Shown: piece by piece, positions 1 to 51,518 of the stretch
Layout of the letters: every line of letters begins with the position of its first letter
Position numbering within the stretch: position 1 is the stretch's first letter
Source: Microcaldota archaeon
GTDB lineage: Archaea > Micrarchaeota > Micrarchaeia > Micrarchaeales > CABMGC01
DNA length: 51,518 nucleotides
Reading direction: 5' to 3'
Assembly: GCA_021789155.1 (NCBI GenBank)
Contig: JAJYJW010000003.1
Coordinates: 1 to 51,518 of the forward strand
Translations under genes and position numbers: made by a program
Notes under the pieces: generated by a model
Seen by the model: the letters and a program-made list of their open reading frames with translations, nothing else
Databases searched by the model: none
Told to the model about the DNA's origin: nothing

Positions 1-555
1 GATCTCTGCAGCCTTTACGTTGAAGTAAAGTAGAACATCTTCGTTTTTCTCACTGATGCGTCTTTTTTCCTCGTTTGAAAGCGTGGAAGATTTTGCCTTC
101 AAAGAATGTGCCTCTGCCTGCATCGCAGAACTCTTCTCCTCAAGTTCAAACACGGATTTTCCAAATGCATTAGACAGTTTTCTGCGGTAGTTGATTGCAT
201 TATCTTTATCTTTTTCATACACTGCTAATCCGTTAACTGCCCCACCTACTTCAGTTTTTTCTATATCCGAAATAAGATGGACCAGATTAACCGTTTGGGC
301 CAGTGATGAACTTATAAGTGCCAATTTATTAGGATTATCTACTGATTTTATCAGATCATCAATTATCTTTTTATTCCCAGGTGTGGCTTCAATGCCTTTA
401 AGCGACTTAAAAGAATCATATACAATCTTCATTGTTTCCTTTCCGATAACGCTCTCAATACGGTCATTTAAAATTTCATAATCTTTGAAGTAGTTATCAA
501 ATGATGTCTTTTCTTTATTGCTATACGCAAGATTTATCTTCTCCGCCTTTTCCAT
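1..555 (-). CDS. uncharacterised coiled-coil-like protein, 3' end truncated by window edge
   Basis: Not in the ORF track. Reverse-strand translation from ATG at 555 is open to base 1 (MEKAEKINLAYSNKEKTSFDNYFKDYEIL...EDVLLYFNVKAAEI, 185 codons, no stop). Confidence 0.75.
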   Translation of the reverse strand, partial: MEKAEKINLAYSNKEKTSFDNYFKDYEILNDRIESVIGKETMKIVYDSFKSLKGIEATPGNKKIIDDLIKSVDNPNKLALISSSLAQTVNLVHLISDIEKTEVGGAVNGLAVYEKDKDNAINYRRKLSNAFGKSVFELEEKSSAMQAEAHSLKAKSSTLSNEEKRRISEKNEDVLLYFNVKAAEI

Positions 556-666
556 CTAATCCACATCTTTACTTTCTATTTCCTGATTTAATATCCTTCG
601 CATATTGGAAATTTAGCGCTTGTTAGTATTGCTGGCTTTTTAAATTTTGAGTTATAACCATTAATT

Positions 667-1542
667 ATGGAAGAGACACATATACCAAGAAACGTAGTAA
701 TAACGGCTGCTGGAGCGGGCACCAGATTACTGCCTATGACCAAAGAGCTTCCAAAAGAGATGCTTCCCATATATGCAAAGGAAAATGACAATGTCATGAT
801 AAAACCATTATTGCAGGCACTTTTTGAGCAATTCTATGCTTGCGGAGCTAGGGATTTCTGCGTCATAGTGGGTAGGGGAAAGCGAGCAATAGAGGATCAT
901 TTTACGGTGGATCAAGCATATATGGACAGGATGGAAGACAAATTAAAGCCGCATATTTTCAGCAATCTAGAATCATTTTATGGCAAAGTGACCGAATCAA
1001 GGATGGTATGGATAAACCAGCATGCCCCGAAAGGATTTGGACATGCGGTACTTTTATCAGAGGAAATCGAAGATGATATGCCTTTCTTCGTCGCAGCTGC
1101 GGATAACCTCATCCTGTCGAAAGGCGCTTCGTTTCAGGAAAGAATGGCTAAAGCCATGGCAACCTCTAACGCTGAGGTGGCGATATTAGTAAGGGAAGTC
1201 GAAGATCCTCGTGCGTATGGAGTCGTAAGTGGGGAGGACAAGGGCACGTATCTCGAAATAGAGGAAATGGAGGAAAAGCCAAAGGAGCCTAAAAGCAACT
1301 TTGCCGCAATGGGATTTTACATTTTCAACAAAAGCATATTCGATGCTTTGAAAAGGGTAAAGCCAGGATATGGCGGAGAGATACAGCTTACTGATGCAAT
1401 AGTGCTTCTGATAAAGGAAGGGAAGAAGGTCATCGGAGTGAAGATGGATAATGACGAAATCATGCTAGACGTTGGAACTCCGGAAAATTACGCGCGAGCG
1501 ATAAAGAAATCATACGAAAACTGCAGCGGAAACAGGTTATAA
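667..1542 (+). CDS. galU: UTP--glucose-1-phosphate uridylyltransferase (nucleotidyltransferase)
   Basis: N-terminal VITAAGAGTRLLPMTKELPKEMLPI; GFGHAVLL; full-length GalU-like protein. Confidence 0.93.
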   Translation: MEETHIPRNVVITAAGAGTRLLPMTKELPKEMLPIYAKENDNVMIKPLLQALFEQFYACGARDFCVIVGRGKRAIEDHFTVDQAYMDRMEDKLKPHIFSNLESFYGKVTESRMVWINQHAPKGFGHAVLLSEEIEDDMPFFVAAADNLILSKGASFQERMAKAMATSNAEVAILVREVEDPRAYGVVSGEDKGTYLEIEEMEEKPKEPKSNFAAMGFYIFNKSIFDALKRVKPGYGGEIQLTDAIVLLIKEGKKVIGVKMDNDEIMLDVGTPENYARAIKKSYENCSGNRL

Positions 1543-1601
1543 CGTATATTAACGAAGCCTGAATATGGTTTAAATATTACCTTAAGGTTATTTCCTACCA
1601 T

Positions 1602-2498
1602 TTGGGCGTTTGTATGTCGAAAACATTAAAATCCGACAAAACATACTCAGAGAGTATTGCTGAAATAAAGAAAAGCAAATATGCGCAGATTGACGCGTAT
1701 GTGAACAAGCACGATAAGAAATTAAGCGAAATAAAGCAGACTTTCTTTGATATGGATGCAGACATCATGAATGCATACGAAAATGGAAGTGTGTCTACAG
1801 AAGAAACGATAATTGAATACAAGAACATATACAAGGAGCAAAAACGGGAAGAAAAGGGAGAAGAGATACGCCATAGCATCAAGCTCGTGAATACTGACAT
1901 TAACGCAAGTATCTCTAAGGTATTCATGTACAAGGAGCATTACAAAAAGAGCATGAACAACGTAGATCCCTACTATATCGGAAACGCAAGCGAAAATGCA
2001 GCTAAGAACAAGGAAATGATGAGATTGTCGGCGAAGTTTATAGACGAAGTAGCTTCTATTGGAGTAACGTGCCTTGACGACATACGTTCAGATTTAGCAA
2101 CGTTGTTTAAAAACTTCAGGTGGGAGTCTAAAAGCATCTGCTATCCTGATGCGGAACTTGGCTATGCGGCACCAAAAGACGCGGAAAAGACTTACAAGAA
2201 TTACTCCGAAATAGTATACGCGTGCACCAACGCAAGCGAAAACTTCATCTCAGAGCTAGACGGCTTATTCAAAGATGCAATGGATAACATACGCATAATA
2301 GAAAACAGAACGTTGGATAGGGTAGCGGAGGAGATAGACGTGCTGAAGAACAGTGCTGATGGATTAGCGAACATGCTAAATGCGATAGCTGCAAACGGAA
2401 GCGAGATCATAAAAAAGAACTCCCAGATTTTGCTCAGGTTCTGCGATAGATTCGTAGACAGGATAATGACTGCTGTAGACTACAAGAAGGAAGAGTGA
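1602..2498 (+). CDS. hypothetical helical/coiled-coil protein
   Basis: 298-aa ORF with no competing ORF; TTTAAATA element about 30 nt upstream of the TTG start (ATG alternative at 1614). Confidence 0.75.
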   Translation: MGVCMSKTLKSDKTYSESIAEIKKSKYAQIDAYVNKHDKKLSEIKQTFFDMDADIMNAYENGSVSTEETIIEYKNIYKEQKREEKGEEIRHSIKLVNTDINASISKVFMYKEHYKKSMNNVDPYYIGNASENAAKNKEMMRLSAKFIDEVASIGVTCLDDIRSDLATLFKNFRWESKSICYPDAELGYAAPKDAEKTYKNYSEIVYACTNASENFISELDGLFKDAMDNIRIIENRTLDRVAEEIDVLKNSADGLANMLNAIAANGSEIIKKNSQILLRFCDRFVDRIMTAVDYKKEE

Positions 2499-2514
2499 TA
2501 TTAGAGCTCCTTCT
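2485..2514. terminator. inverted repeat at convergent gene junction
   Basis: AGAAGGA (2485-2491) / TCCTTCT (2508-2514), 7 bp with 16-nt loop spanning both stop codons. Confidence 0.35.
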
Positions 2515-3574
2515 CTTCTGAGTGTCTTTTCTGCATCAACGCAATGGATATTGCTGCCTGCAGTATTCCGGTAGTCACTATTCCCTTCATCTTGCCGTTG
2601 CTCATCACAGCAGCGACCCAGCTGTTTGAAGCTTGCATCTTTCCGAGGGCAGTGGCAACATTCGTATTCGCGTCAAGCATCATAAGCTCCACGGCCATGC
2701 CCTTCAAAGAAGACGGAACGTATCTAGTGTTATAAGATAGAACGTCTGCGACGTAGTATTTCCCGTTTATCTGCATGACTATGATATGCTTCTTGGTCTT
2801 CAGGAATTCCTTTTTAAGATCCGAGAAGCTTATCGTATGTTTCGTGAATATGTAGTTGTTGCTTGCATACGTGCCAACGCTCATTCCCTTTGTCAGTTCC
2901 CTTATCCTTGCGCTCTCTTCTTCTCCCTCTGCCCCGGAATACAATATGACTATTATGAGTATATTCCAGAAACCGACGAACTCTCTGTATCCTAATGAGA
3001 ACGAGTTTGCGAACAACACGAATATGATTGTTATAACCGCAAACGCCGCAATGAGTGCCTTGCTTATCTTAAGGGTTATCTTCGTGGCCTTTGCGAAGTC
3101 GTATCTTCTCTCAAGATAGCTGCGGAATATCCTGCCCCCGTCCATAGGGAATGCAGGTATTATGTTGAATATTCCCATGAATATGTTGAGCTCGAACATG
3201 TACTGCATTGTCTGCGTCAATATCCCGATTGGGGTGATAACCGCAAGAACTCCGAATGCAAATCCCAGGAATATGCTTGCCAGAGGTCCTGCAAGCGCTA
3301 TGTTGAACTCAACTTCGGGACTGATCTTGGTATCGTCTATTATCGATGCGCCGCCAATCGGCAGAAGGAGTATGCGCTTCACGCTTATCCTGTTCTTCAA
3401 AGCAGTAAGGGAATGCGCAAATTCGTGAAGCAGAACGCAGATGAACAGAAACACTATTATGAGGAAGAAGTAAGCATCAAGCACGAACGCCAGTATTAGA
3501 AGAAGCACGAATGTCCAGTGAAGGTCTACTTCTATGCCAAAATATTTCCCGATACTTATGCCGCGGTCCGCCAT
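2501..3574 (-). CDS. site-2 protease family (M50) membrane metalloprotease with C-terminal CBS-like region
   Basis: HEFAH zinc motif within TM segments, downstream NIIPAFPMDGGRIFRS motif. Start set at MADRGISIGKYFGIEVDLHWTF (3574) because the longer ORF overlaps the divergent gene. Confidence 0.88.
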   Translation of the reverse strand: MADRGISIGKYFGIEVDLHWTFVLLLILAFVLDAYFFLIIVFLFICVLLHEFAHSLTALKNRISVKRILLLPIGGASIIDDTKISPEVEFNIALAGPLASIFLGFAFGVLAVITPIGILTQTMQYMFELNIFMGIFNIIPAFPMDGGRIFRSYLERRYDFAKATKITLKISKALIAAFAVITIIFVLFANSFSLGYREFVGFWNILIIVILYSGAEGEEESARIRELTKGMSVGTYASNNYIFTKHTISFSDLKKEFLKTKKHIIVMQINGKYYVADVLSYNTRYVPSSLKGMAVELMMLDANTNVATALGKMQASNSWVAAVMSNGKMKGIVTTGILQAAISIALMQKRHSEEKEL

Positions 3575-3601
3575 GCTATCCTCTATGAAACAGCAGATAT
3601 A

Positions 3602-3607
3602 TTTAAA
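3602..3607 (+). promoter_or_regulatory. candidate archaeal TATA box for the gene at 3631
   Basis: TTTAAA centred about 26 nt upstream of ATG, compatible with a leaderless transcript. Confidence 0.45.
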
Positions 3608-3630
3608 GAACAAACTATAAAGGTATTGCA

Positions 3631-4380
3631 ATGATAAATGGGCTAAGACTGATAGAAGGATTTCCCGCAGCACACATTCCTAAGGAGAGCATGCTTGTTG
3701 TGGGAGACATGCACATAGGTTTGGAGCTTAAGCTTCATTCTTATGGTATACACTTTTACGATGCAAGCTCCAAAGACGCTGAGATCATCAACAAGCTGGG
3801 AAAGAGCGTTAAAGCAAAATCCCTGGTCATATTGGGCGATGTGAAGGAGAGCATAGGCAATCCAGGAACAAACGAAAGGAACCTTCTGTTTAGATTTTTC
3901 TCAAAGCTTGATTTTAATGAGGTAATGATTGCAAAGGGAAATCACGATGCGGGTTTGAAAGAGCTCCTTCACGCGAATAACTACAAAATTCCAGTTGAAA
4001 AGGAGATTGCAGTGGGGAAATTCGTATTCATGCATGGCCACATAACCCCGAGCATAAACGCGATGCAGCATGAAAATCTCGTAGTTGCGCATGCGCACTA
4101 TGCACACGACGTTTACGGGAAGGTATGGGTATACGCAAAGAAGGGCAAGGGACTAGATGAACTTTACAAAAAGCACGCAAAAAATCCGAATTTGCTTGTG
4201 GTTCCTGCATTCAGCAACATGATAATAGGAAGCTCTAGAACGAATCTTTGGCAGAACTTCCTGCCGGTTTTCAGGAAAAGCATATTCGAATTCTCTTCTG
4301 CCAAATTCTATAATCTTAACGACGGCAGAATTGCCCGGAAGAAAATAGAATTCGAGCCAACTTACGTTTCAGCAGATTAG
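3631..4380 (+). CDS. metallophosphoesterase (calcineurin-like)
   Basis: GDMHIG, LGDVKES, GNHD, HGHI motifs. Confidence 0.88.
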   Translation: MINGLRLIEGFPAAHIPKESMLVVGDMHIGLELKLHSYGIHFYDASSKDAEIINKLGKSVKAKSLVILGDVKESIGNPGTNERNLLFRFFSKLDFNEVMIAKGNHDAGLKELLHANNYKIPVEKEIAVGKFVFMHGHITPSINAMQHENLVVAHAHYAHDVYGKVWVYAKKGKGLDELYKKHAKNPNLLVVPAFSNMIIGSSRTNLWQNFLPVFRKSIFEFSSAKFYNLNDGRIARKKIEFEPTYVSAD

Positions 4381-4394
4381 GAAAAGAATTGATC

Positions 4395-4418
4395 CAAGGT
4401 CATATTGGATTGACCTTG
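4395..4418. terminator. hairpin at convergent gene junction
   Basis: CAAGGTCA-TATTGGAT-TGACCTTG, 8-bp perfect stem overlapping the stop codon of the minus-strand gene. Confidence 0.5.
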
Positions 4419-5839
4419 AACCTTTCCTTAGCATCCTTCATCTCCGCGTCTACTATCGCGCGCCATGCAGGAAGGGCAGACTTGTCAGCAGGGTACTTCC
4501 CGTATATTTCGTTCAATTTCTTCATCTTGCCCACTGCATACATCAGGTCCTTGAACGCAGATATGTTCTGAACTCCGCTTAGGAGCTTCGTGAATGCAGA
4601 CGCAAGAGAGAGCTCTGGAACGTTTCCATAGCTAAGCTCTACTGCTTCGTCCTTTGTTATGAAGTGCTCCATCCCATAGTCTATCCTATCGTTGTTCATA
4701 GACTGCAGGAATATCCTGAATACTTCCAATCCTGCCATCTTGCTTCCGTATGCTTTGTTGAAGTTAAGGTTGTATTCCCACAAAGAGTCAATGCTCGTAT
4801 TCTTGTTTGCTACTGCCTTGCTTGCTGTTTGGCCAGCGAGAATTCCTGATATTATTGCCGGACCTATTCCGCCTGCGCTTATTGGATTAGGCATTGCCAT
4901 GCTGTCACCCGTTCCTAGATAGTTCTCGTATACGAGTGATGGAAGCTGCCTTCTTACCGTAACGGACCAATAACCCTTTGCATTGTTGTGCTCGTTATCC
5001 ATGCTTATTTCCTTTAGGACTGGGTTCCATTCCACGTACTTGTCTATCAAAGAATGCAACGTGTCATTGAGGCCCATCTTGCTGTTGCGCAGCTCCAGAC
5101 TGTGTTTCTCTATCCCAATTCCGACGTTGACCTTCATACCCTTCTTCGGAAACACCCAGCCATAGCCGCCAGGAGCAAGCTGTTGATTGAGGTGGATAAG
5201 AGCGAATTCCCTGTCGTAATAGCTTGTGTCTTCCTTTGCGGCCTTGAAATCCACTATGTACCTACCAGTAGATTCTATGTCGTCAGTCGATATGTCCTTC
5301 TGGATGTAATCGTTTGCAGGAAGTCTCCTCCTGAGAACGCTAGCTATACCCAAAGAGTCTATCACCAGGTTCGCATATACCTTGAAGGTTTCGTTGTTTC
5401 CATGCTTGCCAAATACCCCAATTACCTTGTCGTTCTCCACTATTGGCCCTTCAACCTCATGCCCGGAAACGTACTCTGCACCGAATTTTATCGCTAGGTC
5501 TCTTAGTTTCTTGGCAAATTTCGGCCTATCGAGTACATATCCTTCGCCATCGAACTGTATTCTGTTCTTCAGATTAGGACTCAATGCAACTACTCCCTTT
5601 ACAGGAAGGTTGAGTTCTGGCTCGCCGAAGCTTACCCCCAATTCTTTCTGCGCGAATTCGATATGCGATTTTGCAACCGCATCTCCACACACCCATCCCC
5701 AGTTTGTTTTCTTTCCAGGTTCTTCTTCGCTGTTTCTGTCAAGAAGCAATACTTTTGCCCCGTTCTTTGCTGCGGACGCTGCTGCGAGCGAACCCGAGAT
5801 GCCTGAGCCTGCTACTATGATGTCGTATCTCTGTTCCAT
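4400..5839 (-). CDS. geranylgeranyl reductase family FAD-dependent oxidoreductase
   Basis: DIIVAGSGISGSLAAASAAKNGAKVLLLDRN (FAD site), WGWVCGDAV, GYGWVFPKKG, GTGDSMAMPNPISAGGIGPAI. Confidence 0.93.
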   Translation of the reverse strand: MEQRYDIIVAGSGISGSLAAASAAKNGAKVLLLDRNSEEEPGKKTNWGWVCGDAVAKSHIEFAQKELGVSFGEPELNLPVKGVVALSPNLKNRIQFDGEGYVLDRPKFAKKLRDLAIKFGAEYVSGHEVEGPIVENDKVIGVFGKHGNNETFKVYANLVIDSLGIASVLRRRLPANDYIQKDISTDDIESTGRYIVDFKAAKEDTSYYDREFALIHLNQQLAPGGYGWVFPKKGMKVNVGIGIEKHSLELRNSKMGLNDTLHSLIDKYVEWNPVLKEISMDNEHNNAKGYWSVTVRRQLPSLVYENYLGTGDSMAMPNPISAGGIGPAIISGILAGQTASKAVANKNTSIDSLWEYNLNFNKAYGSKMAGLEVFRIFLQSMNNDRIDYGMEHFITKDEAVELSYGNVPELSLASAFTKLLSGVQNISAFKDLMYAVGKMKKLNEIYGKYPADKSALPAWRAIVDAEMKDAKERFKVNPI

Positions 5840-5856
5840 GTAACCACAATTAAAGA

Positions 5857-6051
5857 TTAAGAATGAATCTTTATCACTGCTATTGGGATCACTCCCTCTG
5901 AAAACTCTAATTCTGCAAGTTCCAAGGGACTGGAAATTCCCTCAGGTACTTTCATCAATGGTGGTGCCCCATACGCAAGCTGCAGTGCGCGTGCGCCTAT
6001 TATTCTTGCCTTCTCAAACTTGTTGTACTCCGTATAATCACATTTAAGCAA
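5857..6051 (-). CDS. rpoK: DNA-directed RNA polymerase subunit K (Rpb6/omega family)
   Basis: FEKARIIGARALQLAYGAPPLMKVPEGISSPLELAELEFSEGVIPIAVI matches the RpoK signature. Confidence 0.93.
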   Translation of the reverse strand: MLKCDYTEYNKFEKARIIGARALQLAYGAPPLMKVPEGISSPLELAELEFSEGVIPIAVIKIHS

Positions 6052-6167
6052 AAGACTATAACATATAGTTACTCACTAAAAGGTATAAAAAAGCTTCTAA
6101 TTACGCTGATTTGTAGATAAACTGCTTAACAAATGCTTATAAACTCTCATGGCCAAAAGCTAGATGT

Positions 6168-6256
6168 AGCTCCATCGTCTAGTGGTCACTTTTATAGCCA
6201 TAAAAGGACGGCAGGCTCTGGACCTGCAAACACCAGTCCGAATCTGGTTGGAGCTA
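6168..6256 (+). tRNA. tRNA-Gln (anticodon CUG) with 16-nt D-loop insertion (6189-6204)
   Basis: Acceptor AGCTCCA/TGGAGCT; anticodon stem GCAGG-CTCTGGA-CCTGC; T-arm ACCAG-TCCGAAT-CTGGT. Length 89 nt, 73 without the insertion. Aligns with the second tRNA-Gln at 9499. Confidence 0.88.
6189..6206 (+). other. hairpin insertion in tRNA D-loop (putative non-canonical intron)
   Basis: CTTTTAT-AGCC-ATAAAAG, perfect 7-bp stem, absent from the D-loop of the second tRNA-Gln. Confidence 0.75.
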
Positions 6257-6338
6257 CTTTTCATATTCTAAAAGCTCTGCGGACACGCTACCTCTTTAAA
6301 TACTTTGAATTTTCATTACTCTAAATACAGGGATTGCA

Positions 6339-6767
6339 TTGCTAGCCAAAAGCCAATACAAGGACCACGTGATAGTGTGTGGATATGGAATGGTCGGGGA
6401 AAGGATAGTCGAGATACTCCTTCAGGCAGGAATAAAGATTGTGGTGATAGAGATAGACAAGGCGAAGGGAGACATGCTGAAGGGCAGGGAACTTGACTTT
6501 CTCATTGGCGATGCTACTTCCTCTATGACTTTGAAAGCCGCGGGAATAGAAAAAGCGCAGGCGATAGCCGTAGTTATGGACGATGATGCAAAGAACCTGT
6601 TCGCGGTGATAACTGCGAAGAGCCTTAACCCGGACATATTGATAGCCACAAGGGCAAACAACGAGTTCATCAAGGGCAAGCTAATAGAGATAGGCGCGAA
6701 ATATGTCGCTACTCCGAATTATTCTACAAGCGAAGAGCTCCTCAGGGAAATAGAAAAGAAGGCATAG
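6339..6767 (+). CDS. TrkA-N (RCK/KTN) domain protein, soluble
   Basis: HVIVCGYGMVGERIVEILLQAGIKIVVIEID, LIGDATS, typical RCK N-domain; likely TTG start. Confidence 0.88.
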   Translation: MLAKSQYKDHVIVCGYGMVGERIVEILLQAGIKIVVIEIDKAKGDMLKGRELDFLIGDATSSMTLKAAGIEKAQAIAVVMDDDAKNLFAVITAKSLNPDILIATRANNEFIKGKLIEIGAKYVATPNYSTSEELLREIEKKA

Positions 6768-6774
6768 TGGGAAC

Positions 6775-7554
6775 ATGGCGGATCTGAACGAGGAAACGAG
6801 GAACGTTCTCATAACGTCGTTATTCCTTGGAATACTCATAATCTGCGTATCCCTAGTATCATTGTTCTTCCTCACGCGCAACTTCTATACTGATGCGTAT
6901 TATACCATTGAAACGTTTTTCGATGCGCCTAATACCGCAGCCTCTTTTGACCTTGCGGCATTGGCGTTTGGAAATGCGTCTTTGCCGCAATTCATAGGCA
7001 TAGTCGGAATAGTAATACTAGACAACTTAAGCAAGATAATGGTTATAAGCTTCGTTATTGCCGCAGTATTGGACATCATACGTTTTGCTAATGTCGAGGC
7101 GTTTCTGAACAGAATGCAGGTAAAAAAGCTCAATAGGCACATTATAGTCTGTGGATACAACGAATTCGCAGAGGAATTGGCAAGGAAGCTGGTCAGACGC
7201 GGCAGGAAGGTTGTGATAATAGACAGCAATCCTGAAACGCCATTGTCTGTGAATTCTTACAAGGCGATGGCGATAGTAGGAAATTTCGCGGAGCACAAAA
7301 TTCTAGAAAACGCCGGAGTAAAGAATGCGTCTGATGTTGTTTTTACATCTCAAAACGACATAGATAATTTGGTCGGCGCCATAACAGTAGGAAAAATGAA
7401 TCCGAAAGCGAAGTTATATTCGAGGGTTACGAATCCGGAAGTGAGAACGAAAATGTACAGGGTCGGGGTTTCGATGTGCGTGCTTCCGGAAGCACTTGCT
7501 GCACTTGACATTGGCGAAGCAATCGTAAGGTGGGTAAAGGTGAATAAAAGATGA
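6775..7554 (+). CDS. membrane-anchored TrkA-N/RCK domain protein (K+ channel-like, degenerate pore)
   Basis: Two TM segments flanking AYYTIETFFDAPNTAASFD; RCK domain HIIVCGYNEFAEELARKL. Confidence 0.85.
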   Translation: MADLNEETRNVLITSLFLGILIICVSLVSLFFLTRNFYTDAYYTIETFFDAPNTAASFDLAALAFGNASLPQFIGIVGIVILDNLSKIMVISFVIAAVLDIIRFANVEAFLNRMQVKKLNRHIIVCGYNEFAEELARKLVRRGRKVVIIDSNPETPLSVNSYKAMAIVGNFAEHKILENAGVKNASDVVFTSQNDIDNLVGAITVGKMNPKAKLYSRVTNPEVRTKMYRVGVSMCVLPEALAALDIGEAIVRWVKVNKR

Positions 7555-8279
7555 AATTCCGGGCAATTCAGAAGATATTGGTGCTGATTCTCGTTGCAAT
7601 ATTCGTAATATCGACCATAGCGGTTAAAGCGAGCGGCGAAACCACGTTCGTATCCGTATTCTGGAGCATAATGAATATGATTGGGGCAGACTTTCCTCCG
7701 ACCCAATCCCTAATTGATTCCAGAGACCCGCTAATACTATTTGCAGATGCGATAGGCGTGCAAGGAAAGCTCGTTTTCACAATATTGCTCACCACAATAT
7801 TCTACCAGCTTCTCGGAATGATAAACATACGGGACAAATTCAACCAGCACACAATACGCAATTTCAAAAAGCATACGATCGTTGTTCCAATGAACGACAT
7901 AGGCATAGAGATCGTTCGGTATTTCACTGCGCATGGGAAGCAAATAGTAGGCATGGATTCTAACCCAAGGCTATCAGCAAGGCTCAATAGAGAAGGGCTT
8001 CATACCGTATCTGGAGACCCCACAGAAACATACACGTTCAAGAAAGCCAATATAGCAAGCGCGAGCTCATTGATACTCGTTGATTATGCGGACATGAAGA
8101 ACGCACTCATAGCGTTAGACGCAAGGAAGATGAACAAGAAGATCTTCATAGCTTCAAGATTGATGCATCCGAATGACGTAGCGAGAATGGAAAAAGCAGG
8201 AATAAACAGAGTAATAATGAGCGACATAGCGGTGGGAGACAACATAGCAGAGTATTTAACCCAGAATATCAAACGTTGA
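7551..8279 (+). CDS. membrane-anchored TrkA-N/RCK-like protein (K+ channel-like, degenerate pore)
   Basis: ATGA overlap with the preceding gene; TM plus SVFWSIMNMIGADFPPTQS plus TM; degenerate Rossmann TIVVPMNDIGIEIVRYF. Confidence 0.83.
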   Translation: MKFRAIQKILVLILVAIFVISTIAVKASGETTFVSVFWSIMNMIGADFPPTQSLIDSRDPLILFADAIGVQGKLVFTILLTTIFYQLLGMINIRDKFNQHTIRNFKKHTIVVPMNDIGIEIVRYFTAHGKQIVGMDSNPRLSARLNREGLHTVSGDPTETYTFKKANIASASSLILVDYADMKNALIALDARKMNKKIFIASRLMHPNDVARMEKAGINRVIMSDIAVGDNIAEYLTQNIKR

Positions 8280-8354
8280 ATGGAAACTTTGCCGCAGATA
8301 AACCCTGTTCGGAAAAAGATATAAATTTTGAAATACAACCTTACTGATGATTAA

Positions 8355-8732
8355 GTGAGCTCGGATTTATACGCAGAACGAATAATACAGCTTTACGAGA
8401 TGCCACACAACAAAGGAGTAATAGAAAACGCGACAATGCACGCTCATGAGGACAACATCACGTGCGGGGACAGCATTGACGTTTATATAAAAATCGAAAA
8501 CGGAATAATATCCGAAGCGAAATTTGACGGAAAAGGCTGCGCCATAAGCATAGCAAGCGCTAGCATTCTCACCGATTACATGAAGGGCAAGACCATTTCT
8601 GACATAGTTGGTATTGGCGCCGAGAAGCTTTTCGAGATAATAGGGATAAACCCCGGGCCAGCAAGACTCCACTGTGCTACGCTCTGCCTAAGGACCGTGA
8701 TAAGCGCAGCGAAGAAGCAAAGCGACGAATGA
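8355..8732 (+). CDS. iron-sulfur cluster assembly scaffold, IscU/SufU-like
   Basis: TCGDSIDVYI, GKGCAISIASASILTDYM, RLHCATLCL: the three conserved Cys motifs; GTG start. Confidence 0.9.
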   Translation: MSSDLYAERIIQLYEMPHNKGVIENATMHAHEDNITCGDSIDVYIKIENGIISEAKFDGKGCAISIASASILTDYMKGKTISDIVGIGAEKLFEIIGINPGPARLHCATLCLRTVISAAKKQSDE

Positions 8733-8739
8733 TCATTCG
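8726..8739. terminator. palindrome at abutting convergent stop codons
   Basis: CGAATGATCATTCG, perfect 14-nt palindrome containing TGA|TCA. Confidence 0.25.
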
Positions 8740-9449
8740 AGGATTATCTCTATCCTCTTGTTATGCGTGCCCTTGCTGAGATAGTTGCTAAGGACCATCT
8801 TGCCAACCTCCTTCGTGTTCTTGACGTGCGTTCCGCCGTCAGTCTGTATGTCAAGCCCCACTATCTCGATTGTGCGCACCTCGGGAACGGATTTTATTAT
8901 TGCCAATCCCGTTTCCGCGCGGACCAGTTCGGGATTAGCCAAGGCTTCCTCCCTGCTTATTATCCTAGCGACAACTTCGTGACCCTCAGCAAGAACCTTG
9001 TTGGTGGCTTCAACAAGTTCTGCCATTTTCTCCCTTGTTGCACCATCTATATCAAGGTCTATCCTTGCCCTTTCGTCATAAATCTGATTGCCGGTTATTT
9101 TTCCTATCCTGTAAATTTTTTCCATAACTCCGTCAAGCGTATGCAAAGCTGTGTGCAAGCGCATGTGGCTGTATCTCTTATCCCAGTCTATTGTACCTTC
9201 GACCGAATCGTTGATCTCCGCAGGAATGTGTTCCTCTAGAGCATGAACTATGTCGTTGCCCTTTTTTGAAACTGAAACTACTTTGTACTCTTTCCCTTTG
9301 AATGATATAATTCCAGTGTCGCATGGCTGCCCGCCCCCTGTTGGATAGAATGCGGTTTTATCGAGTATGAGATTATTGCCGTCGTTGTTTACTATACTTG
9401 CGGTGAACTGCTTAAGGTACTGGTCTTCCCAGAATAATTTCTGCGTCAT
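8733..9449 (-). CDS. alaX: alanyl-tRNA editing protein (AlaX)
   Basis: LHTALHTLDGVM zinc/editing motif, DGGTHVKNTKEVG; ATG at 9449 preferred over upstream GTG. Confidence 0.9.
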   Translation of the reverse strand: MTQKLFWEDQYLKQFTASIVNNDGNNLILDKTAFYPTGGGQPCDTGIISFKGKEYKVVSVSKKGNDIVHALEEHIPAEINDSVEGTIDWDKRYSHMRLHTALHTLDGVMEKIYRIGKITGNQIYDERARIDLDIDGATREKMAELVEATNKVLAEGHEVVARIISREEALANPELVRAETGLAIIKSVPEVRTIEIVGLDIQTDGGTHVKNTKEVGKMVLSNYLSKGTHNKRIEIILE

Positions 9450-9498
9450 GATAATCGTCACCTATAAATATTTATTAGCCATTTATATATGCGCCGCT

Positions 9499-9571
9499 AG
9501 CCCCGTCGTCTAGTGGCCAAGGACCACGGGCTTTGGACCCGTGTACACCGGTTCGAATCCGGTCGGGGCTA
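9499..9571 (+). tRNA. tRNA-Gln (anticodon UUG)
   Basis: AGCCCCG/CGGGGCT acceptor, ACGGG-CTTTGGA-CCCGT anticodon arm, ACCGG-TTCGAAT-CCGGT T-arm. Confidence 0.96.
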
Positions 9572-9640
9572 TACAATGTTTTCTAATCTTATACATCAAT
9601 TTTATATACTCGGACTTGCCAAGAATTTGATAGTGTATAA

Positions 9641-11041
9641 ATGCAGGGAAAAAGACCAATAATGTTGTACAACACGCTTAAGCGCGAAAAGGAGGAATTC
9701 ATTCCGATACGTGCCGGAGAGGTTGGTTTGTACACCTGCGGTCCAACTGTTTACAACTACGCACACATTGGGAATTTGAGAACCTACATATTCGAAGACG
9801 TTCTGAGAAGGGTGCTAGAATACAACGGCCTTCACGTTAAGCACGTGATGAACGTTACCGACGTTGGCCATCTTACCTCCGATGCAGACGAAGGCGCGGA
9901 CAAGATGGAGAAAAGCGCGAAGAAGGAGGGCAAAGACGTATGGACAATAGCAAAGCATTATACTGAAGCTTTCTTCAACGACTGCGCTAGGTTGAACATC
10001 CAATCCCCTGGTGTGACCTGCAAAGCAACAGACCACATTCCAGAGCAGATAAAGCTAGTGCAGGATCTGGAGAAAAAAGGATATACTTACAGAACTTCAG
10101 ACGGGATCTACTTTGATAGCACGAAGTTTGAGCGCTATAATGAACTCGGAAGATTGGATCCGAAAGGGTTGAGCGCAGGCATACGAGTTGAAATGGGCGA
10201 AAAGAAGAGCCCTACAGATTTCGCGTTATGGAAATTCAGCCCTAAAGACGAGCAACGCCAGATGGAATGGGACAGCCCGTGGGGCAAAGGATTCCCTGGT
10301 TGGCATATCGAATGCTCCGCAATGTCGATGAAATATCTAGGCAATCATTTTGATATTCATACCGGAGGCATAGACCACATACCCGTTCATCACACAAATG
10401 AAATAGCGCAGAGCGAAGCCGCAACCGGGGAAAAATTCGCCAACTTCTGGTTGCATGGCAATTTCCTGGTTGTAGAAAACGACAAGATGTCGAAGTCATC
10501 CGGAGAATTCCTCACTTTGGAAAGGGTAATATCAAAAGGATTCGAACCTTTAGATTACAGGTATTTCTGTCTCACCACCCACTATAGGAAGAACCTGAAC
10601 TTCAGCTGGGAGAACCTCAATGCCGCAAAAGAAGCGTTGCAAAAGCTTCGCGAGGAAATACTCGAAATCAAAAAGTCGGATTACAAGGGAACCAAGAGCA
10701 CCGAAACGTACGATGAAGAATTCCTAGATAAGATAAACGATGACTTGAACACGCCTCTGGCATTGGCTGTGCTTTACAAGTTATTGAAGGACAAAGACGT
10801 TGGGGCGAAGGAGAAATACGCAGCGATAATCGACTACGACCGCATATTCGGACTCAAGCTTGCAGAAGTGAAGGAAGCGAAGGTGCCGGAAGAAGTGGTA
10901 AAACTTGCCGAAGAACGCGAAATTGCGAGGAAGAAAAGCGATTGGAAAAAAGCTGATGAACTCAGAGCGAAGATAGCAGCACACGGCTTTAACGTGCAAG
11001 ATACCGAGAATGGATACAGGATAGACCCGAAACCAGAATAA
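9641..11041 (+). CDS. cysS: cysteinyl-tRNA synthetase
   Basis: [42 protein letters not shown]. Confidence 0.97.
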
Positions 11042-11070
11042 TCCATACTTTTAAATGATATAATGCTCCA

Positions 11071-11946
11071 GTGATATGCGTGGAGTGGTACTATCTTGCT
11101 GCAATATCCGCGATCGCCCTGGGAGCTTCCACAATAATGGAAAAGCTCATGCTCAAGGACGAACACGCAACCGTATATAGCACGATATACACGATAATGA
11201 CTGCAGTGATATGCTTATTCCTAATCCCATTCTCCGATTTTTCCATGAGTTTGCAGAGCTTTCTCGCGATTGCGATTGCTGCTGTTCTGACTGCATTTTC
11301 CTATCTCATGGGCGCGAGACTTTTCAGGCATAATGATATATCAATGGTTTCCCCGGTATCTATAGGATTGCCGACTGTTTTCGTGGTCCTGCTCGCATTC
11401 GTATTCCTATCGGAGAAATTGACCCTTCTCCAATATGCTGCAGTAATAGGCATTTTCTTGTCGCTTATTTCTCTTCTGCTAACAAGAGACAGCAAACTGC
11501 CCTCTTTAAGGAGCAGCATAAAGGACCCATATATATTAGGCTCTCTGCTGTTTTCGATCGCAACCGCATGTGGTGCGATAATAGCAAAATATGTCCTTTC
11601 GTACGTAAGTGCGGTTACGTATTTCGTGGCTGCGCAGGAGTTAAGAGCGATAATCATGCTAGCCGTAATTGCAGCAAGGAAGGATGGAATAAGCAGCGCT
11701 TATGAAAGGGCAATGCGTGATTTTGTTCCGTTGGCTGCTATTGCCGCAATATCCTTCGTAAGCGGGATAACGTTCATACTTGCAATGGCCTCCGCGGAAG
11801 TCAGCTTGGTGCAGCCGTTGAGAAGCGTCATCTCGGTCATAATGACGGTGGTTATTGGCGGGGAAGTATTCAAGGAGAAGGGAGTATCGAAAAGACTGGC
11901 CATAGGCATACTCATGGCGGTATTCGCGTTCATACTAATATCCTGA
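11071..11946 (+). CDS. EamA/DMT-type transporter
   Basis: About 10 hydrophobic segments with internal repeat; VSPVSIGLPTVFVVLLAFVFLSEKLTLLQYAAVIGIF and QPLRSVISVIMTVVIGGEVFKEKG. Confidence 0.83.
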   Translation: MICVEWYYLAAISAIALGASTIMEKLMLKDEHATVYSTIYTIMTAVICLFLIPFSDFSMSLQSFLAIAIAAVLTAFSYLMGARLFRHNDISMVSPVSIGLPTVFVVLLAFVFLSEKLTLLQYAAVIGIFLSLISLLLTRDSKLPSLRSSIKDPYILGSLLFSIATACGAIIAKYVLSYVSAVTYFVAAQELRAIIMLAVIAARKDGISSAYERAMRDFVPLAAIAAISFVSGITFILAMASAEVSLVQPLRSVISVIMTVVIGGEVFKEKGVSKRLAIGILMAVFAFILIS

Positions 11947-11959
11947 ATTATCCAGGATA
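11939..11959. terminator. hairpin overlapping stop codon
   Basis: TATCCTG-AATTATC-CAGGATA, perfect 7-bp stem including the TGA of the upstream gene. Confidence 0.45.
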
Positions 11960-12004
11960 CGGTGAAACTCGTCCTTTTTTATACTTTACCGAGAAAATGG
12001 ATAC

Positions 12005-12211
12005 GTGATACTTATGTTGTGCGAAAGATGTAGCAATAGCATACACAAATATAACATGTGCAACTCATGCAACAGGAAGATATGCATAAACTGCGTGAAG
12101 AGTTCCAGAAGAATGGACAAGAGGACAAGAATCGTCATATGCAAGGATTGCTGGAGCAAGATGCCAGCAAGGCAGAAGTTCAAGAGCGCGAGCTCTAGAA
12201 TTCAACAGTAG
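12005..12211 (+). CDS. small multi-cysteine zinc-binding protein
   Basis: CERCSNSIHKYNMCNSCNRKICINCVKSS...CKDCW: repeated CxxC pairs. Confidence 0.78.
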   Translation: MILMLCERCSNSIHKYNMCNSCNRKICINCVKSSRRMDKRTRIVICKDCWSKMPARQKFKSASSRIQQ

Positions 12212-12225
12212 CATTTAAGCTACTG
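12206..12225. terminator. hairpin containing both stop codons of a convergent pair
   Basis: CAGTAGC-ATTTAA-GCTACTG, perfect 7-bp stem. Confidence 0.5.
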
Positions 12226-15200
12226 CTTCTCCTTCTTTACCTCTATCCTTACCTTGTCTCCTTCTATGTCGAAAGTCTTCATTTCATTGCTTTCAGTGCA
12301 TTCCATAGAAACCGCGTTCAGGTCACGCATCACTTCCTTCTTGTTCTTCGATACGAATGCTGTTAGCTCTTCGCCAGCGAGATAGTTGATTGCAACTTTG
12401 TCTATTTTCTTCAGCTGCATGTCCTTTCTTATCATCTGCACCCTTCTCTCGAATTCCCTGACAAGTCCCTCGCCTTTCAGCTCATCGTTCATCGTCTTGT
12501 CTACGCTCGCTTTGCCATACCTGAAAACAACAGCATCGCTTGCCTCTATCTTGTGAACTGTGTTAAAGTGCTCTGCGGTGATATCGAAAACCCCTTTATC
12601 AGTATGCAACGAATAGCTACCGTGTTCCTCTATCGACTTGCGCAATTCATGAGGATTCGCTTTCTTGAGCTCCGCAGCAACCATCGATGCATCTGCCTTG
12701 AACGAAGGTCCCAGATTCTGGAAGTTTGGCTTTATCTCCTCATCCATGTTGCTTACTTTTTCTATATTCAGTTTCTTTACGTTTGTATAGTCCTCTATTA
12801 TCGGAGTTAACTTCTGAAGCGAATTTATTACTGAATCATCATTCACTTCCAGCTTTGCGGACAAAGCCGGCCATCTTAGTTTCATCCCTGCCTTCTCCCT
12901 GCTGTTCAATATAGCAGTTATGGCAGAATTCGCGATCTCGAACTCCTGCTCCATGTCCTTGTTTATGAGCTGGGATCTTGATTTCGGCCAATTCTCAAGG
13001 AATATGCTATCTTTTGCATTGGCATACGTTGTCTTGTATATGTGTTCTATGCTTAAAGGCATGAACGGAGAAAGTAATATCAGAAGATCATGCAACACGT
13101 AATTGAGAACGTCGATCGTAGCTTTCGCAGTCTTGTTGCTCGAATCCGCCATCTTTTTCTTCGCCATTTTCAGGTAGAATCTGCTGAGATCGTTTACGGT
13201 GAAGTTCAGGAGTTCGTTTACTGCATTGTTTACCTCATAGTTGTTGAGGAACAACGTAACGTCTGCGATTACGCTGTTAAGCCTGGAGAGTATCCATGAG
13301 TTGTATGCATCCATGTCAATGGAATCACGTGGAATCTTTACTTTTTTGGGCACGTATTTTGCTGCAGCGGAATACTCGGTTAACAGGTTAGCTATATTGT
13401 GTATAAGAATCAAATCCGCTTCCATGTCTTCTATTTCAGAATGCGCGAGCTTCAGGTTTTCATGAACTACATGCGAAAGCGTGAATAACCTTATCGCGTC
13501 TACCGAATACTTGCCCAGAAGCTCGTGTCCGGAAACGTAGTTGCCCTTGCTTTTGTGCATCGCTTCCCCTTTGGAATCGACTACCCATCCCTGCATCTGT
13601 ATGGTTTTGAATGCGGGTTTGTTGTAAACGGCTACGCTGGTCTTCATCAAAGTCGCGAACCATCCGCGTATCTGGTCCGGCCCTTCGGTTATGTATGCGT
13701 TAGGAAATGCGTCTTTGAAGTTTTCTTCGGAAAAGCCAGCAGTATGCGCAACTCCAGAATCATACCAAACGTCGAATACGTCAGGAACCCTATGCATGTC
13801 TGCAGAGCATTTACTGCATTTGAATACTATGCCGTCTATTGCGGGCCTGTGAAGCGTGCTCGCGTTGAATGGCATGTTGGTGTTGGATCTCGCTTTCAAT
13901 TCATCGTATGAGCCTATGACTTCTATGTTGCTGCATGAACTGCATTCCCATATCGGTATGGGTATATCCCAGTACCTCTGCCTGCTTATTACCCAATCCG
14001 GGGCGTTGTCTATGCTTTCTACGAACCACTGCTTCAATTCGCTAGGATGCCATTCTACCTTTTCGCATTGTTTCTTTATCTTATCCTTGAGCTTGGCCAT
14101 GTTTATGAACCACTGCTTTGTTGGCATGAAAACCAGCTTGTCATGGCATCTCCAGCAATGAGGATAGCTGTGGGTTATGTTTGTCTTACCAAGCATAGCC
14201 CCATTCTCCTCAAGCGCTACTTCTATGCGCCTGTTTGCATCGTGTATGAGGCTTATTCCAGCGTATTCGCCTGCATCTGCGTTGTACTTTCCATTTGTGT
14301 CTACTATTGAAAGCAACGGTATCTTCTCTTTTGTTGCAAGCTGGAAGTCTTCCGGACCGCATGCTGGCGCAATGTGCACCAGTCCTGTGCCATCGCTCAT
14401 CGTGACAAGCTCTTCCGAGAATACGACTCTGTGTTCTTTTCTCATCGCCTTTTGCTTTGGAAGGAATTCCTCAAGAGGATTCACGTAAAGTATTCCCTCA
14501 AGTTCGGAACCGAAGAACTCGCCAGTTACCGTAGGAGATAGCTTGAGCAATTGCGATAACGCATCGAGTCTCTGCTTTGCAAGGATGTATTCTTTGCCTT
14601 CTATGTCAACCCTTACGTATCTCTCCTTTGGATTAGCGGCAACTGCCATGTTCGCAGGAATTGTCCATGGGGTAGTGGTCCATATCAGAAGATGAGAGTC
14701 TTTGCCCAATTCTATTCTTGGCTTTGACAGCTCATTGTTGATCTTGAATGCGATGAATACAGAAGGATCGGTATCCGTTTCCTCTTCTACTTCTGGACCT
14801 TTTGCCAATACCGTTTCGCAGTGAATGCAGTAGGGCATCACTTGCGTACCTCTGTATACGAGACCTTTGTCGTATATTGCCTTGAATATGCCTATGCTCT
14901 TGTTCATGTATTCCGCTGTAGCAGGTATGTACGGATTATCGAAATCTAGCCAAACTCCATAATCGCGCGCTACAGAAATCTCATCTGCTACGTTTTCCTT
15001 GTACAATTCAATGCATTTGTCAATGAAGTTCTTCACCCCGATTTTTGTTTCGATTTCCTTCTTCGATGCTATCCCAAGTTTTTTCTCGACCTTGTTCTCT
15101 ATCGGCAAACCGTGTACATCGAACCCGGATCTGTCGAGAACTGAAAATCCCTGCAATCGCTTATATCTCAGTATTGCATCCTTTCTGACATAACCTCTAA

Positions 15201-15360
15201 TATGGCCCAAATGAAGCTCTCCGCTTGCATATGGTGGACCTTCCATGAACACGAATCTCTTTTTCCCCTTTCTACTTTCGTTTATCCTTATGCGCGTATT
15301 GTTACCTTCCCACTCTTTCAATACAGATTTTTCCAGATCAAGCAGGTCTTGTTTTTGCAT
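12220..15360 (-). CDS. ileS: isoleucyl-tRNA synthetase
   Basis: PPYASGELHLGHIRGYVRKD, WVISRQRYWDIPIPIW, GEAMHKSKGNYVSGHELL. Confidence 0.97.
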   Translation of the reverse strand: MQKQDLLDLEKSVLKEWEGNNTRIRINESRKGKKRFVFMEGPPYASGELHLGHIRGYVRKDAILRYKRLQGFSVLDRSGFDVHGLPIENKVEKKLGIASKKEIETKIGVKNFIDKCIELYKENVADEISVARDYGVWLDFDNPYIPATAEYMNKSIGIFKAIYDKGLVYRGTQVMPYCIHCETVLAKGPEVEEETDTDPSVFIAFKINNELSKPRIELGKDSHLLIWTTTPWTIPANMAVAANPKERYVRVDIEGKEYILAKQRLDALSQLLKLSPTVTGEFFGSELEGILYVNPLEEFLPKQKAMRKEHRVVFSEELVTMSDGTGLVHIAPACGPEDFQLATKEKIPLLSIVDTNGKYNADAGEYAGISLIHDANRRIEVALEENGAMLGKTNITHSYPHCWRCHDKLVFMPTKQWFINMAKLKDKIKKQCEKVEWHPSELKQWFVESIDNAPDWVISRQRYWDIPIPIWECSSCSNIEVIGSYDELKARSNTNMPFNASTLHRPAIDGIVFKCSKCSADMHRVPDVFDVWYDSGVAHTAGFSEENFKDAFPNAYITEGPDQIRGWFATLMKTSVAVYNKPAFKTIQMQGWVVDSKGEAMHKSKGNYVSGHELLGKYSVDAIRLFTLSHVVHENLKLAHSEIEDMEADLILIHNIANLLTEYSAAAKYVPKKVKIPRDSIDMDAYNSWILSRLNSVIADVTLFLNNYEVNNAVNELLNFTVNDLSRFYLKMAKKKMADSSNKTAKATIDVLNYVLHDLLILLSPFMPLSIEHIYKTTYANAKDSIFLENWPKSRSQLINKDMEQEFEIANSAITAILNSREKAGMKLRWPALSAKLEVNDDSVINSLQKLTPIIEDYTNVKKLNIEKVSNMDEEIKPNFQNLGPSFKADASMVAAELKKANPHELRKSIEEHGSYSLHTDKGVFDITAEHFNTVHKIEASDAVVFRYGKASVDKTMNDELKGEGLVREFERRVQMIRKDMQLKKIDKVAINYLAGEELTAFVSKNKKEVMRDLNAVSMECTESNEMKTFDIEGDKVRIEVKKEKQ

Positions 15361-15458
15361 TAATTGCGCCCCTTAGCAGAACAAGTGGTTTTTCCTCTTA
15401 ATTCTTATAAAGGTATTGTGTTTACAATTTCATGCGGGATTCGCGTTTACAAAAAATC

Positions 15459-15464
15459 TTTAAA
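15459..15464 (+). promoter_or_regulatory. candidate TATA box for the gene at 15494
   Basis: TTTAAA about 32 nt upstream of ATG. Confidence 0.35.
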
Positions 15465-15493
15465 CTTTAACTGTAGCAATCTCTTGTGATTGC

Positions 15494-18409
15494 ATGGGTA
15501 TTGAAAGGACTTTGGGATATATGCTATTCGTAATGCTTATATTGCCTTCTGCTTATTCTGCCGCTACGGTGACAGTATCCTGCGCTTCCTTTACCGTAGG
15601 TTCATCTACTAGTTGCACCGCGAATGCGAACGGAGGCATTCCTGGAGGCACATTCACATTTACAACGTCTGCACCTACTGGAACTTTCATAGGTTCACCA
15701 TGCACCGCTGCCATGACCTCATGCTCTGTTACTTATAGCGACACTTCTGCTGGAACCCCAACAATCACAGCTACATACTCGAAAAACGCGGGCATTTCGG
15801 GCAACACGATTGTAAGCGTCAACAAAGCCACTCCATCGGTAAGCGTTTCTTGTAGCTCATTCAATGCGGGCACATCTACGAGTTGTAGAGCAAATATAGT
15901 ATCAGGGTTTAACCCAACAGGGACGGTATCGTTCAGCACGTCGAGCTCTACAGGTTCTTTTTCTGGAACACCGTGCACGCTGAGTCTAGAATCATGTAGC
16001 GTTACTTATAGCGACACTTCTGCTGGAACCCCAACAATCACAGCTACATACTCCGGAGATGGTAATAACGTAGGAAGTTCTGGAAGCGGAAGCGTTACGG
16101 TTAATCCGAGTGGCGCTACGGTTAGTGTTTCTTGCGTAACGTTCATTGCCGGATCTTCTGGAAGCTGCACTGCTTTGGTTATAGGAAATTCCCCTACTGG
16201 CACCGTATCATTTAGCACGTCGAGTTCTACCGGATCATTCTCAAGCGCTACATGTACGTTGAGTTCAGGATCATGTTCTACCACTTACAGCGACACTTCT
16301 GCTGGAACCCCAACAATCACAGCTACATACTCCGGAGATGGCAACAATTCTGGAGGTTTGGCCACCACGCTAGCAAGTGTGACGTCGATTACGCAAGGAT
16401 CTTCGCAGACCACCCAAAACCAGCAGCCCTGCGGGTTCAAGATAGATTTTACATCGCCATATTCAGTATTCGTGAACACGTCTAAAGCAAGCTTCAATTT
16501 CACGGTGCAAAAGCTCTCGCCATACTGCAGCATAATTGGAGCGCAGGGCACACTCATGATATCACAAGAAAGCTCTCCTGGCCTCTCGAAATACATGTAC
16601 AACTTCTCCATAGGTCAGATAAGCACCATTCCCGAAACAATGACCATTGACATAAATGCTTCGAATGTGCCTTACGGAGAAGACCTCGCGACGCTCTCAT
16701 TCAAAACAGGCGCCGGAGCATATAACTATACTCAAATGCATTTCCTGCTCATAGGGCCTGCAGAGGTTTTCATTGACAACATAAGCGCCGATCCTAGCAC
16801 CTTGAACCTTGGAGAGCCTATAAATTTGGTTAGCGATTTTACCAACAAGGGTTTCTTCAACGCAATCAATCTCACGGAGAATGTTCGCGTTACGTTCCCA
16901 GACTTCACAACGTACACGTTTAGCATACCTCTTGAAAAATTGCACGCGTTCCAGCGCAAGACCTTCTCTTTCGACCTTGGCAGAGTCACCACAAAACCTG
17001 GAAATTACACCATTCAGGAAAACGTGACTTACACCGGAAATTACACTTTCAATAACAACTTATATTCATTCCCAGAACTGATAACGAATACGGTAACATG
17101 CACATACCATGTCAATGACAGCAGGGCAATTAAGTATTCGGTGACTCCGATAACCGCCAGTACGCCGATCTTAGAAGCCGGCCCGTTGAAGCTCGTGAAT
17201 ACTCCTTTCCTTACTCAAGCATACATTGAAAAGGGCAGCGAATCTGTAAGCCTTGGGTTATCGAATTCGGACGGATATCCGATAATAATAAATCTGACCA
17301 CTCCGACTCTACAGTTCGGAACATTGAATAGTTCTGCAGATTCCCTGCACCTATATCAGAACCATACCGAATTTGTAAGTTTCACCTTCACTCCTTTTCT
17401 TAACGCAACCCCAGGGTTGTATCAAGTTCCAATAAACGCTACAGTCAAATCGGATTCCGGGAACTTAAGCCTGAATACCAACATTTATCTGCTTATAGAC
17501 CTCAAGCACGCGGCGAATTCGCTATCAGTATCTAAAAACATAGTAATACCTGGAGACGGTTCTGAGGCAAAAGTAGTGCTCAGCGTATTCAATCCCTCCA
17601 ATTTATCTGTGCATTACATAACACTAACCCAGCAGATCAACTCATCAATAACTGAATCATCAAACAGCATAGTAGCAGAACATGGAGATATAACAAAAAT
17701 TCCGAATGCTTATCTAATAAATTGGAGCATAACCTCTATCAACAAAGGCAAAAACTCCACGTACGTGGTTAACATTTACAACATATCTAACCATGGCAAT
17801 CTTCTCTATCTGCTCAACGATAAAATAGGTATGGCGTCTTCCATATCCGGAAATACGGTCAACATTTCAATAGTAAACGTAACCACCCCAGAATTCGCTT
17901 ATGTAAACTCTTCAGCATACGTATCTTTGGCTGCAATATACTCTGGAGATGCTAGAGCGAAGATAGGCTTCGGGCTTGTTGGACCTTCTGGAGTAAGCAT
18001 CGTAAATCCTTATCAGGAATTTTATGCTGCACCTGATTCAATACTGCTCCCCAAGTTTACCGTAAACTCCACATCGCTTGTTGGAGTTCAATCATTTAAG
18101 TTGTACGTTACTGGACCTTTTGAACCCATAACAAAGGAGATATCGATAAACTTCACTGCTCAACCAACTTTAATTGAAGAACTTGAGAACGCATTGAAAA
18201 ATCCATCAGTAATCATATTTGTTGAGCTTGCGTTAGCTGCATTATCCGTTTTGATAATCAAGGCATACTCGATTATGAAACGTGGTGCAGATATAAATAA
18301 ACCTAGCAGAAGGGAAGAACTCGCTAGACTTGAGGGAAGAATGGTGTCTAGGATTGAAAGACTCGAACAAAGGATACGCTCATTAAGAAGAACCAAAGGC
18401 AAAAAATGA
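15494..18409 (+). CDS. large secreted/surface protein with three N-terminal Ig-like repeats and C-terminal TM anchor
   Basis: Signal peptide; repeats ending in SVTYSDTSAGTPTITATYS; C-terminal hydrophobic helix then basic tail. Confidence 0.88.
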   Translation: MGIERTLGYMLFVMLILPSAYSAATVTVSCASFTVGSSTSCTANANGGIPGGTFTFTTSAPTGTFIGSPCTAAMTSCSVTYSDTSAGTPTITATYSKNAGISGNTIVSVNKATPSVSVSCSSFNAGTSTSCRANIVSGFNPTGTVSFSTSSSTGSFSGTPCTLSLESCSVTYSDTSAGTPTITATYSGDGNNVGSSGSGSVTVNPSGATVSVSCVTFIAGSSGSCTALVIGNSPTGTVSFSTSSSTGSFSSATCTLSSGSCSTTYSDTSAGTPTITATYSGDGNNSGGLATTLASVTSITQGSSQTTQNQQPCGFKIDFTSPYSVFVNTSKASFNFTVQKLSPYCSIIGAQGTLMISQESSPGLSKYMYNFSIGQISTIPETMTIDINASNVPYGEDLATLSFKTGAGAYNYTQMHFLLIGPAEVFIDNISADPSTLNLGEPINLVSDFTNKGFFNAINLTENVRVTFPDFTTYTFSIPLEKLHAFQRKTFSFDLGRVTTKPGNYTIQENVTYTGNYTFNNNLYSFPELITNTVTCTYHVNDSRAIKYSVTPITASTPILEAGPLKLVNTPFLTQAYIEKGSESVSLGLSNSDGYPIIINLTTPTLQFGTLNSSADSLHLYQNHTEFVSFTFTPFLNATPGLYQVPINATVKSDSGNLSLNTNIYLLIDLKHAANSLSVSKNIVIPGDGSEAKVVLSVFNPSNLSVHYITLTQQINSSITESSNSIVAEHGDITKIPNAYLINWSITSINKGKNSTYVVNIYNISNHGNLLYLLNDKIGMASSISGNTVNISIVNVTTPEFAYVNSSAYVSLAAIYSGDARAKIGFGLVGPSGVSIVNPYQEFYAAPDSILLPKFTVNSTSLVGVQSFKLYVTGPFEPITKEISINFTAQPTLIEELENALKNPSVIIFVELALAALSVLIIKAYSIMKRGADINKPSRREELARLEGRMVSRIERLEQRIRSLRRTKGKK
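15737..15780 (+). repeat. 44-bp exact repeat, copy 1
   Basis: AGCGACACTTCTGCTGGAACCCCAACAATCACAGCTACATACTC, identical at 16010 and 16289. Confidence 0.92.
16010..16053 (+). repeat. 44-bp exact repeat, copy 2
   Basis: Identical to 15737-15780. Confidence 0.92.
16289..16332 (+). repeat. 44-bp exact repeat, copy 3
   Basis: Identical to 15737-15780. Confidence 0.92.
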
Positions 18410-18471
18410 GGCAAACGAGCATAAGAGCTGCAATCCGCAACGATTTTAAATTGTTGATGAGTTTAATCACC

Positions 18472-19392
18472 ATGCGAAGTTCAGGTAGGAATACGCGTAT
18501 CCAATCCGCGATGGAATACCTCATGACATACGGATGGGCGATTCTGATCATAACGGTTATTCTTGGGGCATTATTCCAGCTTGGCGTATTCAATACCAAT
18601 ACGGTAGTAGGCAGGGCAAAACCGGGATCGTGCGTTCTAGTGAGGCCTAACGGTCCAGGAACGCTGAAATATCTTAGCTTAAGCGGAATATGCAACAACG
18701 AGCCTCCGCAATACGTAGTCAGCATTGGAGGCTCGAGCGGAAGCTACATCAATCTCGGAACTAACGCTTACATGCAGATGATGGGCAATGTCACATTGAC
18801 AATCTGGGCAAGATCTACGCAATCGTTGACCGGAACCGGTTGTTCTGGAGGGGCAGCGCTGCTCTTCGGACAATGGATAACCGGGAGTCAAAACAACAAC
18901 GTCCTATTCTGGTCAGACACCTGCACGCAATATAGCCCTGAAATGCTAACGTATGGGGGTTACGTTGGTGCACCATTGAGCAACAAGTATGCAGACGGCA
19001 ACTGGCACATGATTACCGGCACTAAGCTCGTTGCCGGCGCAAGCGCAACAGTATGCTTCTACGTAGATGCAGTACAGATATTATGCAAAAGCGCGTCTAC
19101 AACGATACTCAATCCAACTGATGCATGGCAAATAGGCGCAGGCTCTGGCGGAATGTGGCAATACATCGGATTGGCGAGCAACGCACAGATGTACAATGCT
19201 TCGCTCACTCAGACTGAGATATCTTCCTTATACCATCAGGGAATAGGTGCTGACCCGATAAACACCGCGCATCTTGTTGGATGGTGGCCGCTCAATGGAG
19301 ACGCAAACGACTATTCGGGGAACAATTTCAATGGCGCTACGACCAAAGTATCTTTCACGAGCGGATGGACTGCAGGGTATACCAAACCGTAA
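18472..19392 (+). CDS. class III signal peptide protein with LamG/concanavalin-like domain
   Basis: IQSAMEYLMTYGWAILIITVILGALFQLG (archaeal class III/pilin-type signal), then LamG-like YINLGTNAYMQMMGNVTLTIWAR...HLVGWWPLNGDANDYSGNNFNGA. ORF extends upstream to 18406; ATG 18472 preferred because a TTTTAAAT element lies about 27 nt upstream. Confidence 0.8.
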   Translation: MRSSGRNTRIQSAMEYLMTYGWAILIITVILGALFQLGVFNTNTVVGRAKPGSCVLVRPNGPGTLKYLSLSGICNNEPPQYVVSIGGSSGSYINLGTNAYMQMMGNVTLTIWARSTQSLTGTGCSGGAALLFGQWITGSQNNNVLFWSDTCTQYSPEMLTYGGYVGAPLSNKYADGNWHMITGTKLVAGASATVCFYVDAVQILCKSASTTILNPTDAWQIGAGSGGMWQYIGLASNAQMYNASLTQTEISSLYHQGIGADPINTAHLVGWWPLNGDANDYSGNNFNGATTKVSFTSGWTAGYTKP

Positions 19393-19420
19393 GTGCGGCA
19401 AATTTCTTGCAGTAGATAAA

Positions 19421-19430
19421 CGTTATAAAC
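19421..19430 (+). promoter_or_regulatory. candidate TATA box for the gene at 19452
   Basis: CGTTATAAAC centred about 26 nt upstream of ATG. Confidence 0.5.
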
Positions 19431-19451
19431 CTTTTTTGTTCATATCAGAGC

Positions 19452-21236
19452 ATGCATGGCAAAATTAATCTAATTGGAGTTATGTTGCTGCTTTTTTCTC
19501 TTTCGGTTTACGCATTTAGCACCGCAACAATACACGACCCTGCAGTCATCGGAGTAGATAGCGGGATACTGACAAATTTCACGTTGAGCATAAGCAACGG
19601 AAACGGTGCAGTGAAAGTGACTGGCGCAGCGATAATAGACAATAGCACAATTGATTCCGCACTACAGGCGGTACAATACGCATCTTCAATTTATGGTGTA
19701 GATTACCACAAATACAACTTCACTTACGACATATCTGGAAATTCGAGCGACATATCCGGACCCAGCGGAGGGGTAGCGATGACGGTATTGGCCATGTCAG
19801 AATTCAGCAACACCCCTTTACTTGACAATTTCGCAATAACTGGAGTGATAAATTCCAATGGCACGGCAGGGCAAATAGGGGGCATATTGGAAAAGGTGGG
19901 AGCAGCAAAGGCAGCGGGAATGAAATACATGATACTCCCATATGCGGACAGCGGCAGCTTCGAGAGCATACTGTACTATCTTGCGCAGCAGGAATACAGC
20001 ATACCGATAACGATGGTAAGAAACGTAACTCAAGCATTCGAATATGCAACGGGAAAACTTCCTTTCAGACACATGAATGCGATAGATATCGCAACAACAT
20101 ACAACGTAACCTCATTGCCAGATGCGATGAACACTTGTAGTTCATGCAACGTAAACGCATTCTCTGATGTGACAAACCAGACATTTACAATGACGCAGAA
20201 CCTGATAAGCAACATAACCGGAAACTATTCGGGCCTCAAGAACGTACTCGATTCGGGAATAAGCAACTACATGGAAATAGCGAACAAGGGATACTTCTAC
20301 TCCGCAGCCAACTTCGCCTTCCTAGAATACATAGATGCGTACATAATCGCAAACAAGGGCACGGTGTTGAATCAGAGCGTCGGAACTTTGGCAAACAACA
20401 CTCAGGCATACTGCAATGCGATAACCCCGCCACAACTCACAAACACGAACTACGAATACGTAATTGGCGGAGAACTAAGGCACGCGTGGGCAAACTACTC
20501 AATAAACGCGGCAAAATCCGCGCTTTCAAGCGTAGAGGTCTCAGATAATCTGGATCAGATACTCCAAACGTTGGCACAAGCTAACGCATGGTGCAGCGCG
20601 GCATCGTTCATGTACAATAGCGCATCGCAGATGGGCGGCAATTATTCGAGCATAGGCACGGGATCGTTGCAATTGATTACGAATGAAGTCAGCAATGCGC
20701 AGAACTTCCCTGGAATGTATGCAAGCGTAGCAGAGCAGGAGCTTGCTAACAAGAATTATGCAGTGGCATTGTACAATGCGGAATATGCCATGTCCCTTGC
20801 AAACACCAGCTACTTATTCTACAACAACACGCAACTTGCAAGCGCAGTAGCAAACGACATAGTGAGCAACTCGACAAGCGTGTGGGGCAGCATGTTCAAA
20901 AGTCAGGCGCTTCTATACACGCACTACGCCAACACTGCATTAAACCAGAGCGGCGCGCATAACTACTATGCGCAAGCATTCAACACGGCAATGCTGTCGA
21001 AGAAGCTAGATAGCGCGAACGCAGTAATAGCGGGCTCTCTGCTTGTATCAAACGTCACCGCAGCCACGGCACAGCTGCCTGCGGGAATAGCCGGCGAATT
21101 GAACCAGGTATATTATCTGATGTTCATAATACTCGTTCTTCTGTTCGTAGTGCTAGTGGTATTGCTCATAGTTCTTGTCAAGATGAACGAGATGCACAAC
21201 GCGATAAAAGACAGGGATAGGAAGAGGAGAAAGTGA
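19452..21236 (+). CDS. membrane-anchored Lon-like (S16-type) serine protease without ATPase domain
   Basis: ISGPSGGVAMTVLAMSEF (Ser) and IGGILEKVGAAKAAGMKYMILP (Lys) match the Lon proteolytic domain; N-terminal signal, C-terminal TM. Confidence 0.85.
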   Translation: MHGKINLIGVMLLLFSLSVYAFSTATIHDPAVIGVDSGILTNFTLSISNGNGAVKVTGAAIIDNSTIDSALQAVQYASSIYGVDYHKYNFTYDISGNSSDISGPSGGVAMTVLAMSEFSNTPLLDNFAITGVINSNGTAGQIGGILEKVGAAKAAGMKYMILPYADSGSFESILYYLAQQEYSIPITMVRNVTQAFEYATGKLPFRHMNAIDIATTYNVTSLPDAMNTCSSCNVNAFSDVTNQTFTMTQNLISNITGNYSGLKNVLDSGISNYMEIANKGYFYSAANFAFLEYIDAYIIANKGTVLNQSVGTLANNTQAYCNAITPPQLTNTNYEYVIGGELRHAWANYSINAAKSALSSVEVSDNLDQILQTLAQANAWCSAASFMYNSASQMGGNYSSIGTGSLQLITNEVSNAQNFPGMYASVAEQELANKNYAVALYNAEYAMSLANTSYLFYNNTQLASAVANDIVSNSTSVWGSMFKSQALLYTHYANTALNQSGAHNYYAQAFNTAMLSKKLDSANAVIAGSLLVSNVTAATAQLPAGIAGELNQVYYLMFIILVLLFVVLVVLLIVLVKMNEMHNAIKDRDRKRRK

Positions 21237-22109
21237 TCACGCTATTGCAACGAGGAATATGCATAGCAATGCTATTCCCATTGCAACAAGCGACGATTTC
21301 CTAGAGAACGCGTAGAATTTGTCAGAAGAATAAGTCAAATGCCCAGCGCCTATGTAAAGGAATGTACTGCAAACGGCAGATATCGGAATGAGATACGCGA
21401 AATTGTGTTTAAACGGGGCAACGGTGAAGAACAGCATCATCGCTATGCAAGTAGCAAATACATATAAGAGAAGCGCAAACTCTGCCGACGCCTGCTTTCC
21501 TATAACCCTTGGCAAAGTATTCGCATGTCTTGCCTTGATGTCTCCGGAGTAATCCCTTATCGTGCCGTCTATCTCCCTTGACAATCCCGCAAGCAAAATT
21601 ATGGCAGTGTAGAACAGTTGCGCGTTGCTTATCGAGTTGCCTGCAACGAAGCTTCCGAATATGAAAGGAATTGCCATAGACAACGCAACAAACAGGTTCC
21701 CCACAAGCAGCACCTCCTTGAGCTTATAGCTATACAATATGGAAATTGCCGAAAAAGATATCGCTATTGCAAAACAGTAATAGTTAATCGCATAGCTCAG
21801 CGCGGTGCCCAGTGCAAACGAAAGAACCGCTACCGCAAGAGCGGAATTCCTTGAAATTTCGCCGCTTATTATGGGTCTATTCTTCTTGTTCATTCGGTCT
21901 ACTTCGACATCGAAATAATCGTTTATCGCGAATGCGCCTGCGCTTATGAACGCTGGACCAACTACGCTAAATGCAAGAGGGACTGCGCTAGGGAGCGATC
22001 CAGACAGGACCTCTGCGGCTAGCACGGCTATCGCTATCATTATGCTGTGCTCGAATCGGGTAAGCTTCAGGAACGCGTTTAACGGTTTAAGCATAGGGAT
22101 AATAGGCAA
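21237..22109 (-). CDS. UbiA-type prenyltransferase (geranylgeranylglycerol-phosphate geranylgeranyltransferase-like)
   Basis: NDYFDVEVDRMNKKNRPI and RDYSGDIKARHANTLP Asp-rich motifs, multiple TMs. Confidence 0.9.
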   Translation of the reverse strand: MPIIPMLKPLNAFLKLTRFEHSIMIAIAVLAAEVLSGSLPSAVPLAFSVVGPAFISAGAFAINDYFDVEVDRMNKKNRPIISGEISRNSALAVAVLSFALGTALSYAINYYCFAIAISFSAISILYSYKLKEVLLVGNLFVALSMAIPFIFGSFVAGNSISNAQLFYTAIILLAGLSREIDGTIRDYSGDIKARHANTLPRVIGKQASAEFALLLYVFATCIAMMLFFTVAPFKHNFAYLIPISAVCSTFLYIGAGHLTYSSDKFYAFSRKSSLVAMGIALLCIFLVAIA

Positions 22110-22146
22110 ACAAGCTCTTTAAGAGCTTTCTATTCAAAGTATCCTC

Positions 22147-23034
22147 ATGCATATTTTGAATTCACTGCCGGAGTACAATCTTTTTGGCGTTGAGAATCAG
22201 GATTACGAATCTGCTAGGGTAGTAGCAATACCAGTTCCGTACGATTCGACAGTTACCTACAAAAGCGGTTCTAGGAATGGTCCAAGAGCGATAATAGAGG
22301 CTAGCAGGAACATAGAACTTTACAGCTACGAATTAAACCGCGACATAAGCAAAGTTGGCATATTCACCACAGAGGAACTCGCTCCAGATTTCGGCTCTCC
22401 AGAACGAATGATAAACGGCATAGAGAAGGAGGTAAGCAAGGTACTGGAAGATGGAAAATTGCCGTTCATGATAGGCGGGGAGCATTCGATAGCAATAGGT
22501 GCAATAGCTGCAGTGAGAAAGATATACGACAATGGATTGAGCGTGATACAGTTCGATGCGCATTCAGATTCACGGGATGAGCTTTACGGAAGCAAATACA
22601 TGCATGCGTGCGTGATGGCAAGGGCGCATGAGCTCTCCGACAGCGTATTCAACGTAGGGGTAAGAAGCATAGAGATAGAATCAGCGAAAAACCTGGAAAA
22701 GGGATCGTTGGTCACGATGCATGATCTCAGAATTGCTGGAATAAGGGAAAGCATCAAGAAAGTCATTGAACAATGCGAGGATAACGTGTACATAACCATA
22801 GACCTTGACGTTCTGGATCCTTCGGAGATGCCAAGCGTCGGAACCCCCGAACCTGACGGATTGAGATTTGCGGAATTGTGCAACATGATAGAGGAAGTGG
22901 CGAAACACAAGCACATCGTGGGAATTGACATGACCGAGCTGTGCCCCATTCCCGGAATGCACTCTCCGGATTTCATGGCGGCGAAGCTAGCGTATCTCGC
23001 GATAGGTTACGCCACATCCGGCAGCAGCAAGTAG
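22147..23034 (+). CDS. speB: agmatinase/arginase family ureohydrolase
   Basis: GGEHSIAIG, QFDAHSDSRD, ITIDLDVLDPSEMPSVGTPEPDGL. Confidence 0.9.
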   Translation: MHILNSLPEYNLFGVENQDYESARVVAIPVPYDSTVTYKSGSRNGPRAIIEASRNIELYSYELNRDISKVGIFTTEELAPDFGSPERMINGIEKEVSKVLEDGKLPFMIGGEHSIAIGAIAAVRKIYDNGLSVIQFDAHSDSRDELYGSKYMHACVMARAHELSDSVFNVGVRSIEIESAKNLEKGSLVTMHDLRIAGIRESIKKVIEQCEDNVYITIDLDVLDPSEMPSVGTPEPDGLRFAELCNMIEEVAKHKHIVGIDMTELCPIPGMHSPDFMAAKLAYLAIGYATSGSSK

Positions 23035-23049
23035 CTATTTAATAATAGC
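23034..23049. terminator. small hairpin at stop codon
   Basis: GCTATT-TAAT-AATAGC, 6-bp stem starting at the last base of TAG. Confidence 0.3.
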
Positions 23050-23069
23050 ATTCCAAGTGAATACGGTAT

Positions 23070-24089
23070 TTGCAAAGGGTAAGGGACATGAAGGATTACG
23101 CGATAGAAATAACCAAGCTTGTTAAAAAGTTTGGAGATTTTGTCGCAGTTAACAAGCTCGACATTGCAATAGAGCGTGGAGAGATATTCGGACTTCTCGG
23201 ACCAAACGGCTCGGGGAAGACCACCACGATAAACATGCTTCTAGGACTTCTCGAGCCCACCTCCGGGACCATTCATCTGGATGGAATGAACGTGGTTGAA
23301 GACAGCAGCGAAGCGAAGGGCAAGGTCGGATTGGTTACGCAGGAAACTGTAGTGGAAGGGGAATTAACAGCAACTGAAAACCTGAGGCTTTTCGGCAGGC
23401 TGTACCATCTTCCCGATGATGTCATCAATAAGCGAATAGGTGAATTGCTGGAACTCGCAGGCCTGGAGAAATTCAAGGACAATTACGCCGGCACTTTCTC
23501 CGGAGGAATGCAGAGACGCTTATCCGTGGTAAAGGCGCTTATCCACAATCCGAAAATACTTGTTCTTGACGAGCCAACGGTTGGTCTAGATGTACAAAAC
23601 AGGTCTAACTTGTGGGAACTGCTAAGGAAGATAAACAGGGAACGCGGGGTTACCATACTGCTTACCACCCAATACCTGGAAGAAGCGGACCAATTATGCA
23701 ACCGCATATCGATAATCAACAATGGAAAGGTGGTCGCAAGCGGAACGCCTTCGCAGCTCAAACAGCAGGTAAGCAAGCATCAGATTATAGAGATAGCCGT
23801 GGAGAAGAAATTCCTGGTTAAAACCGAGGAGATAATAAAGAGCTTATACAAGGAAAACGTCAGGGTTACTGGCGACAAGGTATATTTTCCCGCTACCGGA
23901 GACTCTCTGGAAATGCTGAACAGCCTGGTGAAGAAGCTTAGCAAAAGCGGAATAGAGGTTGTATCGATAGGAATGCATCAGCCTACTCTTGACGACGTGT
24001 TCCTCAAGCTCACCGGAACATCACTCAGAGACAGCGCATCGAATACGGATAATGGCCAAGGAAAGGACGTCCTTAAAATGATGAAGTGA
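23070..24089 (+). CDS. ABC transporter ATP-binding protein
   Basis: GLLGPNGSGKTTTINMLLGLLEP, FSGGMQRRLSVVKALIHNPKILVLDEPTVGLD; ATG at 23088 is an alternative start. Confidence 0.93.
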   Translation: MQRVRDMKDYAIEITKLVKKFGDFVAVNKLDIAIERGEIFGLLGPNGSGKTTTINMLLGLLEPTSGTIHLDGMNVVEDSSEAKGKVGLVTQETVVEGELTATENLRLFGRLYHLPDDVINKRIGELLELAGLEKFKDNYAGTFSGGMQRRLSVVKALIHNPKILVLDEPTVGLDVQNRSNLWELLRKINRERGVTILLTTQYLEEADQLCNRISIINNGKVVASGTPSQLKQQVSKHQIIEIAVEKKFLVKTEEIIKSLYKENVRVTGDKVYFPATGDSLEMLNSLVKKLSKSGIEVVSIGMHQPTLDDVFLKLTGTSLRDSASNTDNGQGKDVLKMMK

Positions 24090-25225
24090 ACCGCATGAGC
24101 ATATTGGGAGACGCACTGACTTTGTACGCAAGGGAATTTCTCATATTCAAGAAAAACATTAACGTGTCAGTTGCGAGATCGGTAATGTTCCCGTTGGTAT
24201 TCATACTGCTCCTGGGGAACATAGGGAACACCTCGAAAAACCTGCCTGTTGCGATAGTCAATTACGACAACGGAATAAATTCCATCAAGTTCATTAATCT
24301 TCTAGAGGCCGCTAACATTGTTAGGGTGCTTAGCGTTACAAACCAGCAAAGCGCCCTGAATATGCTGTACATGGGCCAGGTTACGATGGTTATTGTCATA
24401 CCCCCTCATTTTGGAACCAACAACCAGGGTTCGCAAACTTTAACCACTTATCTTGATTCATCGGTTCCGTTCTCAACGACAATACTCGTAAACCAGGTAG
24501 AGCAAACGGCAAAACAGTTCGACGCACAAGTGCTGAGCAAGGGGATAAACTCTGCAAACATGCAGCAAAGCCCCACCACCTCTTTCAACGTCAATTACAC
24601 TTACGGCACTGCAAGCGACTACAAAGACTTCCTCATAGCGGGAGTTATGCTTTCCGTTGTTATCTTCGGGGCGCTATGGAGCGGAGGATTCACAATGCTT
24701 ACCGACAGGCAACTGGGCAACCTCAAGACATTCTTAGTAACTCCAATACACAGGTTCTCCATACTTCTGAGCAAGCTGGGCATGGGGGTAACGCAGTCTA
24801 CTATGGCAGGTATTTTCGCACTGGTGATAGGCATACTTGACGGCGGGCACATGGCATGCGGCCTATACGGAGTTGCATTGATATTCATGTTCATTGTGCT
24901 GGCTTCTATTGGATTCGGCGCCCTAGCGATAATACTCGCGACGCGAACCAGCAAAATAGAGACTTATTCGATAACAGGAACCATGATAATGATGCCGATG
25001 TGGTTCCTTTCCGGCGCGTTTTCGCCTACGAACACGTTCCCGCCATGGCTTCAGTTCCTCAGTGCGATAGACCCGCTTACGTACGCTGTAGACGGAGTAA
25101 GGTATTTATTCCTCAAAGGATTCATACCAACGAGCGTGCTAATTACGGATGTTGTGGTCTTGATAATATTCAGCGTCATCTCGCTCATAGCGAGCGTATT
25201 GCTTTTCAAAAATACTATAGAATAG
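24086..25225 (+). CDS. ABC-2 type transporter permease
   Basis: Overlaps the ATPase gene; multi-TM with long extracytoplasmic loop; FLSGAFSPTNTFPPWLQFLSAIDPLTYAVDGVRYLFL. Confidence 0.9.
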   Translation: MNRMSILGDALTLYAREFLIFKKNINVSVARSVMFPLVFILLLGNIGNTSKNLPVAIVNYDNGINSIKFINLLEAANIVRVLSVTNQQSALNMLYMGQVTMVIVIPPHFGTNNQGSQTLTTYLDSSVPFSTTILVNQVEQTAKQFDAQVLSKGINSANMQQSPTTSFNVNYTYGTASDYKDFLIAGVMLSVVIFGALWSGGFTMLTDRQLGNLKTFLVTPIHRFSILLSKLGMGVTQSTMAGIFALVIGILDGGHMACGLYGVALIFMFIVLASIGFGALAIILATRTSKIETYSITGTMIMMPMWFLSGAFSPTNTFPPWLQFLSAIDPLTYAVDGVRYLFLKGFIPTSVLITDVVVLIIFSVISLIASVLLFKNTIE

Positions 25226-25235
25226 ATGTGAAATT

Positions 25236-26843
25236 ATGGACAAATTCTCGATATTGCGGATTTTCATTGCAATCCAAATGCTAGCAGGAATAACGTTTGC
25301 AGGGGCGTTATCGGTAGTAAATCTCAACGTGAATCCCGCAATAATAACCGCGGGAAGCAACGTCACGCTAACCTTCCAGCTATACGATTCTTACACGAGG
25401 ACATTAAGCAACGTTAACCTGTATGCATCTTCTGGATATCCATTGCTCAACGTGAGCCCTTCCACGATCAGCTTCATAACGAGCATAGGGCAGGGCATAT
25501 ACGGGGGGTCTACTACCTACTTCAAGTACAAGCTTCACATCCCGTCTGACGTCAACACTGGCACTTACGTATTCAACATAAGCGCAAACTACCAGACAGA
25601 CATAGCCACGACCACCGGTTCTGGAACTACCACCACCTCTACTACGGAGCAATCCATAATGCCGATATTGCTGTACATACGCGGAAATCCTGAGATATCC
25701 GCGACTGCGAGCAGCATAAGCCCGCAACTCGATCCCGGCAGCTCATCCCAAGCAGTATTCACATTATACAACACAGGCGGAGGCGATGCGAAGAACGTGA
25801 GCGTAACGCTGCATAACACGAAGAACATAAGCGTTGTAGGCACTGCCACGCAATTCATAGGAAGCATAGCAAAGGGATCTTCGCAGCAAGTTAGCACCAG
25901 CCTGATAGCGAGCCAGAATCTGGTAAACGACACTTACGTAATACCGATAACAGTGCGCTATTCGTCCGATTATGGCGAGAATTTCACTTACAACTCGACA
26001 ATACCGATTAGCGTTGCCATAAACCAGCCGCGAATAGTCATCCAGACTACCGGAGCGAATCCCGCTCAATTGCTCAACGGCTACAACCAAACGCTCTACA
26101 TAGCTGTTGAGAACGTAGGTACTGGCGCTGCCAGAAACGTTACGGTGGCTTTTACCCCAGATAGCAACGTAGAAGTGCAGGGTTCGGTTAACAAGTTCTT
26201 CATAGGAACCATACCTGCGGGATCATCAAGCCAGCAGACGTTGCTGATATTCGCTAAGAACGGGGCAAGCAACGCGACGATACACACTTATTCTACTTAC
26301 TATGCAGACAACTATCGTGCTCTGATGAATAGCTCGCAGAATCTCGAGCTGAACATAGAGAAATCAGCGCAGTTCAAGATAACCTCAGAATCGTCGCTTA
26401 TGCAACCGGGCTCCAGCAGCACCCCATTGAGAGTGACAATACAAAACACCGGCAACATAGCAGCAAGCGGCATACAGCTGAGCCTTCAGACCACTTACCC
26501 TATAGCCCCTGTTGACGGGAACGCATATCTCGATCAGCTAGCGCCTGGACAAAGCGCAACGATATTGTTCCTGGTTAACGTGGACAGCAATGGAGAGCCA
26601 GCATCATATCCCATAACGGTGTACGAGACGTGGAAACAGAACAACAGCGCACCGAATCAGCAATTCTCCGGCTCGCAGCAGTATTCCGCAACGATAAATT
26701 CGGCTGCTGCCGCAGACATTGGCTCCGTATACACATTCGTAATAGCAGTTGCGGCGATAGCGATAATCTATTTCAGGTTCAAGAAAAAGATAGATCCGAA
26801 AATAGAAAAGTTAATGGGAATTGCGAGAAGGGCAAAGAAGTAA
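25236..26843 (+). CDS. COG1361/CARDB-like surface protein with C-terminal TM
   Basis: Repeated Ig-like NxxLxPGSSSxxxFTLYNTGGGDAKNVSVTL and VENVGTGAARNVTV motifs. Confidence 0.8.
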   Translation: MDKFSILRIFIAIQMLAGITFAGALSVVNLNVNPAIITAGSNVTLTFQLYDSYTRTLSNVNLYASSGYPLLNVSPSTISFITSIGQGIYGGSTTYFKYKLHIPSDVNTGTYVFNISANYQTDIATTTGSGTTTTSTTEQSIMPILLYIRGNPEISATASSISPQLDPGSSSQAVFTLYNTGGGDAKNVSVTLHNTKNISVVGTATQFIGSIAKGSSQQVSTSLIASQNLVNDTYVIPITVRYSSDYGENFTYNSTIPISVAINQPRIVIQTTGANPAQLLNGYNQTLYIAVENVGTGAARNVTVAFTPDSNVEVQGSVNKFFIGTIPAGSSSQQTLLIFAKNGASNATIHTYSTYYADNYRALMNSSQNLELNIEKSAQFKITSESSLMQPGSSSTPLRVTIQNTGNIAASGIQLSLQTTYPIAPVDGNAYLDQLAPGQSATILFLVNVDSNGEPASYPITVYETWKQNNSAPNQQFSGSQQYSATINSAAAADIGSVYTFVIAVAAIAIIYFRFKKKIDPKIEKLMGIARRAKK

Positions 26844-26849
26844 AGTTAG

Positions 26850-26876
26850 CTTGCACATCAGATTACGATGTGCAAG
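26850..26876. terminator. hairpin at convergent gene junction
   Basis: CTTGCACATC-AGATTAC-GATGTGCAAG, perfect 10-bp stem overlapping the minus-strand stop codon. Confidence 0.65.
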
Positions 26877-27817
26877 TAAACTCTTGCGAAAGTCCCGACT
26901 AGTATGGTGGAAAAAGCAGCACCCAAAGAGATAAGTATGTTCTCCGTCGCACCGTGCCTGATGCTCGTATCGCTGAGTATGCCTACTATTACAGACGTGG
27001 CGAAAAGCACCAAAGTTGCCATCAATATCGAAGCGAGCATGCCGACATAACCTGATAATCCAAGCACGAACGGAACTATGGGAACCATAGCGCCCCCGAA
27101 ATAGAACACACCAGTAAAGTACGCCTCGCTCAATGGAACTGTATGCAACTCATGCGAGCCATCGGGTATTGCTCTCGATACCTTCCTCTGCGAACTTGCG
27201 GATACGTAAGAACCGCCTGCCATCGACAGGGTGCCAGCGATCGCCACTATCACTCCGCCAAGTATGACTATTGTAGGATTAGTTGTTATTGCGGCAAAGC
27301 CTACCACTGCGCCTAAAACTTCTACAAGACCATCGTTTAGCCCGAAGATTATCGATTTCGTATAATCCAATCCGCCCCCATACTCTTCCAGTTCCCTTAT
27401 GAGCGCGGATTTGTGCCTGCCCTCGTCTGCCATAATGCCAGAAACTATCCTGCGCACTTGGGATCTGTGCGGACTTATCGCTTCCGCGACCGCATATCTG
27501 TTTATCAGCTTCTTTTCGCGCATTTCAAGCAGCTTTATGAGGAACACGTGACCCAGAAGCGTTCTTGCCAAAGAGTACAGAAATGCCTTGGCCTTCAGCC
27601 TGGGGCCTGCCCTGCCAACGATGTACCTTTTTTGCTCTATCTTGGCCCATCTGTCAAGGTGCTCTGATTCCTTGCCGGAAAGTTTCGAAAGAAGCTTGTG
27701 CAGGTCTTTATGATATTCCCTGCGGAGAAGAGAGTTGTATATGAACACGTTCTCGAGCTCGTATTTTATGATGCGGCGCTGGATGCGTTGAACATCATGG
27801 TTTTTGCTTGCGCTCAT
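26858..27817 (-). CDS. VIT1/CCC1 family protein with N-terminal ferritin-like domain
   Basis: N-terminal helical region with E/H residues; SIIFGLNDGLVEVLGAVVGFAAIT and AGGSYVSASSQRKV are VIT1-type. Confidence 0.85.
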   Translation of the reverse strand: MSASKNHDVQRIQRRIIKYELENVFIYNSLLRREYHKDLHKLLSKLSGKESEHLDRWAKIEQKRYIVGRAGPRLKAKAFLYSLARTLLGHVFLIKLLEMREKKLINRYAVAEAISPHRSQVRRIVSGIMADEGRHKSALIRELEEYGGGLDYTKSIIFGLNDGLVEVLGAVVGFAAITTNPTIVILGGVIVAIAGTLSMAGGSYVSASSQRKVSRAIPDGSHELHTVPLSEAYFTGVFYFGGAMVPIVPFVLGLSGYVGMLASILMATLVLFATSVIVGILSDTSIRHGATENILISLGAAFSTILVGTFARVYLHIVI

Positions 27818-27884
27818 TCAATCACACGTAGGTACTATGCATTATACTGCAACTATTTTATACTGCTGCCCATGCATATATCTG

Positions 27885-28445
27885 GTGATTCCGTTGCACT
27901 TTTCCGATTACTCCTATTCTGGCAGGAATACGCACAAGGAGGTGGAGGAATTGGTCAGAAATTCGCGAGAAGTTCTCGTTGTATCGCCGTACATCGATGA
28001 ATATTACGCGAGGTTCCTTTCGAACACGGGAAAGAAAAGGATATGCATAATCGCGTCTTCAGTTAAACCAGATGCGAGAAAAATCATAGAAAACGGACAT
28101 TTTGATGCAGAATCTGTACTTGCGATTTCGATTTTCGCGACATGCACTGCGATCTCATATTCAATGAACATAACGGTACTGCTCGCATTCTTCGCGATAT
28201 TGTCAATGCTAGAAGCCCGCTCGTTCTATCTCAAGCTTTCAGGCAACAGAAACATAGCGCTGAAAGTTCCCAAAAAATTCGTTCATGCGAAGATGTACAT
28301 AGGCGAAAAGAAGGCGATAGTCGGCTCAGCCAACCTGACGTATGCGGGAATGCACAGAAACATAGAGCACATAGACGTTACAAAAGACAAAGGCAGGATC
28401 GACTCGCTGCGTAAGCAATTCTGGAAATTGTGGGATAAAAATTGA
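27885..28445 (+). CDS. phospholipase D-like protein with a single HKD motif and an internal hydrophobic hairpin
   Basis: KFVHAKMYIGEKKAIVGSANLTYAGMHRNIE. Start uncertain: ORF opens at 27804, GTG 27885 preferred because the longer form overlaps the divergent gene. Confidence 0.72.
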   Translation: MIPLHFSDYSYSGRNTHKEVEELVRNSREVLVVSPYIDEYYARFLSNTGKKRICIIASSVKPDARKIIENGHFDAESVLAISIFATCTAISYSMNITVLLAFFAILSMLEARSFYLKLSGNRNIALKVPKKFVHAKMYIGEKKAIVGSANLTYAGMHRNIEHIDVTKDKGRIDSLRKQFWKLWDKN

Positions 28446-28503
28446 TTTTGTCGATTAGTCGCTTACAGAGAACGATTTTAAACGTTACATGTAAAATAGA
28501 AAT

Positions 28504-29646
28504 ATGGCAGAGGAATTGGTAGTCACGCCTTGGGAAGTAAAAGGCAAGGTAGACTATGACAAGTTGATAAAACAGTTCGGAACGTCTCCAATAACTGCGG
28601 AGCTTGAGAAATCGCTCGTGAGCGTAACCGGAGAAGACAACATATTTCTGCGCAGGAAGCTGTTCTATTCTCACAGGGATCTGGACAAAGCGATTGCGGA
28701 TTTCAAAGGCGGGAAGGGGATATACCTCTATACCGGAGTAGGTCCGTCAAACCCAATGCACATAGGCCACCTTGTTCCTTTCTTTTTCACTAAATGGCTC
28801 CAGGAAAAGTTCGGCGTCAACCTTTACATTCAGGTCACCGATGACGAAAAATTCGTGTTCAAGAGGGAAAGGACCCTCGAGCACATAACGAAAGTAGCTG
28901 ACGACGACATAAGAAACATAGCCGCTGTAGGATTCGATCCTGACAAAACCTTCATATTCAAGGATACCGAATACATCGACCATATATACAAGCTGGCGCT
29001 GAAGGTATCGCGAGAGATGAACTATTCGCAGGTTAAATCCGTATTCGGATTCAACAACATGACTAACGTTGGCCTTATGTTCTTCCCATCGCTTGAGATA
29101 GTGCCCACAATGTTCGAGAAAAAGCGTTGCCTTATACCAGACGCCATAGATCAGGACCCTTACTGGAGGCTGCAGAGGGACATGGCAGAAAAGCTCGGCT
29201 ACCACAAAGCAGCGCAGATTCATTCAAAGTTCATACCTCCGCTTACCGGAGTAGAAGGAAAGATGAGCGCTTCGAAGCCAGAAACCGCGATTTATCTGAC
29301 AGACGACGAAAAAACCGTAAAGAGCAAGATAATGAAATACGCTTTCTCTGGAGGCCAGGAGAGCGTGGAAATGCACAGGAAGCTGGGAGGGAATGTTGAC
29401 GTTGACGTATCGTTCCTATGGCTGCGCGATTTCTTCGAGCCTGACGATGAAAAGATGGCCCAGATAGAGAAAGACTATAGAAGCGGGAAGATGCTTACTG
29501 GCGAGTTGAAGCAGATGCTCGTTGATAAGGTCAACGCCCTCCTCACAAAACACAGGGCAAACAAGGAAAAGGCAGATTCCGCCATAGAGAAGATAAAGTA
29601 CAGCGGAAAGCTCGCGCAGAAGATGTGGGAAACCACATTCGAATAG
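28504..29646 (+). CDS. trpS: tryptophanyl-tRNA synthetase
   Basis: GPSNPMHIGHLVPFFFTKWLQEKFGVNLYIQVTDDEKF, DQDPYWRLQRDMAEKLGY, KMSASKPETAIYLTD. Confidence 0.95.
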   Translation: MAEELVVTPWEVKGKVDYDKLIKQFGTSPITAELEKSLVSVTGEDNIFLRRKLFYSHRDLDKAIADFKGGKGIYLYTGVGPSNPMHIGHLVPFFFTKWLQEKFGVNLYIQVTDDEKFVFKRERTLEHITKVADDDIRNIAAVGFDPDKTFIFKDTEYIDHIYKLALKVSREMNYSQVKSVFGFNNMTNVGLMFFPSLEIVPTMFEKKRCLIPDAIDQDPYWRLQRDMAEKLGYHKAAQIHSKFIPPLTGVEGKMSASKPETAIYLTDDEKTVKSKIMKYAFSGGQESVEMHRKLGGNVDVDVSFLWLRDFFEPDDEKMAQIEKDYRSGKMLTGELKQMLVDKVNALLTKHRANKEKADSAIEKIKYSGKLAQKMWETTFE

Positions 29647-29647
29647 G

Positions 29648-30547
29648 CTAATTCGCAGACAGTATCGAGCATGCTGCGAAGATCCTGGGCTTTTTATCGC
29701 GTATGAGCAGGCATTCGTCCCCCGCAGCAAGAGGCAGCTGCTTTTCCAACTTCAGCGTAATTTCGTCGCCGCTTACGGAATCCACCTTAACTATTGATTC
29801 GGAGAAATTCGACACAATAGAGTATCTGCCGCCTGCCTGCACGTCTTCCTTGTTTACCTCGCTAAGCTTCATTTTTACCTTAACCACAGTTACTTTCGGC
29901 ACTTGCTTTGTTGTAAGAAGATCGCCTTTGCTTATCCTGTCATATTCTATCCCTTTCAGCGCAACCCCGACTCTCGTTCCGGTGTCTGCCTCATTCACGT
30001 CAACATCGTGGCTTTGAATGCTCTTGATCATGACCAGATTGCCATCGGTGTGGTACAATTCCTGGTGCACTGTGAGCTTGCCCTTTGTTACAACGCCCAA
30101 TGCCACTGACCCTATCCCCTTTACTGGGAATGCCTTGTCTATGTCTATCCTGACGTCTTCTCCAGCTGACTCCTTCCCATGCGAGATTATCGAAGCTAGC
30201 AACGAGTCTTTTCCAAGAACCTCGAAATTCTGTATCTTAAGATTTTTAACATAATCGTCAACCGAGTTGTCATCGGTGAATATTATTCTCTTGCCAAGCA
30301 AAGCTGCGCCTATCAGCACTTCTCCGAACGCGCTGTTTATTTCCCTTGTGCTTATGACGACTTGCGAAGAGAGAAGAAGGCATTCTGCCAGAGAGCCGAA
30401 TTTCTCATCGATCGATGCTGGCATAAGCCCAACTATCGTGCCTTCGCCAAGCTTTCTAGTGTAGATGTTTATGCTGCCTTCTGGGCTGCCCTTGCCTATG
30501 AAATCTGCAAGGGTTTTGTCAATAGGTATTGCTATTACTACGTTCAT
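29648..30547 (-). CDS. EF-1A/SelB-like protein with degenerate GTPase domain
   Basis: Domain 2-like IDKAFPVKGIGSVALGVVTKGKLTVHQELYHT...DTGTRVGVALKGIEYDRISKGDLL; no GxxxxGK[ST], DxPG or NKxD. Confidence 0.75.
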   Translation of the reverse strand: MNVVIAIPIDKTLADFIGKGSPEGSINIYTRKLGEGTIVGLMPASIDEKFGSLAECLLLSSQVVISTREINSAFGEVLIGAALLGKRIIFTDDNSVDDYVKNLKIQNFEVLGKDSLLASIISHGKESAGEDVRIDIDKAFPVKGIGSVALGVVTKGKLTVHQELYHTDGNLVMIKSIQSHDVDVNEADTGTRVGVALKGIEYDRISKGDLLTTKQVPKVTVVKVKMKLSEVNKEDVQAGGRYSIVSNFSESIVKVDSVSGDEITLKLEKQLPLAAGDECLLIRDKKPRIFAACSILSAN

Positions 30548-30589
30548 TTGAACACTATGGGATGATTACAAAGTCTCATTTCAAAATAT

Positions 30590-31330
30590 TTATACGTTTG
30601 CGTAAACCACCCTTTCGACTTCTCCCTTGCACAACCTTACGATTTCCTTCGCAAGCTCAAGGGTAGCGTCAATCTGCCTTGGATATTCGTTTCTGCCCAC
30701 GACCAGAGGCAATTCCGTGCATCCGAGCAGCAGCACGTCTCTCGTTCCCACAAGCCCGTTTAATGCGTGGTTGACGAACTTTCGCGATTCCTCGATATTT
30801 TCTGCCTTGACTCCGTATATCGCCTTTGTCACCAATGCCTGCACGTCAGGCTCAGGCACAGTGAACTTCACGTGTGCTGCAGACAATGCATCCTGGTATA
30901 TTTGCGAGTATATCGCACCTTCCGTAGCAAGTATGACTACTCTGTCTACATCTGCGAATTCGCTTCTCACCGCGTCAACCGCAAGGTTCACCATGTTAGG
31001 GAAGCTGAAATTTGAGTACTTTTCCTCTAGCTTGCAGACTATTTTCTCGTGCCAATAATGTGCGGTATTGCAGGGCATTGCTATCACTTCTGCTCCCTGC
31101 TTAAGCAGAGATTCTGCGGATTCGCACAGCTTAGGCAATGGCGATATACCATTCCCCAGCAAGGCCGCGGTTCTGTCCGGAGTGCTGCACATCATGTTCA
31201 CTACCATGTCGATATGCTGCTGGTCATTTTTCGCATTTGTGAGAAGGTTTACCTTGTTCACGAAATCGAGAGTTGCAGCAGGGCCCATTCCGCCCATGAC
31301 TCCCAAGGTTTTGTTTCTAGACATCGTCAT
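30590..31330 (-). CDS. aspartate/glutamate racemase family protein
   Basis: KTLGVMGGMGPAATLDFV, MPCNTAHYWHEKI, LLLGCTELPLVV; ORF opens at 31354, start set after the VanX stop. Confidence 0.9.
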   Translation of the reverse strand: MTMSRNKTLGVMGGMGPAATLDFVNKVNLLTNAKNDQQHIDMVVNMMCSTPDRTAALLGNGISPLPKLCESAESLLKQGAEVIAMPCNTAHYWHEKIVCKLEEKYSNFSFPNMVNLAVDAVRSEFADVDRVVILATEGAIYSQIYQDALSAAHVKFTVPEPDVQALVTKAIYGVKAENIEESRKFVNHALNGLVGTRDVLLLGCTELPLVVGRNEYPRQIDATLELAKEIVRLCKGEVERVVYANV

Positions 31331-31331
31331 T

Positions 31332-32000
31332 TCACCTGCCGTCGTATAGCGCATTGCTCTTTTTCATTGCCCCGGCCCATCTTCTATCTCCATAGGACCA
31401 ATGCCACCATTCCCTAGGGTTGCCTACGAAACCAGCATCGGTCATGACCTTTATCAGCATGTTCCTGTTCTCTTTTGCTTTCCCAGTGACCTTTTCCGAC
31501 AGCATGTACGATTTCTCGTCTGCAGAATTGACAGGGGTGCCCATGTCCAATTCATTGTCATGCTCGTCAGCAACAGTCAGGTCGAGTGCGCCGCCGGTAG
31601 TGTGAGGTGGAACTACTCTTGGGTTCGCAACCCATCGGTCTGTTTCCTTGGCAACCTCTTCATCGTCCCAATCTGAATGCTGCCTCTTAAAGTCATCGAA
31701 ATACTGCTGCCAAATCTGGCGCTGCGCAGACATTGGCCTATACGAGTCTATTATCTTGAAACGCATGCCATTTGGCAATGTTCCCTGTGCTGATACCAGC
31801 ATTCTTGCTACGGTTTCCCTCGAATAGCACGTGTTTTCAGGGAGGTTTTGCAGTTTCCTTGAGGTTTCCTCAATCTCTATTATGAACTTGTCAGATGCAT
31901 CTGAAAGATTCACCAGCTTCTCTCCGTTATCGATAATTGCGATTTTCATCAGCTCGTCGTTGGTGAAAACTGGCGCTACGGCTCCTTTTTCCGTGCTCAT
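31332..32000 (-). CDS. D-alanyl-D-alanine dipeptidase-like (VanX/M15D)
   Basis: IDSYRPMSAQRQIW, PPHTTGGALDLTVAD, GFVGNPREWWHWSYGDRRWA: VanX zinc and catalytic motifs. Confidence 0.9.
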   Translation of the reverse strand: MSTEKGAVAPVFTNDELMKIAIIDNGEKLVNLSDASDKFIIEIEETSRKLQNLPENTCYSRETVARMLVSAQGTLPNGMRFKIIDSYRPMSAQRQIWQQYFDDFKRQHSDWDDEEVAKETDRWVANPRVVPPHTTGGALDLTVADEHDNELDMGTPVNSADEKSYMLSEKVTGKAKENRNMLIKVMTDAGFVGNPREWWHWSYGDRRWAGAMKKSNALYDGR

Positions 32001-33367
32001 CTACCCACCCTTATGGCTTTGGCTGCGCTTTGCCTTACGTTCTTTACCGAATTATCGAAGTTTCTTGCAAGCGCCTTGATATCCGCACATGCGCTTTCTA
32101 TGGTATGAATCCCGTTCGCAACGCTCATATCTGGCATCTTGAAGAGCGCAGGTACCAGTTCCCTCTTTGCTATCCCATTCTCTATGAGGATGTTCATTAC
32201 ATGTGGCCAATAGTTGTGCATTGACCTGCCGGACTTCGCCATATCTGGATACAGCAGAAGCGCTCCGGATATTTCTGCAGCGAGTTGCGGGGAGTTGCTG
32301 TTGTTGAGGAATTTTACGAACTCGTTGCGATTCTGGAACTCCTTCTGTTTCGGATCGAACGATAGCACGTATTCGTTAATCTTGTGGTAAGAATTCTCGA
32401 ATGTGTTCCTTACTGCTGTCAACTCGTTGAAAGACGACAGTGGAATGTCAACTACTGCATATTCCTTCCCAGTCATCACGCACGTTAGGGTTTTGTTGAC
32501 TGCGATATTCCATATCCTGTAGAAATCTGCTAACGTGTGTATGCTACCTGCTTCTACGGCATCTATCGCAAGATCCAAGTAATCCTGATAAGTTGGAACA
32601 TCCGTAAGCATCTTTGAAGTTAGTTCTGCCTGCTCTCTTAGTGATTCTAGGGAAACCTGGGCCTCCGGCTCATGTCTTACCGCTAACTTAAACGGATCCT
32701 CGTTTACCAATAGGGCGTTCATCTTTACCGAATTCACCCTAGGCGACTTTTCGAGGTTCTCCTCAAGCGATTCCAATGGAACTCCGAATTCCTTGAACTT
32801 CAGAACCTTGTTGAATGCGTAAAGCGCCGTTGGCAAGTAAATGTCGTCTGTTAGTTTATTCGAATCCAATATGGTTCTCAGTTCAAGCACTTCTCCATCT
32901 ATTGCCGTGGAAAACACCTGCGTTGCCTGCAAATCTCCGAGTCTCTGCAAAACGGTATTGCCTCTATGCGGACTATTCCATATCAATGTGCTATCTTCCA
33001 GGTTTAAGTTTCCAAGGTTTGTCCTTAGCTCGTTTGGGTACTTCTGCGAACTTTCAAGCGCTTCAACTCTTGACAATATCTCACGCAGAATCATGACTCG
33101 CTGTTTTCTGAGCAAAGCGTCAGAAGATGCTATATCATCGTTATTGGACAACGTCGAACGCTTTGAAATAACGTGAGAGTACATCGCCCTTGCGGAACTG
33201 TCTATCTGAGTAGTTATGGTCTTTCCGTTTGGATATGATATTGGGATTTTGTCTTTTTTCGCAGAATTGCTTTGCAGAACTTGCTTGTTATCAGGAGCGT
33301 TCCTACTAGGGGTTTTCTCGTCATTTTCCATAGAATCAACATTTACACTAGGTTTCATAAGCACCAC
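31997..33367 (-). CDS. hypothetical protein
   Basis: 456-aa ORF overlapping the VanX start by 4 nt; TATA-like GCGTATAAAAC upstream on the minus strand. Confidence 0.75.
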   Translation of the reverse strand: MVLMKPSVNVDSMENDEKTPSRNAPDNKQVLQSNSAKKDKIPISYPNGKTITTQIDSSARAMYSHVISKRSTLSNNDDIASSDALLRKQRVMILREILSRVEALESSQKYPNELRTNLGNLNLEDSTLIWNSPHRGNTVLQRLGDLQATQVFSTAIDGEVLELRTILDSNKLTDDIYLPTALYAFNKVLKFKEFGVPLESLEENLEKSPRVNSVKMNALLVNEDPFKLAVRHEPEAQVSLESLREQAELTSKMLTDVPTYQDYLDLAIDAVEAGSIHTLADFYRIWNIAVNKTLTCVMTGKEYAVVDIPLSSFNELTAVRNTFENSYHKINEYVLSFDPKQKEFQNRNEFVKFLNNSNSPQLAAEISGALLLYPDMAKSGRSMHNYWPHVMNILIENGIAKRELVPALFKMPDMSVANGIHTIESACADIKALARNFDNSVKNVRQSAAKAIRVGR

Positions 33368-33404
33368 ATCTTGTAAAAAAAGTTTTATACGCAGGATATG
33401 GTGC

Positions 33405-33479
33405 TTACGCGAGGTAAGTCCATATGATGCATATCATGTAGAACATGAAGAAATAGATCATGCTAACCTTCGCTACCAT
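33405..33479 (-). CDS. possible 24-aa membrane microprotein
   Basis: MVAKVSMIYFFMFYMICIIWTYLA; TTTATA-type element upstream on the minus strand. Very short. Confidence 0.25.
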   Translation of the reverse strand: MVAKVSMIYFFMFYMICIIWTYLA

Positions 33480-33583
33480 GCGCTTTGCAAAAGTAAGCAA
33501 TGAAGATTGCACGTTTATACCTTGTTTAGTGGTTGTGAATTGAATGATATAAAAATCTTTTGTTCAACTTTAAAACAAAAGAC

Positions 33584-34765
33584 TCAGTCTCTTGCAGCGT
33601 GCAGCGTTATTTCCTCCCTGTTGTGGGGGAGCTTCTTCACGCTCACGGAATTGTATTTTCCTGAAAGTATCTCCTCCGCCTTTGACACGTGGCGCATAAC
33701 TGCCATATTCTGCAATTTAACCGTCAAAACCAGATCAGCACCGCTTTTCATAAAATTCGCCGACATGTCTGCAAGATGCGCCCCCTCGGTGGAAGAGCCG
33801 TTTATGTCTATCATGAGCATTCCGAATTTTCCAATAGCTTTTATTATATGCTGAAGCACATCGGGAATGTTGCTGGCACGCACGTGAATTATGTCAAAAT
33901 CTGAATATTTCAGTTCCGAGTCGAATGCCGCAAGAGTTATGTTATCGAAATTTTTAGTAGCATTGACAAGTGTCTGTTCGTCCGGATGTTCTGCCAAAAC
34001 GAGTATTTTCTTGCCATTAGAGAATTTATCGTAAAACAAAAGCCCATAGTCTATTGCTACTATCTTTGAACCCAGTTCAGACAAACAGTGCGTCCACCCA
34101 CCCGGGGCTGCGCCTATGTCAAGCACGTAGCCTGTTGGATTTATCCCAAAGAACTGCATCGCTTCGATAATCTTGTATTCTGCACGATTGATTGCAGCAT
34201 ATTTGCTTGCGTTAGCTTGCCTGAACCTATCCACATGATTCGATGGGCTTGATTCGCAGACGAATCCGATGTTCTTCGTAAGCGCGACCAATATCGTCCT
34301 TTTAGGGTTCTTCAATTCGGGTATTATCCCAAGGCTTTCCATATGCAACCCCAAAATCACCTCTATGTCCTTCGCCTTCTTTTCTGATACGAACCCAATC
34401 TTCTTGACTTCAATGCTGAACGAATGCGAATCTTCCTTCTTGATCACTTTTGCAATAGCCCCTTCTAACGAAGAATAATCATCTCCGTTAAGTTCTACTT
34501 GCGAGTGCAATTTTAGGATATTGTCAACGAATGAAAACTTCCTCGATACATCGCTCAGGTCTTTTTCGGCAATGGATGAGCTTCCGGAAAACATCCATGT
34601 TTCTATGTGGTGCGTTTGAAACGTGATGGAATTTGAAGGCAGTTTTGACAGTTCCTTCTTGGCGTAGTTTGCGAACCTTGTATCTGCTAATGCAACGTAA
34701 TGCAAACTATCAAAACCATAATCAGCTTGTTCCAATAAGTCGCCCATTTGATAAGATACGCTCAA
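33584..34765 (-). CDS. THUMP-like plus FtsJ/RrmJ-type SAM methyltransferase (RlmM-like architecture)
   Basis: VLDIGAAPGGWTHCLSELGSKIVAIDYG (SAM site), FGMLMIDINGSS; N-terminal half resembles THUMP (SFSIEVKKIGF...). Confidence 0.78.
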   Translation of the reverse strand: MSVSYQMGDLLEQADYGFDSLHYVALADTRFANYAKKELSKLPSNSITFQTHHIETWMFSGSSSIAEKDLSDVSRKFSFVDNILKLHSQVELNGDDYSSLEGAIAKVIKKEDSHSFSIEVKKIGFVSEKKAKDIEVILGLHMESLGIIPELKNPKRTILVALTKNIGFVCESSPSNHVDRFRQANASKYAAINRAEYKIIEAMQFFGINPTGYVLDIGAAPGGWTHCLSELGSKIVAIDYGLLFYDKFSNGKKILVLAEHPDEQTLVNATKNFDNITLAAFDSELKYSDFDIIHVRASNIPDVLQHIIKAIGKFGMLMIDINGSSTEGAHLADMSANFMKSGADLVLTVKLQNMAVMRHVSKAEEILSGKYNSVSVKKLPHNREEITLHAARD

Positions 34766-34796
34766 TAAAGCGCATTTGTACTCGAATTAATTTCGG

Positions 34797-35834
34797 TTAA
34801 GGGTCGTTAATACCTCTTCCTTTAGTAGTATCTTTTGGCACAAGCCCTATATCCTGCAATAACAGATTAAGCAGCAATTGGTCGTTTATGAATTCCGTAA
34901 GCGAGTTTGACGCAAAACCGAATTTCGCAATATTGCGCAAAGTGCCTTCCACGTTGAAATCGGCAACGGATTTTTCGTCGTTGGTAGAATCCTTGAAATA
35001 CTTGACGATATCTCTTGCAGCGGAAATTACGTTGTGTGCCCATTTGAAACCTGCAATATCTTTTTTCTCGAATTCTTCTAAATAAGATAGATTTTTATTT
35101 TCCTTAAAGCTTGTAAGCGGCGAAGAAGAATATTCTGCACTTGCACTCGCATCTTTCATCAATTCGGCATAGCTTCTTGTTTTTCCGGGGAGACCGCTCA
35201 TGTTTTCTCCCGCTTGCACGAATAATGCGAACGCGCCCATTGCAGCTTTTCCGGTATCAGACGTTTCTATGTGGCCTGAGGATTCTGAGCCTATATCCAA
35301 AATTGCTTCTTTTAGGGATCGATTTGAACTTTTAGAAAGTTCATGCATCATGAAAGTGCCGGCTTCCTTGAGATCGTTTTTGAAGATATAAGCGCCCTCT
35401 ATGAACTCTATGATCTTGGATAGGTTTTCTTGGCCTTTTGCCAATTCCTTATCCAAATCAGATAAAATGGCTAATTTTACAGGTTTCAAAGAGTTGCCGA
35501 AGTCGCTGCCGAAATAAACGGTTGTGTCCTTATCTGCGGTAATTACTTTATCGTTATAGAAAAATTTGCCGAAAGCATACGCGGTATCAGTGAAGCCCTG
35601 CGTTTTACCCTCCTTTTCCGCTTTCGCCCATAGATCGTGCTGAATTGGAGAGAACTCTCCCTTACTCAATACTCCATCATGTATTTTTGACTTTCCAAAA
35701 AACATGTTTTCCAATTCCTTAATGCTCTTAGTAAGAGCTCTATATTCGTCAGATTTGCTTAAGAAATCACTACCTGCTAACGTGGGTTCAAGGTTTTTCA
35801 CTTTATCTAATTTGACTTCGGACATTACTACCAC
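34797..35834 (-). CDS. hypothetical protein
   Basis: 345-aa ORF, no recognised motif. Confidence 0.72.
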   Translation of the reverse strand: MVVMSEVKLDKVKNLEPTLAGSDFLSKSDEYRALTKSIKELENMFFGKSKIHDGVLSKGEFSPIQHDLWAKAEKEGKTQGFTDTAYAFGKFFYNDKVITADKDTTVYFGSDFGNSLKPVKLAILSDLDKELAKGQENLSKIIEFIEGAYIFKNDLKEAGTFMMHELSKSSNRSLKEAILDIGSESSGHIETSDTGKAAMGAFALFVQAGENMSGLPGKTRSYAELMKDASASAEYSSSPLTSFKENKNLSYLEEFEKKDIAGFKWAHNVISAARDIVKYFKDSTNDEKSVADFNVEGTLRNIAKFGFASNSLTEFINDQLLLNLLLQDIGLVPKDTTKGRGINDP

Positions 35835-35893
35835 ATATCTTATGCGGTTTGTCTTATATAAGGATTAGTGTTTTTTGCAGAAGGCACGAAAAA

Positions 35894-36067
35894 TCATGCC
35901 TTGCTGCCGGTTCTTTCCTTTATTTCCTTCTTGTTTGGCTTCTTCTTGAAGTTGACATCGTACTTATAGCAGCGCTTCGAGCAGTAGTACTTAGTCGCGC
36001 CCATCTTTCTTACGTACATCATTCCCGTTCCTTTCTCTATTTCAGTTGTACAATATGAACACTTCAT
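35894..36067 (-). CDS. rpl24e: 50S ribosomal protein L24e
   Basis: Not in ORF track (57 aa). Translation MKCSYCTTEIEKGTGMMYVRKMGATKYYCSKRCYKYDVNFKKKPNKKEIKERTGSKA has the L24e zinc motif. Confidence 0.93.
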   Translation of the reverse strand: MKCSYCTTEIEKGTGMMYVRKMGATKYYCSKRCYKYDVNFKKKPNKKEIKERTGSKA

Positions 36068-36071
36068 GAGT

Positions 36072-36314
36072 TCACCTGCTCTTTATCTGCTTGGCCTCTC
36101 TCGTGGTTTCGTTCAATCTTACCTTGTCGTGAACCTTGAGTTTGCCTGCGATGTTGCGCTTTATTGCCCTTCCGGAATCCGGACCTTCCAGTACCTTGCA
36201 TAGTACCTGACGGACTTCTCCGTATATTCCGGTCCTTATAGGGGAAAGCTCCACTATCTCTGCCAAATACCCTGCGAACTTGGACTGATGTTGGTTTGGA
36301 GCGTTACCTGCCAT
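36072..36314 (-). CDS. rps28e: 30S ribosomal protein S28e
   Basis: AEIVELSPIRTGIYGEVRQVLCKVLEGPDSGRAIKRNIAGKLKVHDKVRLNETTREA. Confidence 0.93.
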   Translation of the reverse strand: MAGNAPNQHQSKFAGYLAEIVELSPIRTGIYGEVRQVLCKVLEGPDSGRAIKRNIAGKLKVHDKVRLNETTREAKQIKSR

Positions 36315-36328
36315 TTACACTACCTTAG

Positions 36329-36814
36329 TTACTGCTCTGCTTCGGCTTCAGGTGCTTCTTCGGTCTTTGTCTCTTCCTGCTTAGCTTCCTTTGCCTTCTT
36401 TGGCTTCTCCGCCTTTGCAGGCTTTGCCTCTTCGCCCTTAGCTTCGCCCTTTGAAGCCTTTCCGGTTACCTTTGCTATTATGTCGCTTATTAAAGGAGCG
36501 GCTTCTCCGCCCTTCTCTATCGCAACCGCCGCGCATGACTTCAAGCCAGCCGCAGCACCGAGCTTCTCCTTCTCAGGAACAAAAACAAGAGCTATCTTTC
36601 TCTGTTCGCAAAGAGTTGGAACGTGCATTATGACCTCTTCAGGTTCGACGTCCTCAGCAACAACCACTATTGTCGGAAGGCCTCTTTCAATGCTCTTCGT
36701 AACCTCGTTAACGCCCTTTCTGACGTTACCGTTCTGCACCGCAAGCTTTACAGCTTCGTATGCCTTATCTGCTACTTCTTTTGGTACTTCAAATTTCACG
36801 TATGATTTCGCCAT
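36329..36814 (-). CDS. rpl7ae: 50S ribosomal protein L7Ae with K/A/E-rich C-terminal extension
   Basis: GNVRKGVNEVTKSIERG, VAEDVEPEEVIMHVPTLCEQRKIALVFVPEKEKLGAAAG. Confidence 0.94.
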   Translation of the reverse strand: MAKSYVKFEVPKEVADKAYEAVKLAVQNGNVRKGVNEVTKSIERGLPTIVVVAEDVEPEEVIMHVPTLCEQRKIALVFVPEKEKLGAAAGLKSCAAVAIEKGGEAAPLISDIIAKVTGKASKGEAKGEEAKPAKAEKPKKAKEAKQEETKTEEAPEAEAEQ

Positions 36815-36852
36815 GTTATATACCTCGTTTCATAGGCTGAATTATAAAATAA

Positions 36853-36875
36853 GCCGCATTATTGTTTCATGCGGC
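36853..36875 (-). terminator. hairpin between fusA and rpl7ae
   Basis: Minus strand GCCGCAT-GAAACAATA-ATGCGGC followed by TTATTTTATAA. Confidence 0.5.
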
Positions 36876-36888
36876 AACATATATATAC

Positions 36889-39081
36889 TTAATCCAAGAA
36901 CTGCTCAGGCTTAGGAACTTCAGGAGGTATGCCCTTCCTTGTCCTTATGTCCCTTACTACCTTGTCTTGCAACTCCTTTGGCAACTTTTCAAAGCCAGCA
37001 TATTCTGGATACCATATTGCACGGCCCTTCGTTGCGCTTCTTATATCATTAGAGAATCCCTTTATGACTTCTGCCACAGGCATCTTCGCGATTATGGTTA
37101 CGCTCTCCCTTTCCTGCTGCACGTCGATTATCTGACCGCGCTTGCCCTGCAGCAAACTTATCACATCAGACATGTATTCCTGCGGTATCGACACTGTGAA
37201 CTTCTGCTTGGGCTCGAGAAGGTTGACTCCCGCTGCAAGCATACCTGCGTATATCGGCCTTCGCATTGCAGGAACTACCTGTGCAGGACCTCTGTGAACA
37301 GGATCTTCGTGTATCGTAGCGTCGATTATCGACACCTTTATGCCTTGGCACTTCTCCCTTGCAAGAGGCCCATCCCCTATTGCCTGTATGAACCCATCTA
37401 CCAGAAGCTCCATGACCTCGTTGAGATACTGAACTCCATGGGTTGCATCTATCAGCATGCTTGAATTGTATATGTATTCGAGACCCTTCGCCTGCTCTCT
37501 TGCCATTCCTGCCTTGACCAGATCTTCTACATACGCTTTGCCCTTTGGCTTTCCTTCCTTGAGGACTTCGTTGTCTATCAATTCAACGACTCCCTGCTCA
37601 AGCGGCTCGACGTTAATGTAGAATCTGTTGTGCTTGTTTGGCGACTTTCCTTCTATGTTCATCGCGCTCTTTTCAATCGTTTCCCTGTATACGACTATGG
37701 GCTCGCTCGTCTGGATAGGTATTCCGTATTCGTCCTTGAGCTTCGTTTCTATGACTTCGAGATGAAGCTCTCCCATTCCGCTGACGAGGTGCTCTCCGGT
37801 TTCCTGGTTTATCGCAACCTCTATTGTCTGGTCCTCTTTGGAAAGCTCCCTCAATGCGGTTACCAGCTTCATCGTGTCCCTTGGATCCTTTGTCTCTACT
37901 GCTTTCGTGACCACCGGCTTGGAATAGTGCTTTATCCTTTCGAAAGGCTCTATTGTTCCTTCGCTTACCGTGTCTCCTATGGATATGTCCTTAAGACCTA
38001 CAAGCGCGACTATGTTTCCCGCAGGTACTGAATCGATTATTACTCGTTCAGGACCCATGTAAAGTCCTACCTGCTGCACGCGTTGCGGCTCAGCCCTTCC
38101 GGATATGTTGAGTATAGTTCCCTTCTTCACCGTTCCCGAAAATACCCTTCCTATCGCAACTTCTCCGCTGTGCTGGTCATTGGTTATTCCGAATACAACT
38201 GCGTTTGCCTGTGCTGTCGGATTTACCTCGATCATCGCCTTTCCATCAGCGCTTGCCAAATCACCGTGCCACAAGTGAGGTATACGGTATGATTGGGCTT
38301 GCCTTGGATTTGGAAGGTGTTCTATGATCATTGACAATGTTGCTTCGTCTATCGGGGACATTTCCTGAAGCTTCTGCTCGTCTCCTGCAGCAGTCAGTGC
38401 GAAGATGTCCTTGAACGTTACCTTGTACCTGTCCATTATCCTCTTCGAGATTGCCCACTTCTTGTAAGCTGAACCTATGCAAACGCTTCCGTCTTCTACT
38501 GACACGTGCCATTTCCCCGCGAATTCCTCAGGCACATATGAATCGATCAGCTTGTTTACGCTGTTTATCAATATCAGCAATCTCTCGAACGTCTGCTCTG
38601 GAGTCAATCTTAATTCGTTGAGAAGTCTGTCCACCTTGTTGACGAAAAGAACCGGCTTCGCTTTCTCCTTGAGCGCTTGCCTCAATACAGTTTCTGTCTG
38701 GGGCATGATTCCTTCTACCGGATCAACAACCAGAACCACCCCGTCTACCGCACGCATTGACCTGGTTACGTGGCCTCCGAAGTCTACGTGACCTGGCGTG
38801 TCGATTAGGTTAATTATGAAATCGTGTTCATTGTACTGAAAAGCGAGAGATATGTTTGCGGATTTTATGGTCATTTTCCTGTCTTTCTCTATCTTTTCGT
38901 AGTTCGTCCACAGCGCTTCTGCTGCAGAGCTCTTCGAAATAATTCCCGCTTTCGCGAGCAACGAGTCAGTGAGAGTAGTCTTTCCGTGGTGGACGTGCGC
39001 TATGATCGCAACGTTCCTTACTCTTTCTATGTCGTTCATTATTCTTGCAACTTCTTCTGCTACGAATTCTTTTCTGACCAT
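36889..39081 (-). CDS. fusA: elongation factor EF-2
   Basis: IINLIDTPGHVDFGGHVTRSMRAVDGVVLVVDPVEGIMPQTE, NKVDRL, HRGPAQVVPAMRRPIYAGML diphthamide region. Confidence 0.97.
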   Translation of the reverse strand: MVRKEFVAEEVARIMNDIERVRNVAIIAHVHHGKTTLTDSLLAKAGIISKSSAAEALWTNYEKIEKDRKMTIKSANISLAFQYNEHDFIINLIDTPGHVDFGGHVTRSMRAVDGVVLVVDPVEGIMPQTETVLRQALKEKAKPVLFVNKVDRLLNELRLTPEQTFERLLILINSVNKLIDSYVPEEFAGKWHVSVEDGSVCIGSAYKKWAISKRIMDRYKVTFKDIFALTAAGDEQKLQEMSPIDEATLSMIIEHLPNPRQAQSYRIPHLWHGDLASADGKAMIEVNPTAQANAVVFGITNDQHSGEVAIGRVFSGTVKKGTILNISGRAEPQRVQQVGLYMGPERVIIDSVPAGNIVALVGLKDISIGDTVSEGTIEPFERIKHYSKPVVTKAVETKDPRDTMKLVTALRELSKEDQTIEVAINQETGEHLVSGMGELHLEVIETKLKDEYGIPIQTSEPIVVYRETIEKSAMNIEGKSPNKHNRFYINVEPLEQGVVELIDNEVLKEGKPKGKAYVEDLVKAGMAREQAKGLEYIYNSSMLIDATHGVQYLNEVMELLVDGFIQAIGDGPLAREKCQGIKVSIIDATIHEDPVHRGPAQVVPAMRRPIYAGMLAAGVNLLEPKQKFTVSIPQEYMSDVISLLQGKRGQIIDVQQERESVTIIAKMPVAEVIKGFSNDIRSATKGRAIWYPEYAGFEKLPKELQDKVVRDIRTRKGIPPEVPKPEQFLD

Positions 39082-39093
39082 AAAACAACCTTA

Positions 39094-39891
39094 TTATCTT
39101 GCGCTTCTTGCCATACGCTCTGATTCAATGCGCTTCTTTATCACATAGCTGTTGGCATCGTTCTTAGCTGCAAGCATTATCTCGTTGGCTAGTGCATCAG
39201 CAAGAGACTTTCTGCTCTTGAAAGCACCGGTTATTGCAGCCAATGCGAGATTCTTCAGCGCTATGTTCAAGCGCCTTACGGAGCTCAGGTCTACTGCGAC
39301 GTTGTAAGCTATACCTCCGTATCTTACCCTTGTGGTGTCTTCTATAGGTGCGGCAAATTCCAGGGCGTCTACGAATACCTGTATTGGATTCTGCTCGGTT
39401 TGCTTATTTACTATTTCGAATGCTTTCTCTACCACTTTCATGATCTTGAGCTTCTTTCCCTGAAGCCTTCCTTCTGTTCTTATTACCTTACCTCCTATCT
39501 TCCTTCCCGTTCCTCCTCTCATCAGCTTGCTCATGAACCTTTCTATTATGTTTGTTGTCTCGTAGAAGTTAACCTTGTTCCTCCTTCCGAAGTTCATGGG
39601 ATAGCTCTTAGGGCTAAGGTTTATGTATGCTGCGAGGCTTTCGTCTTCTACGTTGACCTCGCTATAAGGATATTTGCCGAATAATGCAGCACCTGAATTT
39701 GATGCCTGCCTTGCTTCCTTCTTCGCCTTAGCCTGCTTCTTTTCCTTTGCCGGCTCTGCCTGCGCTTCCGTATTCTCTGCAGCATTCTGCTTCGTATCTT
39801 CAGCCTGCGCTTCTTGTATCTGCTTCTTTGCAGCGCGCTTTGGCTTCTTTTCCTGAGAATTCATAGATTCGTTCTCTGCCATTTTAATCAC
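39094..39891 (-). CDS. rps7: 30S ribosomal protein S7 with K/A/E/Q-rich N-terminal extension
   Basis: NPIQVFVDALEFAAPIEDTTRVRYGGIAYNVAVD, ALANEIMLAAKNDANSYVIKKRIESERMARSAR. Confidence 0.95.
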   Translation of the reverse strand: MIKMAENESMNSQEKKPKRAAKKQIQEAQAEDTKQNAAENTEAQAEPAKEKKQAKAKKEARQASNSGAALFGKYPYSEVNVEDESLAAYINLSPKSYPMNFGRRNKVNFYETTNIIERFMSKLMRGGTGRKIGGKVIRTEGRLQGKKLKIMKVVEKAFEIVNKQTEQNPIQVFVDALEFAAPIEDTTRVRYGGIAYNVAVDLSSVRRLNIALKNLALAAITGAFKSRKSLADALANEIMLAAKNDANSYVIKKRIESERMARSAR

Positions 39892-39893
39892 GA

Positions 39894-40322
39894 TTATCTC
39901 TTTGGTTTCTCCTTCTTGCCCTTTATTATCTGATAAAGGTCAGCTCCGTTTATCGCTATAACTCTGTAACGCATTCCTGGAATGCAACCCATCTGACCAC
40001 GCTGCGAACCGCCAAGTCCCTGCACGGTAACTTCGTCGTGCTCATCGATGAATCCAATAGAACCATCGCCAGGCACGAATGCTCCCACTACCTTGCCGTT
40101 CTTTATCAACTGTACTCTTACGCACTTTATCTGACCTGAGTGTGGCTGCTTCTGCTGGACCGCGAATTTAGATAGGACTATCGCCTTTGCCATAGGTACT
40201 GTTCCCACAGGGTCGAACTTCTGCTTCAACTTGAAGAACTTCCTCTTCCATGATTTCTTCAGCATACGCTGAAGCCTTCTTTTCTTTTTCAATTCTTTTG
40301 CAGCAAATTCTCCCTTAGGCAA
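39894..40322 (-). CDS. rps12: 30S ribosomal protein S12
   Basis: IKCVRVQLIKNGKVVGAFVPGDGSIGFIDEHDEVTVQGLGG, IPGMRYRVIAINGADLYQIIKGKKEKPKR; TTG start. Confidence 0.95.
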   Translation of the reverse strand: MPKGEFAAKELKKKRRLQRMLKKSWKRKFFKLKQKFDPVGTVPMAKAIVLSKFAVQQKQPHSGQIKCVRVQLIKNGKVVGAFVPGDGSIGFIDEHDEVTVQGLGGSQRGQMGCIPGMRYRVIAINGADLYQIIKGKKEKPKR

Positions 40323-40353
40323 TAAAACACACTCATTTGAAATTTTTTAAATA

Positions 40354-40653
40354 TCACTGTCCTTCTTCGAGGATACTCGAGTTACCTGCATCTATTACTG
40401 CTACAGCATTCATAGAATAAGGCTTTCCGCACAACGTGCCGAGTTCCAATGAACCGTTATCGAACTTCGCAACCTTTATGCCTGCGACACTGCACGCGTG
40501 AATTATATCGAGAACCGCTTCCTTCTTGCCGTTCTCCGCCACAACCACGAGCTTTGCGCTGTTGTCGCTTATGGCGCGCATTACTTCATTAGTACCAAGG
40601 GCTACTTTGCCCGTATCTACAGCAAGCCTGAGATGCTTAGCCAAATCACTCAT
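40354..40653 (-). CDS. rpl30e: 50S ribosomal protein L30e
   Basis: AVDTGKVALGTNEVMRAISDNSAKLVVVAEN, L30e/L7Ae fold signature. Confidence 0.93.
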   Translation of the reverse strand: MSDLAKHLRLAVDTGKVALGTNEVMRAISDNSAKLVVVAENGKKEAVLDIIHACSVAGIKVAKFDNGSLELGTLCGKPYSMNAVAVIDAGNSSILEEGQ

Positions 40654-40842
40654 GTCAACAACTTTATTGAATATAAAAGACGCCTTACAGTCAGTAAACA
40701 GAATAGGACTGAAAAATGCGCTTTCTGCGATACAATTATTCTCATAAAGGTATATAAAGCTTACAGAATATCTGCATTTGATAGATATCCTACTCAGCTA
40801 TAATCTGCTTTTTTCCTGCTTCCTACGCTTTATGCTTAAACA

Positions 40843-42030
40843 TCAGTTTCTTGCGTTGGATTTGAGGCCTTCGCGCAACTCCGATATTGAATCGTTGAAT
40901 AGGTAAACAAGCTCGGGTGTAGCTGAATAGAGGTCTGCCACGGCATCAATCTTATTTATGATGTTGAATTCGGTATCGATATTGTACTCGTCTTTCGTTT
41001 CCCTAAGCATAATCATGAACATTACGCTAGGCACATAAGTATATGGAGCAATCTTCTTCCATATTTCTGCAGAAAACTCCTTATCCTGCCATATTGTATC
41101 TATTTTGTCAGTTGGAATTTGATTCTGATTGCCAAATAACTTATCATACTTGCCGTACTTCTTTATCTCTATGGCGAGTTTCTCTCTGACGTCACTCAGT
41201 GTTATCGGATAAGATTCTATTATCCTTGCCATAATCTCTGTCAATTCAATAACCTCTTCCGTATTTTCAGATGATATATACGCTGGGTTGACGTTCCTCA
41301 AAACTATCCTTGAATCGAGTATTTTACTTGATATTGCCTCTACGAGCAGGTCCTCGAATAATTTTGCGGTGCCTTCCCTTACATTTAAGTCAGGCGCGAA
41401 AAATCCTGCAACTGAAGAGTAGAACCTAAAGAACTTATTGAACTGGTCTGCGTGCACGAATTCATGTGCTATCGTGCCTATGAACGTAATTATGAAAGCG
41501 TTCTTGCATTCCTCCAAAGCTTCATTCGCGTTCATGCCGGTTACATTGAGGATGTATTCCGTAGAAAAGTTTTCTGGGATTACAGATATGTCCTCGCTAG
41601 TACTCCCTACCTCCTGATTGTAGTATGCGAGGGTTATATCCCTAAATATGTCTTTTTTGTCGTTTTGAACTTCAGCTGCAGCTTCAGGCGTTTTAATGCT
41701 TATGCTTAAGTCCCTAAGCAAAGCCATGCCTATACCCTCCATGTGGTCGCGTATGATCGTAACCGCACTTTTCATAGCCTGCTCAAACTTGTCGTTTTCG
41801 CGTTTTGAATCGAAGTTAACATGTGCGTTCGCAGTGCTTTCCTCTATTGAAACGCTTGCGAATACGTATTTATCCAAAGCCCGTTTGCATTCATCGAATA
41901 AAGAAACTGCTTCTTCATTGCTTATGAATTCGAACATTCTGTTTACATTCTTGAAAAGCCCATCATTATCTGCGGAAAGCATGTCGTTGCTCAGCGTGTC
42001 TCTCCTTTCAAGAATCTTCTCCCAGGCCAT
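40843..42030 (-). CDS. putative HExxH metalloprotease-like protein of unknown family
   Basis: IITFIGTIAHEFVHADQFNKFFRFYSSVAGFFAPDLNVREGTAKLFEDLLVEA: HExxH plus downstream Glu. Confidence 0.7.
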   Translation of the reverse strand: MAWEKILERRDTLSNDMLSADNDGLFKNVNRMFEFISNEEAVSLFDECKRALDKYVFASVSIEESTANAHVNFDSKRENDKFEQAMKSAVTIIRDHMEGIGMALLRDLSISIKTPEAAAEVQNDKKDIFRDITLAYYNQEVGSTSEDISVIPENFSTEYILNVTGMNANEALEECKNAFIITFIGTIAHEFVHADQFNKFFRFYSSVAGFFAPDLNVREGTAKLFEDLLVEAISSKILDSRIVLRNVNPAYISSENTEEVIELTEIMARIIESYPITLSDVREKLAIEIKKYGKYDKLFGNQNQIPTDKIDTIWQDKEFSAEIWKKIAPYTYVPSVMFMIMLRETKDEYNIDTEFNIINKIDAVADLYSATPELVYLFNDSISELREGLKSNARN

Positions 42031-42138
42031 GAGTATAATGACGCAAAAGTTAGCTATATTCAGTGCTTTGTCAACGTTTACGCATGCTTAACGAAAATCA
42101 AACCAAAAGCCACGTATATCGCTTGCGTTAAAACCTAA

Positions 42139-43182
42139 TCAGTTAGTTATTGTCTGGTTGCAACCTGCAGGCGTTGCTAGCTGTCCGCTGAGAAGCAGCT
42201 TGACGTAGCCTACAAGGGGTATATCGGCTATCACGTATCCTACCACCCTGCTGCTCGGTATTGGCGTATTTCCGAACTGCAGATCAAGCGATGGATTGTT
42301 GTTGCCTTTAGTTAGCAGATACATCCCGGAGCTCGTGTTTACTGCTGCATATACTCTATGTATTATGTCTCCGCTGAACGTGTCGTTCTTTGAAGTTGAA
42401 TAGACTACAATTGGGAGGGTGTTGCTTCGATAAACTGTTGAATTGCCAACGCTTATGCTATTCGTCTGTATTATCAGCGCATTCCTGCCGTCAACTGAAA
42501 CGTTGCCTATAGAATAGGAATATTTTATCGGATTGCTTTCGGGATTAGGTCCCACGAAGCATCTGTAATATGAAGAAACGTCTTGCTGATAACTGTAGAC
42601 CGAAAGGCATTTCGAATCGTACAATCCCACGTTTAGGTTAGACGTATTATTCACTATGTTGCTTATTGCGGATTTGCTGTGCTGATACCAAAAATATACG
42701 AGATGCTCGGTTCCGGATTGAGATAGCTTCGAGAAGTTGCTTGCGGAGACGTTGAGAATTGGTATATCATGCTGTGCTATGAACTGGGACTCGTTTCCTA
42801 TGCCGTGAAGTATTACCAAATCGCCCCTATGCAAATAAGGAAGCATGCTGCAGCTCGCAACCGCATTTATCGGAGAGCTCGTTCCCAGAATAAACGACAA
42901 TGCGATCCATATCGCTATCGCGTATATTGCAGCATGCATGAAATCCGAGGCTGCGCCCTTCATTCCGCTTGTACCTATGTTCTGCTTTATCTCTGCTATG
43001 AAAACGAGCACTATGCTCAGGAATGCGAATACGCCCAGAAGGATGTTGCTCGTATATGCATATCCCAATATTGAGACTATCAGAAGAGAATATGCTATGT
43101 ACAATAGCGCAGTGTCTGCCTTCTTTGAGCTCTTTGAAGGAAACAAATTGCTCTTCTTCCTTTTCAAGCGCATTTTTTGCAC
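42139..43182 (-). CDS. signal peptidase I (archaeal S26B-like)
   Basis: AVASCSMLPYLHRGDLVILHG (Ser), SGDIIHRVYAAVNTSSGMYLLTKGNNNPSLD (His), TM segments. Confidence 0.82.
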   Translation of the reverse strand: MQKMRLKRKKSNLFPSKSSKKADTALLYIAYSLLIVSILGYAYTSNILLGVFAFLSIVLVFIAEIKQNIGTSGMKGAASDFMHAAIYAIAIWIALSFILGTSSPINAVASCSMLPYLHRGDLVILHGIGNESQFIAQHDIPILNVSASNFSKLSQSGTEHLVYFWYQHSKSAISNIVNNTSNLNVGLYDSKCLSVYSYQQDVSSYYRCFVGPNPESNPIKYSYSIGNVSVDGRNALIIQTNSISVGNSTVYRSNTLPIVVYSTSKNDTFSGDIIHRVYAAVNTSSGMYLLTKGNNNPSLDLQFGNTPIPSSRVVGYVIADIPLVGYVKLLLSGQLATPAGCNQTITN

Positions 43183-46100
43183 CTAACCCTTGTTAGCGGT
43201 TGCGGCTTTTGCCAGCATCGCCCTAATGTCAAGGCCTATCGCCTTCGATTCGTTCTCGCTCTTCGTAACTCCTATGGCTGCATCAGCATTCATTATCAAT
43301 GAATCGTTGTGGCTGACAACGACGAACTGCGAATTCGCGCTCAGTTCCTTTATGAGCTTCGACAGCTTCTTCGAATTCTCCTTATCGAGTGCGGTATCCA
43401 CTTCGTCGAATATGTAAAGCGAGGAAGGCTTGTAAGAATGAATGGCGAACAGCAACATCAGAAGAACCAGCGAACGTTCCCCTCCAGACATTGAAGATTC
43501 GCGCTTCGATGTCTTCCCTTCGGTTATCTTTATGAATAGTCCGCTATTGAACGGTTCTTTCGGATTCTCCAGTTCTATCTGCGCCTTGCCCGGGAATATG
43601 TAGTTGAATAGTTTTGAGAAGTTCTTGTTGACCGCATCGAAAGTGTTGACGAATATGTTGAGCTTCTTCGAGTCTATCTCGTCTATCATGTGCATTACTG
43701 AATCGCGCTCAGCTTCTATTGTATTCAATCTGCCCTGTATCTCATCAAGCTCTTTCTTCCTTATCTCATAAGCTTCTGGTGCTTTCAGGTTGACGTTGCT
43801 CATTTCATTCAAAAGCATAGATGTGGCGCTTGCGTCAGCCTCGAGTTTCTCCACGCTTTCCTCAATAATAGCATAAGTTGTCTGATAGCTAGCAAGCTCC
43901 GCCTTAAGGTCTGATATCCTCACTTCCAACTGCGAGGATTTCAGTTTTGAATCGTTTATGTTCCTGTCAAAAGTTTCGAGCTTTGCAGAGATGCTGCCCC
44001 TTTGGGTCGACATCGCGTTGATTTCGGTGTCTATCGCCTGAAGCCTTTCGTACGCCTTCTTGCCCACGCTGCTTGCCGCGCTAGCTTTCTCTTCCAACTC
44101 TGCCTTGCCTTTCGACAGAATGGTGTATTTCGCGTCGAGTTCCCTTGCCGAAAATTCCTGCTCTTCCATTTCCTTTTCCATTGAGGAAATTGAGGTTTCC
44201 GTTTGCTTCTTCTTCGCTTCCAGCATAGAACCGCGAGTCGAAAGTTCTACCCCGTGCATTTTGAGTTCCTCAAGCTCCTTCGCGAGCTGCTTGCCCTGGG
44301 AATCGGTGGCTGCGGTTTTAGCTGAATTTATGTATGCGTTGTAAAGCGACGACTGCTCTTCCTTGAGTGCGTTGTATTCGCGCATATTAGACGATAAAGT
44401 AGATTTGGCTTGTTCCTCCGCAGAAGCTATGGTGCTTAACTTCGATTTCGAGGATTCGACGTTCTTCAGCGATGTTTGGACAAGAGATTCTGCTTCTTCA
44501 AGCTCCTTTGCCAGCATTTCCAGCTTTACGCTTACCGAATTATGCTCGAGTTCTATCCTTGCCTTGTCCGTGCGCTGCCTTTCTACAAGAGAATCGCCTT
44601 CAGACAGTTTCGATATCAGTTCTTCCTTCCTTGCATTAAGCTCCTTTATGCTATTGTCAAGCGATGAAAGAGACACGCGCCTTTTCTGATTGCCTCCGGA
44701 GACGACTCCGGATGACTCTACAAGATCGCCTTCCTTGGTTACGTACCTGCGCTGCCCTATTCCAAGTTTCTTGGCATCTTCTATCCTGCTTATGAGATAC
44801 GTGCCGCCGAATACGTATTCGAACACCTTAGAGTATTTGGGATCGAAGCTCACCAGATCAAGAACAGGTATCGCGCCGCCTACACTCTGCTTTTCATGGG
44901 CTTTGACGTTAAGTTCTGATATAGGTATGAAAGTTGCCCTGCCCAGGGAATTCTGCTTCAGAAACTCGATTATCTTCGATGCAGTTCCGATGTTGTTTAC
45001 AACAAGGTAATCCATTCGGGCTGATGCCGCGGAATCAATGGCCTGCGAATATTCTGCCGGATATGTCACTATGTCCGAAACCTTTCCATAGAATCCATCT
45101 TTCTCGGTGAACGCGTTTCTTATGTTATCCAAATATGAAGATTCACGACCGTGGTACATCGCGCGCTGCTCCCTGACGGATATGAGCTTTGTGTCAATAG
45201 AATCTATTTCCTTCCTTATTCCGGTAGCATTATCGTCCTTCCTGTTCAGCAAGGACATGCTCTTGCTCAGCTCCACCTTCAATGATGAAAGCTGCTTGTT
45301 AAGCTCGTTGTGCTCTTTCTTAAGAATCGCGAGTTTGTCTCTTGCATTTTCATACTTGCTCTGTTCAGTAGTTATGTAATTGTCGGTTGAAATATTGTCT
45401 GCATTAAGTATGGCGATTTTTGAGTTCAATGCCGCGATTACTTTATCGAGTTCGCGCAATCTTGAATCAATGCTTTCCATGCGCTCCTTTCCAGAATCTG
45501 CGTTGTTGTTGGATATGCCGAGCATTGGCTCAAGCTCCTTCGTGCGTTTCCTGATGCCAGCCATTTCCGAATTTATCGAATCGATTTCAACAGAGCATGC
45601 CTTGAGCTCGTCTTTCGATGTCACTATCTGCTTCTTTCTCTCTGAAAGCAGGGATTTGGTTGAATCGAGTTGCGCGTTGACTTTCGCAATATCAGTGTTT
45701 AGCATTTCGAGCTTCTTCGCGTCTGCTCCAGCTGAAAGGGTGCTTTCGCTGAGCTCTTTGGTTATTGACTGGCGTTCCTGAGTAAGCGCATCTAGAGATG
45801 AGTTCAACTCAGACAGTTCCTTCGCGAGTTCTGCCCTTGACGCATCAAGCTTCGCGAGTTCCTGCATTATGGAATTGTAGGAAACGCTTGCATCTTTTTC
45901 CCTTTTTGCGAGAACGTTGTAGCGCAGTAAAGCAAGCTTCTCCTTGAGCGCAAGATACTTCTCTGCGGCGCTCTTCTCCTTCTCGAGCTCTGCGAGAAAT
46001 CCTGATCTTTCTCCCATAATAAGTTTTGCCTCGCTGAGCCTAATTTCCACCTTGCCCAGTTCCTTCAGCGCTTCGTTCTTCTTCTCATCGAATTCCTTTA

Positions 46101-46587
46101 TTCCCGCAGCTATGTCTATCAATTCCCTTCTCTCCTTAGGCGTAGTGTAGATTAGCTTGTTTATTTCTCCCTGCGTTATGGTATTCGTATCGTTAAGGAC
46201 AAGGCGATGGGCGCGGAGCTCCTCTATTATCTCGTTCCTTTTAGCATGCTTGCCATTGAGATGGAATGCGCTTTTGCCATCCGAGCGGACAATCCTTAGC
46301 ACTTCAACCTGCTTTCCTTCGTTGTTCGCGAATAGGAGCTTGACATGTGCCTTAGGTAGCGAATCTTTGTTCTTCTTGAGTGCGCTTGCGCTGTTGATCA
46401 GCATCTCTAGCTTGTTTACACGGAGCCTGCGCATCGAGCTTTCGCCGAGAGCGAAAAGTAGAGCATCGCATATGTTGCTTTTTCCCGAGCCGTTAGGACC
46501 AACAACGCACGTAAAGCCATTGCTGAACATAAGGTCTGCGGAATGGAAAGACTTGAAATTGTGAAGGGATATGCTCTTTAGATACAT
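43183..46587 (-). CDS. smc: chromosome segregation protein SMC
   Basis: GPNGSGKSNICDALLFALGE, coiled coils and hinge, MSGGERSLVLLMLLFAIHSYKPSSLYIFDEVDTALD. Confidence 0.97.
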   Translation of the reverse strand: MYLKSISLHNFKSFHSADLMFSNGFTCVVGPNGSGKSNICDALLFALGESSMRRLRVNKLEMLINSASALKKNKDSLPKAHVKLLFANNEGKQVEVLRIVRSDGKSAFHLNGKHAKRNEIIEELRAHRLVLNDTNTITQGEINKLIYTTPKERRELIDIAAGIKEFDEKKNEALKELGKVEIRLSEAKLIMGERSGFLAELEKEKSAAEKYLALKEKLALLRYNVLAKREKDASVSYNSIMQELAKLDASRAELAKELSELNSSLDALTQERQSITKELSESTLSAGADAKKLEMLNTDIAKVNAQLDSTKSLLSERKKQIVTSKDELKACSVEIDSINSEMAGIRKRTKELEPMLGISNNNADSGKERMESIDSRLRELDKVIAALNSKIAILNADNISTDNYITTEQSKYENARDKLAILKKEHNELNKQLSSLKVELSKSMSLLNRKDDNATGIRKEIDSIDTKLISVREQRAMYHGRESSYLDNIRNAFTEKDGFYGKVSDIVTYPAEYSQAIDSAASARMDYLVVNNIGTASKIIEFLKQNSLGRATFIPISELNVKAHEKQSVGGAIPVLDLVSFDPKYSKVFEYVFGGTYLISRIEDAKKLGIGQRRYVTKEGDLVESSGVVSGGNQKRRVSLSSLDNSIKELNARKEELISKLSEGDSLVERQRTDKARIELEHNSVSVKLEMLAKELEEAESLVQTSLKNVESSKSKLSTIASAEEQAKSTLSSNMREYNALKEEQSSLYNAYINSAKTAATDSQGKQLAKELEELKMHGVELSTRGSMLEAKKKQTETSISSMEKEMEEQEFSARELDAKYTILSKGKAELEEKASAASSVGKKAYERLQAIDTEINAMSTQRGSISAKLETFDRNINDSKLKSSQLEVRISDLKAELASYQTTYAIIEESVEKLEADASATSMLLNEMSNVNLKAPEAYEIRKKELDEIQGRLNTIEAERDSVMHMIDEIDSKKLNIFVNTFDAVNKNFSKLFNYIFPGKAQIELENPKEPFNSGLFIKITEGKTSKRESSMSGGERSLVLLMLLFAIHSYKPSSLYIFDEVDTALDKENSKKLSKLIKELSANSQFVVVSHNDSLIMNADAAIGVTKSENESKAIGLDIRAMLAKAATANKG

Positions 46588-46680
46588 TAAACTCCACTAT
46601 CCACCGTATGGTCGCTATACCTGTTACACATTAAACCTTTTTAAGGCTTTGATGAATGTAAAAATTAGATAAAAATTGAA

Positions 46681-46986
46681 TTAATATGTACTTGATATAG
46701 ACATTGCCGCTATCTTATGTTCTAATGCTTTTGAAAGCGTGCTGGAAAAGCCAAAGATATTTGGAACTGCCTTCACGACATTGGTCCTTTGAATGATGGA
46801 GCGCGCTACGCGAAGCTTGCTCAGTTTTATCGATAGGTTTTTGCCCTTAGCAGTTGAGATAACGTCCATGTGCTTCGTCATCTCGATTATCTGATTATCA
46901 AGGTCGTTAGGAGTATCTATCTTCAATGTAGATGCATCCCATAAGGGAAGATCTTTAATCTTACTCTCTTTCTTTATTAATCCCAC
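46681..46986 (-). CDS. hypothetical protein (101 aa)
   Basis: Isolated ORF with GTG start, no recognised motif. Confidence 0.5.
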   Translation of the reverse strand: MGLIKKESKIKDLPLWDASTLKIDTPNDLDNQIIEMTKHMDVISTAKGKNLSIKLSKLRVARSIIQRTNVVKAVPNIFGFSSTLSKALEHKIAAMSISSTY

Positions 46987-47047
46987 AAAATCGTCTAATC
47001 CGTGAGTATCCTAATTTGCGTGTCTCTATTTCCAACGTGCAATAAAA

Positions 47048-50014
47048 TTAAGGAGACGGAGCACCAAAGCTATTCATCCAGTCAGAAACCCTGCTTCCGA
47101 CACGAGAACTGCCTCTTCCAATGTGGCCAGTTGCCTTTGCATCTTCATTGGTTTTGGTTATGTTATCCCCATAGTACTTAAGAACAGATATATCTACAGC
47201 TAGCGAGTCTACTGCAGTAGCCAAATCGCCGAATTTGTCGACTTTATACAAATCTTTGAATTTCTCCAGTGCTTCATCTGCAGATGCCACATATAAGTCA
47301 TACCTGGCGTCTATTTCTGCTTTATTATTTGCTAATAGCGTATCGACTTTTGATTGAACGCTACTACTGCCAGCAGGCAACGAAATTGAATCTTCAATCT
47401 CCTTTTCTAAATTAACTTTTATGTCATTTGCAATTTTTTCATGCAGTTTTTTTTGGGTATTTACTTCTTTTTCTTTATCCCCTAGCTGATCAACCATCGC
47501 TGTCAACTCTTCATCCTTTGTTTCTAGTCTATTGTTCATTGCTTCGAGCTCATCTTTATTTTTCTCTAGCTCAGTATTCTTATTTTCCAATTCATTCTGC
47601 TTTGCTTTTAGAGCATCTTGCAAAACTTTTAAATCTGCTGAACCTGCGGGCGAATTAGACAATTCGGCATCATAATCTGCTTGCGCTTGTGGGATTTGAA
47701 CCTCTATAAGATCCTGTATTTCGCTATTTAGATCATCCCTTCTACCTTCTAATACCTTCACGGCGTCTGCAAAAGTGGCCTTTTCATCTCCTACAAGACG
47801 CATTTTTGCATCTATCTCTGCCTTCTCATCGTTCAATGCTTCTAGAGTTTTTTTTGCTTTTGATTCGTCATCAACAGTTTTATCGAGCTTTTCTTTGTAA
47901 CTTTCAATTTTGCCATTATTTTCGATAAGTTCTCTTATTTCGCTTATTTCTGTAGCTAATACTTTTCTCTTGTCTTCGAATTCCTTATACTCCGGCGTAC
48001 TATCTTTCTCATTCTTTTCAAATAAACGATCAGGGGCATCCATAAGCGCCATTACAGTATCCATTGCGCTTAGCTTTTGAGAATAACTTGCAGTATCTTT
48101 AGTTACTGCTACTCCTGCATTATCGGTCTGAGTTTTATAGTAATCGTTTAGTATATCTTTGGTGCTATTCGCGTCCTTCATTCTTTTGTATTTTTCGTTA
48201 AGTTTGCCTATACTATCTTTAAACGCATTTGCTTCTCTAGAAACATTATCAATAGGCACAATGATTTTTGAACTTGCAGAATGAAGTGCAGAAGTTATTG
48301 ATTCTAGTGAGCTTAACACACTTCCACATATCTCTTCTCCCTTTTTCAGCTCATTATCCTCTGCAGAAGTATTCCAATACATGAGTTTTTGCAAAGTGAT
48401 GTCTATTGCACTACTACCAAATCTTCCCAATAACGCGTTAGAATTGAGAGGAGAAAACTCAACTTTCTCCTTGTTACCGGGCATTTTAACTGAAATGCTT
48501 GCTTTATCTACAGCTTTATTTAATTCATTTATTGCCTTAACGAGGTCTGTATTTTGCGCCAAATTCTTCTCACCTTCTGAGAGCTTTTTCATATTGGTTA
48601 CAAGACCACTAACACTCTGATAGCTGTCAACATATTTTTCAATTAGTTTAACCTCTTCCTTTATTTTATTGATCTTTGTCTGTATTTTGCCCTTATTCTC
48701 AAGTACGTCTCTTTCAAGCAGAGATTCAGAATATTTAGTTGCTCTTACATCAGGTTCAACATTCACTTTGATTGGCTTTAATAATGCCTCCTTTGTTTTA
48801 CCTAGATCTTCAATTTTGATTTGAACTGGAATAGGTATGCCCGCTTTTGCCAGCTCTTTGGCCCTCTCTCCTGCCTTCTGTTTCTCCTCCTTTTGCATCG
48901 CAATCTGATATTCAAATGCTTCTTTCCTTGAGTTTATTGCTACTGATGCAAACACCCCCTTTAGAGCATCTGATCGAGTTTTTGCATACTCTGATAGTAT
49001 CTTTTCATTGTGCTCGTGCAGTTTATCTGCTTTAGGTGTTGCTTTTTCTATCGCTTTCACATATAACTTATAGGTATCTAAAAATGTTTTCGCCATTATT
49101 GGTTCTAACTTCCGCTCTGAGGCCCCTATTGCAACATTGATCGAAGCTAGCATGTGGTCTATTATTTTAGCATTATTCACTTTAGTTAATCTTCTAGACT
49201 CTTCTACATGGCCTGCAGTAAATTCCCTAGTTATCTTATTGTAAATTGCTACGTCAAATTTATTTTTAACTGCATCGTCACTGTTCAACTTGACTATGAG
49301 CTCTTGATTTTCGAACGATTTTGAAAATTCTTTTATTTTTTCGTTAGCATTGCTCATAACAACTGCATTCTTCTCCTTTTCCGCATCGGTTAATGCTGCA
49401 TTATTATAGTCCTTCATGATTTTGTTGACATCTGCATTCAAATCATCAAGAGGCTTTTTGAGCTTATTTTTTAATTCTATATCCGTGTTTTTTTCGAATG
49501 CAATTTTGTAAATATCATAATCATTTATTACATTTCTAACAAATTCGGTAATTATATCCTGTCTCTTTTCGCCAAGTTCCTTGTTAGCGTCTTCTATTGC
49601 TTTGAGGTCCTCGTTTTTCATGCCTGCTACGCTACTAAGTGACTTCCTTTCAAACTTTATGCCGACTTTTGTGAATGCCTTCTCTGCAGCATTAGACATA
49701 TCTGCAATAGCCTTCTGTACCTCTTTTTTTGTTTCATTGTTAGTATCTTTTGTATTAAGAAGTATGATTGCACCCATTTGTGCTATTGCAATATAATCAG
49801 GGAGAACATTTGATACATCTTCAAGCATATTTGATTTCTGGCGTTCTATTTTTGCTATCTTACCGAAAGATTTCATGTTACTTGTCATTGTTTTTGCCAT
49901 TTCAACAAAAGAATCGTAATCTATTTTTCCATCTTTGGCTATAGAATCAAGGTTTAATCCATACTCTACTTTACTTGCTTCCTTTGAAGTATAACTCCTA
50001 AATCTAGATACCAT
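47048..50014 (-). CDS. large coiled-coil protein, paralogous to the gene at 50119
   Basis: 988-aa ORF rich in heptad-like E/K/L/A/N; segments align with the 50119 protein. Confidence 0.85.
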   Translation of the reverse strand: MVSRFRSYTSKEASKVEYGLNLDSIAKDGKIDYDSFVEMAKTMTSNMKSFGKIAKIERQKSNMLEDVSNVLPDYIAIAQMGAIILLNTKDTNNETKKEVQKAIADMSNAAEKAFTKVGIKFERKSLSSVAGMKNEDLKAIEDANKELGEKRQDIITEFVRNVINDYDIYKIAFEKNTDIELKNKLKKPLDDLNADVNKIMKDYNNAALTDAEKEKNAVVMSNANEKIKEFSKSFENQELIVKLNSDDAVKNKFDVAIYNKITREFTAGHVEESRRLTKVNNAKIIDHMLASINVAIGASERKLEPIMAKTFLDTYKLYVKAIEKATPKADKLHEHNEKILSEYAKTRSDALKGVFASVAINSRKEAFEYQIAMQKEEKQKAGERAKELAKAGIPIPVQIKIEDLGKTKEALLKPIKVNVEPDVRATKYSESLLERDVLENKGKIQTKINKIKEEVKLIEKYVDSYQSVSGLVTNMKKLSEGEKNLAQNTDLVKAINELNKAVDKASISVKMPGNKEKVEFSPLNSNALLGRFGSSAIDITLQKLMYWNTSAEDNELKKGEEICGSVLSSLESITSALHSASSKIIVPIDNVSREANAFKDSIGKLNEKYKRMKDANSTKDILNDYYKTQTDNAGVAVTKDTASYSQKLSAMDTVMALMDAPDRLFEKNEKDSTPEYKEFEDKRKVLATEISEIRELIENNGKIESYKEKLDKTVDDESKAKKTLEALNDEKAEIDAKMRLVGDEKATFADAVKVLEGRRDDLNSEIQDLIEVQIPQAQADYDAELSNSPAGSADLKVLQDALKAKQNELENKNTELEKNKDELEAMNNRLETKDEELTAMVDQLGDKEKEVNTQKKLHEKIANDIKVNLEKEIEDSISLPAGSSSVQSKVDTLLANNKAEIDARYDLYVASADEALEKFKDLYKVDKFGDLATAVDSLAVDISVLKYYGDNITKTNEDAKATGHIGRGSSRVGSRVSDWMNSFGAPSP

Positions 50015-50061
50015 ATTATCGTATAAATTCTGACTTTTCTGATTTAAAAAGATTATCTTTC

Positions 50062-50091
50062 ATCTGGGGATAAGCGTATATACCCCCAGAT
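50062..50091 (-). terminator. hairpin between the two coiled-coil paralogs
   Basis: ATCTGGGG/CCCCAGAT, 8-bp stem, 14-nt loop. Minus strand continues into AAAGATAATCTTTTT, a second dyad with a T-run. Confidence 0.55.
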
Positions 50092-50118
50092 TGCCTGCTT
50101 CCCCCTTTACTGAATTGC

Positions 50119-51518
50119 TCATATCGCGGTGTGCATGCTGCTTCTGCTAAAAACGTTGGCCAACGAACCCAAGATGCTCTGCTTTTGCTCTATTCCAAGC
50201 GCTTTCGCCACCTCGCTGTTCTCATGAAGCATCTGCTTTCTTGAAGCCCCAAGATTCGTCTCCTCATTGCCCAGAAGGCTCTTCAGCTCCTCCAAAGCGC
50301 TGAGTTTAGATTCGAATTCTGGCGTTTTCACTGTTTCTGCTATCAGGTTTATCACAGACGCTGCAGCACCCTTAGCTTCAGAGAAGTGCTTGTCCATCGC
50401 CTCTTTCTCAGAGTTTATGGCTCCTTCTACCCTAAGCTTTTCGACTTCTCCTGCAACAGAGGATTTGCTCGCCTCGAGTTCGGTTATGTCCTTCTCTATT
50501 GCGCTTATAGCTTCCAGATGGTTTCTGAATTCGTTTTGCTTCTCGTTTACTTCCAATGTAAGCTTCTTGTACGAATCGAGCATCGGAACCACGCTATCAA
50601 CAACCTTTGCGAACCCTATGCTGAGATCCTTCACGTTTGCGAAGTTAACAAGATTATCTACTGAAACCTTTGGATCTGCAACCACCTTTATCATGCTGTC
50701 AGTAGTTGCAAGTGCCTCGTTCAGGTCAAGATTGTCTCTGTATACCTGTTCGACCATTGGGACCATCTTGTTGTTCAGCTTGTGGAGCTTTCCTGCTATG
50801 CCCTTCAGCGACTTCTCAAGAGCGCCGTATGCGTTTTCTGCATTCGAAAAGCCTTTTTCGTTGTTTGAAGCGCCGTTTTCGAACATGTTCACCAATGTTG
50901 CGTTTATCTTATCAGCAGAGAGATAATCCACGAATCTTCCAGGCTCAGCTAGGCTGAATTCAAGCTTATCCTTGCCGTTTGCCGCACTTAACGCGAATTT
51001 CTGCGATGCTGCGAGTGATTTTATGCCTTTCAACGTTGCAAAGCTTTCAGTGTAGTAATCGTTTCTGTAATCTCCACCGTTTATTATGTTGAACCCAATG
51101 CTCACGTTCTTTAGAAGAGCGTCTGCCTGTGGCTCGAGCTTGCCCTTATACGAGATTATGTAGTTTTCTATGATTTTCGCGTTATCCTTTATCGCGTCTA
51201 TCCTCGCATGTACTCTGCCATTGTTCAATGCTGAATCGGTTGCAAGCATGTCGTTGAATCTTTCCAGCACCGTTTTTGTTACGGTTTCGCTGTTGGTTTC
51301 CATGTTCTGCGTTGCTTCTGCATCTACCAACGTTTCGCTTTCCTTGCTTTCCAAGCCCAATTCTCCCAGTTTTGGCATAGGAAGGTCAAGGCCCTTCTTC
51401 AATATTTTAGACGATTGATACTGGAATACCGTCTGCCTTGAATTCACCGCTACTGCCGCGAGCACGTCTTTAAACATTGCCGCTTTTTGGTCTATCGTAC
51501 CATTTTCTATATCCTGTG
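50119..51518 (-). CDS. large coiled-coil protein, 5' end truncated by window edge
   Basis: Frame stays open upstream of the listed ATG at 51477 (QDIENGTIDQKAAMFKDVLAAVAVNSRQ...); aligns with 47048-50014. Confidence 0.82.
   Translation of the reverse strand, partial: QDIENGTIDQKAAMFKDVLAAVAVNSRQTVFQYQSSKILKKGLDLPMPKLGELGLESKESETLVDAEATQNMETNSETVTKTVLERFNDMLATDSALNNGRVHARIDAIKDNAKIIENYIISYKGKLEPQADALLKNVSIGFNIINGGDYRNDYYTESFATLKGIKSLAASQKFALSAANGKDKLEFSLAEPGRFVDYLSADKINATLVNMFENGASNNEKGFSNAENAYGALEKSLKGIAGKLHKLNNKMVPMVEQVYRDNLDLNEALATTDSMIKVVADPKVSVDNLVNFANVKDLSIGFAKVVDSVVPMLDSYKKLTLEVNEKQNEFRNHLEAISAIEKDITELEASKSSVAGEVEKLRVEGAINSEKEAMDKHFSEAKGAAASVINLIAETVKTPEFESKLSALEELKSLLGNEETNLGASRKQMLHENSEVAKALGIEQKQSILGSLANVFSRSSMHTAI

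Follow-up and report, generated by a model that had tools for sequence, protein, structure and literature searches.

Noncanonical introns are known from archaeal tRNA genes at D-arm, T-arm and acceptor sites, where they are bounded by strict or relaxed bulge-helix-bulge (BHB) motifs (PMC6379350, PMC12397907, PMC8450103). Endonucleases (EndA) of the epsilon2 type cut introns of the BHL and hBH kinds at a range of tRNA sites (reviewed in PMC4033280 and PMC6379350), and the ARMAN-2 enzyme loses cleavage when alanine replaces its triad or its Tyr-Lys pair (PMC12397907). In the portions of this literature available to us, the substrates named for ARMAN-1 and ARMAN-2 are tRNA-Cys(GCA) and tRNA-Ile(UAU) (Fujishima 2011, via PMC4033280; PMC12397907). 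Caldiarchaeum carries a multi-intron tRNA[CUG], printed as tRNA-Glu[CUG], and D-arm introns have been reported in that genome (PMC3293823). For Thermoproteales, intron transposition among tRNA genes has been described (Fujishima 2010, via PMC4033280). D-loop introns and epsilon2-type EndA are already published, and the case reported here adds a further example.

The window analysed here (51,518 nt) is the entire contig C2 of its source genome (G000; 795,806 bp, approximately 90% complete). Its + strand carries, at positions 6168–6256, a tRNA-Gln(CUG) gene of 89 nt with a D-loop longer by 16 nt, the anticodon CTG (6218–6220, +) and a C at tRNA position 55 (6238, +) within a T-loop reading TCCGAAT (6237–6243). 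A sequence-only reading of the window had described the 89-nt gene and its 16 extra nucleotides in these terms, and its coordinates and sequence were confirmed. All four stems are fully paired in the cloverleaf parse (7/7, 4/4, 5/5, 5/5); an ordinary tRNA-Gln(UUG) at 9499–9571 (+) served as the comparison gene. By eye, a TATA-like box (CTTATAAA; 6136–6143, +) stands about 25–30 nt upstream, and most relatives have A/T-rich elements at a similar distance. Three adjoining ORFs just downstream of the tRNA (6339–8279) look TrkA-N/potassium-channel-type, and two long ORFs at the contig end (47048–51477) resemble coiled-coil proteins, again by eye. The unspliced gene was undetected by ARAGORN, including its intron modes, and scored 27.7 bits with Rfam against a cut-off of 29. 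After removal of the 16 nt, ARAGORN returned a perfect 73-nt tRNA-Gln(CTG).

The insert (ACTTTTATAGCCATAA) is best placed at 6188–6203 (+), between C20a and A20b of the D-loop and therefore at a site other than 37/38. The 5' exon (6168–6187, +) ends in AGTGGTC (C20a), the same as the D-loop of intronless relatives, and the 3' exon (6204–6256, +) starts with AAGGAC. Placement at 6189–6204 yields an identical spliced product; the earlier reading was right about 16 nt in the D-loop, and its boundaries are refined here. Gene anatomy, empty sites, a conserved and covarying exon–intron helix and the presence of EndA and RtcB genes make it very probable that the insert is a noncanonical D-loop intron removed by an epsilon2-type EndA. 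This minimal D-loop intron was one of two options originally proposed, and it is strongly supported by the empty sites, the insert lengths and the helix described below.

To follow the insert among relatives, 98 of them were searched at the DNA level and the genes parsed as cloverleafs; a pattern search then covered 164 genomes of the order Micrarchaeales, to which the source genome belongs. The tRNA-Gln(CUG) of relatives occurs in two states: in one the D-loop is uninterrupted (AGTGGTCAA), and in the other the same site holds an insert. On the question of conservation raised earlier, 32 of the 164 genomes have an insert at this site. The uninterrupted pattern was found in 96 genomes and both patterns in none, and reversed control patterns gave no match in the 164 genomes, so the insert matches exceed chance. 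Since no genome has both patterns, each of the 32 genomes was found to have tRNA-Gln(CUG) solely in its insert-bearing form; one of them (G246) has this gene twice. Insert lengths range from 16 to 31 nt, and the architecture is maintained across two families. The order contains Ca. Micrarchaeum, and Ca. Micrarchaeum sp. A_DKE has the insert too. Within genus g7, two genomes (G041 and G048) have a 19-nt insert and two (G006 and G030) have none, with identical Gln exons.

The same survey bears on whether the gene is a decaying pseudogene, with CAG being read by another tRNA or by wobble of tRNA-Gln(UUG). The Rfam score below threshold and the unusual C55 fit such decay, but every stem is perfectly paired, CAG is the majority glutamine codon (288 CAG vs 133 CAA), and the architecture has been kept across two families. 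An uninterrupted second Gln(CUG) gene, which the sequence-only reading had named, together with absence of the transcript, as a sign of a pseudogene, was found neither in the source genome nor in any of the 32 insert-bearing genomes, although a second gene could be missing from a source genome that is approximately 90% complete. We rejected C55 as evidence of decay, as it recurs across tRNAs of the source genome and of relatives. We regard a pseudogene as very unlikely.

The intron reading predicts a specific precursor structure. Exon GUGG (6182–6185, +; G15, U16 and the invariant G18–G19) would pair with intron CCAU (6198–6201, +) just 5' of the 3' splice site, with 4/4 pairs that are kept in relatives. 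This pairing would form a relaxed BHB with the 5' bulge UCA (6186–6188, +), the 3' bulge AAA(A) (6202–6205, +) and an almost absent inner stem. The cutting rule was taken from known BHB motifs. With this rule, predicted cuts at UC|A and AA|A join AGUGGUC to AAGGAC, which equals the intronless sequence, and AGUGGUCAAGGAC is restored exactly. The inner helix has only 2 bp in the source genome, which makes the motif a relaxed one of the bulge-helix-loop type, whereas most relatives have a strong inner stem and a strict BHB with two 3-nt bulges between outer and inner helices.

The predicted motif is conserved among inserts. Exon GUGG pairs with a four-letter intron segment (CCAU, CCAC, CCGU, CUAU and others) that ends two letters before the 3' splice site. 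In 26 distinct Micrarchaeota inserts, 95 of the 104 positions of this helix pair in register, compared with 24–76 at other offsets, even though several relatives have only 3/4 pairs. In the same inserts, an inner stem that begins one letter inside the intron has 102 of 104 pairs, whereas none of 2000 reshufflings exceeded 91. Covariation over 19 distinct BHB segments was 0.468, compared with 0.261 when shuffled (0/500 reached the observed value) and no more than 0.164 after sliding. Some Woesearchaeota combine exon GCGG with intron CCGU, a two-sided change from U-A to C-G in the exon–intron helix.

The other option proposed earlier was retention of the insert in the mature tRNA, where it would form an additional D-arm hairpin and change the tRNA elbow. 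The perfect 7-bp hairpin CTTTTAT-AGCC-ATAAAAG (6189–6206, +) does exist, and in an isolated RNA model it is slightly favoured (P about 0.6) over the central helix (about 0.4), with which it is incompatible; a stem is also present in the inserts of most relatives. The minimum-energy fold of the precursor (−31.4 kcal/mol) includes the central helix. The complete hairpin is confined to the source genome, and with only 1–5 of 7 pairs in the 25 other distinct inserts it is not a conserved structure; as a recognition motif it was ruled out. A retained arm is further opposed by close relatives whose exons are identical but whose site is precisely empty, by the matching endonuclease encoded in the source genome, and by the exon GUGG–intron pairing, which would occupy the G18–G19 required by the elbow. 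Retention of the insert is therefore very unlikely.

For the intron reading, the processing enzymes are encoded as well, including the broad-specificity EndA that the sequence-only reading had mentioned for some ultrasmall archaea. The EndA of the source genome (382 aa) matches the ARMAN-2 epsilon2 EndA (PDB 4fz2, 9w2k) over its full length (8.5e-126) and contains both endonuclease Pfam domains. Its catalytic Tyr/His/Lys are Y232, H246 and K277, and the Tyr-Lys of the specificity loop is Y156-K157. It is accordingly classified, from its sequence, as an epsilon2-type enzyme, a single three-unit chain with the triad and the Tyr-Lys loop. An RtcB gene is also present. We infer that this tRNA is cleaved and ligated in this organism: the epsilon2-type EndA, presumably homodimeric, would make the cuts UC|A and AA|A, after which the exons would probably be joined by RtcB to yield a standard 73-nt tRNA.

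Like other archaeal noncanonical introns, the insert is short, lies at a site other than 37/38, has an exon–intron central helix and bulged splice sites, and is accompanied by an EndA of matching type (PMC6379350, PMC12397907, PMC8450103); unlike them, it measures 16 nt, nearly lacks an inner stem and belongs to a site in one tRNA that recurs across an order. With the introns of ARMAN-1 and ARMAN-2 it shares the archaeal order, the EndA type and relaxed introns at various positions, as far as the accessible parts of the sources describe them (PMC4033280, PMC12397907). Caldiarchaeum (PMC3293823) foreshadows D-loop introns in a CUG tRNA: its tRNA[CUG] has the same anticodon, and related records show a D-loop insert. 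In our own reading, however, the Caldiarchaeum splice register is shifted by about 2 nt in the 3' direction and has a different helix, of the GGYC:GGCC type, and that tRNA has additional insertions beyond the D-loop. Inserts in the D-loop of tRNA-Gln(CUG) are widespread (Thaumarchaeota, Aigarchaeota, Bathyarchaeota, Aenigmatarchaeota, Woesearchaeota) and fall into two splice registers. Woesearchaeota share the register and plan of Micrarchaeota; a single origin of all these archaeal inserts is unsupported, as the register of Thaumarchaeota, Aigarchaeota and Bathyarchaeota is about 2 nt away.

Other tRNA genes of the source genome contain candidate introns with a plan similar to that of tRNA-Gln(CUG). 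These are candidate noncanonical D-loop introns in tRNA-Leu(UAA) and tRNA-Ser(GCU), candidate T-loop introns in tRNA-Arg(UCU), tRNA-Ala(GGC) and tRNA-His(GUG), and, less surely, T-loop introns in tRNA-Ser(GGA) and tRNA-Leu(CAA) (loci L241–L247 on contigs C25, C9, C27, C16, C17, C27 and C21). Their splice sites were assigned manually, and in several cases splicing there would not leave a loop of exactly 7 nt, so they are treated as leads. In the T-loop introns, the T-loop UYCR pairs with the intron (UUCG:CGAA, UUCA:UGAA, UCCG:CGGA). In tRNA-His (L246), the exon C55 is matched by an intron G (UCCG:CGGA), compared with UUCG:CGAA in others. As in Thermoproteales, several tRNAs of one genome have similar introns at homologous sites; the likeness among the introns of the source genome may come from their common pairing with invariant letters of the D- and T-loops and need no movement. 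Two tRNA-Pro(UGG) genes (L029 and L030; C20:9-82 and 706-779), identical over the matched stretch, lie about 700 bp apart at a contig end.

The U at tRNA position 55 is nearly universal, and Pus10 and TruB/Cbf5 are the known Psi55 synthases. The U55C change noted in the sequence-only reading is real but not peculiar to tRNA-Gln(CUG), since at least six other tRNAs of the source genome have C55. At least seven in all carry it: Thr(UGU), Ala(UGC), Thr(GGU), Val(CAC), Gln(CUG) and the intron-containing L023 and L027 (C55 loci L002, L004, L009, L016, L023, L027 and window position 6238). Ala(CGC) has G55 (the G55 locus is L014), and a letter other than U55 is thus found in at least eight tRNAs. 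Among the tRNA-Gln genes of relatives, C55 is scattered, with T55 in most insert-bearing genes and C55 in several intronless ones. Judged from these genes, U55C is independent of the insert, and C55 a separate trait.

Pus10 was not detected in the source genome nor in 97 of the 98 relatives. The one relative with Pus10 (G018) has two C55 among 30 tRNAs, so the link between C55 and Pus10 is a tendency. Using the T-arm core GGGTYCRAWTCCC as a proxy for C55 in 196 genomes of the phylum, we obtained 233 C55 matches among 2315 in Pus10-lacking genomes and 17 among 802 in Pus10-bearing genomes. C55 is approximately fivefold commoner in Pus10-lacking Micrarchaeota (Mann-Whitney p 6e-11, which overstates independence because the genomes are related). 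The trend is also seen in families outside the order (49/502 in Pus10-lacking vs 17/786 in Pus10-bearing genomes). A strict rule of C55 only without Pus10 was ruled out by at least one C55 match in 13 of 64 Pus10-bearing genomes. In three genomes (G107, G150, G197) the Pus10 ORFs contain in-frame stops, and the same genomes show C55.

The TruB_N domain of Cbf5/TruB was absent from the search of the source genome and found in 14 of 14 controls. In other families the Pus10 model also gave weak secondary matches, and these are Cbf5 (three of the proteins were read and two of them scanned). No such weak Cbf5-type match appeared in the scan of the 98 relatives, which hints at loss of Cbf5 throughout the order, suggested only indirectly. 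One genome of the order (G189) has an unexplained weak match to a different part of the Pus10 model. Cbf5 can form Psi55 in vitro, according to the part of the source available (PMC6138745). The source genome is without a detectable Psi55 synthase, its completeness of about 90% being a caveat. U55 is no longer strictly kept in this lineage, probably because the Psi55 enzymes are gone.

C55 could instead be corrected by C-to-U editing after transcription, an explanation that concerns the U55C part alone and is compatible with the intron. C8 of a tRNA undergoes such editing in Methanopyrus, and C55 occurs sporadically in tRNAs that are otherwise normal. The tRNA-His intron, however, has a G facing C55, which indicates that C55 is accommodated before splicing, and loss of Psi55 synthases is the simpler reason; we consider editing improbable. 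Our overall picture is more tentative than the intron itself, and we put it forward as a possibility somewhat short of even: Micrarchaeales may have lost the known Psi55 routes (Pus10 and probably Cbf5/TruB), with U55 of elongator tRNAs drifting to C in many of them, and short introns in the same genomes may take the invariant GG of the D-loop and UYCR of the T-loop as halves of splicing helices, C55 facing an intron G in tRNA-His. In the literature that could be searched, no text dealt with C55 in combination with the loss of Pus10 and Cbf5, which is limited evidence of novelty. The erosion of U55 with loss of Psi55 synthases and the pairing of introns with invariant D- and T-loop letters are the less-known aspects of this case.

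Standard gene finders overlook essential tRNA genes that carry introns of this type, as ARAGORN and Rfam did here, and the tRNA sets of ultrasmall archaea therefore appear falsely incomplete. Presence and absence at one site in congeners with identical exons provide a clean case for the gain or loss of a tRNA intron, and the C55 pattern and the missing Psi55 synthases together make a natural test of whether U55 is held fixed by Psi55.
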